64,000 nucleotides of DNA, taken from NCBI GenBank assembly GCA_008087055.1, contig VIEA01000001.1:522342-586341 (forward strand), given 5' to 3'. Below are positions 1-64,000 of the stretch, piece after piece. Position 1 is the stretch's first letter, and each line of letters opens with the position of its first letter. Made by a program: the position numbers and the translations under genes. Source of the DNA: Gammaproteobacteria bacterium LSUCC0096. Its GTDB lineage: Bacteria; Pseudomonadota; Gammaproteobacteria; Pseudomonadales; Litorivicinaceae. The notes under the pieces are model-generated. The model saw nothing but the letters and a program-made list of their open reading frames with translations, did not search any database and had not been told where the DNA came from.

Positions 1-1
1 A

Positions 2-652
2 CCAATTATTAATCAATTTATGCGCGAGTATCCCGAAGTGTCATTGCAGATGCAGCAGGGAACGCCAGCGCAGATCGCTGAAATGGCGGCTGGGGGCGAT
101 GTTGATTTTGCTATCGCCACAGAAGGTTTAGAACACTTTTCCAACCTATTGTTAATGCCTTGTTATCAATGGAATCGGGCCGTTATTGTTCCCAAAGACC
201 ACCCATTAGCTCAGCTTGATGGGCCGCTGACACTGTCCGAGCTTGCTCGTTATCCGATCGTGACATACGTTTTCGGTTTTACCGGGCGTTCGCGGTTAGA
301 TGAGGCGTTTGAGCAGGAAGGTTTGTCTCCGAAAGTGGTGTTCACGGCGGCTGATGCGGATGTCATTAAAACCTATGTTCGGTTAGGTCTAGGGGTTGGG
401 ATCGTCGCTGATATGGCGCATGACCCCCAGACAGATGGTGATTTGGTAACAGTCAATGCGAGTCATCTGTTCAGCCCGAGTGTAACGTCGATAGCGTTTC
501 GTCGCGGGACATTCCTTCGAGGGTACATGTATCGATTTGTTAATTTGTTTGCGCCTCACCTGTCGCGCGAAGTGATCGGTAAGTTCCTCAGAAGCCAAGG
601 TCGCGCCGAAGCTGAAAAGATTTTTGAGTCAGTTGACGTCCCACTGCTTTGA
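2..652 (+). CDS. cysB: CysB-type LysR regulator, C-terminal part
   Basis: The reading frame is open from the window edge, so the N-terminal helix-turn-helix of this LysR-type regulator is outside. The visible 216 residues are the effector-binding domain. They carry stretches typical of CysB: QGTPAQIAEMA, DFAIATEGLEHF, CYQWNRAVIVPKDHPLA and a GLGVGIVADMA segment. In known systems CysB binds N-acetylserine or O-acetylserine and activates sulfate and thiosulfate assimilation genes. The serine acetyltransferase (33690) and cysteine synthase B (10249) genes of this window would make or use that effector; the link is inferred. The stop overlaps the TTG start of the next gene by four bases, so the two are probably co-transcribed. 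Confidence 0.9.
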   Translation, partial: PIINQFMREYPEVSLQMQQGTPAQIAEMAAGGDVDFAIATEGLEHFSNLLLMPCYQWNRAVIVPKDHPLAQLDGPLTLSELARYPIVTYVFGFTGRSRLDEAFEQEGLSPKVVFTAADADVIKTYVRLGLGVGIVADMAHDPQTDGDLVTVNASHLFSPSVTSIAFRRGTFLRGYMYRFVNLFAPHLSREVIGKFLRSQGRAEAEKIFESVDVPLL

Positions 653-1497
653 TATCTCAACCCTCTGTTGATGTTCGGTTTATCGATCGTGAAGATTATC
701 GGCTAGCTATTCATATCGCTGAAAACCGAGAAGGTTGCGGGGATCTTATTTTGCTGCACGGTGCTGGTGTTGCCTCTGAAGCGACGTGGTATCCCCTGCT
801 CTCCGCATTTCAGTCCTACCGTCGCGTGATATGCCCAGACCTACGTGGCATGGGTCGGTCTCACGCACTGGATTTCGAAGATTGTGCAATAAGTGCAAGC
901 ATCGTTGCCGATGATGTTGATGCAATACTCGATGAGTTCTCGGTCAAGCAGTGTCAGATGGTTGGATATAGTTTTGGTGGGCTGATTGCATTGATGGTGA
1001 ATGCGTTAAGCCCGGGCGTTGTTGATGATTTGGTGCTCCTGGAACCTGCGCTTTTAGAGCGCTCGTCGCTCGAAGAGTTGCGGGATTTGCGATCGCGTTA
1101 TGCGACAGCTGCGTCTTCTTTGTTGGTGGAAGATGATCCGGTCATTGGTGTGACGCAATTTTTGGATCTGATTTCACCCAATCGTTCAACGCATCCCCGC
1201 GTCGAGCGCATGACGGTTCAGCGTTTGGCGAGCCGCCCCAAGGGTCTGGCTTATGCACTGATGGCTGTGAATGAAGCTGCATGGCACATCGATCGAATGA
1301 AGTTGATTGATCAATCGCCGCGGACATTGAGTCTTGTGGGATCAAAAAGTATCGATGATGCGCATGCGTTTCATCAAATCCTGGCGGCTTCGAGAGACGA
1401 CTGGTTTTATCAATCAGTCCCAGGCGTTGATCACGCGCTTCCTTATCAAAAACCGGGTGTGTGTGCAGACCTTATTTGTGCTCACTTTGGTCGTTAA
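649..1497 (+). CDS. alpha/beta hydrolase family protein
   Basis: A 282-residue alpha/beta hydrolase. The oxyanion-hole strand is LLHGAG (residues 35-40), the nucleophile elbow is GYSFGG with Ser108, and a late GVDHALP segment supplies the likely catalytic His262. No signal peptide is seen, so it should be cytoplasmic. The substrate cannot be read from sequence; esterase, lactonase or C-C hydrolase are all possible. The start is a TTG within a TTGA overlap with the cysB stop, which suggests translational coupling. No ATG lies upstream of the conserved core in this frame. Its 3' end overlaps the convergent ppsR stop by four bases. Confidence 0.8.
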
Positions 1498-2321
1498 CGT
1501 GCCACTTTACGCTTGCCAGTGACTTGAAGAATCCGGGCACTGATTTCCTCAACAGACCGTTCGGTTGTCGATAAAAAAGGAATCGCATGTCTACGGTAGA
1601 GTGCTTCGACTTCGTTGACCTCGTACTGGCACTGTTTGAGCGAAGCGTATCTTGACTCGGGCCGGCGCATCTCTCGAATAGCTTGCAGTCTTTCTGGGTC
1701 AATCGTTAATCCAAATAGCTTGGCTTTGTGTTTTCTTAGTGTGTCAGGAAGTTGGTCGTCATCAAGATCATCTTCAGTCAAAGGATAGTTGGCTACCTTA
1801 AGTCCGTACTGCATTGCTAGATACAAGCTGGTTGGCGTTTTACCTGAGCGCGATACACCAATGAGTATGAGATCTGCTTGGTCATAATAACGAATTCGAG
1901 CGCCATCATCGTTATCAAGCGCAAAGTTAATTGCGTCAATGCGTCGTGCATACTGGCCATCAGGCGCGACCGCGTGACTCATTCCCACTGAATAACTCGA
2001 ACCGTGGCCAAGCTCTCTTTCAAGTGGTTTGAGGAATGTTTGGAAGATGTCCACCAAAAAACCGTTGCAGTCAGCAAGAACGTCACGCACTTCTTGATTC
2101 ACGATTGTGTCGAAAACGATCGGCGTAACGTTGTGTTCGACACCGGCAGCGTTGATTTCTGACACTGCTTTTTTCGCTTTTTCAACACTATCGACATAAG
2201 GCAGTGTGGTCTTATCAAACTGTACTGTGTTGAATTGGCTCAATAAAGCTTGTCCTAAGCCTTCGGCGGTCAGACCAGTTCCATCTGAAATAAAGAATAC
2301 TGGACGAATTTCTGAGGTCAT
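1494..2321 (-). CDS. ppsR: PEP synthase regulatory protein (kinase/pyrophosphorylase)
   Basis: A 275-residue DUF299 protein. Family members are bifunctional: they inactivate PEP synthase by ADP-dependent phosphorylation of a threonine next to the catalytic histidine, and reactivate it by phosphate-dependent dephosphorylation. Visible features are the N-terminal [15 protein letters not shown] segment, the P-loop-like [15 protein letters not shown] and the C-terminal [10 protein letters not shown]. The frame extends 28 codons further upstream, but homologues begin at about [10 protein letters not shown], so the start is set at 2321. It is divergent from its target ppsA across about 135 bp, the usual arrangement in gammaproteobacteria. 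Confidence 0.95.
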
Positions 2322-2456
2322 ATTTGGTTCCAAATCATTTATACTGTTTCGCTTTATCGATGGCCGTTTGACGTTTCTCGAGGCAGTGCAAGGAAGCGAG
2401 CTCAAGATTAGTCTGCGTCAGCGGTTTCTAAGACACAAGACGGAAGGGGATTCCTT

Positions 2457-4832
2457 TTGGACAATTATATCCTTTGGTTCGATGAGCTCGGCATGAATGA
2501 TGTTGAGCGCGTTGGTGGAAAAAACGCATCACTTGGCGAAATGATTTCGAATCTGGCTGGAGCTGGAGTGAGCGTGCCGAACGGGTTTGCGACAACTGCG
2601 CATGCATATCGTGAATTTTTGGCCCACGAAAACCTAGCAGATCGCATTAATCAGGCGCTGGCGGTATTAGACGTTGAAGACGTCAACGCGTTGGCTAAAA
2701 CAGGCGCAGAGATTCGGTCATGGATCATTGATACACCGTTTCAACCTGCTCTCGATAAAGCAATTGAAGACGCTTTTGCCAAAATGACGGCCGACAACGC
2801 AGGGATGAAAGTTGCAGTTCGTTCATCTGCGACTGCAGAAGATCTCCCTGACGCGTCTTTTGCTGGTCAGCAGGAAACATTCTTAAATATCTCTGGGATT
2901 GAGAACGTTAAGCATGCGATCAAGGAAGTATTTGCTTCATTGTTCAATGATCGTGCGATCTCATACCGCGTTCACCAAGGGTTTGCGCACGAACTCGTAG
3001 CGTTGTCAGCAGGTATCCAGCGCATGGTCCGTTCCGAGACGGGTGCTGCGGGTGTCATGTTTACTATGGACACAGAGAGCGGTTTTCGTGATGTGGTATT
3101 TGTGACCGCTGCCTATGGTTTAGGTGAGACGGTTGTACAGGGTGCCGTTAACCCAGATGAATTCTATGTGCACAAGCCAACGCTTGATGCAGGTCGTCCA
3201 GCAGTTTTGCGTCGAACACGCGGCTCAAAGTTGATCAAGATGGTGTATGCGGACTCGTCGAAGCCAGGTCGTTCAGTTGAGACTGTTGACGTCGATCCAG
3301 CAGAGCGTCGCCAGTTCTGTGTGACCGATGCAGAAGTTGAGTCACTTGCACGTCAAGCGCTGATTATCGAAAAACATTATGGCCGTCCGATGGATATCGA
3401 GTGGGCTCGTGATGGTGATGATGGTCAGCTCTACATCGTTCAAGCGCGACCAGAGACCGTTCAAAGTCAACAAGACGGTCGCCAAATGGAACGTTTTGTT
3501 CTTAAGGAAAAGAGCGAAGTGCTCGCTCAAGGTCGTGCAATTGGTCAAAAGATCGGCCAGGGTACCGTTCGTTTAGTCAAAGACATCTCGAGGATGGATG
3601 AAGTTCAACCGGGTGATGTCCTTGTTACTGATATGACAGACCCTGATTGGGAGCCTGTGATGAAGCGTGCATCTGCGATTGTGACTAATCGTGGTGGTCG
3701 TACATGTCACGCCGCGATTATCGCTCGCGAATTAGGTATCCCAGCCGTGGTTGGGTGTGGTGATGCAACCGAGTTGCTCTCGACTGGCGTTGATGTGACT
3801 GTCAGTTGTGCTGAAGGTGATACGGGCCATATCTATGCCGGGATCTTGAAGTACGATCACCGCGTAACCAGCGTCGATGCAATGCCTGAACTCCCATTTA
3901 AAATCATGATGAATGTCGGTAACCCTGATCGTGCATTTGATTTCCAGCGTCTGCCGCATGCGGGCATTGGGCTAGCACGTTTAGAGTTCATCATTAACCG
4001 AATGATTGGAGTGCATCCGCGTGCACTGATGGATTACGACACCCTGCCTGCTGACTTAAAAGAAGAGATAGCAGAGCGTATCGGTGGCTATGCAAGCCCG
4101 ACAGATTTCTATGTTGAAAAACTGGTCGAGGGTATTGCGACGCTTGGAGCATCCTTTGCGCCGGAGCGCGTGATCGTGCGTTTGTCAGACTTCAAATCCA
4201 ATGAATATAGAAATCTGGTGGGTGGACCGTTATACGAGCCTGAAGAAGAAAATCCAATGCTCGGATTCCGTGGGGCATCCCGTTATATTTCGGAGGCATT
4301 CCGCCCTTGTTTTGAGTTCGAATGTCGTGCCCTGAAGAAGGTGCGTGATGAGATGGGGCTGACTAATGTTGCCATCATGGTTCCGTTCGTTCGAACCCTC
4401 GATGAAGCGGCAGCTGTGATTGAACTATTGAAAGAGAATGGTCTCGAGCGCGGTAAGAATGGCCTTGAAGTCATTATGATGTGTGAGCTTCCATCAAATG
4501 CTGTTTTGGCCGATGAGTTCCTTGAGTATTTCGATGGTTTCTCCATCGGTTCAAATGATCTGACGCAGTTGACGCTGGGACTTGATCGAGATTCTGGAAT
4601 CATCGCGGATGCCTTTGACGAGCGGAACCCAGCGGTGAAGTTCTTATTGTCTCGTGCGATCGCGGCATGTAACAAAGCCGGTAAATACATCGGTATTTGT
4701 GGACAGGGACCTTCGGATCATCCCGATCTTGCATTCTGGTTGATGGAGCAGGGGATTGACTCGGTTTCGTTGAATCCAGATACAGTCTTGGAGACTTGGT
4801 TCTTCCTGGCTGATGCTCAGGATAACAAGTGA
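2457..4832 (+). CDS. ppsA: phosphoenolpyruvate synthase
   Basis: A 791-residue PEP synthase (pyruvate + ATP + water to PEP + AMP + phosphate), the gluconeogenic entry step from pyruvate. The N-terminal ATP-grasp part opens with [18 protein letters not shown] and holds [20 protein letters not shown]. The swivelling phosphohistidine domain has [15 protein letters not shown] with catalytic His418. The C-terminal TIM barrel has [16 protein letters not shown] and the active-site Cys of [11 protein letters not shown]. Translation starts at TTG: a strong AAGGGG Shine-Dalgarno lies seven bases upstream and no better start exists. Its activity is probably controlled by the divergent ppsR product. It overlaps rraA, so both are probably on one transcript. 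Confidence 0.97.
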
Positions 4833-5311
4833 TGAAATCCACGCCGGATTTGTGTGATGTGTATGAGGGCGGAATCTCCGTCCTCGAACCTCTATTTACT
4901 AACTTTGGTGGTCGTGAACGTTTCTATGGCGAAGTCGTCACGGTCAAATGTTTTGAAGACAATTCCAAAGTGAAAGAGCTCGCAGGTACTGCGGGTAATA
5001 ACCGTGTCATGGTTGTTGATGGCGGTGGTTCACTTCGGCGTGCATTGTTAGGGGATATGATTGCCGCGAATGCTCTCGCCAATGGTTGGGCGGGTTTTGT
5101 GATTTACGGCTCGATTCGCGATGTGGATGAGCTGGGTGCGATGGATCTTGGTGTTCAAGCGCTCGCGACAAATCCGATGAAGACCGAAAAGAAAGACATC
5201 GGTGACATCGATGTTGCTGTGACATTTGCCGGTGTAACAATCCACCCTGGTGATTTCATTGCGTGCGACAACAACGGAATTGTGGTGTCACCAGTCGCTC
5301 TCGACGTTTAA
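4832..5311 (+). CDS. rraA: RraA-type regulator of RNase E activity
   Basis: A 159-residue RraA-family protein. In E. coli RraA trimers bind RNase E and inhibit mRNA decay. Diagnostic stretches are [38 protein letters not shown] and [14 protein letters not shown], all close to the RraA core. Some related proteins are annotated as HMG/CHA aldolases, but the match here is to the short RraA type. The ATG at 4832 overlaps the ppsA stop (ATGA-like); a GTG one codon earlier (4829) is possible. It is followed by a strong bidirectional terminator, so it ends the ppsA transcript. Confidence 0.9.
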
Positions 5312-5330
5312 GACGCTCATATTTAGGCAT

Positions 5331-5369
5331 AAAAAAACCCCGACACCGCAAGGTGCCGGGGTTTTTTAT
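5331..5369. terminator. bidirectional terminator between rraA and acnB
   Basis: Inverted repeat with arms ACCCCGACACC and GGTGCCGGGGT around a GCAA loop (one A-C mismatch). A run of seven A lies on the left and six T on the right. It serves the convergent rraA (plus) and acnB (minus) genes, whose stop codons flank it. Confidence 0.9.
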
Positions 5370-5378
5370 TGATGGCGT

Positions 5379-7952
5379 TTAGGCAATCTCTGTCACAGGA
5401 ATATTCGCTTCCTTCGCTTTTGCCTGGAATTCGGCAATCTGATGGAAGTTCATATAGCGGTAGATATTGTCAGCCATTGAATCGATATCTTTGGCAAACT
5501 CCATGTACTCAGCGACGGTCGGCAACTTACCGATGATTGATGCAACAGCCGCGAGCTCAGCACTTGCCAAATAAACATTGGCGCCATTACCAAGGCGGTT
5601 CGGGAAGTTACGTGTCGATGTTGAAACAACAGTCGAATTATCAGCAACACGTGCTTGGTTACCCATGCATAGTGAGCATCCCGGCATTTCAGTGCGTGCA
5701 CCCGCTTTACCGTAAATTGAGTAGTAGCCTTCTTCCATCAACTGGTGCTCATCCATACGTGTTGGTGGAGCAATCCATAACCGAGTTGGAATCGAGCCGA
5801 CTTTCTTTAGAAGTTCGCCAGCTGCACGGTAATGACCAATGTTGGTCATGCACGAACCAATAAAGACTTCGTCAATGGCGGTACCTTGAACCTCAGATAG
5901 CGGTCTCACGTCATCTGGGTCGTTCGGGCAAGCCAGTAATGGTTCTTTGATTTCATTGAGATCGATTTCGATAATTTCTGCGTATTCAGCATCAGCATCG
6001 GCTTCCAGTAGTTCAGGATTTTTAAGCCATGCTTCCATTGCCTTGATACGGCGTGCAATCGTGCGCGGATCGCCATAGCCATCAGCAATCATCCACTTCA
6101 ACAGTGTGATGTTTGATTCGAGATATTCACGAATTGGTGCTTCATCTAACTTGATCGTACAGCCACCTGCTGAGCGTTCAGCCGATGCATCTGATAACTC
6201 AAACGCTTGCTCAACTGTTAATTCTGAGAGGCCTTCAATTTCGAGAACGCGACCTGAGAAGATATTCTTTTTACCTTCTTTGCCGACCGTTAGAAGTCCA
6301 CGTTGAATCGCAGCGTAAGGAATCGCGTTGACCAAATCACGGAGCGTGATGCCTGGCTGCATTTTTCCTTTAAACCTCACCAACACAGATTCAGGCATAT
6401 CCAATGGCATGACACCTGTTGCCGCAGCGAATGCGACAAGGCCTGAGCCACCAGGGAATGAGATACCAATTGGGAAACGGGTATGTGAGTCACCACCAGT
6501 ACCAACTGTGTCTGGGAGCAACATCCGGTTCAACCATGAGTGGATGATGCCGTCGCCTGGACGGAGAGAAACGCCGCCACGGTTCATGATGAAGTCAGGC
6601 AGTGTGTGTTGGGTATCGACATCAACTGGCTTTGGATAGGCAGCTGTATGACAGAACGACTGCATTGTCAGGTCAGCTTGGAAACCAAGACATGCGAGCT
6701 CTTTCAGTTCGTCGCGCGTCATCGGGCCAGTTGTATCCTGTGAGCCCACAGTTGTCATGCGAGGCTCGCAGTATGTGCCAGCGCGAACGCCTTCGACACC
6801 ACATGCTTTACCGACCATTTTCTGAGCCAGTGTGTAGCCTTTGTTTGATTCAACTGGAGCTTTAGGCGTTCTGAAGAAATCTGCAGTACCTAGACCGAGC
6901 GCATCGCGTGCACGTGTTGTGAGTCCGCGACCAACGATTAATGGAATTCGGCCGCCTGCGCGAACTTCGTCAAGGATTACTTCACTCTTCAATGCAAATT
7001 CAGCAATGGTTGCGCCTTGTTCGTTGGTAATAATGCCCTCGTGAGGTTTGACGACGATGACATCACCTGTGTTCATTTGCGTGACGTCACATTCGATTGG
7101 CAGAGCGCCAGCGTCTTCCATTGTATTAAAGAAAATTGGAGCGATTTTCCCGCCAATACACACACCACCTGAGCGCTTGTTTGGCACAAATGGGATGTCA
7201 TCACCCATGTGCCATAGAACTGAGTTAGTCGCCGATTTACGTGAAGAACCAGTTCCAACAACGTCGCCAACATAAGCGAGTGGATTACCTTTTTTCTTCA
7301 ATTCTTCAATTGTTTCAAGCGGCTTATCCATGCGTGCTTTGAGCATTGCTTGCGCGTGCAGTGGGATATCTGGGCGGCTCCACGCGTCAACGGCAGGAGA
7401 CAAGTCATCAGTATTTGTTTCACCAGGGACCTTGTACACAGTGACTTTGATTTCAGCTGGTACTTCAGGCTTATTTAAAAACCACTCAGCGTTTGCCCAT
7501 GATTCCATGACTTCTTGAGCCAATGGATTGCCTGCTTGACGCTTTTCCTCCACATCGTGGAATGCATCAAACATTAATAGAGTGCTTTTGAGTGCTTCGG
7601 CGGATGTTTTTCCGACTTCTGCATCGTCAAGTAATTCAACTAGCGGTGGGATGTTGTAGCCGCCGAGCATGGTGCCGAGTAAGCGTGTCGCCTCGATACG
7701 GGAAACCAGACTACATGCCGTGTTGCCTTTGGCAACATCAGTCAGGAAGGCAGCTTTTACATAAGCAGCTTCATCCACGCCCGCAGGAACGCGGTTTGTT
7801 AATAAATCCAGTAGAACAGCTTCTTCACCTGCAGGTGGGTTTTTCAGAAGTTCTACAAGTCCAGCCACTTGGTCAGCGCTGAGTGGTTTAGGCACGATGC
7901 CTTCAGCGGCACGTTCCTCGACATGTTTGCGGTATTCTTCAAGCACAATCAT
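5379..7952 (-). CDS. acnB: aconitate hydratase B
   Basis: An 857-residue AcnB (E. coli 865), interconverting citrate and isocitrate in the TCA cycle and probably acting on 2-methylaconitate as well. The N-terminal HEAT-like domain, absent from AcnA, is recognised by [15 protein letters not shown] and [21 protein letters not shown]. The [4Fe-4S] ligands are the Cys of [14 protein letters not shown] and the pair in [28 protein letters not shown] and the [15 protein letters not shown] block are also typical. The start MIVLEEYR is two residues longer than in E. coli. It is monocistronic on the minus strand, with its own terminator at 5331-5369. Apo-AcnB is an mRNA-binding regulator in E. coli; whether that holds here is unknown. 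Confidence 0.98.
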
Positions 7953-8038
7953 CGTCCTTGTTCAGGTTGAATTGAGCGCGGTGGGTGGGTCCTTTTGGGA
8001 ACCGGATCACGGCGCGCCGGGAGGCGAGATTTTATCAG

Positions 8039-8088
8039 AAAAATTGAGAAGTCTGCGTCCATACTTGGTCGCAGACTTCCTATTTTTT
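8039..8088. terminator. terminator hairpin downstream of GAPDH
   Basis: A perfect 10-bp inverted repeat: GAAGTCTGCG at 8048-8057 and CGCAGACTTC at 8070-8079 with a 12-nt loop. On the minus strand, the direction of the GAPDH gene, it is followed by a short T run (complement of AAAAA at 8039-8043). A T6 run also lies on the plus-strand side at 8083-8088. It separates the GAPDH transcript from acnB. Confidence 0.75.
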
Positions 8089-9538
8089 AATTTTCGATTG
8101 GGAACGCCGGCAGCGTTGCCTTAGTCATTTGGCGAAGACAGCGAATCACCTGGCAACTGTAGCCATATTCATTGTCATACCAGACATAGACAACGCAGCT
8201 GTTATTCCCGGTCGCGATAGTCGCAAGACCGTCAACGATGCCTGCGGCTCGTGAACCGACAAAGTCTGAACTCACCGCTTCAGGAGAGTTTGAGTAGTCG
8301 ATCTGCTTTTGCAATTTCGAGTGAATTGCAACGTGGCGCAGATAGTCATTGAGTTCATCTTTTTCAACAGGTTTGTCGAGGTTAAGCTTCAAAATCGCCA
8401 TGGAGACATTTGGTGTGGGAACGCGAATCGCATTGCCAGTAAGCTTGCCTTTCAACTGAGGTAATGCTTTGGCAACAGCTTTGGCCGCTCCTGTTTCGGT
8501 AATAACCATGTTCAAAGCAGCTGCTCGACCACGACGGTCACCTGAATGGAAGTTATCAATCAAATTTTGGTCGTTGGTGTAACTGTGGACGGTTTCTACG
8601 TGTCCATTCTGGACGCCATATTTTTCGTCAATGGCTGCCAAGACGGGTGTGATTGCGTTCGTTGTGCAGCTTGCCGCAGAGATGATCGCGTCGGCGTCTG
8701 TGATGTCTTCATGGTTGACACCATGCACAACATTTTTCAGGTCACCTTTGCCAGGCGCTGTTAGAAGGACTCGGCTTGCACCTTTTGATTGGAGGTGCTG
8801 TGACAATCCCTCGCGATCACGCCATTTGCCGGTGTTATCGACGACTAGCGCGTTATCGATACCGTATGCGGTGTAATCTACTTCAGAGGGGCTTGATGCA
8901 TAAATGACCTGGATGCGTTGCCCATTAGCGATAATGGTATTGCTATCGTGGTCGACAGTGATTGTACCGTCAAAAGATCCATGGACTGAGTCGCGGCGTA
9001 GTAAGCTCGCGCGCTTCATTAGATCGTTATCACCATTTTTTCGAATCACAATAGCGCGTAGGCGAATTGCTTCTTTTGAGCCTGACTTAGCGATCAATTC
9101 GCGCGCAAGCAGTCGACCGATTCGGCCAAAACCATACAGAACGATGTCTGTTTTTTGACTCCCGACAGGCGCGTCTCCGGTTGCCCCTTTCAGCTCGTCT
9201 GCGACATAGTCGTTGAGGCTTCGCCCGGCACCAAGCCGACGGAAATTAACAGCCAGTTTGCCGATATCGACGTGGCATGGATTCAGATCTAATTTTGCGA
9301 CTTCAAGTAAGACGTCTCGAGCTTCTTCAGCAGACAACTCTTCGTTTTCAACTTGGCGTGCAAAGCGGCAGCATTTGATGATGTTGATGACTGTGCGATT
9401 GTTGAGCAGTCGTCCGAAGATGGATGTCTCAATCGCTTTTTCGCGGAAAAGACGTCCGATGATCGGCATCATTTCTTCGGCAGCAGCGATTTTGCTGTTC
9501 CAGTCTTCCATGGACTCGTTGACAAGATCTCGTGACAT
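8087..9538 (-). CDS. gap: glyceraldehyde-3-phosphate dehydrogenase, long form with N-terminal extension
   Basis: A 483-residue GAPDH, about 150 residues longer than classical GapA. An extra N-terminal region (about 1-125, largely helical and without a motif I recognise) precedes the Rossmann fold at LYGFGRIGRLLARELI (135-150). The catalytic cysteine is Cys291 in SAASCTTNAITPVL. The HSYTNDQNLIDNFH, GRAAALNMVITETGAAKAV and VWYDNEYGYSCQVI segments are standard. This long type is found in Pseudomonas and other marine gammaproteobacteria and is often linked to gluconeogenic flux. Proximity to ppsA, ppsR and acnB fits that role, which is an inference. A strong palindrome lies about 90-110 bp upstream of the start. 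Confidence 0.93.
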   Translation of the reverse strand: MSRDLVNESMEDWNSKIAAAEEMMPIIGRLFREKAIETSIFGRLLNNRTVINIIKCCRFARQVENEELSAEEARDVLLEVAKLDLNPCHVDIGKLAVNFRRLGAGRSLNDYVADELKGATGDAPVGSQKTDIVLYGFGRIGRLLARELIAKSGSKEAIRLRAIVIRKNGDNDLMKRASLLRRDSVHGSFDGTITVDHDSNTIIANGQRIQVIYASSPSEVDYTAYGIDNALVVDNTGKWRDREGLSQHLQSKGASRVLLTAPGKGDLKNVVHGVNHEDITDADAIISAASCTTNAITPVLAAIDEKYGVQNGHVETVHSYTNDQNLIDNFHSGDRRGRAAALNMVITETGAAKAVAKALPQLKGKLTGNAIRVPTPNVSMAILKLNLDKPVEKDELNDYLRHVAIHSKLQKQIDYSNSPEAVSSDFVGSRAAGIVDGLATIATGNNSCVVYVWYDNEYGYSCQVIRCLRQMTKATLPAFPIEN

Positions 9539-9623
9539 AGTGTGTCCTCCCTTAAATCTCAGCTAGTGATTGTGAGGGCTCGACGAGACTAAAATCAACT
9601 GAATTGGGAATAATGAATTAAAA

Positions 9624-9649
9624 ATGACCGTTTAATAATAAACGGTCAT
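9624..9649. promoter_or_regulatory. perfect 11-bp inverted repeat upstream of GAPDH, candidate operator
   Basis: ATGACCGTTTA and its exact reverse complement TAAACGGTCAT are separated by ATAA. The repeat sits in the 198-bp spacer between the divergent GAPDH and DUF1289 genes, 86 bp upstream of the GAPDH start codon. It lacks a T tract and has an A/T-rich centre, so a dimeric repressor or activator site is more likely than a terminator. The motif does not match the published HexR consensus known for some gap genes. The binding protein is unknown. Confidence 0.5.
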
Positions 9650-9736
9650 GAAATTATTTTCCGCAGTGCACGATTGTTTTTTGAAGCAAAGTCCTAACAC
9701 TTAACTAATACTGAATTAAAGAGATCGGTCTTAAGT

Positions 9737-10192
9737 ATGCAAACGCGAGTGCCTACCCCCTGTGTTGGGCTTTGTTCGACAACCTACGGCGATTCAGTGT
9801 GTCGCGGTTGTAAGCGGTTTGCTCACGAAATTGTGGACTGGAACCGTTACGATGATATTCAGAAAGCGGCTGTTTTAGCCCGGCTGACGCAATTGATGTC
9901 AGAGGTTCTCAGCCGTTATGTGTTGGTGACTGACGAGGGCATGTTAAAACATGCATTAGATAGTCACGGACTTCGATATCGAAAGGATCAGCCACCCGAA
10001 TGCTGGGCTTATGATTTATTCAGGCAGACGCGAGGTCAGTTTGCGCGATTGGCAGATCTTGGATTAGCAAAACTTCCAGAAGTGGAGTCGATGTCATATC
10101 GGGAAATTTGGGATTCAATGAATTCGGAATATCTCGCAGTGTCTGAAGGTCACTATGAGCGGTACTTTAGACAACCTCTTGCCTTCGACTAA
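9737..10192 (+). CDS. DUF1289 domain protein (Cys-rich N terminus)
   Basis: A 151-residue protein with an N-terminal DUF1289 domain. Its four cysteines fall in the pattern TPCVGLC...SVCRGCKRFAHEIVDW (residues 8-40), which suggests metal or Fe-S binding. The family includes E. coli YdhL and has no settled function. The remaining roughly 110 residues are helical and unrecognised. The gene is divergent from GAPDH and 56 bases before cysM, so it may share the cysM transcript. The start ATG is the first in frame and lies right before the domain. Confidence 0.75.
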   Translation: MQTRVPTPCVGLCSTTYGDSVCRGCKRFAHEIVDWNRYDDIQKAAVLARLTQLMSEVLSRYVLVTDEGMLKHALDSHGLRYRKDQPPECWAYDLFRQTRGQFARLADLGLAKLPEVESMSYREIWDSMNSEYLAVSEGHYERYFRQPLAFD

Positions 10193-10248
10193 TCCTTAAA
10201 GCCTTCGCTCGCTGAGTGCGGTATTCTATCGCGCCACAGGAGGTCTAT

Positions 10249-11145
10249 GTGCATTATCCAACCATTGAATCAACCCTCGGCCACACGCCGCTCGTAAGGT
10301 TACAGCGTCTGAATGAAGGCCTCGCGCCTGAGGTCACTGTTCTTTGTAAAATGGAAGGCAACAATCCGGCTGGCTCAGTCAAAGATCGACCTGCGTTTTA
10401 CATGATCCAAGGCGCTCAAGCGCGAGGGGAAATCAAGCCGGGCGACCGCTTGATTGAAGCGACGAGCGGAAACACTGGAATCGCGTTAGCGATGGTTGGA
10501 GCCATTCTTGGCTATCGTATGACCCTGATTATGCCGGACAACCTATCTGACGAACGTAAGCGGGCGATGACCGCCTACGGTGCCGAGCTCATCCTTGTTT
10601 CCGAAAAAGAGGGGATGGAAGGGGCGCGTGATCTCGCGCTTGATATGGAAAAGAAAGGCCAAGGACGCGTTTTAAATCAGTTTGCGAATCCAGATTGCCC
10701 ACGTGCGCATTACGAGACAACAGGCCCGGAGATTTGGAACGACACAAATGGTGATGTGACCCACTTCGTGAGTGCGATGGGCACAACAGGAACCATCATG
10801 GGGGTATCCCGGTATCTGAAAGAACAGAGCCCTGATGTCACGATTATTGGTCTTCAGCCAAGTGACGGGTCAAAAATTGCTGGAATTCGTCGCTGGCCTA
10901 TTGAGTATCGTCCTGAAATTTTTGATCCATCGCGTGTTGATGTCACCTTAGATATTGATCAGAAGGAGGCGGAGGATATGGCTAGACAACTTGCCGTCAA
11001 AGAAGGAATTTTCTGTGGTGTCAGTGCGGGTGGCGCTGTCTCTGGGGCGTTGCGCGTTGCACGCGAACTGACCAGCGGTGTGGTGGTTTGTATCATTTGC
11101 GATCGCGGTGACCGATATCTTTCGACGGACTTATTTCCACGATGA
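10249..11145 (+). CDS. cysM: cysteine synthase B (O-acetylserine sulfhydrylase B)
   Basis: A 298-residue PLP enzyme of the CysM type, which makes cysteine or S-sulfocysteine from O-acetylserine and sulfide or thiosulfate. PLP binding is by the Lys of NNPAGSVKDRPA; EATSGNTGIALAM, MGTTGTIMGVSRYL and IFCGVSAGGAVSGAL line the cofactor site. The RRWPIEYRPEIF and IICDRGDRYLS segments separate CysM from CysK. The start is GTG at 10249, because AGGAGG ends five bases upstream and overlaps the longer in-frame start at 10216. The stop overlaps rlmD by four bases. With cysE and cysB it gives a scattered cysteine pathway in this window. Confidence 0.95.
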   Translation: MHYPTIESTLGHTPLVRLQRLNEGLAPEVTVLCKMEGNNPAGSVKDRPAFYMIQGAQARGEIKPGDRLIEATSGNTGIALAMVGAILGYRMTLIMPDNLSDERKRAMTAYGAELILVSEKEGMEGARDLALDMEKKGQGRVLNQFANPDCPRAHYETTGPEIWNDTNGDVTHFVSAMGTTGTIMGVSRYLKEQSPDVTIIGLQPSDGSKIAGIRRWPIEYRPEIFDPSRVDVTLDIDQKEAEDMARQLAVKEGIFCGVSAGGAVSGALRVARELTSGVVVCIICDRGDRYLSTDLFPR

Positions 11146-12500
11146 ATCAACGCACGCGAAAACGTCCCCCACGTCGTAAACAAACACCTGACTTCCCAAT
11201 TCGAATTGAGAAACTCTCGCATGAAGGGCGAGGTTTAGTTCGTTGGGGTGAGCGAATGCTATTTGTCGATGGCGCCTTGCCCGGTGAGCTCGTGACTGTT
11301 CGAGTCACCGGTAAATCCTCACGTACTGCCGAGGGAATCGCGAAAGACATTTTGGTGCCATCACCAGAGCGCGGTCAGCCAGAGTGCCCGCATGCTGAGG
11401 TATGCGGTGGTTGTTCGCTGCAACACATCCCGCACGCGGCTCAACTTGTGCACAAATCGAAAACGCTCGATGAGCTCATGATCCGTGAGGGTGTTTCACT
11501 TGATAAAGTCGAGAGGCTTCCCACACTGCAAGGACCAACGCTCGGGTATCGCCGGCGCGCACGTTTAGGCGTTCGATGGGTGCATGCCAAAGATCGAGTA
11601 TTGATCGGCTTTCGGGAGAGAGGCTCGAATTTCATTGCAGATATCGATGGATGTCCGGTGCTGGATCAACGGATCGGTCAATCACTTAGTACCCTTGAAA
11701 CAGCAATCGCCTCGCTTTCTCAACCGGATCGTATTCCTCAAGTTGAAGTTGCGGCAGGTGACGACACTCTCGCAATTATCATTCGACATCTTGAAGCGCT
11801 GACAGAGGCCGATCGAAGCGTTCTCGCAACACTTGGGCAGCGGACAGGCTGGCATGTCTACTTGCAGCCTAAAGGCCCGGATACGATCACCCGTTTGTGG
11901 CCATCAGAGGGTCCTGAGCGCTTAACTTATCGCATTGGTGAATTCGGTCTCGAGTATCAATTTGCGGTGACAGATTTCACGCAGATTAATGCGACCATTA
12001 ATCGCGCAATGATACTACAAGCGATTAATCTGCTTGATTTGCAGGGAACCGAGCGCGTGTTGGATTTATTCTGTGGGCTCGGTAACTTCACGCTTGCCGC
12101 AGCGACGCGTTGTGCGTCAGTCATCGGGGTCGAAGTATCCAAAACGATGGTCGAAAGAGTTTTGCAAAATGCTCGTCATAATTCTCTGGATAATGTGTCA
12201 GCGGTTGCTTTTGATTTAACGCAGTCCATTGCAGACCAACCATTCGCCGCGGAATCATGGGATACGCTAATTGTGGATCCTCCGCGATCTGGTGCCAAGG
12301 AAGTGCTTGAGGAAATACCTCTGAACAAAATTGCTCGCGTGTTGTATGTGTCATGCAATCCAGCAACTCTTGCGAGAGATGCGAAGATACTGGTCGATCG
12401 AGGTTTCTCAATGACTCATCTAGGGATCATGGATATGTTTCCACATACAGCGCATGTCGAATCCATGGCGCTTTTTGTGAAGCGAGGGGCTCGTGGTTAA
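11142..12500 (+). CDS. rlmD: 23S rRNA (uracil-1939-C5)-methyltransferase
   Basis: A 452-residue RlmD (RumA). An N-terminal TRAM RNA-binding domain covers about residues 15-75. The [4Fe-4S] cysteines are Cys82, Cys88 and Cys91 in CPHAEVCGGCSLQH, with a fourth in DIDGCPVLDQ. The SAM-binding motif is LDLFCGLGNFTLAAA. The catalytic DPPRSGA and VSCNPATLARD motifs carry the nucleophilic Cys. It uses SAM to methylate U1939 of 23S rRNA. Start and stop overlap the neighbours cysM and relA, giving a tight cysM-rlmD-relA-mazG operon as in Pseudomonas. Confidence 0.97.
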   Translation: MNQRTRKRPPRRKQTPDFPIRIEKLSHEGRGLVRWGERMLFVDGALPGELVTVRVTGKSSRTAEGIAKDILVPSPERGQPECPHAEVCGGCSLQHIPHAAQLVHKSKTLDELMIREGVSLDKVERLPTLQGPTLGYRRRARLGVRWVHAKDRVLIGFRERGSNFIADIDGCPVLDQRIGQSLSTLETAIASLSQPDRIPQVEVAAGDDTLAIIIRHLEALTEADRSVLATLGQRTGWHVYLQPKGPDTITRLWPSEGPERLTYRIGEFGLEYQFAVTDFTQINATINRAMILQAINLLDLQGTERVLDLFCGLGNFTLAAATRCASVIGVEVSKTMVERVLQNARHNSLDNVSAVAFDLTQSIADQPFAAESWDTLIVDPPRSGAKEVLEEIPLNKIARVLYVSCNPATLARDAKILVDRGFSMTHLGIMDMFPHTAHVESMALFVKRGARG

Positions 12501-14721
12501 AGCCCGCGAATTGCATCCGATTCAACTCGATTCTGATCTATCTCAAGAAAATTGGGCTGAGCGGTTTGCGCGTGAAGCACACCTCGAATCTTCAGCTAAG
12601 CTTCAAAAAGCCATTGGTCTCATTGAAGAGCTTGAATCCAAAGATGCGACAGCTAAAGACTGGAAGGGTCCCGATGCGCACCGCTTTGGTCTTGAAATGG
12701 CAGATATTTTATCGACTATGCCGATTGACGAAGATGCGCTCGTCGCTGCCTTGTTATATCGATCAGTTCGGATTGGTCGTCTCCATTTGCGTGACGTCCG
12801 GGAGGACTTTGGGAAGACAGTTGCCAAGCTGATTGAAGGTGTTCAGCAAATGGCGATCATCAGTCAGACCCGCCAGGATGCCCCGAAACAGTTCTTGGGA
12901 GCGGCTGAAAATCAGGCGGATGCGGTTCGCAGGATGTTAGTCGCCGTGATCGATGATGTCAGAGTTGCACTCATCAAGCTCGCTGAGCGAACAGCTGCGA
13001 TTCGTGCAGTAAAATCAGCTGATAAAGCGCGTCGACTCAAGGTTGCTCGAGAAGTGTCTGAGGTCTATGCACCGCTTGCACATCGCCTCGGTATTGGCCA
13101 TCTAAAATGGGAGCTCGAAGACCTGTCCTTCCGTTATCTCGAGGAAGATGCTTATAAGCAGATCGCAAAAGCGCTTGCTGAGCGTCGAGAGGACCGAGAA
13201 CGATACATTCAGGAATTAGTGGATTCGATTTCGGCGACCCTCACCTCGCAACAGATTCGGGCGGATCTCACGTGGCGTGCCAAACACATCTTCTCGATTT
13301 GGAGAAAGATGAAGCGGAAGCAAGTTGATTTTTCACAAATCTATGATGTGCGAGCGATTCGAATACTGGTTGATTCTGTACGCGATTGTTATGCCGCGCT
13401 TGGTCTTGTGCATGGTGCGTATAAGAGTATCCCACATGAATTCGATGACTACATCGCATCACCGAAGCCCAATGGTTATCGCTCGCTCCATACAGCAGTC
13501 ATTGGCCCACAAGGGAAAGTTGTTGAAGTCCAAATTCGTACCCAACAAATGCATGATGAGGCGGAATACGGTGTTTGCGCGCATTACAAATACAAGGGAA
13601 CTGACACCGAGATCAGCGGCGAGGCCTACGAAGAGAAAATTGCTTGGCTGAGACAAGTCCTCGATTGGCATGATGAAGTCGGAGACTTAAGAGAACTCTC
13701 TGATGCCCTCCGACAAGACGTTCTCGAAGATCGTATCTATGTATTTACCCGTGACGGACATGTTGTTGATCTTCCCTCTGGATCGACTCCGCTCGATTTT
13801 GCGTACAAGGTCCATACAGAAATCGGTCATTCTTGCCGAGGTGCGAAAGTTAATCGAAAAATAGTACCGCTAACCTACCGACTCAAAGTGGGCGATCAGG
13901 TCGACATTTTGCGGCAAAGCGAAGCCCGACCGAGTCGGGATTGGCTGAACCAAAGTCTTGGGTATCTGAAAACTTCTCGTGCCAGAGCAAAAGTCCAAGC
14001 ATGGTTTAAGCAACTCGATCGCGATCAAAATGTCTCTGCTGGTAAGCAATTAATCGATTCTGAAGTGAAGCGACTCGCACTGGGTTCGTTTGATTTGCAG
14101 GCAGTTTCTCAAGCACTGAATCTTCAAACAACTGAAGACTTGTATGCGGCCGTTGGTGCTGGTGATGTGCGCGTATCGCAAGTAGTTGGCGCAGTGAGTC
14201 GACTGTCTGGAGCGACCCAACGAGAACTCGATCTTGAACCGCGGCAGGCATCGCCTCAAGAGCGAACCGATGGTATTCAGATCCGGGGTGTTGGTAAGTT
14301 ATTGACTCAAATAGCCACCTGCTGCCACCCAGTGCCCGGTGACATGATCGTTGGCTATATCACAAAGAATCGAGGCGTGAGTATTCATCGTGATGACTGC
14401 GCTAACCTATTAAGTCTTGAAGATGAATCACCTGAACGGATCATCGAGGTGTCTTGGGGTGAGACGCAGGTTGAAACCTATCCTGTGGAGATCGAGATCA
14501 ATGCATATGATCGCCAGGGTCTTTTGCGAGATGTGACATCAGTGCTTGCCAATGAGCGTGTGAATGTGACTGGCATGCAAACGATGACCGATGCCTCAGC
14601 CAATACGGCTCGACTTCAGTTGTCGATCGAAGTGGATGGGTTGTCACAGTTGTCGCATGTACTTGATCGAGTCCAACGAATTCATAACGTGATTTTTGCC
14701 AAACGGATTCGAGCGGCATGA
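12493..14721 (+). CDS. relA: GTP pyrophosphokinase, (p)ppGpp synthetase I
   Basis: A 742-residue long RSH protein. The N-terminal pseudo-hydrolase region (about 60-200) has LLYRSVRIGRL where hydrolases carry the HD catalytic pair, so it is probably synthetase-only, as in RelA rather than SpoT. The synthetase core contains KHIFSIWRKMKRK, YDVRAIRILV and HEFDDYIASPKPNGYRSLHT. TGS (IYVFTRDGHVVDLP), zinc-finger (CCHPVPGDMIVGY) and C-terminal ACT domains follow. It senses uncharged tRNA on the ribosome. GTG start, with GAGGGG just upstream, inside the end of rlmD. Confidence 0.96.
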   Translation: MVKARELHPIQLDSDLSQENWAERFAREAHLESSAKLQKAIGLIEELESKDATAKDWKGPDAHRFGLEMADILSTMPIDEDALVAALLYRSVRIGRLHLRDVREDFGKTVAKLIEGVQQMAIISQTRQDAPKQFLGAAENQADAVRRMLVAVIDDVRVALIKLAERTAAIRAVKSADKARRLKVAREVSEVYAPLAHRLGIGHLKWELEDLSFRYLEEDAYKQIAKALAERREDRERYIQELVDSISATLTSQQIRADLTWRAKHIFSIWRKMKRKQVDFSQIYDVRAIRILVDSVRDCYAALGLVHGAYKSIPHEFDDYIASPKPNGYRSLHTAVIGPQGKVVEVQIRTQQMHDEAEYGVCAHYKYKGTDTEISGEAYEEKIAWLRQVLDWHDEVGDLRELSDALRQDVLEDRIYVFTRDGHVVDLPSGSTPLDFAYKVHTEIGHSCRGAKVNRKIVPLTYRLKVGDQVDILRQSEARPSRDWLNQSLGYLKTSRARAKVQAWFKQLDRDQNVSAGKQLIDSEVKRLALGSFDLQAVSQALNLQTTEDLYAAVGAGDVRVSQVVGAVSRLSGATQRELDLEPRQASPQERTDGIQIRGVGKLLTQIATCCHPVPGDMIVGYITKNRGVSIHRDDCANLLSLEDESPERIIEVSWGETQVETYPVEIEINAYDRQGLLRDVTSVLANERVNVTGMQTMTDASANTARLQLSIEVDGLSQLSHVLDRVQRIHNVIFAKRIRAA

Positions 14722-15518
14722 GTTATCAACTATCTGATTTAGTTAAGTTAATGGGGTGTTTACGCGATCCAGATCACGGGTGCCCTTGGGATCGAAGTCA
14801 GTCATATCAAAGTATTGTTCCATTCACGTTAGAAGAAGCATACGAAGTTGGTGATGTCATCGAGCGTGGTGCATTTGATGAGCTTTGCGGGGAACTTGGG
14901 GATCTTTTATTTCAGGTCATTTTTTATTCGCGGCTAGCGGAGGAAGATGGGCGGTTTACGTTGGATGACGTCATTGAGGCTATTGTGTCTAAATTGCTCA
15001 AAAGGCATCCACACGTGTTTCCTGATGCAACCTTCGAGAGCTTCGGTAAGAATTCGGGCGCCTCGGTTTCCGCAATCAAGCAAACTTGGGAATCGAAAAA
15101 AGCCGAAGAGCGAGCAAGCAGAGGTCAGCTTGATCTATTTGATGACGTACCCATGGCATTACCCGCGTTATCTCGCGCACAAAAAATCCAAAAGCGTGCG
15201 TTGCGAGTTGGTTTTGATTGGCCATCAATTGACGGCGTATTCGACAAAATCAATGAAGAATTAGATGAGTTGCACGAGGCTCGACTAGAGAGGCAGTTCG
15301 ATGCAATCCGAGAAGAATATGGTGACTTGCTCTTTACAATGGTCAGCCTAGCAAGGCATCTTGGCATCGATGGAGAGCAAGCGCTTCGACTTGCAACACA
15401 AAAATTTGAATCCCGAATGGCTGAGGTCATACGACTCGCCAGAGCGCAAGGGATCGACTTAACGATCGCAACCGACAACGAAAAAAATGGACTATGGGAT
15501 CAGGCTAAAAACGCTTGA
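14718..15518 (+). CDS. mazG: nucleoside triphosphate pyrophosphohydrolase MazG
   Basis: A 266-residue MazG with two tandem all-alpha pyrophosphohydrolase domains. The first (about 9-115) has DHGCPWDRSQSYQSI, LEEAYEV and ELGDLLFQVIFYSRLAEE. The second (about 160-260) has NEELDELHEA and REEYGDLLFTMVSLARHL. It hydrolyses NTPs to NMPs and pyrophosphate, and in E. coli modulates ppGpp and toxin-antitoxin-driven death. ATGA overlap with relA indicates translational coupling, so the alarmone synthetase and an enzyme that affects alarmone level are made together. Confidence 0.95.
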   Translation: MSYQLSDLVKLMGCLRDPDHGCPWDRSQSYQSIVPFTLEEAYEVGDVIERGAFDELCGELGDLLFQVIFYSRLAEEDGRFTLDDVIEAIVSKLLKRHPHVFPDATFESFGKNSGASVSAIKQTWESKKAEERASRGQLDLFDDVPMALPALSRAQKIQKRALRVGFDWPSIDGVFDKINEELDELHEARLERQFDAIREEYGDLLFTMVSLARHLGIDGEQALRLATQKFESRMAEVIRLARAQGIDLTIATDNEKNGLWDQAKNA

Positions 15519-15547
15519 TCTCATCACTATCCACAGGATTGGAAGTT

Positions 15548-18184
15548 ATGGAACTGCATCCATCGTTACGCGATAACGTGCGCCTTTTAGGCGAGCAACT
15601 TGGTCAAATTATGGTATCTGACCAAGGATCTAATTTTCTCGACCGTATCGAGCGGCTCCGGGGTCTCTCTAAATCGGTTCATCAGGGCGATAATGGCGCA
15701 CGCGGGCGCTTGATTGACGAGGTTCGCGAGTTGAATGATGACGAGTTGGTCTCTGTGGCTCGCGCTTTCACCCAATTTTTGAATCTTGCCAATATCGCAG
15801 AACAGCATCACCGAGTTCGCAAAACACGTGGTGATTTTGGGGATAGTGATCCGTATCTCGATGAATCCGCGCTTCCTGATTTGTTTCATTCCATCGTCAC
15901 GACAAACAGTCCCGAGACTATTGTAGAGACGCTCTCCGAAATGCACATCGATCTGGTCTTAACAGCTCATCCGACCGAGTCGATGCGACGTACGCTGATC
16001 CAGAAGTACGAAAAGATCGCGGAGTGTTTATCTGAGTTCGATGGTGGTGTGTTGTCAGCACGGCGAGATGCGCACATTAAGCGGCGCTTAAAACGTCTCA
16101 TTAGTGAGTGTTGGCACACCAACGACATGCGTGCTACAAGGCCATCACCGATTGATGAAGCCAAGTGGGGCTTCGCAATGATTGAAAATTCGCTGTGGTT
16201 TGCAGTGCCTGATTTCTTGCGAGAACTGAGTACACAAGTCGCGCAAGTAACCGGTGAAGAACTCCCGCCGTGGGTTGCGCCAGTCCGCTTATGTTCTTGG
16301 ATGGGTGGGGATCGTGATGGAAACCCGAACGTCACTCATGAAGTCACGAGAGAAGTCTTATTGCTCGCACGATGGGCTGCGGCAGATCTCTATTACCGCG
16401 ATTTGACAGGATTGATTCAGGATCTTTCGATGTCTGAAGCATCTGATGTTCTTCGGTCGATCGCCGGTGAAGACGAAGTTGAGCCATATCGGCGCGTATT
16501 GAAAAATTTACGAGAGGAAATAGTCGTTTTAAGAATGGAGTTAGAGGCGACGCTCCGTGGAGAGCTCGTCGAGCGATTCAGTCGCATTCGTGAGACCGCT
16601 GACTTGTTTGATCCGATGCTTGTGATGTGGGAATCGTTGCATGCGTGCGGTATGGGTGAAATTGCGGATGGTTATTTGCTCGATACGCTCAGGCGAATCT
16701 CAACGTTCGGGATTGATCTGGTCACTTTGGATATTCGCCAAGAATCTGGTCGACATGCGGAAGCGGTTGCTGAAATCGCCGATGCATTAGAGTTGGGTGA
16801 TTATTTGTCTTGGGATGAGGCGAAACGCTGTGCCTTTCTCAAACACGAGTTGGCAAATCCGAGGCCTCTGATTCCTTATGAATTTGAACCATCAGATGAT
16901 GTGGCAGAAGTACTCAATACCTGTGCGGTGATCGCAGATGCTGATCCTGCAAGTCTTGGAAGCTATGTAATTTCAATGGCGCGTCAATCCTCTGATGTGC
17001 TTGCCGTGATGTTGTTGCAGAAGGCCTGTGGAGTGAGTCAGCCACTGCCTGTCGCGCCACTCTTTGAGACGCTCGATGATCTAGAGCGCGCACCCTCTGT
17101 GATTGCAACGTTACTGTCCGATGCGAGTTATATCGAAGCCATCGGTGGTGTTCAACACGTGATGATTGGCTATTCAGATTCGTCTAAGGACGCCGGCACG
17201 CTAGCAGCTGCTTGGGCACAATATCGTGCGCAAGATGCATTATCTAAAATCGCACGACAGCATGGCGTCAAACTGGTGTTATTCCATGGTCGTGGTGGAA
17301 CAGCCGGTCGAGGTGGTGGGCCTGCGCATCGCGCAATTTTGGCGCAGCCGCCGGGTTCAGTAGACAATGCGATTCGCGTGACTGAACAAGGCGAAATGAT
17401 TCGCTGGAAGTTCGGTTTGCCCGACATTGCGGTGCAGACGCTGACTTCTTACGTTCAGTCAGTCATGCAAGCGACTCTCAACCCGGCGGAAGAGCCTCGG
17501 GCTGAGTTTGTTGATGCGATGAACTTTTTAGCTGGTGAATCTGTGAAATCGTATCGTGCTCTAGTCAAAGATCATCCTGATTTTGTCGAGTATTTTCGCC
17601 AAGTCACCCCTGAGGGAGCTCTTGGAAAGTTACCTCTCGGTTCACGGCCAGCGAAGCGAAAAGCAGATGGCGGTATCGAGAGCTTGCGCGCGATCCCATG
17701 GATTTTTGCCTGGATGCAGATTCGGTTGATGCTCCCAGCTTGGCTTGGGTCTGACGAAGCGTTGTCGGATGCTCTGCGTGATGGTCGTACCGAATTGCTG
17801 CGTGATATGTATGCCGAATGGCCCTTTTTTCAGGTTTATATCGATATGTTGGAAATGGTGTTAGCAAAATCGGATCCTGATATTGCTGCACATTATGAAA
17901 GTGTTCTTTCTGGTGGAGAGCATGCGCTGGGTCGGTTGACGCGTCAGCGTCTAAACTCTGCGATTCAGTGTATCTCTGAGATCAAGCAAGTCGCTGAATT
18001 GTTAGAACGTGATCCCGCAATCGCTCGATCTTTGGCTATTCGTGATCCGTATATGGAGCCTTTGCATATCTTGCAGGCAGAATTGCTGCGCCGCGATCGA
18101 GAAAATCCTGAGCAACCTCGCGTTGAGAGAGCATTGATGGCTTCTGTTGCAGGAATCGCTGCTGGGATGCGCAACACGGGCTAG
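15548..18184 (+). CDS. ppc: phosphoenolpyruvate carboxylase
   Basis: An 878-residue PEP carboxylase, forming oxaloacetate from PEP and bicarbonate for anaplerosis. Visible signatures are LTAHPTESMRRTLIQK (catalytic His), the SWMGGDRDGNPNV loop, GYSDSSKDAGTLAA, FHGRGGTAGRGGGPAHRAI, and the C-terminal GIAAGMRNTG. The frame opens 33 bases earlier, over the mazG stop, but the ATG at 15548 has a nearby purine-rich GGATTGGAAG and matches the start of homologues. It works opposite ppsA, so the pair should be controlled reciprocally; no allosteric detail can be read here. Confidence 0.97.
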   Translation: MELHPSLRDNVRLLGEQLGQIMVSDQGSNFLDRIERLRGLSKSVHQGDNGARGRLIDEVRELNDDELVSVARAFTQFLNLANIAEQHHRVRKTRGDFGDSDPYLDESALPDLFHSIVTTNSPETIVETLSEMHIDLVLTAHPTESMRRTLIQKYEKIAECLSEFDGGVLSARRDAHIKRRLKRLISECWHTNDMRATRPSPIDEAKWGFAMIENSLWFAVPDFLRELSTQVAQVTGEELPPWVAPVRLCSWMGGDRDGNPNVTHEVTREVLLLARWAAADLYYRDLTGLIQDLSMSEASDVLRSIAGEDEVEPYRRVLKNLREEIVVLRMELEATLRGELVERFSRIRETADLFDPMLVMWESLHACGMGEIADGYLLDTLRRISTFGIDLVTLDIRQESGRHAEAVAEIADALELGDYLSWDEAKRCAFLKHELANPRPLIPYEFEPSDDVAEVLNTCAVIADADPASLGSYVISMARQSSDVLAVMLLQKACGVSQPLPVAPLFETLDDLERAPSVIATLLSDASYIEAIGGVQHVMIGYSDSSKDAGTLAAAWAQYRAQDALSKIARQHGVKLVLFHGRGGTAGRGGGPAHRAILAQPPGSVDNAIRVTEQGEMIRWKFGLPDIAVQTLTSYVQSVMQATLNPAEEPRAEFVDAMNFLAGESVKSYRALVKDHPDFVEYFRQVTPEGALGKLPLGSRPAKRKADGGIESLRAIPWIFAWMQIRLMLPAWLGSDEALSDALRDGRTELLRDMYAEWPFFQVYIDMLEMVLAKSDPDIAAHYESVLSGGEHALGRLTRQRLNSAIQCISEIKQVAELLERDPAIARSLAIRDPYMEPLHILQAELLRRDRENPEQPRVERALMASVAGIAAGMRNTG

Positions 18185-18249
18185 TTGCACCATTAGATAA
18201 CTTGCACAAACACTAGAAATCCGGATAGGGTTTTAGATTATTTCAATAA

Positions 18250-18924
<675 letters not shown>

Positions 18925-18927
18925 TCA

Positions 18928-19983
18928 ATGAGCCGAAAGCCTCGGCTTATTCTTTCAAGACAGGCGTTGGTAGCAAACTACCAACGCCTGTCGTCGTTTT
19001 CAGGTCAAGCAGAGTGTGCTGCATCGATTAAAGCCAATGCCTATGGGGTTGGTGTCGATTTTGTTGCTCCTGTGTTGTGGGAGGCTGGATGCCGCACCTT
19101 TTTCGTTGCGTACCTCGAAGAAGCGTTAGCGCTCAGATCATTCGTACCTGACGCTGACATTTATGTGTTCCACGGCTTTGGCCCAGATGCGTTTGATATT
19201 GCGTTGGCTTCGAAAATTCGACCCGTCTTAAATACATTAGATGAGTTATTCATTCCTGGAGTCGAAGCACTGAGACCTGCTATCCATGTCGATACGGGAA
19301 TGCGTCGGTTGGGTATCCCGCAATATCAACACGACCGGCTTCTTGACGCAGTGTCTCTCTGTCAGCCGTCACTCTTAATGAGTCATTTAGCCTCAGCTGA
19401 CGAGCCTGAGCGTCCAGATAGCGAGCAACAACGGAATGTATTCGAGTCGGTTCGTGCGAGTCTTGGAGCACTCTGCCCGCCCAGTTCACTGGCCAATACC
19501 GCCGGTATATTGCTTGGTGATGCGTATCATTATGATCTCGTTAGGCCGGGCATAGGACTCTATGGAGGATCGCCAGATCCGAGCGATTCTAAAGGGTTTG
19601 AGGCCGTTGTTACCTGGCAGGCTCAAGTGATCGAGCTTCAGCATGTGCGCAAAGGCGAGACAGTTGGTTATGGTGGATCGTACGTTGCGCCTCGTGACAT
19701 CAGACTAGCGACGATAGGACTTGGTTATGCTGATGGTTATTTGCGCGCACTGAGTGATAAAGGTGAGGTGCTGATCGAGGGACAGCGTTGTCCGATTGTG
19801 GGCCGAGTGAGCATGGATTTGATTACTGTTGATGTCAGTTCGCTCAGAAGTGTTAAAGAAGGGAAGTGGGTCGAAATCATGGGCTCAGGTATTTCCGTTG
19901 ATACGATTGCGGAAAAAGCGAATACAATTGGGTATGAATGTTTGACACGCCTTGGAGCTCGCATGGAGCGAGTGTTTGTTTGA
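18928..19983 (+). CDS. alr: alanine racemase
   Basis: A 351-residue PLP-dependent alanine racemase that makes D-alanine for peptidoglycan. Lys35 in SIKANAYGVG carries PLP. The LRPGIGLYG-like segment reads VRPGIGLYGG, and LGYADGYLRALS, GRVSMDLITVDVS and the C-terminal YECLTRLGARMERV are typical. The start lies three bases after the adk stop. The first codons contain a perfect 15-bp hairpin (18959-18992) that could attenuate adk read-through. The N-terminal residues it encodes are homologous to other Alr proteins, so the start is sound. Its place between adk and tsaB is unusual. Confidence 0.93.
   Translation: MSRKPRLILSRQALVANYQRLSSFSGQAECAASIKANAYGVGVDFVAPVLWEAGCRTFFVAYLEEALALRSFVPDADIYVFHGFGPDAFDIALASKIRPVLNTLDELFIPGVEALRPAIHVDTGMRRLGIPQYQHDRLLDAVSLCQPSLLMSHLASADEPERPDSEQQRNVFESVRASLGALCPPSSLANTAGILLGDAYHYDLVRPGIGLYGGSPDPSDSKGFEAVVTWQAQVIELQHVRKGETVGYGGSYVAPRDIRLATIGLGYADGYLRALSDKGEVLIEGQRCPIVGRVSMDLITVDVSSLRSVKEGKWVEIMGSGISVDTIAEKANTIGYECLTRLGARMERVFV
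18959..18992 (+). other. strong intragenic hairpin at the start of alr, terminator-like
   Basis: GACAGGCGTTGGTAG (18959-18973) and its exact reverse complement (18978-18992) flank a CAAA loop: a 15-bp GC-rich stem 10 codons into alr and 35 bases after the adk stop. GTCGTTTTC follows, a weak T4 tract. It may act as an imperfect adk terminator, an attenuator, or a decay barrier protecting adk mRNA. It is coding, so any such role would be superimposed on the protein sequence. Confidence 0.6.
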
Positions 19984-20013
19984 ATTGAAACCTGAGTTTG
20001 AGACTACCAATTC

Positions 20014-20652
20014 ATGAGCCGTTTGTTTCTTGATGCATCACGCGATCGGCTGTCTGTTGGTATTGAAGTTGGATCAATTTGGATAGCCCGTAATGCGATT
20101 GAGGGTCGCCATGATCAGGTGTTACTCGAATCAATTCGAGTGCTTTGTGAAGAGTCTTGTCAGTCAATCGGTCAAATAACGGAATGTGTTGTGGTTAATG
20201 GACCTGGAAGCTTCACGGGTCTTCGAATCGCCGTATCCTGCATTCATGCGCTAGACCTCGTGCATCCATTACAGGTATTACCCATTGATCAACTCTCACT
20301 ATTGGCTGCGGCGAGTGACACAGACGTTGATTGCGCACTACTCGATGCGCGTATGGATGAAATCTATGTGGGTTCAGATCGACAGGCCGATGGAACTTTT
20401 GGTTGCCTTGAGCTCATGCCAGTGAGTGCGCTCGATCAAACGTACTCATGGGTGTGTCATTCGGAGGAAATTGATCGGTTTTCGATACAGATGAATCCAG
20501 TTTCTCCGACGCTTGAGACGTTGCGACGTTTGGCTGCCGGAATGGATTCATCGAAATGGATCGCAGGACATCAACTGACGCCTTTGTATGTGAGACAAAC
20601 CGTTTCATGGAAACCACTTTCTGAGCAGCCATCGAAATTATATGACCACTGA
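20014..20652 (+). CDS. tsaB: tRNA threonylcarbamoyladenosine biosynthesis protein TsaB
   Basis: A 212-residue TsaB (YeaZ), an actin-like-fold partner of TsaD in forming t6A37 on ANN-decoding tRNAs. The key stretch is VVNGPGSFTGLRIAVS, followed by CALLDARMDEIYVG. Its N-terminal FLDASRDRLSVGIEV replaces the usual LALDTS, so it is somewhat diverged. It overlaps uppP by 11 bases and ends the adk-alr-tsaB-uppP run. In relatives adk and tsaB are often adjacent, here split by alr. Confidence 0.88.
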   Translation: MSRLFLDASRDRLSVGIEVGSIWIARNAIEGRHDQVLLESIRVLCEESCQSIGQITECVVVNGPGSFTGLRIAVSCIHALDLVHPLQVLPIDQLSLLAAASDTDVDCALLDARMDEIYVGSDRQADGTFGCLELMPVSALDQTYSWVCHSEEIDRFSIQMNPVSPTLETLRRLAAGMDSSKWIAGHQLTPLYVRQTVSWKPLSEQPSKLYDH

Positions 20653-21433
20653 ATACGCGTTTTTCCTTGCGCTGATACAAGGCTTAACAGAGTTTCTTCC
20701 GATCTCGAGCTCTGCACATTTGATTTTGCCATCAGCTGTCTTTGGGTGGCCGGATCAAGGCTTGGCGTTCGATGTTGCGGTTCATTTTGGCTCTCTGGGG
20801 GCTGTGATATTAAGTTTGCGTCTTGAGATCCAGAGGGTGGCAACAGGAATGCTTGTGGGGATGGGGCGGCGCTACCCAAGGCATGCAAGGCTCGGATGGC
20901 TCATTGGGTTGGCAACAGTGCCAGCTGTTGTTGCTGGCTTATTAGCCAAAGATTTTATCGAAACAGAACTTCGAAGTGAGCTTGTAATCGCCTGGGCCAC
21001 GATCGGGTTCGGATTGTTGCTGTGGTGGGCGCACTATCAATCCGGCCAGGGTGGTTTTGCTAAAATTCGGGTCCAGGAGGCCTTGGTGATCGGGCTGGCT
21101 CAAGCGCTCGCTCTCATTCCTGGGACCTCGCGTTCAGGCATTACGCTGACGGCGGGGCTTTGGCTCGGTTTGTCTCGGCGAGTCGCAGCGAAATTTTCGT
21201 TTTTACTTTCGATACCCATCATTTTGGGTGCAGCACTGATCAAGACCAAGGATTTGCTCGAAACCTCAGAGCCGGTTGCGTGGGATCTGATTGCGATCGG
21301 TGTTGTCGTCAGTTTTGTTTCAGCCTATCTGTGTATTCGTCTGTTTTTAGCGTTTATCCAGCGAGTCGGGTTACTTCCGTTTGTGGCTTATCGCCTAGCG
21401 CTCGGTCTGATCTTACTCGTTCTCCTTGTATGA
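20642..21433 (+). CDS. uppP: undecaprenyl-diphosphate phosphatase
   Basis: A 263-residue polytopic membrane protein (about eight helices) of the UppP/BacA family, which recycles undecaprenyl pyrophosphate to the lipid carrier for cell-wall synthesis. The two family motifs are GLTEFLPISSSAHLIL near the N terminus and LIPGTSRSGITLTAGLWLGLSR in the centre (catalytic Glu, Ser and Arg). Translation begins inside the end of tsaB. With alr it forms a small peptidoglycan-related pair. Confidence 0.95.
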   Translation: MTTEYAFFLALIQGLTEFLPISSSAHLILPSAVFGWPDQGLAFDVAVHFGSLGAVILSLRLEIQRVATGMLVGMGRRYPRHARLGWLIGLATVPAVVAGLLAKDFIETELRSELVIAWATIGFGLLLWWAHYQSGQGGFAKIRVQEALVIGLAQALALIPGTSRSGITLTAGLWLGLSRRVAAKFSFLLSIPIILGAALIKTKDLLETSEPVAWDLIAIGVVVSFVSAYLCIRLFLAFIQRVGLLPFVAYRLALGLILLVLLV

Positions 21434-21512
21434 CATTGGTCTGAAGTCCTATCAGCTTCTGTAAGAGCGCTCAGTGGCTACAGTCTCTCCACTAAAATTG
21501 AGGAGGGATCCA

Positions 21513-22163
21513 ATGCATATTTCTGTGGTTGCGGTATCGCACCAAATCTTATTGCTCGAAGCGCTGCAGGCTGCAGTTCGTGGCTCTGAATTCCAGATCA
21601 TGTCATTTCCATTCAAAGGACGCTTGGCTTTGGATGAATTTGTGGTGACACCACCGCGTTGTTTGATCCTTGATGGGGGTTGCCCAAAGCAAAGCTCACT
21701 CGTGATGGTCGATCGGGTGAAACGAATGCTCCCCGACACATTGATATTGGTCTATCTCCGGTCAATACGTGCCGTTGAATGTCAGTCATTGCTATCGCTT
21801 GGAGTCACTGGGCTGATTGATATCAGTTGTTCAACTGAGGACGTTGTATCTGCGTTGCGGAAAGTCAAACGACAAGAGGTTCACTTGGCGCCAAAAGTCG
21901 CTCAAGCGCTTGCATTGAGCCGGTTTCGTTCAGCGAATCCATTTGAGAAATTGTCGCCCAGAGAACTGACCGTCTGCGACCTTGTGATCGAGGGCAGTCG
22001 AGCTCCTGATATTGCGCAGCAACTATCTGTCTCAGCGAAAACGGTTAATACCTATCGATACAGAATATTTGAGAAGCTCGGTATCACTTCTGATGTTGAG
22101 TTAACACACTTAGCCTACAACCACGGCATGAAGGGAGTAGAATCCTCGCATGGCCGAGTTTGA
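21513..22163 (+). CDS. gacA: GacA/UvrY-type LuxR regulator with degenerate receiver domain
   Basis: A 216-residue protein collinear with GacA: an N-terminal receiver (1-120) and a C-terminal LuxR helix-turn-helix (about 145-205). The HTH part is almost canonical: KLSPRELTVCDLVIEG, then VSAKTVNTYRYRIFEKLGI and TSDVEL. In the receiver the acidic pair D8-D9 is V8-S9, and the conserved Lys is Ile104. The Thr position near 82 is not conserved, while the phospho-acceptor position keeps Asp54. The start is ATG 21513 with AGGAGG six bases upstream. It overlaps uvrC, as in the classic gacA-uvrC-pgsA cluster. It probably binds GacA-like promoters, but normal phosphorylation looks doubtful. Confidence 0.85.
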   Translation: MHISVVAVSHQILLLEALQAAVRGSEFQIMSFPFKGRLALDEFVVTPPRCLILDGGCPKQSSLVMVDRVKRMLPDTLILVYLRSIRAVECQSLLSLGVTGLIDISCSTEDVVSALRKVKRQEVHLAPKVAQALALSRFRSANPFEKLSPRELTVCDLVIEGSRAPDIAQQLSVSAKTVNTYRYRIFEKLGITSDVELTHLAYNHGMKGVESSHGRV

Positions 22164-23967
22164 TTCATCACGATTTTTAAAAAACCTGACTGTCCGCCCT
22201 GGCGTCTATCAAATGAAAGACGTCGAAGGGAAGGTCTTATACGTCGGTAAAGCGAAAAACTTGAAGGCTCGCGTGTCGAGTTATTTTCGTGGCAGTGGTC
22301 TTGCGTCGAAAACAATGGCGATGGTCGCCAAGATTGCGCACATCGATATTACGATCACCCGTAACGAGGTGGAGGCCTTATTGCTTGAGCAAAATCTCAT
22401 TAAGGACTCAAGGCCGCCTTATAACATTTTGTTACGTGACGATAAGTCCTACCCCTACATTTACATGAATACCGAGCACTCTTATCCTGGGCTCTATTAT
22501 CGCAGAGGAAATCGTCAGAGTACCGGCAAGACCTTCGGCCCATTCCCATCGGCTGGCGCAGTCAAGTCAACACTGAATCTGATACAGAAGACGTTTCAAA
22601 TTCGGCAGTGCGAAGAGAGTGTTTTTCAAAATCGAAGTCGTCCGTGTCTGCAATATCAGATTGGTCGATGCAGTGCGCCATGTGTCGGTTTTGTAAATCA
22701 GTCTGACTACGCAGAAGATCTCGACGATACCCGCCTTTTTCTTGAGGGACGAAGTGGTGAATTGATTGCATCGCTTGAAGCTAGAATGGATGAGGCGAGC
22801 CAATCACTTGAGTTTGAAAAGGCAGCACGCTACCGCAATACGATTTCACGAGTACGTCGTGTGCAAGCTGAGCAAGTCATGGAGAGTGATTCTGCTGATC
22901 TGGATGCGATTGCTGTTTTTCAACAAAGCGGCGGAATTTGCATCGCCATTTTGAGTGTGCGCGGTGGTCGAGTTCTGGGAGTGAATAGCCAGTTCCCAGA
23001 TGCGGGTCTTCTGGAATCACCTGAAGAGATTTTGGATGCCTTTATTCCGCAGTACTACTTGTCTTCCGCTCGGGCTATTCCGCCAGAATTGATCTGTTCA
23101 CATCAGGTCAATGAGGCGACATTAGTTTCAGAGGCACTTGGTCAGGCTTGCCGAAAAAAAGTCAGAATTGCTCACGCTGTTCGCGGTGTACGTCAGCAAT
23201 TTTTGGATTTGGCTAAGACAAACGCTGAGGAGTCCCTCGCCCTTCGTCTTTCTACCCGAGATGGTCAAGCCAAAAGGTTAACGGACTTCGCCGAGCGATT
23301 TCAGGTTGACGCACCGGAACGTATTGAATGTTTTGACATCAGTCACACATCAGGTGAGGCAACCGTCGCAAGTTGTGTCGTATTTGATTCTTCTGGACCA
23401 CTGAAAAGCGATTATCGGATTTTTAATATTACCGACGTGAAAGCAGGTGATGATTATGCGGCGATGCGTCAGGCGTTGACTCGGCGGTATCGCAGAGTGA
23501 AGTCTGGCGAGGTTCCTTTACCAGATGTATTGGTGATTGATGGCGGCAAGGGGCAATTGTCTGAGGCGATAGCTATCTTGAATGAACTTGGCGTGCATGA
23601 TGTGTTTGTACTTGGCGTATCTAAAGGGCCGTCTCGGAAAGCAGGTTTTGAGATTTTGCATCGAGCTGATACGGGTGAAGAGTTAACGCTTCCGGCATCA
23701 GCGCCCGCGTTACATTTGCTTCAGCATATTCGGGATGAAGCGCACCGTTTCGCAATCACTAAGCACCGTCAGGCCCGTGGAAAAGCGCGATCCCAAAGCC
23801 CACTCGAGGGTATTCCTGGCGTAGGTCCGAAGAGGCGGCAATCGCTGTTAAGGCACTTTGGAGGGATGAGAGAACTGGCGCGGGCGAGTGTTTCTGACAT
23901 CGCAAAGGTGACAGGAATGAGTCAACAAACGGCTGAATTGGTGTACTCTGCGTTGCACAACGACTGA
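22150..23967 (+). CDS. uvrC: excinuclease ABC subunit C
   Basis: A 605-residue UvrC that makes both incisions in nucleotide excision repair with UvrAB. The GIY-YIG domain for the 3' cut is PGVYQMKDVEGKVLYVGKAK. The four-Cys region has RPCLQYQIGRCSAPCVGF. The UVR motif (about 205-240) has LEFEKAARYRN. The RNase H-like domain for the 5' cut has CFDISHTSGEATVASCVVF and LVIDGGKGQL. Two C-terminal helix-hairpin-helices are in GIPGVGPKRRQSLL and SDIAKVTGMS. It overlaps the upstream regulator by 14 bases. Confidence 0.98.
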   Translation: MAEFDSSRFLKNLTVRPGVYQMKDVEGKVLYVGKAKNLKARVSSYFRGSGLASKTMAMVAKIAHIDITITRNEVEALLLEQNLIKDSRPPYNILLRDDKSYPYIYMNTEHSYPGLYYRRGNRQSTGKTFGPFPSAGAVKSTLNLIQKTFQIRQCEESVFQNRSRPCLQYQIGRCSAPCVGFVNQSDYAEDLDDTRLFLEGRSGELIASLEARMDEASQSLEFEKAARYRNTISRVRRVQAEQVMESDSADLDAIAVFQQSGGICIAILSVRGGRVLGVNSQFPDAGLLESPEEILDAFIPQYYLSSARAIPPELICSHQVNEATLVSEALGQACRKKVRIAHAVRGVRQQFLDLAKTNAEESLALRLSTRDGQAKRLTDFAERFQVDAPERIECFDISHTSGEATVASCVVFDSSGPLKSDYRIFNITDVKAGDDYAAMRQALTRRYRRVKSGEVPLPDVLVIDGGKGQLSEAIAILNELGVHDVFVLGVSKGPSRKAGFEILHRADTGEELTLPASAPALHLLQHIRDEAHRFAITKHRQARGKARSQSPLEGIPGVGPKRRQSLLRHFGGMRELARASVSDIAKVTGMSQQTAELVYSALHND

Positions 23968-23976
23968 GAGATCTGA

Positions 23977-24537
23977 GTGAACTTACCGAATTTTTTAACA
24001 CTGTTGCGTGTCGTGCTCATTCCTGTGCTGGTTCTTGCGTGGTTTATTCCGTCGCAATATGCGGGAGAACTGTCTGCACTGATCTTTGTTATCGCAGCGT
24101 TTACAGATTGGCTTGATGGTTGGCTTGCACGTCGGTGGAAGCAGGAATCCGCTTTCGGGGCATTTCTTGACCCGGTTGCCGATAAACTCATGGTGGCCGC
24201 TGCTTTGGTATTGTTGGTCGATGCGTTTGATTCAGTGTTAGTGACCTTGTCGGCGATTGTTATCATTGGTCGGGAAATCGTTGTCAGTGCTTTGCGTGAG
24301 TGGATGTCTGAAATTGGGCAGCGTGCACATGTTGCTGTGAGTTGGCTCGGCAAGGTAAAAACTGCGACACAGATGCTCGCAATTACGGTATGTCTCGCTC
24401 TTCCTGTCAAAGAAACTCTATTGCACCCAGGTTTATGGATTTTGGTCATCGCTGCTCTTTTGACGTTATGGTCGATGGGTACCTACCTCAAAGCTGCATG
24501 GCCGCACCTAAGTCTATCGACTAATGAGTCCGACTAG
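23977..24537 (+). CDS. pgsA: CDP-diacylglycerol-glycerol-3-phosphate 3-phosphatidyltransferase
   Basis: A 186-residue inner-membrane enzyme making phosphatidylglycerol phosphate from CDP-diacylglycerol and glycerol-3-phosphate. The CDP-alcohol phosphotransferase signature is visible in full as DGWLARRWKQESAFGAFLDP, continuing VADK, with the required spacing of D, G, A, R, G, D and D. About four to five hydrophobic helices follow. The GTG start at the typical MNLPNFLTLLR sequence lies nine bases after uvrC. It is the last gene of the gacA-uvrC-pgsA group. Confidence 0.96.
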   Translation: MNLPNFLTLLRVVLIPVLVLAWFIPSQYAGELSALIFVIAAFTDWLDGWLARRWKQESAFGAFLDPVADKLMVAAALVLLVDAFDSVLVTLSAIVIIGREIVVSALREWMSEIGQRAHVAVSWLGKVKTATQMLAITVCLALPVKETLLHPGLWILVIAALLTLWSMGTYLKAAWPHLSLSTNESD

Positions 24538-24598
24538 ATCTAACTAGTGACATTAAAACAGTGGTATAACCGTGCCCTCGGGATCGAATGGAATCGAC

Positions 24599-25027
24599 AT
24601 GGATAAGCTTGCTTCGATTATTTTAGCTTCAGCACTCGTGGTCTCTGGGTGCTCGAGCGTCAGTCATCAAACGGCTCGCGATATGGCCCCTGAGCAGATT
24701 GCTGTATCTGGGGAATCATGCTCCGAGGCCGTTGAGACAGCGTCTTCACATGATGAGCTGAAGTGGGGTCGCATGATCGCCACACCTGTCCTGACGGTTG
24801 CTTCAGCTGGATTGATTCCAGCACTTTTAGGTGCAAATGCGGCACTCGACTATGCGGACCGAAAGAATGCGTCTCAGATGCGAGAAGCCTGCGGTTACGC
24901 GCCCCTGAGTAATCAACGTATTCTCGCGGACGTTGCGACTAATACTGGAATTAGCATGGGTCTCACAGCGATCGATTTGGGTTTAGGCTCAGATGTCGCT
25001 CGAGTCCAAGCGAACAGTTCGAACTGA
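24599..25027 (+). CDS. uncharacterised lipoprotein
   Basis: A 142-residue protein with a type II signal peptide: MDKLASIILASALVVSGC, lipobox VSGC with lipidated Cys18. The frame extends nine codons upstream, but the signal peptide begins at this ATG. The mature part has a hydrophobic stretch (about residues 63-85: TPVLTVASAGLIPALLGANA) and a second weaker one near the C terminus. Four or more cysteines in all are present, two of them (in GESCSEA and REACGYA) candidates for a disulfide. I do not recognise a family. It stands alone between pgsA and tRNA-Leu, and its function is unknown. Confidence 0.65.
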   Translation: MDKLASIILASALVVSGCSSVSHQTARDMAPEQIAVSGESCSEAVETASSHDELKWGRMIATPVLTVASAGLIPALLGANAALDYADRKNASQMREACGYAPLSNQRILADVATNTGISMGLTAIDLGLGSDVARVQANSSN

Positions 25028-25059
25028 TTGCTTTTAAATCCAGTGGAAGACTGTATAAT
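25028..25059 (+). promoter_or_regulatory. candidate promoter of tRNA-Leu
   Basis: A perfect TATAAT (25054-25059) lies 29 bases before the tRNA. The -35 is less clear: TTGCTT with 20-bp spacing, or CTTTTA/TTTTAA nearer 17. The -10 is convincing, the -35 is not. Confidence 0.6.
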
Positions 25060-25088
25060 TCCGACCCTTCACTGACCAAGGGTCGCAC

Positions 25089-25175
25089 GCCGGTGTGATG
25101 GAATTGGTAGACATACCGGACTTAAAATCCGGAGAGGGAAACCTCGTGCCAGTTCGAGTCTGGCCACCGGCACCA
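25089..25175 (+). tRNA. tRNA-Leu (anticodon TAA)
   Basis: An 87-base tRNA with encoded CCA. The acceptor arms GCCGGTG and CACCGGC pair perfectly, followed by discriminator A. The anticodon loop is CTTAAAA in the stem GGA/TCC. A long variable arm GAGGGAAACCTC-like and TTCGAGT T-loop confirm a class II leucine tRNA reading UUA and UUG. Its own promoter and terminator flank it. Confidence 0.96.
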
Positions 25176-25182
25176 TAAAAAA

Positions 25183-25203
25183 AACCGCTGCAGAGCAGCG
25201 GTT
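25183..25203 (+). terminator. terminator after tRNA-Leu
   Basis: A nine-bp perfect stem AACCGCTGC and GCAGCGGTT with an AGA loop, eight bases after the tRNA CCA end. The T tract on the 3' side is short (TTTGGTGTT), so termination may be partial. An A run precedes it. Confidence 0.75.
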
Positions 25204-25462
25204 TGGTGTTACTTAAGGCCTCATGCCTCCAACCCCGATCCATCGAGTGTTTCAGCGTCGATAATCCCCCACAGATTATGTAACTGAAACAAGCACACCT
25301 CAATTAGCCTGTTAGGCACTGTCACGGTAAATAAATTTAATGTTTGTTGGAATGGGTATTCGACTAATTGATTGAATTTTAATGATTTTTTGGTTTATTC
25401 TTGCAGTGGTGTAAGTTTATGCCGAAGAATTGAGACTGCGAGCGTGCAGAACTGAACGATTC
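25204..25462. other. non-coding spacer
   Basis: The region between the tRNA-Leu terminator and the 3' end of the channel gene. The part from about 25320 to 25400 is AT-rich. I see no convincing ORF, RNA fold or repeat beyond short chance palindromes such as AGGCCTCATGCCT. Confidence 0.5.
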
Positions 25463-26380
25463 TTACTTGCTTCCTTTCTTGTGACGTTCAGTGAGTGATG
25501 CGATGATGGCTCGAGCATGCTCTTCTGAGAGGTTGAACTCTTGTCTGAGTCGATCGATATGTGCAGCTTCATCTGAGGTGATGATTCCGTCAGAGAGCGC
25601 ATGATCGACTTCTGCTTCGAAAATCGCTTTACGTTTCTGTAACTGGTTCGCAAACGCGTTACCGACAATCCCAGTGAGAAGCGCAACTGTGCAGACTCCC
25701 ATCAACGCAGTCAGCGCTCCGATGAGTTTACCGAGGGGTGTCACGGGTGATACATCTCCGTACCCAACAGTAGTCAGAGTGATGATTGCCCACCACATGG
25801 TTTCTGGAATCGATGAAAAAACGTCAGGTTGAATTTTATTCTCAGCAACGTAGATCAAAGCACTCGCTAAAAACAATGCAATTCCAAGAAGATAAAGTGC
25901 GGCTCCAAATGCTCTTCGTTCCTCATAGATCGCTGAAATGAGATCTTCCAGTGCAGATGAATAGTGGCTTAGTTTTAGCAGTCGAATCATCCGTAGCACG
26001 CGAAGCCAGCGCAGATCAGCTCCTGGTATGAGCCATTGTAAAAAACTGGGGAGGAGTGCGAGTAAATCGACAATCCCAGTGAAGCTCAACATATAGTTAA
26101 GGCGCTTGCCTGTTGCCGACTTTCCCTCGAGGTCTGAGCGCATTGGTGCGGACCAGAGGCGCAAGACATATTCACCAGCAAAGACGGTTACAGACATCAT
26201 TTCAAATGCAAACAGTTGCGCACCATAGACCGCCGCGATACTGTCGACAGACTCGAGGCATACAGCAATTAAATTGGCAAGAATCAATAGCGAGAGAGCG
26301 AGATCGACACGTTTGCTGATACGATCACCGAAGCGACCTTTGTTCATTATTTCAGCCATCCGCTGTTGAGTGATTCGCAT
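25463..26380 (-). CDS. voltage-gated-type potassium channel, six-helix
   Basis: A 305-residue ion channel with the 6-TM Kv layout. S1 is at about 25-45. The S4 voltage-sensor helix has regularly spaced arginines in RWLRVLRMIRLLKL (about 124-137). The pore loop carries the K+ selectivity filter TTVGYGD (about 217-223), followed by S6. The C-terminal cytoplasmic tail (about 258-305) is helical, with HALSDGIITSDEAAHIDRLR, resembling SHOCT or TerB-like short helical modules. AAGGAAG precedes the ATG. Voltage dependence is inferred from S4. No RCK domain is seen. It is divergent from the exported-protein cluster at 26422. Confidence 0.85.
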   Translation of the reverse strand: MRITQQRMAEIMNKGRFGDRISKRVDLALSLLILANLIAVCLESVDSIAAVYGAQLFAFEMMSVTVFAGEYVLRLWSAPMRSDLEGKSATGKRLNYMLSFTGIVDLLALLPSFLQWLIPGADLRWLRVLRMIRLLKLSHYSSALEDLISAIYEERRAFGAALYLLGIALFLASALIYVAENKIQPDVFSSIPETMWWAIITLTTVGYGDVSPVTPLGKLIGALTALMGVCTVALLTGIVGNAFANQLQKRKAIFEAEVDHALSDGIITSDEAAHIDRLRQEFNLSEEHARAIIASLTERHKKGSK

Positions 26381-26421
26381 ACCGCTTCCTTTCGAGAGTT
26401 GGGCAAGTTTAGAGGATTTCT

Positions 26422-26796
26422 GTGAAAAACAATAACAAGCTAATCCGCGTTGTTATGACTATGGCGCTCAGCTGTAATTTTATGCTCACCGTATCAATGC
26501 CGGCGCGATCATCTGAAACGCATGACAATTATGCGTTTATGAGTGCTCAAGATCTTTACGATGCATTGTCGCAACAGTCGCAAGTTGCGCTCGGTTATTT
26601 GTTGGGGATTGTCGACGCCAAAAAGGGTCCACAGGCAGAGGGAGGGTGCTTTACCGTTCCTTGGCAATCCGATGCTGATGAAGTGCTTGTGACGGCGTAT
26701 TTGGAGTATTGGCCTCAGGTCGCCGATTTTTCGATCAAGGCTCCGGATGCATTGATTCAAATGATGCAAGAACGCTTTCCCTGTCAATCGCAATGA
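26422..26796 (+). CDS. exported Rap1a/Tai-like small protein
   Basis: A 124-residue protein with an N-terminal signal peptide (positive KNNNKLIR, hydrophobic core, SMPARS cleavage region near residue 30). The mature part resembles the Rap1a/Tai immunity fold: ALGYLLGIVDA, a Cys in GGCFTVPW, VLVTAYLEYWPQ, and the closing MMQERFPC. Two cysteines (about 76 and 121) could form the disulfide found in that fold. Known Rap1a/Tai proteins neutralise type VI amidase toxins, but no toxin or T6SS gene lies nearby, so a general periplasmic role is as likely. GTG start with AGAGGA five bases upstream. First gene of a three-gene cluster. Confidence 0.6.
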   Translation: MKNNNKLIRVVMTMALSCNFMLTVSMPARSSETHDNYAFMSAQDLYDALSQQSQVALGYLLGIVDAKKGPQAEGGCFTVPWQSDADEVLVTAYLEYWPQVADFSIKAPDALIQMMQERFPCQSQ

Positions 26797-26908
26797 TGCG
26801 CCGCATCATTGAGGTGAAACTTTGGATGCAGAAGGGTTGGTTGGGTTGTCGATTATCGTTACTGTAGTTGTTGGTTATATCGTTAGAACGAAAACAAAGG
26901 AGTGCTTT

Positions 26909-27085
26909 ATGCGTTTTGATCTTCTAAAAGCCTTGGTCATTGTGATGGGTCTAGGATTACTACCATTACCCTCACTGGTGAGCACAGCGGCTGCTGAAGA
27001 GCCAAAAACATGCGCAGATGGCAAGCCTTGCCCATCAGATGCTGATCTCGAAGATTCGTGTTCAGATGAGGGGCAGTCGCTCTAA
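26909..27085 (+). CDS. small exported Cys-containing acidic peptide
   Basis: A 58-residue product. A signal peptide (MRFDLLKALV, hydrophobic core, cleavage near STAAA at 29) leaves a mature part of about 29 residues. It contains three cysteines (35, 41 and 51) and many acidic residues (DADLEDSCSDE). The start is ATG 26909 with AAAGGAG six bases upstream; a longer frame from 26822 has no such site. It lies between the Rap1a-like and rhodanese genes and was probably cotranscribed with both. No family recognised. Possible roles are metal or thiol binding, or a substrate of the rhodanese; these are guesses. Confidence 0.55.
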   Translation: MRFDLLKALVIVMGLGLLPLPSLVSTAAAEEPKTCADGKPCPSDADLEDSCSDEGQSL

Positions 27086-27129
27086 CGGATAACCATCTTC
27101 GAAGAAAAAAATCGATAAGGAAATTGAAC

Positions 27130-27792
27130 ATGGGTATTCAAAAAACTCTCGCAGGAGCGTTGGTTGCAGCAGCGATGACGATCGCTCCATTTGCAGCACA
27201 TGCGGAAAACAAGCCAGTTGATATTACGTTTGGTGGTAAATCAACTGCGCAGGTCATGCACAAAGGAAAGATGGTTACGATCCAGCGTGTACAGGACAAT
27301 GGCAACAATGTTGACGCGTCTTTCGCAAAGACATCACGTCCTTGCCCTCCATTTTGTATTCAACCAATCAGTCTTGCACCTGGTGTTGAGACAATTGGTG
27401 AAAATGAAATGATTGACTATCTTGAAAAGATGACAGCGGGTGATGACTCAATCCTTGTAATTGACTCACGTACTCCTAATTGGGTTGAGCGTGGTCAGAT
27501 TCCTGGTGCTGTGAACATCCCTTGGACTAAGCTGAACACAGCGAAGGGAGCGGATCCTCTCTCAATTGGTGAAATCATGGAAGGTGAGTTCGGTGCAACT
27601 TCATTCGATGGTTTGTGGAAGTTCGGTAAGGCGAAGACTCTTGTCATGTACTGTAACGGTATGTGGTGTGGCCAGTCTCCAACCAACATCAATGCGTTGC
27701 TAGATTTCGGGTATCCAGCGCACAAGATCAAATGGTACCGCGGTGGTATGCAAAACTGGGCAAACCTCGGTTTGACTACAGTCAAGCCATAA
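27130..27792 (+). CDS. periplasmic rhodanese-like sulfurtransferase
   Basis: A 220-residue exported protein. The signal peptide is MGIQKTLAGALVAAAMTIA ending near AHA (residue 25). A linker has the pair CPPFC (Cys72, Cys76). The single rhodanese domain (about 85-215) has VIDSRTPNWVERGQIPGAVNIP and the active-site loop YCNGMWCGQSP with Cys175 as the probable nucleophile and a second Cys180. Rhodaneses pass sulfane sulfur or handle other chalcogen or thiol chemistry. The ATG at 27130 follows AAGGAAA; a TTG six bases earlier is less likely. It ends with a strong terminator, closing the 26.4-27.8 kb cluster. Confidence 0.82.
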   Translation: MGIQKTLAGALVAAAMTIAPFAAHAENKPVDITFGGKSTAQVMHKGKMVTIQRVQDNGNNVDASFAKTSRPCPPFCIQPISLAPGVETIGENEMIDYLEKMTAGDDSILVIDSRTPNWVERGQIPGAVNIPWTKLNTAKGADPLSIGEIMEGEFGATSFDGLWKFGKAKTLVMYCNGMWCGQSPTNINALLDFGYPAHKIKWYRGGMQNWANLGLTTVKP

Positions 27793-27808
27793 TCAGGTAC
27801 TGATTGAG

Positions 27809-27837
27809 AAAGCCCGCCTTAGCCGCGGGCTTTTTTA
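27809..27837 (+). terminator. terminator of the rhodanese cluster
   Basis: Stem AAAGCCCGC and GCGGGCTTT with a seven-base loop, followed by a continuing T tract (six T in total). It lies 17 bases after the rhodanese stop and is a clear intrinsic terminator. Confidence 0.92.
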
Positions 27838-27853
27838 TTCGTGTGATAGGTTC

Positions 27854-27882
27854 TTGTCACACAGGGCCGAGGGTTGTAGTAT
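27854..27882 (+). promoter_or_regulatory. candidate promoter of tRNA-Cys
   Basis: TTGTCA and TAGTAT separated by exactly 17 bases. The -10 ends 17 bases before the tRNA 5' end. A GC-rich stretch ATTCGCGGCC follows, which resembles a stringent discriminator; that reading is tentative. Confidence 0.6.
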
Positions 27883-27899
27883 TCGCGGCCTTCCACAAA

Positions 27900-27973
27900 G
27901 GCGCGTTGGCAGAGTGGTTATGCAGCGGATTGCAAATCCGTGGACATCGGTTCGATTCCGGTACGCGCCTCCA
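27900..27973 (+). tRNA. tRNA-Cys (anticodon GCA)
   Basis: A 74-base tRNA with encoded CCA. The acceptor arms GGCGCGT and ACGCGCC pair fully. The discriminator is U73, an identity element of tRNA-Cys. The anticodon loop is TTGCAAA in the stem GGA/TCC. The D arm has GCAGAGTGGTTATGC, and the T arm has CGGTTCGATTCCG. Confidence 0.96.
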
Positions 27974-28004
27974 TACTAAAAAGGGTTACTCGTTCGGAGC
28001 CGGG

Positions 28005-28541
28005 CTACCAAAGCCTTTCGTCACGAAACGCTTCAACACAGTTGTATTGACCGGCTAGGTCAGACGCTGATTTGTTGGTGTAATGAACTGCGAGCCAGCC
28101 TTCTGGATACTGAACCTCGTAGGGTGGCTTGACGACCGCTGTCGAAATAGTTCGAAACCCAAAGCGTCCATAAAAACTGGGATCGCCGTAGGTAACTAAG
28201 ACAGCCGCATTTTTCGACTCAGTATCAATGATCTGCTCAATTAATTGTCGTGATAGTCCGTGACCTTGCGCATCAGGGTGGACCGCGACCGGTGCCATAA
28301 GTTTTGCGTTGATCCCGCGATCATTGGAGAGACTGGAAGTGAAGGCTCCAGCAATGAGCGCATCATCTGTGTTGGATAGCCCAAAGAACGAAGCATGGCG
28401 TTGACTCACTTGGCGCGCGAGTTCAGATGCAAGATCGCTGATGATCCGTCCTTCATCAGCTCCCTCACTATGAGCGAAGGTGTCGTAAAAGAGCTTTCGT
28501 ACAGCGCTTTCATCACAGCCCAACGTGGCCTTTCCGATCAT
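28005..28541 (-). CDS. GNAT-family N-acetyltransferase
   Basis: A 178-residue GNAT protein of the YhbS-like type. Motif A, which holds acetyl-CoA, is APVAVHPDAQGHGLSRQLIE (about 83-102), with the Q-G-H-G-x-S pattern. VTYGDPSFYGRFGFR (about 115-129) is typical of small-molecule acetyltransferases. AGGAG lies about 12 bases before the ATG. It is monocistronic and convergent with tRNA-Cys. The substrate is unknown. Confidence 0.8.
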   Translation of the reverse strand: MIGKATLGCDESAVRKLFYDTFAHSEGADEGRIISDLASELARQVSQRHASFFGLSNTDDALIAGAFTSSLSNDRGINAKLMAPVAVHPDAQGHGLSRQLIEQIIDTESKNAAVLVTYGDPSFYGRFGFRTISTAVVKPPYEVQYPEGWLAVHYTNKSASDLAGQYNCVEAFRDERLW

Positions 28542-28651
28542 AATTCTTCAATCTCCTCTGTGACCGGGTTCAATCTGTCATGAACTTGATGCATCTCAAA
28601 GGGATTTTTGCTCAATTGTGTCAGACTCAACACATCAAAAAGGAGCGAGAC

Positions 28652-28891
28652 ATGCAAAACGTCGAACATCACTGCCTCTCATTAGAATTTCCAGAGCTTA
28701 AAGAACAAATCCATGAAATGAAGATGAGTAATAATCATTTCAAAAAACTGCACGATGAATACACAGAGCTCTCAAAGCAAATTGAAAATATGGAAACAGA
28801 AGTCACTCCTGCAGCCAGTGCAGAAGAAGAAGCCCTCAAGGTACAGCGAGTCCATCTGAAAGATCAGCTCTATGGAATGTTGACTGCCTAG
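28652..28891 (+). CDS. YdcH/DUF465 family small protein
   Basis: A 79-residue, highly charged, mostly helical protein that fits the YdcH (DUF465) family. Its centre is HFKKLHDEYTELSKQIENME, and its end is LKVQRVHLKDQLYGMLTA, a helical hairpin with coiled-coil heptads. The start is ATG 28652 with AAGGAG eight bases upstream; 24 upstream in-frame codons look non-coding. Family members are common in proteobacteria and uncharacterised. It is followed by a clear terminator. Confidence 0.78.
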   Translation: MQNVEHHCLSLEFPELKEQIHEMKMSNNHFKKLHDEYTELSKQIENMETEVTPAASAEEEALKVQRVHLKDQLYGMLTA

Positions 28892-28911
28892 TTGAACAAA
28901 CACCCTCGATA

Positions 28912-28945
28912 GCCCGCATCTCAATATGGTTTGCGGGTTTTTTTT
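28912..28945 (+). terminator. terminator after the YdcH-like gene
   Basis: A stem of CCCGCA with TGCGGG, plus a G-U pair, around a loop of about 13 bases, ending in eight T. It starts 21 bases after the stop codon. Confidence 0.85.
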
Positions 28946-28951
28946 GGGCAA

Positions 28952-28975
28952 AATAAAGGGGAGCAGAGCTCCCCC
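28952..28975 (-). terminator. terminator of the AhpD-like gene
   Basis: Perfect seven-bp stem GGGGAGC and GCTCCCC (28958-28964 and 28968-28974) with an AGA loop. Read on the minus strand it is followed by TTTATTTT. It lies about 90 bases downstream of the AhpD-like stop, and back to back with the plus-strand terminator. Confidence 0.65.
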
Positions 28976-29063
28976 TAAAAGTAGATGACCTTGCGATCAT
29001 CCAGGGCATTGAGCGATGAGTATCGCCTCGGTTGCCTGAGGTGTCGTTGATTTAAATCAATGA

Positions 29064-29411
29064 TTACGAACTTGTGAGCTCATCGTAAGTAGCCAGAGCC
29101 TCGGCTGAGTACATGAGTGATGGCCCGCCACCCATGTAGACGCAAACAGCCAAGGTTTCTTCAAGCTCTCCGCGTGTCACACCAAGACCGATCAGCGCTT
29201 TCATATGAAATGCAATACAGGCAGAGCAGTGTTGGCTAATACCGACAGCGAGCGCCATGAGTTCTTTATGTTTTGCACTCACTTCGCCATCGGTCATTGC
29301 AGCTTTTGCCATGCCGCCAAAGCCCTGCATCAACTCTTTATTCGATGAGCGGAAAGGTCCCAGAACATCATTAACGTCTTGCATGAGCTGAGCGTGATTC
29401 TTGGTTTGCAT
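29064..29411 (-). CDS. carboxymuconolactone decarboxylase/AhpD-like protein
   Basis: A 115-residue CMD-family protein with the AhpD-type redox motif CSAC (about residues 62-65) followed by IAFHMKALIGLGVTRGELEE. The conserved HCSACIAFH with an upstream Glu (KELMALAVG) marks the peroxidatic branch rather than the lactone decarboxylase branch. It is probably a thiol-dependent peroxide or disulfide reductase. Its promoter would lie in the 107-bp gap before the DUF815 gene, where an FNR-like half-conserved site is seen. A terminator follows. Confidence 0.82.
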   Translation of the reverse strand: MQTKNHAQLMQDVNDVLGPFRSSNKELMQGFGGMAKAAMTDGEVSAKHKELMALAVGISQHCSACIAFHMKALIGLGVTRGELEETLAVCVYMGGGPSLMYSAEALATYDELTSS

Positions 29412-29518
29412 CGTGCGTTCCTTTTCAGTTGGAAAGGCTTACACTAATCAAATTGTGCGATGCAATATACCGAAAGCTGGATCATATTTGACCCAGATCA
29501 TTTTCGATATTCACCAGT

Positions 29519-30397
29519 TTAATCTCGAGCTTCGAGCAATTGTTTGGCCATCCAATCGATGACGAACTGACGCGCGACGCGGCCACCTCGACCACCACGG
29601 CCAATTGCAAAGCGATTGGCTTCAACAGCCATCGCTTCTGAGAATTCGGGTAATTGTAAATCCCCACCGAGCTCGTCATACCAGTGTTTGACGATTGCGA
29701 TATATATCTCTTGGGGATATGGATAAAAAGAAAGCCAAAGTCCGAAGCGGTCAGACAATGAAACTCGCTCCTCAATGGCATCACCTTGATGGATTTCTCC
29801 ATTAACCACTGTTGCATGCTGGTTGTCGCTCATCGGTTCAGAAACCAGATGTCGACGGTTACTGGTGCAGACCACCAAGATATTGCTACCAAATTCTTCC
29901 AAAGTCCCATCCAGAACTGTTTTAAGTCCGGAGTACTCGCGTTCGCCATCTTCAAACGTGAGGTCATCGCAATAGATCAAAAACTGAAATGGCTCTGAGC
30001 GCACCTGCTCGACAATGGCGGGTAAGTCACCGAGGTGGGCTTTTTCGACCTCAACGATTCTTAACCCTCGCTCGTGGTAGGCCGTCAGTGCAGCACGAAC
30101 CATGGATGATTTTCCTGTGCCGCGTGCGCCCCAGAGAAGCGTCGCGTTTGCAGGCAACCCTTTAAGAAATAGCTCGAGGTTGGCCTTGAATTGGGAGGCT
30201 TGTTGGTCAACACCAATCAAACCCTCGAATGTTTGATCAAGTCGTGGTTTGAGAGCACGAAGATGACCCATGTTCGCGCGATCATGAACCCAACGGGCGC
30301 CCAATGTGTCTTGCCAGTCGATTGAGGGTGCGGGTTCAGGCAGTGTTTCAAGTAATCGGTTTGCAAGTGTCAGAAGCGTTTGTCGAAGTGAACTCAT
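29519..30397 (-). CDS. DUF815 family AAA-type ATPase
   Basis: A 292-residue ATPase of the DUF815 family. The Walker A is WGARGTGKSSMVRA (about 89-102). The Walker B-like strand is FLIYCDDLTFE (about 139-149) with two Asp. Sensor-1 is LVVCTSNRRHLV, and an arginine-rich tail RGGRGGRVARQF sits near the C terminus. The N-terminal part has the family GLIGVDQQ sequence. The cellular role is not established. It is divergent from the GST gene, and the 5' parts lie close together (about 70 bp). Confidence 0.85.
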   Translation of the reverse strand: MSSLRQTLLTLANRLLETLPEPAPSIDWQDTLGARWVHDRANMGHLRALKPRLDQTFEGLIGVDQQASQFKANLELFLKGLPANATLLWGARGTGKSSMVRAALTAYHERGLRIVEVEKAHLGDLPAIVEQVRSEPFQFLIYCDDLTFEDGEREYSGLKTVLDGTLEEFGSNILVVCTSNRRHLVSEPMSDNQHATVVNGEIHQGDAIEERVSLSDRFGLWLSFYPYPQEIYIAIVKHWYDELGGDLQLPEFSEAMAVEANRFAIGRGGRGGRVARQFVIDWMAKQLLEARD

Positions 30398-30470
30398 AGT
30401 TGAATCTTATAAAAATCCTTGTTTTTCGCTCGAAGCGGGGCCACATTCCTTGAAAACCAAGGAGATGATA

Positions 30471-31106
30471 ATGATTGACCTGTATTACTGGCCAACCCCA
30501 AATGGCAACAAAATCACGATGATGCTCGAAGAGTGTGGGCTCGACTACACCATCCATCCGATCAATATTACTGCAGGCGATCAGTTTCAACCTGATTTTC
30601 TCAAATTATCGCCCAATAACCGGATGCCCGCGATTGTCGATCATGACCCGATTGGTGGTGGCGAGCCATTAGATATATTTGAGTCGGGGGCTATTTTGCT
30701 CTATCTCTCGGAGAAGACAGGAAAGTTTTTTCCAACGGATTTGCGTGCACGTTATCTCGTCGTGAAGTGGTTAATGTGGCAGATGGGCGGTCTAGGACCT
30801 ATGGCTGGTCAGAATCATCACTTCGGTCGTTTTGCTCCGGAAAAGATTCCATATGCAATCGAACGATATCGTACGGAGACCGCTCGCTTGTACGGTGTGT
30901 TGGATGGTGCTTTAGAGGATCGTGAGTTTATCGCTGACGAGTATTCAATCGCTGATATGGCTTGTTATCCATGGATCGCACGATACGAGTGGCAAGAGAT
31001 GGATTTAAATACGTATCCGAATGTGAAGCGCTGGTTTGATCAAATTTCTGCCCGTCCAGCGACCAAACTTGCGTTTGAGAAAGGTGAAGCGATTCGTAAC
31101 CCTTGA
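30471..31106 (+). CDS. yfcG: glutathione S-transferase, YfcG-type disulfide-bond reductase
   Basis: A 211-residue GST-fold protein very close to E. coli YfcG, which reduces disulfides with glutathione. The opening DLYYWPTPNGNKITMMLEE has the TPNG motif with Thr and Asn at the active site. The all-alpha domain holds WQMGGLGPMAGQNHHF and IPYAIERYRTET, both typical of YfcG/YghU. The start at ATG 30471 has AAGGAG about six bases upstream; a longer frame to 30306 overlaps the divergent ATPase gene and is not needed. Confidence 0.9.
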   Translation: MIDLYYWPTPNGNKITMMLEECGLDYTIHPINITAGDQFQPDFLKLSPNNRMPAIVDHDPIGGGEPLDIFESGAILLYLSEKTGKFFPTDLRARYLVVKWLMWQMGGLGPMAGQNHHFGRFAPEKIPYAIERYRTETARLYGVLDGALEDREFIADEYSIADMACYPWIARYEWQEMDLNTYPNVKRWFDQISARPATKLAFEKGEAIRNP

Positions 31107-31193
31107 TCCTAGGCAATTTTCAGTGCGGTTCGGATTGATCAAAAGCGATAAATACGTACATTAAACGATCGAATCATTAGAAAAGGAATAACA

Positions 31194-32171
31194 ATGCGTT
31201 CATGGATTTTAGTTGCAGCGATTAGTGTGCTGTCTTTGCCACTGCAAGCCGAAGAGAAAACAGCGCTCGAGCGCGGCGAATATGGATCACTGGATAAAGC
31301 GCCGAAATCTGCTTTGTATGACTATCCGGTCAAAGTCAGTGAGCACGTATATAGTGCAATCGGCGCAACACAGCCTCCAACTTATGAAAATGCCGGCCAC
31401 AACAACAATCTATCGTTTGTGATTGGTTCAGAAGCTGTCCTTGTCGTGAACGGCGGCTCAAATAATGCACTAGCAAAGGCCTTACATGCTGAGATCAAGA
31501 AAGTCACTGACCTTCCGGTGAAGTATGTCATCAGCGAAAATGGGCAAGGTCACGCAGTCTATGGCAATCACTACTGGAAGTCTCAGGGTGCGACTTTGAT
31601 TGGTCACGTTGATGCTCAGCATGAAATCGATGAGAAAGGATTTGGTGGTCTCTCACGGATGCGTGAGTACGCAAAAGAATTCGCAGAAGATACGGATCTC
31701 GTGAATTTCGATGTCACGTTTGATGAGCAGTATGAGTTGGATCTAGGGGACTTGCCAGTCGTCGCTAAAGTGTATGGGTCGGCTCATTCTCCGGGCGATG
31801 TGAGTGTTTTGATACCTTCGGATCAAGTGGTTCTAGCGGGTGATATGGCATTTCACGTGCGGATGCCCCCCATTTTTGACAACACAGATACAGCGCTTTG
31901 GCTCGAAAGTTTTGATCTGTTTGCTGATGAGGTGTCGGATTGGACAATCGTTCCAGGGCATGGCGGGCCCACTGATATTGCGACAGTGACTGCTGGTACT
32001 AAGGATTATCTGGTCTTTTTACGTGGAAAGGTCCAAGAGATTTTAGATGACGGCGGATCGTTGGATGATGCCTACAAGATTGACCAAAGCCAGTATAAAC
32101 ATTGGCACACCTATGATGAGCTCGCAGCCCGCAATGCAGGCCGCGTATTTGAGCGGATGGAGTTTGAATAA
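31194..32171 (+). CDS. exported MBL-fold protein with degenerate zinc motif
   Basis: A 325-residue metallo-beta-lactamase-fold protein with a signal peptide (MRSWILVAAISVLSLPLQA, cleavage near residue 19). In place of the canonical HxHxDH the sequence is SENGQGHAVYGN: Glu115, Gly117 and Gly119, with only His120 kept. The later ligands are present: His198 (GSAHSPGD), Asp217 (LAGDMAFH) and His256 (VPGHGGPT). Binuclear zinc catalysis therefore looks unlikely, though one metal might bind. Similar periplasmic MBL proteins occur next to quinoprotein or sulfur genes. It stands alone here, with its stop only three bases from the convergent suhB-like stop. Confidence 0.75.
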   Translation: MRSWILVAAISVLSLPLQAEEKTALERGEYGSLDKAPKSALYDYPVKVSEHVYSAIGATQPPTYENAGHNNNLSFVIGSEAVLVVNGGSNNALAKALHAEIKKVTDLPVKYVISENGQGHAVYGNHYWKSQGATLIGHVDAQHEIDEKGFGGLSRMREYAKEFAEDTDLVNFDVTFDEQYELDLGDLPVVAKVYGSAHSPGDVSVLIPSDQVVLAGDMAFHVRMPPIFDNTDTALWLESFDLFADEVSDWTIVPGHGGPTDIATVTAGTKDYLVFLRGKVQEILDDGGSLDDAYKIDQSQYKHWHTYDELAARNAGRVFERMEFE

Positions 32172-32174
32172 GCT

Positions 32175-32804
32175 CTAAGGTGTTAGGAAATGGGTGATCA
32201 GCGTTTTTAACGTGGTATCACCCGGCTCTCCGAAATGCTTCTGGGCACGTCCCCCTAGCACTAACAGCATATCTTCGAGTTCGTTGCCGCTCTGACGCAC
32301 GTAGTCAAACGACTGGATGTCATCTCCAGAGTAGCGTTCTGGTCCAAGAATCACGCACAGCTTTGATTCAACTTTTGAGAGTGTTTTCCGGATGCGGTAT
32401 CCGTTGACAAAAACGCCTTCGTTGCGATGACCGTGAATTTCGGTCTGCGTCGATGGAGTAATCGCGGAAAAGCTCACGGGGCGCCCGAGTTCTAACTGCA
32501 TTACCCCGAGTGAGAAATCATCGATTCCGAGTGTGAAGTTTGCTTCACCAGCCAAAAAAATGACCCAGCTTTTCAAAGATGACTTGATCGTCTGTGAATC
32601 CCATGCCGTTAATACCGGCGCATCTCTATAGGACATCGCTAGCTTTTCTTCGATTGTGTCGGTGACTGCATCGAATTGTTTTCCAAGGAATTTTTTACGA
32701 TCCTCGGGTCCAAGCTCTTTGGCATGAGCCTCGATTTGAGCGCGTAATAACCGCTCGCTGTGTTTGTGAAGAATTGGAACTAAGAGTGAATTAGACGGAT
32801 GCAT
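32175..32804 (-). CDS. suhB: degenerate SuhB/inositol-monophosphatase-like protein
   Basis: A 209-residue protein in the usual position of suhB, divergent from trmJ. The order of segments follows SuhB: MHPSNSLLVPILHKHSE, WVIFLAGEANF where SuhB has WVIDPLDGTTNF, IDDFSLGVMQLELGR, and GVFVNGYRIRKT where SuhB has GAFLNGYRLR. The metal ligands are missing: the TEE segment reads TAW, and DPLDGT is replaced by FLAGEA with one residue deleted. The protein ends about 60 residues early, so the final WD(F/I)AAG motif is absent. It therefore cannot be a normal phosphatase. SuhB's role in rRNA antitermination does not need catalysis in E. coli, so a structural role is conceivable. Start at MHPS (32804). 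Confidence 0.7.
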   Translation of the reverse strand: MHPSNSLLVPILHKHSERLLRAQIEAHAKELGPEDRKKFLGKQFDAVTDTIEEKLAMSYRDAPVLTAWDSQTIKSSLKSWVIFLAGEANFTLGIDDFSLGVMQLELGRPVSFSAITPSTQTEIHGHRNEGVFVNGYRIRKTLSKVESKLCVILGPERYSGDDIQSFDYVRQSGNELEDMLLVLGGRAQKHFGEPGDTTLKTLITHFLTP

Positions 32805-32842
32805 CGCTATAATCTTGGCTGTAAACACAAAAGGATACCAGT

Positions 32843-33700
32843 TTGGACGAACTCCCCGATAGCCTTCCGAGTAATTTGATCTCGGTTTTAGCTTCTCCAT
32901 CTCATCCCGGAAATATCGGAGCAGTTGCTCGGTCTCTGAAAACGATGGGGCTAACGTCGTGCCGACTGGTCAGTCCGGATGACTATCCCTCACCAATCGC
33001 TTCGGCACGAGCATCTGGTGCGCTCGATGTTTTAAATGGTGCATCCCTGTATGAAACATTTGATGAGGCGATTGCAGATTGTCGACTGGTCGTTGGTACT
33101 TCAGCCCGTTTGCGCTCGCTCGCCTATCCGCATGTCACCCCTCGGCAAATCGCCCCTCTTTTGATTGAGGAAGCTGAGAAAGGTCGCGTAGCGGTTTGTT
33201 ATGGGCGTGAGGAGTGTGGGTTACTCAACGAACAGCTTGCGCGGTGTCACTACCATATTGAAATCCCTGCGAATCCTGAGTATTCGAGTCTCAATCTAGG
33301 CTCGGCTGTACAGGTCATGTCTTATGAACTTCGTCTGGCATTTTTAGAACGCCAAGGTCGAAGTGGGATCGAGTCGAAAGAAGCGTGGCCGCCAACCTAT
33401 GATCTTGAGCGATTTGGTTGCGAATCTTGGGATGAGGAACCTGCAACAGCGCGCGAAGTCGATGGTTTGATTGAGCATTTTGAGCGGGCTACTCGGCACA
33501 GTGGTTTCCTCGATCCAAAAAATCCGATGTTGGGAATGGCAAGACTCAGACGACTCTTTAATCGTGCACGCGTTGATCGGGTAGAAATCAATATTCTGCG
33601 CGGAATCTTAAATAGCATTGAAAAGATGGATCCTCCCACCAATCAAAGGACTATTCAGGAGAATTATGGATTTGAGGACGGAGAGCAGGATGATGTTTAG
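32843..33700 (+). CDS. trmJ: tRNA (cytidine/uridine-2'-O-)-methyltransferase TrmJ
   Basis: A 285-residue SPOUT methyltransferase that 2'-O-methylates position 32 of several tRNAs. SLKTMGL near the N terminus, [35 protein letters not shown] and [10 protein letters not shown] are the knotted-fold SAM site. The C-terminal part, about 165-285, is the family extension. Translation starts at TTG with AAAGGA eight bases upstream; no ATG lies before the conserved [17 protein letters not shown]. It overlaps cysE by 11 bases. Confidence 0.94.
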
Positions 33701-34490
33701 CGGAATGCGGGAAGATGTTCGTGCTGTTTTTGATCGTGATCCCGCTGCTCGTCATTGGTTCGAAGTGGTTACAACGAGTCCAGGTCTGCATGCCATTTGG
33801 ATCCATCGTTTGTCTCATTGGCTTTGGTGTCGTGGTCTCAAATGGTTCGCGCGCTTTATCGCTCAAACATCACGCTTTTTGACTGGGATCGAAATTCATC
33901 CAGGTGCAAGGATTGGGCGAAGATTTTTTATTGATCATGGCATGGGAGTCGTCATTGGTGAGACAGCCGAGATTGGTAATGACTGCACGCTCTACCATGG
34001 CGTAACCCTTGGAGGGACCACTTGGAACCCAGGTAAGCGCCATCCCACGCTGAGAGACCGTGTCGTTGTTGGTGCTGGAGCAAAGGTCTTGGGTCCAATT
34101 GAAATTGGTGAGGGAGCTCGTATTGGATCAAACGCCGTGGTGACTCGCCCGGTGCCATCAGAGGCCACAGCGATGGGCATCCCTGCTCGCTTCGTGACAA
34201 AGGGACAGGCTGATCCTGAGTTTGAAGTGGAGAAACGTCGTCGAGATATGCACGAAAAGGCTGGTTTCGATTTGTATGCCCTGGGTGAAGATGTGCCAGA
34301 TCCGCTCGCTCGCTCTATTCACGCAATCCTCGATCAGTTGCATCGCGTCGATCAGAAAATGCATACAATGGGAGAGCATTTGTGCCAAGTAAACCCGAAG
34401 TATTGTGATGAAGATTTGCCGACATTGGATGAAAAAGAATTAATGGGCGAACTGGGTGTGCCTGAGCGTGCGCCAGGTAAGACAGAATGA
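33690..34490 (+). CDS. cysE: serine O-acetyltransferase
   Basis: A 266-residue SAT of the short type (bacterial SATs are about 260-280). The N-terminal helical part has [17 protein letters not shown]. The left-handed beta-helix has [26 protein letters not shown] and [15 protein letters not shown], with the catalytic Asp-His pair, and [20 protein letters not shown]. It makes O-acetylserine for cysM and, via N-acetylserine, for CysB. The start ATG (33690 or 33693) lies inside the end of trmJ, with GGAGAG just upstream; the 24 upstream codons are not conserved. It overlaps iscS by four bases. Confidence 0.95.
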
Positions 34491-35629
34491 TGACGGCGTA
34501 TTTTGACAACGCATCAACGACTCCGGTCGATCCGCGTGTCATTAATAAAATGAGAGCCTGCTTAGGCGCAGATGGCACCTTTGGGAATCCAGCATCAACG
34601 ACGCACGGATTTGGCTGGATGGCATCTGAAGAAGTCGAATGGTCGCGCTCGAAAGTTGCTGAAACGATTGGTGCGGATCCTCGTGAAATTGTGTGGACGA
34701 GTGGTGCGACCGAATCTGATAATTTGGCAATTCGGGGTGTGCTTGAAGCAATGGCAGAAAGCACGGGTCGAAACAAAATCATTACGATGGAAACCGAGCA
34801 CAAAGCAGTCCTTGATACCTGTGCCCATCTCCATAATGCAGATGTGATTTATCTGAAACCAGAATCAAATGGACTGCTCAGTCTCGATTCGTTGGCTGAA
34901 GTGCTTGATGACAGGGTGCTCTTGGTATCTGTAATGCTTGTCAACAATGAAACAGGCGTTATTCAGCCAATTGCTGATATTGCAGATAGGGCGCATCAAG
35001 CCGGTGCATTGATGCATTCTGATTTGGCGCAGTCTGTTGGGAAGCTTTCTTGGACCGTTGATTCGCTTGGAATTGATCTCGGGTCTCTATCGGCTCACAA
35101 AACCTATGGTCCTAAAGGAATCGGAGCACTCTATGTGCGTCGCGGTTCATGTCGTGTTTCTGAGCAGCAGCACGGTGGCCAGCATGAACGCGGGATGCGT
35201 TCAGGGACGCTACCCACGCATCAGATTGTAGGCATGGGTGAAGCGTATCGGATTGCTAGGTTAGAAAGTGAGGCAGAAATTGAGCGTTTGAATCAGTTTC
35301 GTGATCGCATGGAATCGGCTATTGATGAAGTCGGAGGCATACGGTGCAACGGATTACGCGGTGTGCCGCACATCTTAAACATTACGATCGATGGAGTTGA
35401 TGCTGAACGGTTAATGGCAGCGATGCCGCAAATTGCAGTTTCAACCGGAAGCGCATGTAATTCAGCAACCATTGAACCATCACATGTCCTTCAGTCCATG
35501 GGACTCAACCGACATGAAGGACTATCCTCTCTGCGGATTAGTTTGGGACGGATGACGACATCGGATGAAGTGTCTATCCTGATCGATACGCTTACGAACG
35601 CAGTTTCTCAATTAAGGAGTACGGCATGA
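34487..35629 (+). CDS. iscS: cysteine desulfurase, IscS group, with shortened C terminus
   Basis: A 380-residue PLP cysteine desulfurase closely matching IscS. Landmarks are [14 protein letters not shown], His104 in [12 protein letters not shown], Asp179 in [11 protein letters not shown], Lys205 (PLP) in [17 protein letters not shown]-type [15 protein letters not shown], and the sulfur-accepting Cys324 in [15 protein letters not shown]. coli IscS has 404 residues. This one stops after VSQLRSTA and lacks the last roughly 20 residues. It provides sulfur for Fe-S clusters, tRNA thiolation and other paths. ATGA overlaps join it to cysE and to iscA. iscR and iscU are not in between. Confidence 0.93.
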
Positions 35630-35967
35630 ATCTCGTTGTTACGCCTGAGGCGGTAGATCATCTGAAAGGTGCGCTTGCGCGCAACACAGATGCGACAGCC
35701 ATACGGTTAGGTGTGAAAACTTCCGGTTGCTCTGGTTATGCCTATGTTATTGATTATGCCAAAGCGCCAACAGACGCTGATCGCCTAATTGATGTCGATG
35801 GGCTCACTATTGTTGTTGATCCAATTTCTGAGCCCCTTCTTGCCGGGACGACGGTGGATTTGAAGATTGAAGGTGTGAATCGAACCTTGCGTTTCGATAA
35901 CCCGAATGTCGTCAGTGAGTGCGGATGTGGCGAGAGCTTTGCGGTTGGGGCCTCTGTTCCCCTATAA
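35626..35967 (+). CDS. iscA: A-type Fe-S carrier, IscA-like
   Basis: A 113-residue A-type carrier with the three invariant cysteines at 35 (GCSGYAYV) and 99/101 (CGCGESF), the same numbering as IscA and ErpA. It starts in an ATGA overlap with iscS. In typical gammaproteobacterial operons iscU lies between the two; here it is missing, so this protein may take over more of the carrier or scaffold work. ErpA or SufA as alternative assignments cannot be excluded, but the isc context favours IscA. Confidence 0.88.
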   Translation: MNLVVTPEAVDHLKGALARNTDATAIRLGVKTSGCSGYAYVIDYAKAPTDADRLIDVDGLTIVVDPISEPLLAGTTVDLKIEGVNRTLRFDNPNVVSECGCGESFAVGASVPL

Positions 35968-35968
35968 T
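35939..35968 (+). promoter_or_regulatory. candidate ndk promoter
   Basis: A perfect TATAAT (35963-35968) overlaps the iscA stop. A TTGCGG lies 18 bases upstream in the iscA coding end. It is placed about 45 bases before the ndk start, separating ndk-rlmN from the isc pair. Confidence 0.6.
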
Positions 35969-36012
35969 CCGCGCCCGGAATAGTCCGAACCAAGTTTTAA
36001 GGAGAAGCCGTC

Positions 36013-36438
36013 GTGGCAATCGAACGTACTCTATCTATTATCAAGCCTGATGCTGTTGCGAAAAATGTCATCGGTCAAATCGAAAGCCGTTTTGAAGCAG
36101 CGGGTCTCACAATTGTTGCTATGAAAATGCTGCAGCTCGACGACGAGCTAGCCGGTGGCTTCTATGCCGAGCATAAAGAGCGTCCTTTTTATGCAGATTT
36201 GGTTGGCTTTATGACTTCTGGCCCTGTCGTTGTTCAGGTTCTAGAAGGTGAAAACGCGATTGCGAAGAACCGTGAATTAATGGGTGCAACAAACCCCAAA
36301 GAAGCGGCGGCAGGAACGATCCGCGCTGATTTCGCTGAAAGCATTGATGCGAATGCTGTGCATGGTTCAGATAGCCCTGAGAGTGCAGCTCGTGAAGTGG
36401 CTTATTTCTTCCAAGCGTCTGAAATCTGCTCGCGCTAA
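36013..36438 (+). CDS. ndk: nucleoside diphosphate kinase
   Basis: A 141-residue Ndk (family usual length about 143) that equilibrates NTP and NDP pools. The phosphohistidine is in [12 protein letters not shown]. The N-terminal [17 protein letters not shown] and [19 protein letters not shown] are typical. GTG start with AAGGAG upstream, as homologues begin MAIERT. Its stop is directly followed by the ATG of rlmN, so the two are coupled. Confidence 0.97.
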
Positions 36439-37569
36439 ATGAGTGATTCATCGGTTGAGAGGGTTAACCTGCTTGGATTAACCCTTCCAAAAATGGAAGA
36501 GTTCTTCCTCTCAATCGGTGAGAAGAAGTTTCGTGGCGCACAAATGGTGAAGTGGATTCACCAGCAAGGCGTCACAGACTTCGATCAAATGACGAATCTC
36601 TCCAAGCCGTTAAGAGATCGACTCAAAGAAATGGCCGAAGTCAGGCCGCCCCAAGTGGTTTTCCAGGGTGATTCCGAAGATGGAACTCGTAAGTGGCTGA
36701 TGGAAGTGGACGGTGGTTCAAAGGTTGAGACTGTCTATATCCCAGAGGGTGACCGCGGAACCTTGTGCGTATCTTCACAGGTCGGATGCTCGCTTGATTG
36801 CAGCTTCTGCGCAACTGGCAAGCAGGGCTTCAATAAGAATCTGACTGCTGCCGAAATCATCGGCCAAGTATTTTTAGCTGCGAAATCGTTTGGATTGCCT
36901 GTCAAAGATTCTCAAAAACGCGCTGTGACGAATGTTGTGATGATGGGCATGGGTGAGCCCTTGTTGAACTTTGAACCGGTGGTCGACGCGATGAGTTTGA
37001 TGCTTGAGGATCAGGCTTACTGTTTGTCCAAGCGCCGGGTGACTTTGTCGACATCGGGTGTTGTTCCAAATCTGAATGAACTGGCAAAAGTGACCGATGT
37101 TGCTTTGGCTGTTTCTCTGCATGCACCCACTGACGCGCTTCGTGATGAGTTGGTCCCAATTAATCGAAAATACCCGATCGCAGTGCTGTTTGAGAGTATC
37201 CGAAACTACCTGGATGGTTTGAGCGATAACCGATCAGTGACTTTCGAATACACAATGCTGAAAGGTGTCAACGATTCAGATGAACAAGCCCGTGAGCTGT
37301 CTAAGCTTGCAAAGACAGTTCGGTGCAAGATTAACTTGATCCCGTTCAATCCTTTCCCAGGCACGCAATACGAAGTGAGTTCTCGAAATAGAATTTATGC
37401 ATTCCAGCGGATTCTTTTGAATGATGGTCACGTTGTGACAGTGCGAAAAACCCGCGGTGATGACATCGATGCAGCCTGTGGTCAGTTGGCAGGACAGGTT
37501 GCTGATAAAACCAAGCGTTCTGCTCGCTATATTCAAATGCAAGACGTTACGGAACAGGTGACGCATTGA
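36439..37569 (+). CDS. rlmN: dual-specificity RNA methyltransferase RlmN
   Basis: A 376-residue radical SAM enzyme that methylates C2 of A2503 in 23S rRNA and A37 in some tRNAs. The radical SAM motif is the Cys triad in [17 protein letters not shown]. The two catalytic cysteines are expected in the KVGCSLDC-adjacent and C-terminal regions; the [17 protein letters not shown] segment holds the late one. [11 protein letters not shown] and [12 protein letters not shown] are strongly conserved. It precedes pilF, as in Pseudomonas. Confidence 0.97.
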
Positions 37570-38261
37570 TCCGGCGGATGGTGTTTTCATGCACCATCCT
37601 CTGTCAATTCTTACTCAGTGGTTGTCAGATTTTTCCTACAAGCACATCTGATGATTTCAGTCGTGTTCGCCCACTTCTTGATCTCGCAGATGCTCACATT
37701 GCGCGAGGCGATCTGACTCGGGCATTACCCTTGGTCATTCAAGCAGAGTCAATCGCACCTGACGTTGAGTCCGTACAGCTCAAACGAGCACAAATCCTAG
37801 TGCGTCAGGGAGACTTAATGCATGCGGCCCGGTTATATGAGCGATTGGATGAGCACTCACCGGCTGTCAGTTTGGCTTATGCGAAGTTTCTGAAAGACTC
37901 TGGAGCGCCTGATCAAGCACTTGATATGCTTACTGTTGCCTGTGAATCAGTTGATTTTGTCAATCGCTATGAGGCACTCAAGATTCGGGCTTCACTATTG
38001 ATTGATGCAGGACAATTCGATGCAGCAGCTAGTGATTTGTCCAAGCTTGCTAAGATGAAAATAGCAGATTCAGAGATTCAGTTGCTACGCATTCAGGTCG
38101 AACTGAAGCGTGGTTCCATTGAGCAAGCAGCGCTCCTGTATCAAGCGCTGACGAGCACTCAAAAGATGACACCAGAGGTCCGTCGAGTCGAAAAAGAGTT
38201 TCAGAGGATTCGGGGTCAATTAAAGATTGTTGGACGGGATTTTGGTCAAAACAACTTCTGA
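37566..38261 (+). CDS. pilF: PilF/PilW-like TPR lipoprotein
   Basis: A 231-residue lipoprotein. It has a type II signal peptide with lipobox LLSGC (Cys20), followed by TPR-like repeats from about residue 35 to 215. Its place between rlmN and rodZ-ispG matches PilF (PilW), the outer-membrane pilotin that assembles the PilQ secretin of type IV pili. The first start, a TTG in a TTGA overlap with rlmN, keeps the two arginines of MIRRMVF needed for export. The later ATG at 37578 would remove them. The sequence is diverged from typical PilF, so the function rests mainly on context. Confidence 0.7.
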
Positions 38262-38297
38262 TGTATGATTCTTTCGTACTCATTTCAGAAAAGTTGT

Positions 38298-39536
38298 ATG
38301 TCGACAGAAAACACTGAAACAACTGTGAATCCATCAACTGGATTGCCAGGGTCTCTTTTGAGACAAGCGCGCGAAGAGAAAGGGCTGACAATCGATGAGA
38401 TGTCAGCAATTTCAAACCTCACAAAACAAGTCATCCGTGGAATCGAGTCTGACGACTATTCTGAACTTGCGGGGTTAAGTTTCGTCCGTGGTTATCTGAA
38501 ACTTTACGCTAAAAAGCTTGGGGTGAATGAATCAGACGTTGTTGAGCCATTCGACCGCTGGAAGGCTGAGCAGTCGGGTGAGCCAGTTCAAGCCACGTCG
38601 ACTGCAGGGGTTGGGGTCCAAGAGCCATCTTCTGGACCAAGTCAGAGCACGATGATTGCCGCTGCGGCTGTTGTCGTTGTATTAATTGTCGCGGGTGCTG
38701 TGATCTCGTATATGGATTCTGACGAACCAGAGCCTGAAGTCGCAGTGGTATTGCCTCAAAATGAGCCCTCCGATCTGCCGCTGCCGACCGCACCAGAATC
38801 TGGCGACAATACAACAGCGGACCAAAACATAAGCGAGACTGTGATTGCAGGTGCTGAGACAGCTTCTACCGAATCTCAAGGGGATCAAGTAGCCGTAGCG
38901 GAAGACGCTACTGAGACGCCAGCTACCGAAAAGCAAAAGTTGGCTGAAATCGAAAAGGTCGAGGACGTTGCTCAGGTGGAAAAGGAGCCAGAGCCTAAGA
39001 AGCCTGTTCAACCGGCTGAGCCTCCAAAAGTGGTCAAAAAAGTTGAGCCAAAAATTGAAAAGCCTGTTGCTGAAAAGGTCGAGACACCCGAAGAGAGGCA
39101 ACCGGTTGTTGTATCTTCGGGTAATTTGAGTCAAGGCGGTCGTGTGATCGCTGAAGCAAGTGGTCTTGCACCAGCGCCAACTGAGCCCGTTCAGACGACT
39201 CAAGTAAGTCCAGGCCAGGATGATGGATTGCGGGTGTTATCAGAAACTGTTACCGGCCCATCTGCAGATCAACTTGCCATGGGCGCGCGCGGGCGTCTAG
39301 AGATTGAGTTTACGGGTGAGTCTTGGGTCGAGGTTCGTGATGCAAGAGGTCGCCTCATACTGGCTGACCTGATGACACCTGAAAAAGATGTTAATCTCGA
39401 TACGTACGGGCCAGTTGAAGTCTTGGTGGGTGCTGTGAGTTTGAGTACTGTCACCTTTAATGGTGAGACGCAGGATCTGAAAAAGAAGGCGTACCAAGAC
39501 GTCGCTCGCATTACGTTAGGAGCCGAGACGAATTGA
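38298..39536 (+). CDS. rodZ: cytoskeletal protein RodZ
   Basis: A 412-residue bitopic inner-membrane protein. The cytoplasmic HTH (about 15-85) includes [20 protein letters not shown] and [16 protein letters not shown]. The transmembrane helix is about [19 protein letters not shown] (119-137). A long periplasmic Pro/Lys/Glu-rich linker follows, and the DUF4115 domain is at the end ([20 protein letters not shown]). In E. coli RodZ links MreB to the wall-synthesis machinery. The frame extends 11 codons upstream without a supporting site, so ATG 38298 is used. It overlaps ispG by four bases. Confidence 0.9.
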
Positions 39537-40657
39537 TCGAATCGCCGATTAAGCGCCGTCAATCCCGTCAAATTCACGTTGGTTCTGTAGCAATCGGAGG
39601 CGATGCCCCGATTGCTGTGCAATCAATGACCAACACCAATACTTGCGATATTGAAGCTACTGTGGCGCAAATCGAGGCAATCGTGGATGCAGGTGCTGAT
39701 CTTGTGCGAGTGTCTGTGCCGACAATGGAGGCCGCCGATGCGTTTGGCGAGATTCGCTCAAAGGTGTCCGTGCCACTGGTTGCTGATATCCACTTTGACC
39801 ACAAAATTGCACTGAAAGTGATTGAACTTGGCGTTGATTGTTTGCGTATCAACCCAGGGAATATTGGTCGAGAAGATCGTGTTCGAGCAGTCGTCTCATC
39901 ATGCCGTGATCATGGTGTTCCGATCCGAATCGGGGTCAATGCGGGATCGCTCGAAAAAGATTTGCAGAAAAAGTACGGCGAACCAACACCCGATGCGCTT
40001 GTTGAATCGGCGATGCGTCATATCGATATTCTCGATCGCTTGGATTTCCAGGAATTTAAAGTCAGTCTGAAAGCGAGCGAAATCTTCATGACTGTCGCGG
40101 CATACCGAAAGATCGCGAATCAAATCGAGCAACCGCTGCATTTAGGAATTACGGAAGCTGGTGGTTTGCGTAGCGGGACTGTGAAGTCGGCAGCAGGCCT
40201 TGGTATGTTGCTGATGGATGGAATTGGCGACACGTTACGTATCTCTCTTGCTGCTGATCCGGTCGAGGAAGTGAAAGTCGGATTTGATTTGTTGCGCTCA
40301 CTTCGATTGCGTTCACGTGGCATCAATTTCATCGCGTGCCCGAGTTGTTCGCGCCAAACGTTTGATGTCATCGGCACCATGAATCAGCTTGAGGCACGAC
40401 TTGAAGATGTGAAAACACCTCTGAACGTCGCTGTTATTGGCTGCGTTGTGAATGGTCCTGGTGAAGCGAAAGAAGCTGATTTGGGATTTACTGGGGGAAA
40501 TCCCGACAGTCTCGCGTTATTCATCGATGGTAAACCGGCAGCACGACTTCCTGGGTCAGATTTTCTCGATGAACTTGAGTCGATGATTCGAAAGCAAGCT
40601 GAGATTAAGGAACATGCGCGCACCGATTTGATCGCGCATTCAACGGACACACATTAA
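39533..40657 (+). CDS. ispG: 4-hydroxy-3-methylbut-2-en-1-yl diphosphate synthase
   Basis: A 374-residue IspG (GcpE), the penultimate MEP-pathway enzyme, converting MEcPP to HMBPP. The [4Fe-4S] cysteines are two in [11 protein letters not shown] and one in [45 protein letters not shown] and KEDLQ-type [16 protein letters not shown] match E. coli IspG almost residue by residue. The start is a TTG in a TTGA overlap with rodZ. The next Met comes only after the conserved PIAVQSM, so a TTG start is forced. Confidence 0.97.
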
Positions 40658-41931
40658 TGGCGATTCAATCAGTGCGGGGAATGCCAGATATTCTCCCCGA
40701 ACAGGCGGGCGCGTGGCGCTATCTTGAACAGCAAGCGCAACGCATTTTTAGCGCGCATGGTTTAACGCAAATACGTACCCCAATCGTCGAAGATACCGCT
40801 TTATTTGCTCGATCAATTGGTGATGTCACCGACATTGTCGAAAAAGAGATGTACACCTTTGAGGACCGCTCGGGTGACAGCCTAACCCTGCGGCCAGAGC
40901 TCACCGCGGGCGTTGTGCGGGCTGCCATTGAACACGGCCTCCTGCATAACCAAACACAGCGTCTATGGTACCAAGGACCTGCTTTTCGACATGAGAGGCC
41001 ACAGAAAGGCCGGTATCGGCAGTTCCACCAAATTGGCGTGGAGTGTTTTGGTATTTCTGATGCATTGATGGATGCGGAACTGATCGAAATGACTGATCAG
41101 TTATGGAAACAGTTGCGGATTCGTGATTCAGTGACGCTTGAGCTCAACTCAATTGGATCACCTGAAGCCCGAGCCCGCTACCGTGCTGCGCTTGTTGATT
41201 TTCTGTCATCGCGGAAAGATCAGTTGGACGAGGACAGCCAGTCCCGCCTTGAACGGAGTCCTCTACGTATTCTGGATTCAAAAAACGAATCAACACAGGC
41301 GCTCTTGGGTGATGCGCCGTCGTTGATGGATTATTTGACAGACGATGATCGTGAACACTTTGCCGTTTTAACCCAAGCGCTCGAAGAAGCTGGAATTGAG
41401 TTTCGTATCAATCCCCGGTTAGTGCGTGGTCTCGACTATTACGGGCGCACCGTTTTTGAGTGGACCACCCAAGCCCTCGGAGCCCAGGGCACTATTTGTG
41501 GTGGTGGTCGCTATGATGGGCTGGTCGAGCATCTTGGTGGACGATCAACTCCCGGTGTTGGTTTTGCGCTTGGAATGGAGCGCGTGGTTCTTTTGATGGA
41601 ATCGTTAAATGTGATTCCAGATTCTTATCAGACCCAAGCCGATGTATATTTAATGCCACAACAGATTGAGTGTGAGTCTAGTATTCGACGATTGGCGCGC
41701 GATCTTAGATCTCAGTTTCCTACCCTTCGCGTCATGACCCACATCGGTGGCGGCAGCCTGAAAAGTCAGTTGAAAAAGGCGGATAAGTCAGGAGCTGAAA
41801 TCGGCATAATTATCGGGCAAATGGAACTTGAGAGTGGCCACATTGTCTATAAGCCACTGCGTGGTGGAGACCAAGAAACATTGACCGAAGCTGAACTGCT
41901 TCACCGAATTTCAGAATTAAAGGATGCATGA
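40657..41931 (+). CDS. hisS: histidyl-tRNA synthetase
   Basis: A 424-residue class II synthetase. Motif 2 lies around GPAFRHERPQKGRYRQFHQ. Motif 3 is GVGFALGMERVVLLM. Histidine-specific signatures are LRPELTAGVVRA and RGLDYYGRTVFEW. The C-terminal anticodon-binding domain begins at about 325. The first base of its ATG is the last base of the ispG stop. It overlaps yfgM by four bases. Confidence 0.97.
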   Translation: MAIQSVRGMPDILPEQAGAWRYLEQQAQRIFSAHGLTQIRTPIVEDTALFARSIGDVTDIVEKEMYTFEDRSGDSLTLRPELTAGVVRAAIEHGLLHNQTQRLWYQGPAFRHERPQKGRYRQFHQIGVECFGISDALMDAELIEMTDQLWKQLRIRDSVTLELNSIGSPEARARYRAALVDFLSSRKDQLDEDSQSRLERSPLRILDSKNESTQALLGDAPSLMDYLTDDDREHFAVLTQALEEAGIEFRINPRLVRGLDYYGRTVFEWTTQALGAQGTICGGGRYDGLVEHLGGRSTPGVGFALGMERVVLLMESLNVIPDSYQTQADVYLMPQQIECESSIRRLARDLRSQFPTLRVMTHIGGGSLKSQLKKADKSGAEIGIIIGQMELESGHIVYKPLRGGDQETLTEAELLHRISELKDA

Positions 41932-42590
41932 TGGATTATTTAAAGACCGATGAAGAACAGGGTGAAGCCCTCAAACGCTGGCTTGCCCAAAATGGTCTTG
42001 GTTTATTGATTGCGATTGCAGTTGGTGTTGGGTCAGTTCTTGGATATCAGCAGTGGCAGCAATATCAAATCAATCAGCAGTCAGATGCTGCAGGTCGATA
42101 TCAAGAACTGATTGAGCTGTCTGCGGTCAATTTTTCCGAGCAAGATACGGATGCAGACTATGAACGTCTACTAACAGTTGCTGACGGTCTTCGTCAGTCA
42201 CATGCTGGCAGTAACTATGCGGCACTGGGTGCAGGGATTGTTGCTGCGCAAGCAGTCGAGCGTGGTGATTTTGATTTGGCAGTGAGTCAGCTAACGTATG
42301 CAGAAGCTGAACTTGAGTTACCAGAATTAAAAGCAATGGCGTCACTTCGCTTAGCGCGGCTTGAACTCGAACTTGGCCAAGGTGATGCGGCGCTGAGTCG
42401 CGTGCGTTCAATGTCAGCCGAGTTCTTTAAAGGCTCTCGTAGTGAACTGGAAGGCGATATTCTGGTCGCTTTAGAGAAACCGCTTGAGGCGCGTGATGCG
42501 TATTTGAAAGCTCAAGCCTCGCTGACCGAGGCGGGGTTAAACACCGCTGTCGTCGATCTAAAATTATCTGCATTACCTGAGGGTTCCTAA
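41928..42590 (+). CDS. yfgM: YfgM-like inner-membrane TPR protein
   Basis: A 220-residue protein with one N-terminal transmembrane helix (about 23-42, LGLLIAIAVGVGSVLGYQQW) and a periplasmic TPR-like part. The cytoplasmic start MDYLKTDEEQGEALKRWL is typical of YfgM, a SecYEG-associated protein that helps hand exported proteins to periplasmic chaperones. It lies between hisS and bamB, as in E. coli and Pseudomonas. Alternative starts are ATG 41928 and 41931. Confidence 0.9.
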   Translation: MMDYLKTDEEQGEALKRWLAQNGLGLLIAIAVGVGSVLGYQQWQQYQINQQSDAAGRYQELIELSAVNFSEQDTDADYERLLTVADGLRQSHAGSNYAALGAGIVAAQAVERGDFDLAVSQLTYAEAELELPELKAMASLRLARLELELGQGDAALSRVRSMSAEFFKGSRSELEGDILVALEKPLEARDAYLKAQASLTEAGLNTAVVDLKLSALPEGS

Positions 42591-43711
42591 TGCATCGTTT
42601 GTTGAGTTTGGGCGTTGTGCTTGCACTAGCTGGGTGCTCGAGCGCTCCTGAAAAGCCTGATCCCACTCCCCTTGAGCGAATTACCGAGCTTGTTGAGCTG
42701 GATGATGTTGAATCAGCGTCTCTCGGAGGTGGTGATCAAACCGGGTTGAGTCCTGCAGTTGATGGCGATGTGATCGCTGCTGCATCCGCTGGGGGTGATG
42801 TGTATTTGCTCAACCCAGCGTTGGATGAGTTGTGGGATGTCGATATCGATCGATCGATCGTCGGTGGAGCAGCTCTCAACAGTTCGGCGGTGTATGTTGC
42901 AACCGCAGACGCGGCTCTAGTCGCGTTGTCTCGAGAGACAGGTGATGTGCTATTCGAAGTTGCACTTCCGAGTAATTCGACCGTGCCTCCGATCGCGACA
43001 GACACACTGGTGTTTGTGAAAACTCAGATTGGTCAGTTGCTCGCCTTAAACGCATCAACCGGTGACACTGTTTGGTTCGAAGAAGCCCAAGAGAGCGGGG
43101 TCGGTATCCGTGGAGGTGCACCGATGACACTCGTCGATGATGTACTGTTTGTCTTGTGGGAGTCTGGCCGGATAGTCAGTTATCAAGCAGCGACTGGCCG
43201 TATTCTGTGGGAGCGACAAGTGGCTGTTTCGCGCGGTCGAAGCCCGCTTGAGCGGATTGTTGACTCAAAAGGTGCGCCTTCGGTACGCAATAACCTTGTT
43301 GCGACTGCGACCCGTAACGGACAGGTGAGTCTTTTGGATGCGCGGAACGGTCAGTTGATCTGGAGTTTAGACTCTGATGCATATCCTGGCGCACTACTCG
43401 CGTTTAACGCAGTTACGGTTGTTGAGACTGACGGAACAATCTCAGCCTATAGTGCGCAGTCTGGTGAATCATTATGGACCACTGAAGCGCTTAAATATCG
43501 AGAATTAAGTCCTCCAGTTGTTATTGCTGACTCGATAGGTGTGGTCGATCTTGAAGGAGAACTGCATCTCTTGGACCCAGCCAATGGGTCGATCATTGGC
43601 CGTATTGATGTCGGTGGCGACAAAGGAAAAGTTGCTCCAGTCGCGATTGAGAATGGCGTGCTTGTTCAGTTGCTCGATGGCCGATTAAGCCGTGTGGAAG
43701 TGATTCGTTGA
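42590..43711 (+). CDS. bamB: outer-membrane assembly lipoprotein BamB
   Basis: A 373-residue lipoprotein with a type II signal ([16 protein letters not shown], lipidated Cys16) and an eight-bladed PQQ-like beta-propeller. The blades are visible as repeats such as [47 protein letters not shown] and [16 protein letters not shown]. It is part of the BAM complex that inserts outer-membrane beta-barrels. The TGA stop overlaps the TTG of der. Confidence 0.95.
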
Positions 43712-45120
43712 ACACCCCAGTCATTGCCCTCGTTGGTCGACCCAATGTCGGTAAGTCAACGTTATTTAATCGACTCACGCGAAGCCGTGACGCGCTTGTT
43801 GCTGATTACGCGGGCTTAACGCGTGATCGCAAATATGGACGGGCGTTGTTATCCGGTCATCCGTTTCTTTTGATCGATACTGGTGGACTGACCGGCGGCG
43901 AGGCCGGAATTGATGCAGCAATGGCGGAGCAGTCCAAAGCAGCGATTGAGGAAGCCGATGCAGTGGTCTTTATGGTCGATGCGACCAGTGGTGTTGCAGC
44001 ATCCGACCAAACAGTCGCCGACATGCTTCGGAGAACAGATAAGCCAGTTTGGCTCGTCGCTAACAAGATTGATGGTCAAAATGCAGATGTGGCCTTGGCC
44101 GACTTTTACGGGCTTGGTTTCGGTGAACCACAGGCAATCGCTGCATCCCACGGTCGTGGAGTGGGTACGCTAAGTGATCAACTGCTGGAGCATTTTGGTC
44201 TGCTTGACGTTGAGCCGCTCGACGCAAATGCTGAGCGTCAGAATGCACCTGGAATTCGGATTGGTGTTGTCGGTCGTCCGAACGTCGGAAAATCAACGCT
44301 TGTGAACCGTATGCTTGGTGAAGACCGGGTCGTCGTCTTTGATTTACCAGGTACAACGCGCGATTCAATTTATATCCCGTATGAGCGTCATGATGAAACC
44401 TACACACTCATTGATACAGCGGGTGTACGTCGTCGTGGACGCGTGAGTGAGACAGTCGAAAAGTTTTCTATTGTGAAAACCCTTCAGGCCATCGAAGACT
44501 CGCATGTCGTGATCTTGGTTGTTGACGCTCAGGAAGGTCTCGTTGAACAAGATATGCATCTGATGGGAACCGTCGTTGATTCCGGTCGTGCATTGGTTGT
44601 TGCTGTGAATAAATGGGACCATTTAGACCCTGATGTGCGAGAGAAGATTCGTGAGACCTTAAAACGTCGACTGAGTTTTATACCTTGGGCGAAAATTCAC
44701 TATATCTCTGCGCTGCATGGAACCGGGGTCGGTGATTTATATGGTTCAATCAAAGAAGCGTATGAAGCGGCTACCACGAAATTTTCAACCAATGCGCTAA
44801 CGCGCATTTTGGAAGATGCAGTTGCCGATCACCAGCCACCACTTGTACGTGGTCGACGAATCAAGCTGCGTTATGCACACCAAGGTGGTATGAATCCTCC
44901 TCGAATCATTATTCACGGGAATCAGACCAAAGATGTGCCAGAAGCCTATCGACGGTATTTAGAGAATATCTATCGTCGGGTGCTGAATATCACAGGATCA
45001 CCAGTCAAAATTGAATTCAAATCGGGTGAGAATCCGTTTGCAGGGCGTAAAAACAAACTCACTGATCGTCAAATTCAGCGAAAGCGACGTTTGATGAAAT
45101 TTGTGAAACAGAAAAAGTAA
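43708..45120 (+). CDS. der: ribosome biogenesis GTPase Der (EngA)
   Basis: A 470-residue double GTPase needed for 50S assembly. The first G domain has [20 protein letters not shown] and NKID. The second has [26 protein letters not shown] and NKWD. A C-terminal KH-like domain follows (about 360-450), and the protein ends in the usual basic stretch [19 protein letters not shown]. The start is a TTG inside a TTGA overlap with bamB, right before the conserved [13 protein letters not shown]; no ATG is available upstream of it. The 3' end touches the convergent Smr gene. Confidence 0.97.
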
Positions 45121-45678
45121 CTAAGTTCGCTCCCAGCGGTCATCAAAAAGACCGCTTGTCACTACGTTTACTACACCCACACCGCCGTCTGAGCGGCGAG
45201 CACTGGCAAATGCGACAATGTCAGGATTGTTTTTCAACCACCGATTCACGTAGGCCTTGAGCAGTGGACGCCCATCTTTACTGTGTCGACCAACACCGTG
45301 TGTGATTCTGATGTGGGTTAAGCGACGCTCTCTGATGGTCTGGAAAAGCGCTGTGATTGCATAAGCAGCTTCATCAACCGTGTAGCCGTGTAGATCGATT
45401 TCATATTGCGCTGGAAAGGGCGCCTCGTCGAGTAAGCCGAGAACCCGGCGGTCAACCTCATAAGCCACATATTCCAAAGGTTTGAGAGGATCGATGGGAG
45501 GCGGCTCCTCGGTAGATAAGCCATGATGAGCTCGAGCGGCGACTGTATCTTCAGCACGAGCACGAGCCGTCTCGATTTCATCAGAAGAGAGCACTTTTTT
45601 CGGGCGGATACGGATATCGCGCTCGATCGGCTCGACCCCCGTCTCTTGCATCAATGATTTAAATAAATCGTTAGACAT
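45121..45678 (-). CDS. Smr-domain protein
   Basis: A 185-residue protein with a C-terminal Smr domain. The DLHGYTVDEA motif begins at about residue 94, and HGVGRHSKDGRPLLKAYVNRWL completes the domain. The N-terminal half is a charged linker, typical of the SmrA/SmrB group. Its place divergent from prmB-aroC matches E. coli smrB (yfcN), an endonuclease that cuts mRNA between collided ribosomes. The HGxG segment is closer to the SmrA type, so the exact orthologue is open. Confidence 0.85.
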   Translation of the reverse strand: MSNDLFKSLMQETGVEPIERDIRIRPKKVLSSDEIETARARAEDTVAARAHHGLSTEEPPPIDPLKPLEYVAYEVDRRVLGLLDEAPFPAQYEIDLHGYTVDEAAYAITALFQTIRERRLTHIRITHGVGRHSKDGRPLLKAYVNRWLKNNPDIVAFASARRSDGGVGVVNVVTSGLFDDRWERT

Positions 45679-45754
45679 GTTGTAACCATAGGGGGTGAAT
45701 CTAAACTTTCAAAGTCTTCTTGCTCTCAAAGCAGCATCTGTCTAGTCTTCCGGC

Positions 45755-46663
45755 ATGACTGAACTTCTTACCATTCGTGACTTTCTTCGATTTGCTCTTT
45801 CTGAGTTCGGACGTTACCCGATTGAGCTCGGGCATGGTACCGACTCTCTGTGGGATGAAGCGCTCGCTTTAATTTTTGGTGCGCTGTCGTTGCCGCCAGA
45901 TGGTGATGAGCGCTTGCTCGACGCGACGCTAACATCTGACGAGCGACGTCATGTGATGGATTTAATTCAGAAGCGAGTACACGAACGGATTCCTGTTCCG
46001 TACCTGACCAAAAAGGCATGGTATGCCGGCCTTCCATTCATTGTTGATGAGCGTGTGCTGATTCCTCGGAGTCCGATTTTTGAGCTGATTGAAACTGAAT
46101 TTAAGCCTTGGTTTGATGCGCCAAGTGATAGACCGATTCGAGTCCTCGATTTGTGCACTGGTTCTGGATGTCTTGGAATCACGACTGCACTGACATTTCC
46201 TGAGAGCACAGGTGTTTTAGCTGATATTGAGTCGGGTGCCTGCCAGGTCGCGCGTGAAAATGTTGATTTTCATCAGCTCGGAGATCGGCTTGAAGTGATT
46301 CAATCGGATGGATTTGATGATCTTTTCGATGACGCGTTTGATGTCATCATTTGCAATCCACCCTATGTCGATGCAGAGGATATGGCTGACCTTCCTCCGG
46401 AATACCGTAAAGAGCCAGAGATCGCTCTAGCCTCAGGTAAAGACGGGCTCGAGCTTGTAAGGCGTCTCATTAGCCAGGCGTCTGATTGGCTGACCGATGA
46501 TGGAATCATGATCCTCGAGGTCGGTAATACCTGGGGGCTTCTTGATCGGGAAGTCACCGTGCGGACTGGTGAGCCTGTACAATGGCTCGAATTCGAATTT
46601 GGAGGGCATGGTGTTTGCGTGCTCTCAAAGCATGAACTGAACAAGCTATACTCGGCGTTTTAA
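45755..46663 (+). CDS. prmB: ribosomal protein L3 N5-glutamine methyltransferase
   Basis: A 302-residue SAM methyltransferase that modifies a glutamine of ribosomal protein L3. The SAM site is VLDLCTGSGCLGITTAL, and the catalytic loop is IICNPPYVDAEDM (NPPY). The preceding helical segment (ERIPVPYLTKKAWYAGLPF) and RVLIPRSPIFELIE are typical of PrmB rather than PrmC. Its neighbour aroC, 12 bases downstream, matches the E. coli order prmB-aroC. Confidence 0.95.
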   Translation: MTELLTIRDFLRFALSEFGRYPIELGHGTDSLWDEALALIFGALSLPPDGDERLLDATLTSDERRHVMDLIQKRVHERIPVPYLTKKAWYAGLPFIVDERVLIPRSPIFELIETEFKPWFDAPSDRPIRVLDLCTGSGCLGITTALTFPESTGVLADIESGACQVARENVDFHQLGDRLEVIQSDGFDDLFDDAFDVIICNPPYVDAEDMADLPPEYRKEPEIALASGKDGLELVRRLISQASDWLTDDGIMILEVGNTWGLLDREVTVRTGEPVQWLEFEFGGHGVCVLSKHELNKLYSAF

Positions 46664-46675
46664 TCGGAAATACTT

Positions 46676-47779
46676 ATGAGCGGGAACACATTCGGCACCT
46701 TGTTTACAGTTTCAACGGCAGGTGAGAGCCACGGCCCTGGCTTGGTTGCTGTTGTTGATGGGTGTCCTCCTCTAATCCCGCTGTCAGTTGAAGATATTCA
46801 AATCGATCTGGATCGCAGAAAGCCAGGCCAGAGCAAACACACGACTCAGCGGCGTGAAGCTGACGAAGTTGAGATTTTGTCCGGTGTGTTTGAGGGGATG
46901 ACAACCGGGACACCGATTGCGCTTTTGATTCGAAATACAGACCAGCGTTCGAAAGATTATTCAAATATCAAAGATGTGTTTCGTCCGGCGCATGCTGATT
47001 ACACCTATGAGCATAAGTATGGAATTCGTGATTACCGAGGCGGTGGTCGGAGTTCCGCGCGTGAGACTGCGATGCGTGTGGCAGCGGGAGCGATCGCGAA
47101 GAAAGTGTTGTCACATCTTTTCTCGGTCAAAGTCCGCGGTTGTTTGACTCAACTCGGCCCGATCACATGCGAAATCAAAGATTGGTCGATTGTCGACGCC
47201 AACCCATTCTTTAGTCCGGATCCGGATCGGATAGAGGAGCTTGAGTCTTACATGGATCAGTTACGGCGAGATGAAGACTCTATCGGCGCCCGATTGACCG
47301 TCGTTGCGGAAGGATTGCCACCAGGATGGGGCGAGCCTGTGTTTGACCGATTAGATGCTGATGTTGCTCACGCGTTGATGTCGATTAATGCCGTGAAAGG
47401 CGTCGAAATTGGAGAGGGTATGGCTGTTGTAAATCGCCGTGGCTCAGAGCATCGCGATGTCATGACTCCAGAAGGATTTCTCACCAATAACGCAGGCGGT
47501 GTTTTGGGTGGTATCAGTACGGGGCAGCCACTCGTTGCGCATTTGGCCTTAAAGCCAACCAGTTCAATAACGACGCCAGGTAAAACGATTAATAAACAAG
47601 GCGACGTGACAGACGTCATCACTAAAGGTCGCCACGATCCCTGTGTTGGCATTCGTGCAACGCCAATTGCAGAGGCAATGGTCGCTTTGGTTCTTCTTGA
47701 TCACGCGCTTCGCCATCGCGGGCAAAATGGTCACGTGATGAGCGATACACCTGTTATTCCGGGATTCCCATCGACGTGA
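46676..47779 (+). CDS. aroC: chorismate synthase
   Basis: A 367-residue FMN-dependent chorismate synthase that makes chorismate from EPSP, the branch point for tryptophan, phenylalanine, tyrosine and folate. Signatures include [58 protein letters not shown] and [17 protein letters not shown]. It feeds the trpFBA genes further down. The stop overlaps the GTG start of the next gene, which therefore is translationally coupled. Confidence 0.98.
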
Positions 47780-48942
47780 CAGTTGCTGTGCCAAGTGTTC
47801 GACTTGGCAGTTTGTATGGTTTGTATTTCGCTGTCGTTGCTCTGAGTATTGGGTGGTTCGGCCCGTTTTTTCAGTCACTGGGATTTAGTGCGTCTGAAAT
47901 CGGCATAGCGATTGGAGTACTCACTGGCTCAAAAATTATTGCGCCCTACCTCTGGGGTACGCTAGGCGATTTACTTCCAAATCGACTTCGGGTGGTACAG
48001 CTCGGCATTGTCGGATCGTCATTGGCTGCTAGTTTACTACTGCTGGATGTCGATTTTTTAGGCCTTTGTCTCGTATTGGCTCTGTTTGGCGTGTTTTGGA
48101 ATGCCATCATTGCTCAGTTTGATACGTTGACGCTTGAGTATTTGGCTGAAAATCATCACCAATACTCATCAATCCGTGTCTGGGGATCAATTGGATTCAT
48201 CATCATGATGCTGGCCTCGGGTTGGCTGTTTTCTGACGTCGAATATGGAATTCTGCCATGGTTGATTATTGCTGGACTGATGGTCTCTGCAGCGATCTCT
48301 ATGACGTTGCCGGGACACGGGCACACCCATCCCCCTGAGGAGAGTGGTGAGGGGATAGGAAGTCGGCTGACCAACCCATCGGTCTTGATATTTTTTGTCG
48401 TTGCGTCTTTGAATCAGCTTACGCATGGACCCTTGAACGTATTTTTTACCCTTTACGTGCAAGATCATGGATACAGCGCATTTCAAGCGGGCCAGCTGTG
48501 GGCGCTCGGGGTGTTTGCTGAAGTGATTTTATTTTTCGTTTTGCCACGATTTATTCGCACGCTCGATCTTCGCGTCCTGCTTGTCCTATCGCTGGCGCTT
48601 GGATCGATGCGATGGTTATTGATTGGAGCCTATCCTGATGTTGTATGGTTAGTGATTGTGTTGCAGTTGTTGCATGCATTCACTTTCGGTGCGATTCATT
48701 CTGTAAGTATCGAATTCATTCGGCGCTGGTTCCCGGGAAAGCTCTCTGGTCGAGGGATGGCTTTGTATAGCGGATGTGTATTTGGGATTGGCGGATCTTT
48801 AGGTGCAACCTTGTCTGGGATTGCATGGGAATCACTCGGTGGAAGCGCCACATTTTTGTGCGCAAGTTTGATCACGGGCTGCACCGCGATTACAGCCTGG
48901 TTTAGTCTCCGAGATGCGCGACTTGGGGCGCAATCTTTCTAG
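47776..48942 (+). CDS. MFS transporter, LacY/HcaT-like
   Basis: A 388-residue 12-helix major facilitator. The first helix has [19 protein letters not shown] loop 2-3-like [20 protein letters not shown] is present, and the central cytoplasmic loop has a short His-rich GHGHTHPP (about residue 178). The pattern [13 protein letters not shown] after SSIRVWG is typical of the sugar/phenylpropionate (LacY_symp/MFS_1-like) branch. The substrate is unknown. The start GTG overlaps the aroC stop. A His-rich loop might bind metal; this is speculative. Confidence 0.8.
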
Positions 48943-49008
48943 TCGAGATCCTTTGGTCTGGCTGGATTTCTGATAAACTGTACGGCTTATTTTTCCAAGG
49001 AGATAGAA

Positions 49009-50424
49009 ATGGCCGGTCGCACCTTATACGACAAGCTGTGGGATAGTCATCTCGTAACACAAAGAGATGACGGTAGTGCGTTGATCTATATCGATCGACA
49101 CTTGTTGCATGAAGTCACTTCTCCGCAAGCGTTTGAAGGCCTTGCATTGGCTGGTCGAACACCTTGGAGACTCGCAGCGAATCTCGCGACCGTGGATCAC
49201 AATGTTCCAACTGAAAACCAATCAGCAGGTGTCTCAGCTATTGAAGATCCAACTAGTCGCTTGCAGGTTCAGACGCTTGATCAGAACTGTGATGCGTTTC
49301 ATGTCACTCAATTTAAAATGGGTGATCCACGTGCCGGTATCGTCCATGTGATCGGGCCAGAGCAAGGTGCAACACTTCCTGGCATGACTGTTGTTTGTGG
49401 CGACAGCCATACGGCAACACACGGTGCCTTTGGTGCATTAGCCCACGGTATTGGCACAAGTGAAGTTGAGCATGTGCTCGCGACACAGTGTCTCGTCGCC
49501 AAGAAGATGAAAAATATGCGTGTCACAGTGACTGGTCCGCTAGGATTTGGTGTGACAGCAAAAGATGTGATTCTTGCGATCATTGGTCAGATTGGAACGG
49601 CTGGCGGCACGGGCTACGCAATTGAGTTTGCTGGTGAGGGTATCCAATCGCTATCGATGGAAGGCCGAATGACAGTCTGTAACATGGCAATTGAGGCTGG
49701 CGCCCGCGTTGGATTGGTTGCGGTTGACGAGAAGACAATCGAATACGTTCAAGGTCGACCATATTCGCCTCAAGGCGCCGATTGGGATCGTGCTGTCGAA
49801 GCATGGACAGATTTAGTCAGTGATTCTGATGCCCAGTTTGACCATGAAGTGGTCGTTGATGGCACGGTGATTGAGCCGCAAGTGTCATGGGGTACAAACC
49901 CTGAGATGGTGACGGGCATTTCTGGTCATGTTCCAAATCCTGAAGCAATCGATGATCCGATTCATCGCGGTGCGACCGAGCGAGCGCTGAAATACATGGG
50001 CCTTGAACCGAATCAGCCGATTGAATCGATTCGTTTGGACCGTGTGTTTATCGGTTCATGTACGAATTCACGGATCGAAGACTTACGCGAAGCTGCTCAA
50101 GTTGTTGATGGTAAGCGAGTCGCTGATTCAGTGATTCAGGCGATGGTCGTACCAGGTTCTGGTTTGGTTAAAGAGCAGGCTGAGAAAGAAGGTTTGGACG
50201 TCATTTTCCGGGAAGCGGGTTTTGAGTGGCGAGATCCAGGGTGCTCAATGTGCTTGGCGATGAATGCTGATCGACTCGGGCCTGGAGAACATTGTGCTTC
50301 AACCTCGAATCGTAATTTCGAAGGTCGTCAGGGTGCCGGCGGACGGACTCATCTCGTGAGTCCTGCGATGGCTGCGGCGGCAGCAATTGCTGGTCATTTC
50401 GTTGACGTCAGAGAATGGTTGTAA
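49009..50424 (+). CDS. leuC: 3-isopropylmalate dehydratase, large subunit
   Basis: A 471-residue LeuC of the aconitase superfamily, isomerising 2- to 3-isopropylmalate in leucine synthesis. The opening is [15 protein letters not shown]. The three [4Fe-4S] cysteines lie in [15 protein letters not shown] (one) and [11 protein letters not shown] (two). It starts the leuCDB-asd-usg-fimV-truA run; a 66-base leader with AAGGAG precedes it. No obvious leucine-rich leader peptide is visible there. Confidence 0.98.
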
Positions 50425-50431
50425 GGGGCAA

Positions 50432-51076
50432 ATGATGCAGCAGTTTGTAAAAGAAACCGGTTTGGTTGTGCCTTTGGACCGTGCGAACGTCGACACCGAT
50501 CAAATCATCCCGAAGCAGTATTTGAAATCGATTAAGCGGACAGGTTTTGGCGTCAATCTGTTTGATGATTGGCGTTATTTGGATCCGGGTGAGCCGGGCA
50601 TGGATCACACGAAGCGTCGTTTGAATCCCGATTTTGTGTTGAATGATTCACGTTTTTCAGGCGCGAGTATTTTGCTTGCGCGCGATAATTTTGGTTGTGG
50701 ATCCAGTCGAGAGCACGCACCTTGGGCGATTCTTGAATATGGCTTCAAAGCAGTAATTGCGCCGTCTTATGCCGATATTTTCTTTAATAACAGTTTTAAA
50801 AATGGCTTGTTACCTGTGATCTTGGCCGAAAATGAAGTGGATACTTTGTTCGCGCTGGCAACTGGTGAGACTCCTGTTGAAATCACGGTCGATCTGCAGT
50901 CACAGACTGTGACGGGGCCAGAGGGGTTCAGTGCCTCGTTTGACATCGATCCATTTCGTAAAACGTGTTTGTTAGAGGGTCTGGATGAGATTGGTCTGTC
51001 GCTCAAAGACGCAGACTCAATCAAGGCGTATGAAACGAAGCGTGCTGTTGATGCACCTTGGTTATTTCGAGATTAA
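50432..51076 (+). CDS. leuD: 3-isopropylmalate dehydratase, small subunit
   Basis: A 214-residue swivel domain partner of LeuC. Typical segments are [31 protein letters not shown] and [38 protein letters not shown] lies five bases before the ATG at 50432 (or 50435); an upstream extension inside leuC is not conserved. The gap to leuC is only seven bases. Confidence 0.97.
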
Positions 51077-51085
51077 GGACGACTG

Positions 51086-52162
51086 ATGCCGAATATTATT
51101 TTGTTATCGGGTGATGGTATTGGCCCAGAAATTATGGCTGAGGCTGGTCGCGTTCTCGATCGAGTCAACCAGCAGCATGCATTAGGAGTATCGACTGAAC
51201 AGTGTTTGATTGGCGGTGCTGCGATTGACGCTACAGGTGAGCCACTACCTGAAGAGACACTCACAAAAGCCAAGAATTCAGATGCTGTTCTGTTGGGCGC
51301 TGTGGGTGGACCGAAATGGGACAGCCTTCCGATGGATAAGCGCCCTGAGAAGGGGTTGTTGAAAATCCGCGCAGGTATGGATCTTTTTGCGAATTTGAGG
51401 CCCGCACTTTTGTACCCTGAGCTCGCGTCTGCCTCGACCCTAAAGGAAGAGGTGGTAAGTGGGCTTGATCTGCTGATCGTTCGTGAATTGATTGGTGGTA
51501 TTTATTTTGGCGAGCCTCGAGGTATTGAGGGAGAGCCAGGTCAGCGCGTTGGTTACAACACGGATCGTTATTCAGAGCCAGAGATCGAAAGGATCGGTCG
51601 AATTGCTTTTGATGCGGCAATGGCGCGTGATAAGAAACTGTGTTCGGTCGATAAAGCAAATGTTCTTGAGGTGACTGTTCTATGGCGCGAAGTTATGGAC
51701 CGTCTTGGCCAGGAATATCCTGAAGTTGAGTTGTCGCATATGTATGTCGATAACGCGGCTATGCAACTTGTCCGGGCGCCCAAACAATTTGATGTGATGG
51801 TGACTGGTAATTTGTTTGGAGACATTTTGTCTGATGCGGCCGCGATGCTTACTGGATCAATCGGGATGCTGCCGTCGGCATCTTTGAATAGCCAGAAGCA
51901 GGGGCTTTATGAGCCGTGTCATGGATCGGCTCCTGACATCGCCGGCCAAGATCTGGCCAACCCGTTAGCGACGATTTTGTCGGTTTCAATGATGTTGTTG
52001 CACTCATTGAATGCGCCGAAAGCTGCGCAAGCGATCGAAGACGCGGTGAAATCTGTATTGGCCTCTGGACTCAGAACAAAAGACATTGCGACAGGTGCAT
52101 CGGGCGAGCAAATCGTTGGGTGTCGTGCAATGGGTGAAGCTGTGCTCAAGGCTTTGAATTAA
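51086..52162 (+). CDS. leuB: 3-isopropylmalate dehydrogenase
   Basis: A 358-residue NAD-dependent dehydrogenase, the last common step before leucine transamination. Motifs include [57 protein letters not shown] and [14 protein letters not shown]. The gene follows leuD by nine bases and precedes asd by three, so the locus is one operon. Confidence 0.98.
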
Positions 52163-52171
52163 GGAATGATG

Positions 52172-53281
52172 ATGCGTGTTGGATTTGTAGGATGGCGTGG
52201 AATGGTTGGTTCGGTTTTGATGGACCGGATGCGCGCTGATAACGACTTTGCCGGTATTGAGTCCGTCTTTTTCTCAACGTCACAGGTAGGTCAGGATGCT
52301 CCTTCTGAGGCGACTGAAAAAACGTTGCAAGATGCGATGTCGACGACTGCGCTCGCAAGTTGTGACGCGATCGTCACTTGTCAGGGCGGCGATTACACGA
52401 AAGCTGTTTATGGCCCATTACGTGAGTCTGGATGGACAGGCTATTGGATTGATGCAGCATCCGCGCTTCGCATGGCATCGGATAGCGTAATCGTTTTAGA
52501 TCCAGTCAATCGGGACGTTATTGATCAAGCACTTACTGATGGCCGAAAAGACTTCATCGGTGGTAACTGCACAGTCAGCTTGATGCTCATGGCGGTTGGA
52601 AGCCTGATCCGTCAGGGGTGGGTCGAGTGGATGACCGCAATGACTTATCAAGCGGCCAGTGGAGCAGGCGCAAATAACATGCGCGAGCTGTTGTCTCAGA
52701 TGGGTTTTCTCGAGTCCCAAGTGGCTTCCGAGCTTGCGACGCCATCTTCTGCAATTCTGGACATTGATCGTAAAGTGACCGATGCGCTTCGTGGTGATGG
52801 CATTCCTACGCAGTACTTTGGTTATCCACTAGCAGGGAGTCTTCTCCCATGGATCGATACCAAGCTCGAGAATGGCCAGAGTCGTGAAGAGTGGAAAGCG
52901 ATGGCTGAGTGCAACAAGATCCTTGGTCGTGAGTCGAATCCAATGCCGATTGATGGAACCTGTGTTCGTATTGGGGCAATGCGCTGTCACTCGCAGGCAT
53001 TGACGATTAAGTTAACACGTGATGTTCCAATGGATGAGATCAATGACGTTCTTGCAAACGGGACTGATTGGACTGATCTGATTCCGAATGAGCGTGAAGA
53101 ATCGATGGCGATGCTTACACCGGCAGCCGTTACAGGAACTTTGCGAATTCCAGTAGGGCGTGTTCGTAAGATGAATCTTGGACCTGAGTACCTTAATGCC
53201 TTCACAGTGGGTGATCAGTTACTTTGGGGTGCTGCTGAGCCATTGAAGCGGATGCTTTCCATTCTTAGGGACAGTCAGTGA
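52172..53281 (+). CDS. asd: aspartate-semialdehyde dehydrogenase
   Basis: A 369-residue Asd reducing aspartyl phosphate to the semialdehyde, which leads to lysine, diaminopimelate, threonine and methionine. The Rossmann start is [18 protein letters not shown]. The catalytic Cys lies in [14 protein letters not shown], and the acyl-binding [12 protein letters not shown] holds the His. Three in-frame ATGs occur in a row. AAGGA lies directly upstream of the first, so the third (52172) has the best spacing. The stop overlaps the next gene by four bases. Confidence 0.96.
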
Positions 53282-54086
53282 TCGAACTTGTTATTACGGG
53301 CGCCGGGTCTGGCCTTTGTGACTCAATCCTTGAAGTCATCGATGGAGTCGAAGGGGATTACCGTCTTCGCCTTGTGGACTCAATGGAATCCGCTGGTGAG
53401 GCGCGCCGGTTTCAGGGTCGGACTATTGTTATTGAGCTCGAGAGTGAAGCGGATTTGTCGACAGCGAATGTCGTTTTTGATCTGAACCAAACCTACAGCG
53501 GTGATGCTGCTGTATTCGCGCCCAAGTTGTCTCTTTTCGTGATGCTAAAGCGTTTGTTGAGTGATATTGGTACCAATTCCATCAGCACCATACATGGCGT
53601 GGTCCGAGAGCCCGCAGTAGAGCAGTACCAAGGCGTCGAAGCGCTTGCCGGTCAGGTGACGCAGTTATTTAACGGTCGTGATCCGGAGCCTAAACCGTTT
53701 GGGGGTACGCTCGCATTTAATGCGCGCACGCTAGATGAAGCGGCTTTGGTCGAAGCGCTTCAGGGTTTAGATGCACTGCATAACGCCGATATTTCACTTG
53801 AACGGTTACAATCAGATTCTTTTTATACCGTTCACGCGAGTCTATGGCTAAAGGCGGCTGACTCTAAAGCGATTGATGCAATGATGGCCAAAGCAACTGA
53901 TACATATGCAGCAGGCATCAGTATTTCACCGAATTCAGGTCGAGTCGATCATGATGCGGCGATGCGGGTATTTGCACGCAAAATATCGGACGATTGGGTT
54001 CATTTGATGGTGACTGCCGATCTTGAGAAAACAATATGGGCGCAGGAAGCGAAAAGTGTCTTGATTAACGAACTAGGGATCGCATC

Positions 54087-54090
<4 letters not shown>
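53278..54090 (+). CDS. usg: Usg-like Asd paralogue lacking the catalytic cysteine
   Basis: A 270-residue protein that looks like a reduced Asd/USG-1 paralogue. Usg-type segments are [21 protein letters not shown] and [19 protein letters not shown], and the dinucleotide-binding start is altered ([16 protein letters not shown]). No Asd-type catalytic Cys is visible: one Cys in the whole protein lies in the first 20 residues. It follows asd with a GTGA overlap, as Usg does in Pseudomonas. It is probably not a dehydrogenase; its job is unknown. Confidence 0.75.
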
Positions 54091-55842
<1,752 letters not shown>

Positions 55843-55859
<17 letters not shown>

Positions 55860-56691
55860 TTGTCTGTCTCGCCGAATTGCGATTTCCGTTGAGTATGATG
55901 GCTCAGGATATCGCGGTTGGCAGGCGCAAAAACATGACCCGCAAGTTGTGCAGACTGAAGTTGAAAAAGCACTTTCTAAAATTGCTGATGAATCAGTTGC
56001 AGTAACGTGTTCCGGACGGACGGATTCTGGGGTTCATGCATGTTCACAAGTCTGTCACTTCGATACAACCGCTATTCGTGATCCTTACAACTGGGTCATG
56101 GGAGTGAATACGCAACTACCGAATGATATTTCTTTGTCTTGGGCGCAACAGGTTGATCCGAAGTTTCATGCGCGTTTCGGTGCATTATCGAGGCAGTATG
56201 TGTATCTGATTCAGGTCTCGTCATTTCGGAGCGCGCTCATGCGTAACTCGTTGACGTTTACTCACAAAAATCTTGATCCGCAATTAATGGCTGATGCTGG
56301 ACAGTGTCTTGTTGGTACACATGACTTCAATGCCTATCGGTCTGCACAGTGTCAGGCAAAAACATCCGTGCGGACTCTCAGCCGTTTGAGTGTGCATTAT
56401 CACGGTGGGCTAATCGCAGTTCACGTTGAAGCCAATGGATTTTTACAAAACATGGTGAGGAATATTGTCGGTGTACTATCAGCAATTGGTGCGCAAGAAG
56501 AGCCAGTGAGCTGGGCGAAACAAGTGCTGGACTCGAAAGATCGCACTGAGGGAGGTGTGACTGCGCCACCTCATGGTTTGTATTTTCTTGGTCCAACATA
56601 CGATGCTTCGTTTGACCTTCCAGAGACTGTCAGAATTCCGCAGATAGCCAGAGACATTTTGCGTACAGATCCGTTAGAGTGTGGAGCATGA
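55843..56691 (+). CDS. truA: tRNA pseudouridine38-40 synthase
   Basis: A 282-residue pseudouridine synthase acting on the anticodon arm (positions 38-40). The catalytic Asp lies in CSGRTDSGVHACSQVCHFD. ISVEYDGSGYRGWQAQ and NGFLQNMVRNIVGVLSAIG are conserved. The ATG lies inside the end of fimV (a TTG one codon earlier is possible). It overlaps trpF by four bases. Confidence 0.96.
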
Positions 56692-57296
56692 CGCGAGTAA
56701 AGTTTTGTGGGTTCACCCAAGAAGATGATATAGCCCAAGCGGTCACTTTGGGTGTTGATGCCTTAGGCTTTGTGTTCTACGAACCGAGCTCTCGCTATGT
56801 GACGCCTGAACATGCGGCAAACTTAACGCGTTCGGTACCTGCCTTTGTGACTCGCGTGGGTTTGTTTGTCAACGAACAAGCAGAGTCTATAAAGCGCATA
56901 TTTGAGACCGCTCGACTGAATTTGATCCAATATCACGGTGATGAAACACCTGAATTTTGCGACACTTTGGGGCTACCTTATATCAAGGCGTTTCGTGTGC
57001 AGCAGGGGATGGATCTTCGAGCTGAAATGGATCGATATCCAAATGCGTCCGGATTTCTATTGGACGCATACGTGAAAGGGCAGCCAGGTGGAACTGGAGA
57101 GCGCTTCGATTGGGGTCTGATTCCTCAATCCGACGTACCAATCATACTCGCAGGTGGATTAACGCCTGATAATGCGAAGGACGCGATTGAGCAAGTCGCA
57201 CCCTGGGCTTTAGATGTCAGCGGTGGCATCGAAACCAAGCCAGGACGCAAGGATCCTGATAAAATGGCGCGTTTTATGAACGCGTGTCGCAACTAA
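56688..57296 (+). CDS. trpF: phosphoribosylanthranilate isomerase
   Basis: A 202-residue TIM barrel doing the Amadori rearrangement in tryptophan synthesis. The catalytic Cys is in VKFCGFTQEDD, where most homologues read CGI(T/R), and the catalytic Asp is in LDVSGGIETKPGRKD. IILAGGLTPDNAKDAI is typical. ATGA overlap with truA favours ATG 56688 over a GTG nine bases earlier. Confidence 0.95.
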   Translation: MTRVKFCGFTQEDDIAQAVTLGVDALGFVFYEPSSRYVTPEHAANLTRSVPAFVTRVGLFVNEQAESIKRIFETARLNLIQYHGDETPEFCDTLGLPYIKAFRVQQGMDLRAEMDRYPNASGFLLDAYVKGQPGGTGERFDWGLIPQSDVPIILAGGLTPDNAKDAIEQVAPWALDVSGGIETKPGRKDPDKMARFMNACRN

Positions 57297-57308
57297 TCTG
57301 AGAGCACT

Positions 57309-58535
57309 ATGGCACTGACAGAACACGAATTACGATCACTGGACTATGAACCTGATGCCGGCGGGCATTTCGGTGATTACGGTGGGCGCTATGTTTCTGA
57401 AACATTAATGGCAGCTTTAAGTGAGCTTGATCAGAATTACCAGAAACTAAAAAATGATCCCGATTTCCAGCGAGAGTTCGATGCGGATTTGGCCTCTTTC
57501 GTTGGGCGTCCATCCCCTTTGTACCATGCGGATCGTTGGTCGAAAGCGATCGGCGGGGCACAGATTTACTTCAAGCGAGAAGATCTCAACCATACTGGAG
57601 CGCACAAAGTTAACAACACGATTGGTCAAGCGCTCTTAGCCAAGTATTCAGGAAAGCCTCGTGTCATTGCTGAAACTGGAGCTGGTCAGCATGGTGTTGC
57701 ATCAGCGACCGTGGCCGCTCGCCTTGGTCTTGAGTGTGTTGTTTATATGGGTGCCGATGACGTAGAGCGGCAGTCTCCAAATGTGTATCGCATGAAGTTA
57801 CTGGGCGCAAAAGTAGTTCCAGTGGAATCGGGTTCGCGGACTTTGAAGGATGCACTCAATGAAGCGATGCGTGATTGGGTAACGAATGTCGATGACACAT
57901 TTTATATCATTGGTACTGTCGCGGGCCCAGCGCCGTATCCGCAATTAGTGCGTGATTTTAATGCCGTGGTCGGGCGTGAGCTAAAATGGCAATCTAAAGA
58001 ATTATTTGGCAAGTATCCAGATGCCTTAGTGGCATGTGTTGGAGGTGGCTCGAACGCGATCGGTATGTTTTATCCATTCTTAAGAGACACGGAAGTCGCC
58101 GTCTATGGCGTTGAAGCCGCAGGTCGAGGTCTCTCGACGAATGAGCATGCAGCGCCTTTATGCTCAGGGCGTCCAGGTGTATTGCATGGAGCAAAAACGT
58201 ATTTGATGGATAACAGCGATGGTCAAATTGCCCATACACATTCTGTGTCGGCAGGACTCGATTATCCTGGCGTTGGTCCAGAGCATGCGTATTTGAAAGA
58301 TATCGGTCGCGCTAATTATGTGGGTGCCACTGATGAAGAAGCTTTGGCTGCGTTTCATGAGGTCTCGCAAGTTGAGGGCATCATTCCTGCACTCGAAACG
58401 GCTCACGCGTTGGCGTATACAAAGAAACTCGCGGCGACGATGCGTCCAGATCAGACCGTGGTCTGTAATATGTCGGGGCGTGGCGATAAAGACATCTTTA
58501 CGGTCGCTAAAATGGAAGGAATCTCGCTGACATGA
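57309..58535 (+). CDS. trpB: tryptophan synthase beta chain
   Basis: A 408-residue PLP enzyme. PLP-Lys is in [19 protein letters not shown], and the phosphate loop is [33 protein letters not shown] and [17 protein letters not shown] are typical. It follows trpF by 12 bases and overlaps trpA by four bases. In Pseudomonas trpBA is elsewhere, so this trpFBA grouping is different from that layout and closer to other bacteria. Confidence 0.98.
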
Positions 58536-59347
58536 GCAGTAACCGTATTCAACAGCGCATGGACCAATTAAAAGCGTCTGGCCGCAAAGCGCTTATTCCA
58601 TACATCGTTGCTGGTGATCCAGCGCCCGACGTTACTGTGCCTGCAATGCATGCGATGGTTGAGGCTGGAGCCGACATCATTGAACTTGGCATGCCATTTT
58701 CAGACCCTTTTGCTGATGGCCCCGTGAATCAGCGAGGTGCCGAGCGTGCGATCGCCAGTGGCATGACGCTTCGTGGTGTTTTGGATGCCGTTTCTGAGTT
58801 TCGAGAAACAGATCAAGATACTCCAGTTGTTTTGATGGGTTATCTCAATCCATTGATCGCTATGGGTGAAGTTGCATTTTGTGATGGATGCCAAGCGTCC
58901 GGTGTTGATGGACTCCTGATTGTGGATATGCCACCTGAAGAGGAAGGTTCACTGGTTCAGGCCGCGAAATCTCGCGGATTGGATTTGATTTATCTAGCAG
59001 CGCCAACAACCACAGATGCGCGTTTAGCAATAATCGGCCAAGCAACCTCTGGATATCTCTATTACGTTTCACTGAAAGGTATTACAGGCTCATCCAAGCT
59101 CGATACAACTGAGGTATCGAAGCGAATCGAACATATGCGTCAACACATCTCTGTGCCGATTTGTGTCGGTTTTGGGATTCGCACTGCGGAAGATGCCGCT
59201 GCGATTTCTTCGACAGCTGATGGAAGTATCGTGGGATCTGTGCTTGTGAGTCAGGTTGAGGCGTTGGTGAATGAACCAACTAAGATTCCAGAAGCCCTAC
59301 AATCAATTTTGAAGCCAATGCGTGATGCAATGGATGCAAACGCTTAG
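58532..59347 (+). CDS. trpA: tryptophan synthase alpha chain
   Basis: A 271-residue TIM barrel cleaving indole-glycerol-phosphate; indole then moves to TrpB. The catalytic Glu and Asp lie in [18 protein letters not shown] and [32 protein letters not shown] and [12 protein letters not shown] are typical. It is coupled to trpB by an ATGA overlap. accD follows 15 bases downstream. Confidence 0.98.
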
Positions 59348-59362
59348 TCGCAGGGAGAATGC

Positions 59363-60217
59363 ATGAGTAATTGGCTCGATAAAATCGTACCAACCGTTGT
59401 TCGTTCAAAAGCAGTCGAACGGAAAGCGAGCGTTCCTGACGGACTCTGGTCAAAGTGCAGTGCGTGTGAAGCGGTGCTATACCAACCAGAATTCGAGCGT
59501 AATCAGAGTGTCTGTCCGAAGTGTGGACATCATGGTCGACTGGGTGCGCGAGCGCGCCTTCAAGGATTCCTTGATGAAGGTTCTCAAGTAGAACTATTTA
59601 AGGACTTGGTCGCCGATGATCGCCTGAAGTTCAGAGATCAAAAAAAATATAAAGACCGCCTTGCTCAGGCCCAAAAAGCCACCGGCGAGAATGATGCATT
59701 AATTGCGATGGAAGGTACTCTCAAGTCCAAACCTCTTGTAGCTGTTGCTTTTGAGTTTGGATTTATGGGTGGTTCGATGGGTACGGTCGTCGGTGAAAAA
59801 TTTGTTCGGGCCGCTGAACTTTGCCTGGAGAAACGAATTCCACTTGTCTGTTTTTCTGCCTCTGGCGGTGCACGTATGCAAGAGGCTTTATTGTCATTGA
59901 TGCAAATGGCGCGGACGTCTGCTGTCCTTGAAAAAATGCGTGAGCAGGGTATTCCTTACATTTCTGTATTAACAGATCCTGTGTTTGGTGGTGTCTCGGC
60001 TTCATTTGCAATGCTTGGTGATTTGAATATTGCGGAACCTAAGGCCCTAGTCGGCTTTGCGGGCCCTCGAGTGATCGAGCAGACTGTTCGTGAAACGTTG
60101 CCAGAAGGTTTTCAACGGGCTGAATTTCTTTTAGAGCATGGCACAGTGGACATGATCGTCCCGCGTCCGGAGATGCGTGACACTATCGCTCGTGTGTTAT
60201 CTCGTTTGAGCCATTGA
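59363..60217 (+). CDS. accD: acetyl-CoA carboxylase carboxyltransferase subunit beta
   Basis: A 284-residue AccD with the N-terminal zinc ribbon (CSAC, 14 residues later CPKC at about 31-55). The carboxyltransferase core has [36 protein letters not shown] and [16 protein letters not shown]. With AccA it transfers CO2 to acetyl-CoA, the first step of fatty acid synthesis. Its stop overlaps the TTG start of folC. Confidence 0.98.
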
Positions 60218-61443
60218 GAACGCTATCTGACTGGGAGCGTCATCTCGAGACGCTCTCGCCTCCCTCTCATATTGAATTAGGCCTTGAGCGTGTTGGAGCG
60301 GTATGGTCGCGCCTTAAGCGTTCTGGTCCATTGCAAGTTGTGACTGTCGCTGGCACGAATGGTAAAGGCTCAACCGTCGAGGTTGCAGGTATTATTGCAG
60401 ATCATGCGGGGCTCTCTTATGGGCAATACACCTCTCCGCACATCCACCGCATTCATGAGCGGATACGCATCAATGGTCAAATAGTCTCGGATGATCAGCT
60501 GATTCGAGCGTTTGAAACAGTCGAGTCTGCTCAGTCAGGTATTTTTTTAACGTACTTTGAGTTCTTGACGTTAGCGTGTTTTGTTCTTTTTGATGAAGCA
60601 CAGTTGGATCTGTGGATTTTAGAAATTGGTCTAGGAGGCCGCCTTGATGCGGTCAATATCATTGACCCTGATGTATCAGTGATCACCTCGATTGGTCTTG
60701 ATCACCAGGCGTATTTGGGAGATTCGATAGAGGCTATCGCATCCGAAAAAGCGGGTGTGATGCGGAAAGACGTTCAAACGTTTTCTGCCGCATCAAATGT
60801 CCGAGAGACCTTAAATACAGAAGCTGCTCGTTACAGCGCCACCTTGTCTTGGCTTGATCAGGCGTTCGATGGTTGCACACTTAATTTGCCGATAGCTGGA
60901 TTGCAACTCGATCTATCGGATGGACATTTGCCAAATAATTCAGTCGCATTAGCTTGTCTTGCGATGGATGCACTTGGACACATCAAGTCGCGCTCAATTG
61001 AAGCCGGGTTAAATCAAGCAGTGGTCACAGGGCGGATGTCGCGTCACGTGCTTGGCGGGCGACAATTCATACTCGATGTTGGTCATAATGCCTTAGCATG
61101 CGAATTTGTGACCCAGTCACTTCATGCGGTAATTCCACGCCCACAACGTGTTGTCATATTTGGCGCTTTAGCTGACAAAGATGTCGATGCGATGCTACCA
61201 ATCTTGAAAGCCTATGCTGACCGTATTGTATTGGTGGGAATTGATGGTGCTCGTGGTCGGTCTATTGATGGATTGAATGCCTCTTGGCTGTCTCTTTTTG
61301 AACAGACGTGTTGGCGTAGTTTTGCTACACTTGGCGATGCGATGAGGGAGCTTCCTTCTGAACTGAATTTAGATGATCAGATACTGGTCATAGGATCCTT
61401 TGTATTAGTGGCAGACGCACTTAGGCATGACCTCTTCAACTGA
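60214..61443 (+). CDS. folC: dihydrofolate synthase / folylpolyglutamate synthase
   Basis: A 409-residue Mur-ligase-type enzyme adding glutamates to folates. The P-loop is [17 protein letters not shown]. The catalytic region has [18 protein letters not shown] and [18 protein letters not shown], and the C-terminal domain has FILDVGHN. Translation starts with TTG in a TTGA overlap with accD; no ATG lies before the conserved LGLERV. It overlaps dedD by 17 bases. Confidence 0.95.
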
Positions 61444-61963
61444 ACAAGCGCAAACAAATCCGACCTCTCATCGGCGCAAGCATCAATGGATTGGTGCGGC
61501 AACTTTAGTGGCTTTGGCAGCACTTGTTTTACCTTGGCTTTTAACACCGCGTTTTGAATCAATTCGAGAACAAGGGCCTCAACTTGCCCGTTTGCCTGAC
61601 CCTCCAGCAATGGCATCTGAACCGGTCGTTCCTCCTGTGATCGACCAAGATGCACTGAATGCGAGTCGCGATAAACTCGATGCGTTGATGGGTGCTCCTA
61701 TTGGTGATGAGTCTCAGGCGAGTTTTATTCTTCAAGTCGGCGCATTTAAAAATCGAGAGAATGCTCAAGCCCTTCAGACAAAGCTTGAAGCTCTCGACGT
61801 AGGCAGAGTGTATTTGCGCACCGAAGAGTCACTGACTCGGGTGTATGTCGGACCTCTTCTTGATCGAGCGACTGCGGAATCAGCCTCAAGTAGGATTCAA
61901 ACTAAACTCTCATTGAAGGCACAAATAAAACAGTATGATGTGCGTGAGCACGGGCAAACATGA
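61427..61963 (+). CDS. dedD: SPOR-domain cell-division protein DedD
   Basis: A 178-residue protein with one transmembrane helix (about 23-41, GAATLVALAALVLPWLLT), a linker and a C-terminal SPOR domain (about 100-175). The SPOR domain has FILQVGAFKNRENAQALQTKL and VYVGPLLDRATAES. SPOR domains bind denuded peptidoglycan at septa. Its place between folC and cvpA matches the dedD gene of E. coli and Pseudomonas. The start is inside folC. Confidence 0.92.
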   Translation: MTSSTEQAQTNPTSHRRKHQWIGAATLVALAALVLPWLLTPRFESIREQGPQLARLPDPPAMASEPVVPPVIDQDALNASRDKLDALMGAPIGDESQASFILQVGAFKNRENAQALQTKLEALDVGRVYLRTEESLTRVYVGPLLDRATAESASSRIQTKLSLKAQIKQYDVREHGQT

Positions 61964-62478
61964 CCGAACAGCTTGATTCGGGCTTCGGCTTAGCACCATT
62001 TGACTGGGCTATCATTGCTGTTCTCGCGATTTCGACACTGATGAGTTTGCGTCGCGGTTTTCTCAAAGAAGCATTAAGTCTCGGTACATGGATTGCTGCC
62101 TTTGTCGTTGCGCGTCAGTTTCATGGGCCGATGGACCAACTGCTTGAGACCCAAATTGTTGATTCTTTGATGCGCTCGATTGCAGCTTTTGCCGCTTTAT
62201 TTATTGGGACCTTGTTGGTTGGAGCTGCGCTTGGGTTTTTGCTCGGTGCTCTCATCAATGCGACGGGTTTGTCATCGACAGACCGTGTGTTAGGCATGGT
62301 TTTTGGGTTTGCGCGCGGTGCGCTGATTGTCACGGTGGTGATTGGATTATTAAATCTAACCCCATTGGTGAATGACAGTTGGTACACTAACGCTTCACTT
62401 GTGCCCCATTTTGAGACAGTCGCTCAATGGGCTTTGGAACAACTGTCAGCCTCTGGCTTCAAACCGTCAATTAGCTGA
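61960..62478 (+). CDS. cvpA: CvpA family inner-membrane protein
   Basis: A 172-residue membrane protein with about four helices. The CvpA family segments are [24 protein letters not shown] and a GxLxG-like [20 protein letters not shown]. In E. coli CvpA is needed for colicin V production and for bile-salt and envelope stress; it is conserved before purF. ATGA overlap with dedD. Confidence 0.92.
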
Positions 62479-62495
62479 CGAGAAGGATTTCGATC

Positions 62496-64000
62496 ATGTG
62501 TGGAGTGGTTGGTATATTCGGTCGCGGTAACGTCAATCAGGCGTTATTCGATGCACTCACAGTACTGCAGCACCGAGGCCAAGATGCAGCTGGCATGGTG
62601 ACGTCAGCTAACGGTAAGTTCCATCTCCGTAAGGATAACGGTCTGGTGCGTGACGTCTTCAGGATGCGCCATATGCAATACCTAATCGGTAATATGGGTA
62701 TTGGTCATGTTCGCTATCCGACAGCCGGAACAAGTTCATCAGCTGAAGCGCAGCCTTTTTACGTGAATAGTCCCTATGGAATCAGCTTGGCGCATAACGG
62801 CAATCTGACCAACACATCTGATCTGATGAAAGAGCTGTACGAAGATGATATGCGTCATATCAACACGGACAGCGATTCAGAAGTATTGCTGAACATTTTT
62901 GCGCACGAACTGGAAGCGCGTGGGAATTTTAGGCCGACACCGGATGATTTTTTTGCTGCGGTTGAAGGTGTGCACCGTCGCTGCCGCGGTGCCTATGGCG
63001 TGGTCGCATTGATCAATGGTCATGGAATTCTCGGATTCCGCGATCCTTACGGAATTCGCCCAATTTGTATTGGACAGCGGAAGACCGAGCAAGGCGTCGA
63101 ATATATGATTTCAAGTGAATCTGTTGCTTTGGATTGTGCAGGTTTTGTATTGATTGATGATCTCGCACCGGGTGAGGCCGCATTCATCGATAGCGAGGGG
63201 CATCTGCATCGTAAGCTCTGTGCGGGCAAACGGGAATCCCATCCTTGTCTCTTCGAATACGTCTATCTCTCGCGCCCTGACTCAGTCATTGACGGCGTGT
63301 CTGTGTATCAAGCGCGGATCAATATGGGCCGGAAGCTTGCCAATAAGATTTTGCAGGAAATGCCCAATCACGATATTGATGTGGTGATTCCAATACCCGA
63401 TACGAGCCGTACCAGTGCACTGGAAGTCGCGCAGAAATTGGGCGTGTTGTTCCGAGAAGGGTTCATTAAAAATCGGTATATCGGTCGCACATTTATCATG
63501 CCTGGTCAGACAGAACGCCAAAAATCTGTGCGGCAGAAACTGAACCCAGTCGTTCAAGAGTTTAAAGGCCGGAACGTATTGCTTGTGGATGACTCAATTG
63601 TTCGTGGAACAACCTGTCATCAGATCGTTGATATGGCTCGAGATGCTGGAGCGAAGAAAGTCTACTTTGCATCAGCTGCCCCTGCCGTTGTTTCTCCAAA
63701 CGTCTACGGAATCGATATGCCAGCAGCCAGTGAGTTGATTGCGCATGGTCGCAGTGCACAAGAGATCAATCAGCTGATTGGCGCTGATGGTTTGATTTAT
63801 CAGGATCTTGATGATCTCGTCGATGCGGTTCGGGAATTGAATCCAAGCCTGAAATCATTCGAGGATTCGGTTTTTTCAGCATGCTATATCACCAAAGAAG
63901 TGGATGATGCTTACCTTGAAGCGCTTGCCAAAAAGCGGAGTGATGGAGCGAAGCAAGAGGCACAGGCTGACTCTGAAGATGCCTGCCTTGATCTACGGGC
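62496..64000 (+). CDS. purF: amidophosphoribosyltransferase, 3' end outside the window
   Basis: The first 501 codons of PurF (about 505 residues in E. coli) with no stop before the window edge. Cys2, freed after removal of Met1, is the N-terminal nucleophile ([10 protein letters not shown]). [30 protein letters not shown] and LAHNGNLTN make the glutaminase part. The PRPP-binding loop is [18 protein letters not shown]. It commits PRPP to purine synthesis. The SD AAGGAT lies ahead of ATG 62496. The tail ([18 protein letters not shown]) is near the end of the protein. Confidence 0.96.

Follow-up and report, generated by a model that had tools for sequence, protein, structure and literature searches.

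A GacA orthologue with a genus-wide pseudo-receiver in the OM252/Litoricola group, repeatedly lost and probably phosphorylation-independent where kept

Introduction

Response regulators of the GacA/UvrY family carry a receiver whose canonical catalytic residues are DD-D-T-K. In Shewanella, BarA is reported to phosphorylate GST-UvrY, whereas its D54N form stayed unphosphorylated; acetyl phosphate gave no label on GST-UvrY (PMC3171408). In Aeromonas dhakensis, a plasmid-borne UvrY D54A still restored toxicity, so that a GacA-family protein can act without Asp54 phosphorylation; this is, however, a laboratory mutant in a BarA-bearing species and not a natural state (PMC7250320).

In a 2025 review (PMC12632262), atypical and pseudo-receiver members make up about 6% of a representative set of bacterial receivers, all but two of the 20 atypical regulators considered are orphans, and the mechanisms of bacterial pseudo-receivers are called a mystery. 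The regulators described there include CosR, HP1043, ChxR and BldM/WhiI, which combine a degenerate receiver with a DNA-binding output and have no known partner kinase. In thermotolerant Campylobacter, CosR is reported to occur in the absence of CosS and to lack the phosphorylated Asp, whereas congeners do have CosS (PMC3938529).

Here we analyzed a stretch of 64,000 nucleotides (the window) from Gammaproteobacteria bacterium LSUCC0096, in which a preliminary description had placed a GacA orthologue with a degenerate receiver at a gacA-uvrC-pgsA locus. Locus, Pfam search and alignment all confirm this. The protein resembles GacA/UvrY/SirA in its place before uvrC, its length, its recognition helix and a LuxR domain that shares about 54% identity with GacA of GacS-bearing order members. 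It differs in its receiver, which has one of the five catalytic residues and is not matched by Pfam; moreover, its genome yielded no GacS, and no GacA-box/rsm gene was seen there. With CosR, HP1043, ChxR and BldM/WhiI it shares the degenerate receiver, the DNA-binding output and the want of a known kinase. CosR, HP1043 and ChxR are, however, of the OmpR type, whereas the window GacA is of the NarL type and keeps its Asp; in addition, essentiality has been described for CosR and HP1043, whereas GacA of the window type has been lost repeatedly. BldM and WhiI are of the NarL type. Judged from sequence, a GacA pseudo-receiver without GacS appears to be a new variant within the known atypical orphan response regulators, and among the papers listed from a literature largely without subscription journals, none describes a naturally degenerate GacA in its title or abstract opening. 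The case bears on an open question, the survival of a two-component regulator beyond its kinase, since one family presents at one locus a series of states: canonical in the second genus sampled and, in the present one, pseudo-receiver under selection, broken, fossil and deleted.

Results and Discussion

Locus, output domain and predicted fold

The gacA orthologue (21513..22163, forward strand) starts with ATG and encodes 216 aa, comprising a pseudo-receiver (residues 1-120, 21513..21872) and a LuxR/GerE DNA-binding output domain (residues 146-201, 21948..22115; PF00196, E=3.8e-16). A likely ribosome-binding site read directly from the sequence, GAGGAGGG (21500..21507), lies just upstream of the ATG. 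The gene order, all on the forward strand, is uppP (20642..21433), gacA, uvrC (22150..23967) and pgsA (23977..24537), which is the place of GacA. uvrC overlaps gacA by 14 nt and served as the locus marker in relatives; it lies directly 3' of gacA in eight of the nine intact genus copies, window included, and in the ninth (G013) the contig ends just after gacA. The 3' end of gacA (22130-22149) holds the likely ribosome-binding site of uvrC, AAGGGAG (22131..22137), also read directly.

A total of 38 genomes were examined: 22 of the genus (including G000, the window's genome), three of the family's other genus and 13 of other families. Named matches were HIMB30 (G008; 86%) and MAGs/assemblies titled Litoricola, Oceanospirillales or Gammaproteobacteria (8 loci). 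HIMB30 is placed in the OM252 clade, proposed as 'Candidatus Halomarinus' and sister to Litoricola, in a paper whose main text, by word search, contains none of GacA, two-component and histidine kinase (PMC8269220).

The best NCBIfam family of the window protein is UvrY/SirA/GacA (NF007018), at 114.8 bits against a cut-off of 280 and with a match only from residue 52 on. When nine full-length genus proteins, window included, were compared with GacA of the seven GacS-bearing order members, mean identity fell from 54% in the HTH to 17.5% in the receiver; the divergence therefore sits in the receiver. The recognition-helix region KT[VI]NTYRYRIFEKL is identical in eight aligned genus proteins. These comparisons support the assignment as a GacA/UvrY orthologue, with an output domain that is near canonical, in agreement with the preliminary description.

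An AlphaFold2 model built with seven sequences (mean pLDDT 83.8, pTM 0.62) has five alternating beta-alpha units through residue 119, followed by LuxR-type helices. Its Foldseek matches are LiaR, VraR, RcsB and other NarL-family regulators at whole-chain TM 0.41-0.67, modest values because the two domains are differently placed; the four receiver-only PDB entries among the 50 matches listed give target TM 0.83-0.89. A PDB sequence search agrees with these matches. The receiver is thus predicted to keep the (beta-alpha)5 fold.

Receiver residues

In an alignment with 14 GacA-like proteins of other genera, the window receiver keeps one of the five catalytic residues, Asp54 (21672..21674). The acidic pair has become Ser9-His10 (21537..21542), the Thr/Ser position holds Leu82, followed by Arg83 at T+1 (21756..21761), and the Lys has become Ile104, preceded by Asp103 (21819..21824). 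The preliminary description had reported the loss of the acidic pair, the change of Lys to Ile104 and the retention of Asp54, all of which the alignment upholds; its register for the pair, V8-S9, does not stand, and the Thr/Ser loss was absent from its list. Relative to the aligned GacA-like proteins, the window protein has one extra N-terminal residue. A Pfam search gave no Response_reg match up to E=1, and with four catalytic residues gone the domain is a pseudo-receiver as defined, on residues, in section 5 of the review (PMC12632262).

The same one-of-five pattern is present in all ten open receivers of the genus (the OM252/Litoricola group) and is therefore neither chance nor a sequencing slip. 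The genus-wide pseudo-receiver GacA is a real trait, whose range, like the gene losses described below, the preliminary description had missed. Among the GacA-like proteins of other genera, 13 of 14 have all five catalytic residues and one (G036) has four. Twelve of these 14 genes lie beside uvrC on the same strand, G036 among them (about 470 nt between the matches); the exceptions are G030, with its gacA-like gene 20 kb from uvrC, and G026, where it is on another contig. A fifteenth protein, from G028, was left out of the residue count because it is encoded away from uvrC and resembles a different regulator more closely.

Ser9, Gln11, Asp54, Tyr81 and Asp103 are invariant across the ten open genus receivers, and Arg83, Arg86 and Cys90 each occur in nine. 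Asp103 is already found in the family's other genus, beside an intact Lys. By its position, Arg83 could pair with Asp54.

We consider it likely that the protein is an orphan GacA pseudo-receiver regulator, probably phosphorylation-independent, which the window's lineage still uses although the genus can dispense with it. UvrY D54A of Aeromonas dhakensis and CosR of thermotolerant Campylobacter serve as precedents for this reading. In a lineage without a recognisable GacS/BarA-type kinase, the GacA receiver would have turned into a pseudo-receiver that kept its fold and Asp54. With the acidic pair that binds metal, the Thr and also the Lys lost, normal Asp phosphorylation is very unlikely. The protein would dimerise and bind DNA through its GacA-like LuxR domain without phosphorylation, in the ground state, and its activity would be set by protein amount or by a remodelled pocket (Ser9, Gln11, Asp54, Arg83, Asp103), not by a kinase. 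Of the modes that the preliminary description had offered (phosphorylation-independent, constitutive or under another signal), we infer the first to be the most probable, given that four of five residues are gone genus-wide and that none of 25 family genomes yielded a BarA/GacS-like kinase.

It is possible, although we think it unlikely, that the receiver pocket has been rebuilt into a new sensor, binding a metabolite or acting as a phosphorylation-free switch, so that a two-component regulator would have become a one-component one. The sensor would consist of the genus-specific polar set Ser9, Gln11, Asp54, Tyr81, Arg83 and Asp103, which selection would have preserved as the catalytic residues disappeared.

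Partner kinases and phosphorelay proteins

Outside the family, seven of the 13 order genomes (G025, G027, G029, G030, G031, G035 and G037) gave near-full-length BarA/GacS-like kinase matches (687-882 bits), and G032 and G034 gave long weaker ones (446 and 373 bits). As the curated BarA cut-off of 890 bits was reached in none of the 38 genomes, these seven GacS calls rest on near-full-length matches; in the family genomes, matches were covered down to about 128 bits. A kinase spanning the model at 686 bits or more was found in none of the 25 family genomes, which answers the search for gacS recommended by the preliminary description. The best family match, 415 bits, covers the kinase-REC middle only (model 269-783), and so does the best in the window's genome (411 bits, model 270-782), which carries no sCache_4. 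The sCache_4 sensor domain itself occurs in eight of the 13 order genomes outside the family, in six of them over the cut-off, and in none of the 25 within it; the search is not fully sensitive, since it missed G027. For the three genomes of the other genus, the lack of GacS rests mainly on sCache_4 because 17 of 25-53 kinase candidates were scored. This genus counts against our main reading, for it shows no GacS yet keeps all five receiver residues; GacS absence alone therefore does not explain the decay of the receiver.

The preliminary description had also allowed for a second canonical GacA, and none was found in the window's genome, which is 99.4% complete. Among its 12 receiver matches, only an ErdR-like protein also carries a LuxR domain; this sole other Pfam receiver-LuxR protein was considered as a second GacA and rejected. 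It is encoded behind an apparent acetyl-CoA synthetase gene (L013:1048-1701). A LuxR protein at L014 was likewise rejected as a GacA paralogue, as only its HTH aligns (33.5 bits). This 209-aa LuxR-type regulator (L014:1081-1710; G000:C1 about 756237-756866), whose N-terminal part has no receiver match, may be a further degenerate response regulator of this genome.

If Asp54 were still weakly modified, by some other cellular kinase or by a small phosphodonor, this residue could remain the switch, a scenario that we regard as improbable. The identity of Asp54 in all ten receivers would fit residual phosphorylation, and the Pro at D+4 is kept in seven of them. Section 20 of the review notes that phosphorylation sometimes survives changes of DD, T or K and that pseudo-receivers with an Asp may be inefficient receivers (PMC12632262). 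Hybrid kinases are also present, for example a GAF-HisKA-HATPase-REC-REC protein at L049 and an NahK/ErcS'-like one at L012:1456-3240. However, both acidic residues, the Thr and the Lys have been lost together, and the Arg found in nine of ten receivers at T+1 occupies a position that is usually small to admit the phosphodonor. Furthermore, seemingly similar hybrid kinases, accompanied by an Hpt-like protein, are found in G007, G017, G018 and G021, where gacA is broken or fossil, so the hybrid kinases do not track gacA.

Within L049:2567-6423 (G000:C2 about 445.6-449.4 kb) are a stand-alone receiver, a weak Hpt-like protein, the GAF hybrid kinase and, on the other strand, a LysR-like ORF. The Hpt-like match has E=0.0019; at E<=0.001 the search gave no Hpt match in the window's genome. 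A 689-aa ORF adjoins the hybrid kinase (L049:6420-8489) and has a long Asp-Pro-Thr repeat and a C-terminal part that looks outer-membrane-like by eye. Kinases resembling that of L049, with Hpt nearby, occur in congeners both with and without gacA. The GAF hybrid kinase, stand-alone receiver and weak Hpt are not favoured as a GacS replacement, since similar kinases occur in gacA-broken congeners.

Distribution of the gene and selection on it

gacA is intact in nine of the 22 genus genomes (G000, G002, G005, G006, G008, G009, G010, G013 and G020). In G001 it is cut by a contig end and was used for the receiver only, and in G015 it carries a probable assembly frameshift and was set aside; an assembly error is likely there, given that the uvrC of this short contig is frameshifted as well and dN/dS against G000 stays at 0.05. 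Four copies with open neighbours are broken, whether by stops, frameshifts, both of these or a large deletion (G003, G018, G019 and G021). In G004, G007, G011 and G017 the gene is a fossil, a spacer of about 340 nt without a protein-level match (E up to 0.01) in which only the last ten or so gacA codons are visibly kept; this end persists because the likely uvrC ribosome-binding site lies in it. In G014 the gene is deleted, leaving about 90 nt between uppP and uvrC. G012 and G016 have no uvrC match and their locus was not scored.

In total, gacA has been lost at the locus in nine of the 22 genus genomes, and uvrC is open where gacA is gone. A uvrC tree including the three other-genus rows (5 of 20 inner branches open; G010 19% filled) requires three or more transitions between presence and loss of gacA, G001 and G015 being left out. 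On this tree the broken copies are close to the intact HIMB30. The in-frame stops of G003 and G021 include none common to G018, which may represent a fourth loss. The genus can thus do without gacA, and its repeated loss, which counts against our main reading, says that its function matters little in many relatives. Given at least three losses in the genus, part of the story is pathway erosion.

Where the gene is intact, the signature is different. For the nearest intact pair, G000-G013, the receiver has 19 synonymous changes at 89 sites and five nonsynonymous changes at 271 sites (dN/dS 0.075, Fisher p=8.6e-9), with dN/dS of 0.035 in the HTH and 0.027 in uvrC. Receiver dN/dS was computable in seven of 11 intact pairs and ranged from 0.034 to 0.290, the highest value at dS 1.9; the other four were saturated. 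Compared with HIMB30, the broken copies give 0.28, 0.20, 0.32 (from just 86 codons) and 0.25, while uvrC in the same pairs gives 0.03-0.06; for G019, the deleted or frameshifted parts (residues before 95 and 155-190) were dropped. Counted from the aligned ATG, each of the nine intact full-length copies has 216 aa, and their alignment is free of gaps. Selection therefore maintains the pseudo-receiver where gacA is intact, though less strictly than it does uvrC, and is relaxed where the gene is broken. Purifying selection favours a working protein, and with its modelled fold and low dN/dS the receiver of the window's lineage does not appear to be simply rotting.

These data bear on whether gacA in the window's species is already functionless and merely not yet broken. 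The nine losses, the position of the broken copies near intact HIMB30 and the higher G000-G013 dN/dS of the receiver than of uvrC would agree with such a snapshot of decay; the low values of that pair in both domains against 0.20-0.32 in the broken copies, together with the uniform, gap-free length of the intact ones, make it about as improbable as residual phosphorylation. That the frame is kept merely for translational coupling to uvrC, the GacA protein being irrelevant, is very improbable, for although the 14-nt overlap, the ribosome-binding site inside gacA and the end kept in fossils point that way, coupling would not hold an amino-acid sequence at dN/dS <0.1 (G000-G013), and uvrC remains open without gacA.

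Targets and CsrA

With a GacA-like recognition helix, a GacA-box target is expected for the regulator. Scanning its own genome gave two sites with up to one mismatch, versus one for the reversed control, and 36 sites with up to two mismatches, versus 58 for the control. Of these 36 sites, 35 are inside open stretches of 80+ codons; the sole site outside, L131, has 3 and 2 AnGGA motifs in 300 nt. AnGGA is the CsrA-binding motif. Its background in the window is 0.99 per 300 nt, with five or more in two of 426 pieces. The most AnGGA-rich sites, L137, L142 and L143 (four or five motifs), lie inside open stretches, and we read neither these nor L131 as rsm genes. No rsm RNA gene stands out among the 36 sites. 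The rewiring of Gac/Rsm control suggested in the preliminary description accordingly gained no support, as these scans revealed no rewired target, a result that also counts against our main reading. Other targets or a drifted GacA box may be compatible with this outcome. A TGTAAG half-site lies upstream of the window gacA and has no counterpart in the nearest relative, G013, so it was set aside.

AnGGA motifs downstream of boxes were also checked at 20 loci, one box per genome. Two of them, L092 (8 AnGGA in 350 nt) and L096 (6), are rsm-like and intergenic, both in GacS-bearing order members, and the remaining 18 have at most three motifs. As a positive control, with a single box checked per genome, box plus AnGGA was recovered in only two of the ten order genomes taken from beyond the family. 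The Rfam RsmZ model (RF00166) exceeded its cut-off in none of the 38 genomes, GacS-bearing ones included, and gave weak matches (E<=0.1) in 13 of 38, the window's genome not among them, and in six of 14 control genomes; the RsmZ search is therefore uninformative.

CsrA, another look-up proposed in the preliminary description, is present in 21 of the 22 genus genomes and missing only in G005, which is 68% complete. At least one copy is kept in all nine genomes that have lost gacA, which raises a testable question: does CsrA work without Gac control in streamlined marine bacteria? Most genus genomes have two or more CsrA matches. The window's genome encodes two paralogues, L017 (G000:C1:1408056, forward strand) and L018 (1288382, reverse strand), one of them lower-scoring.
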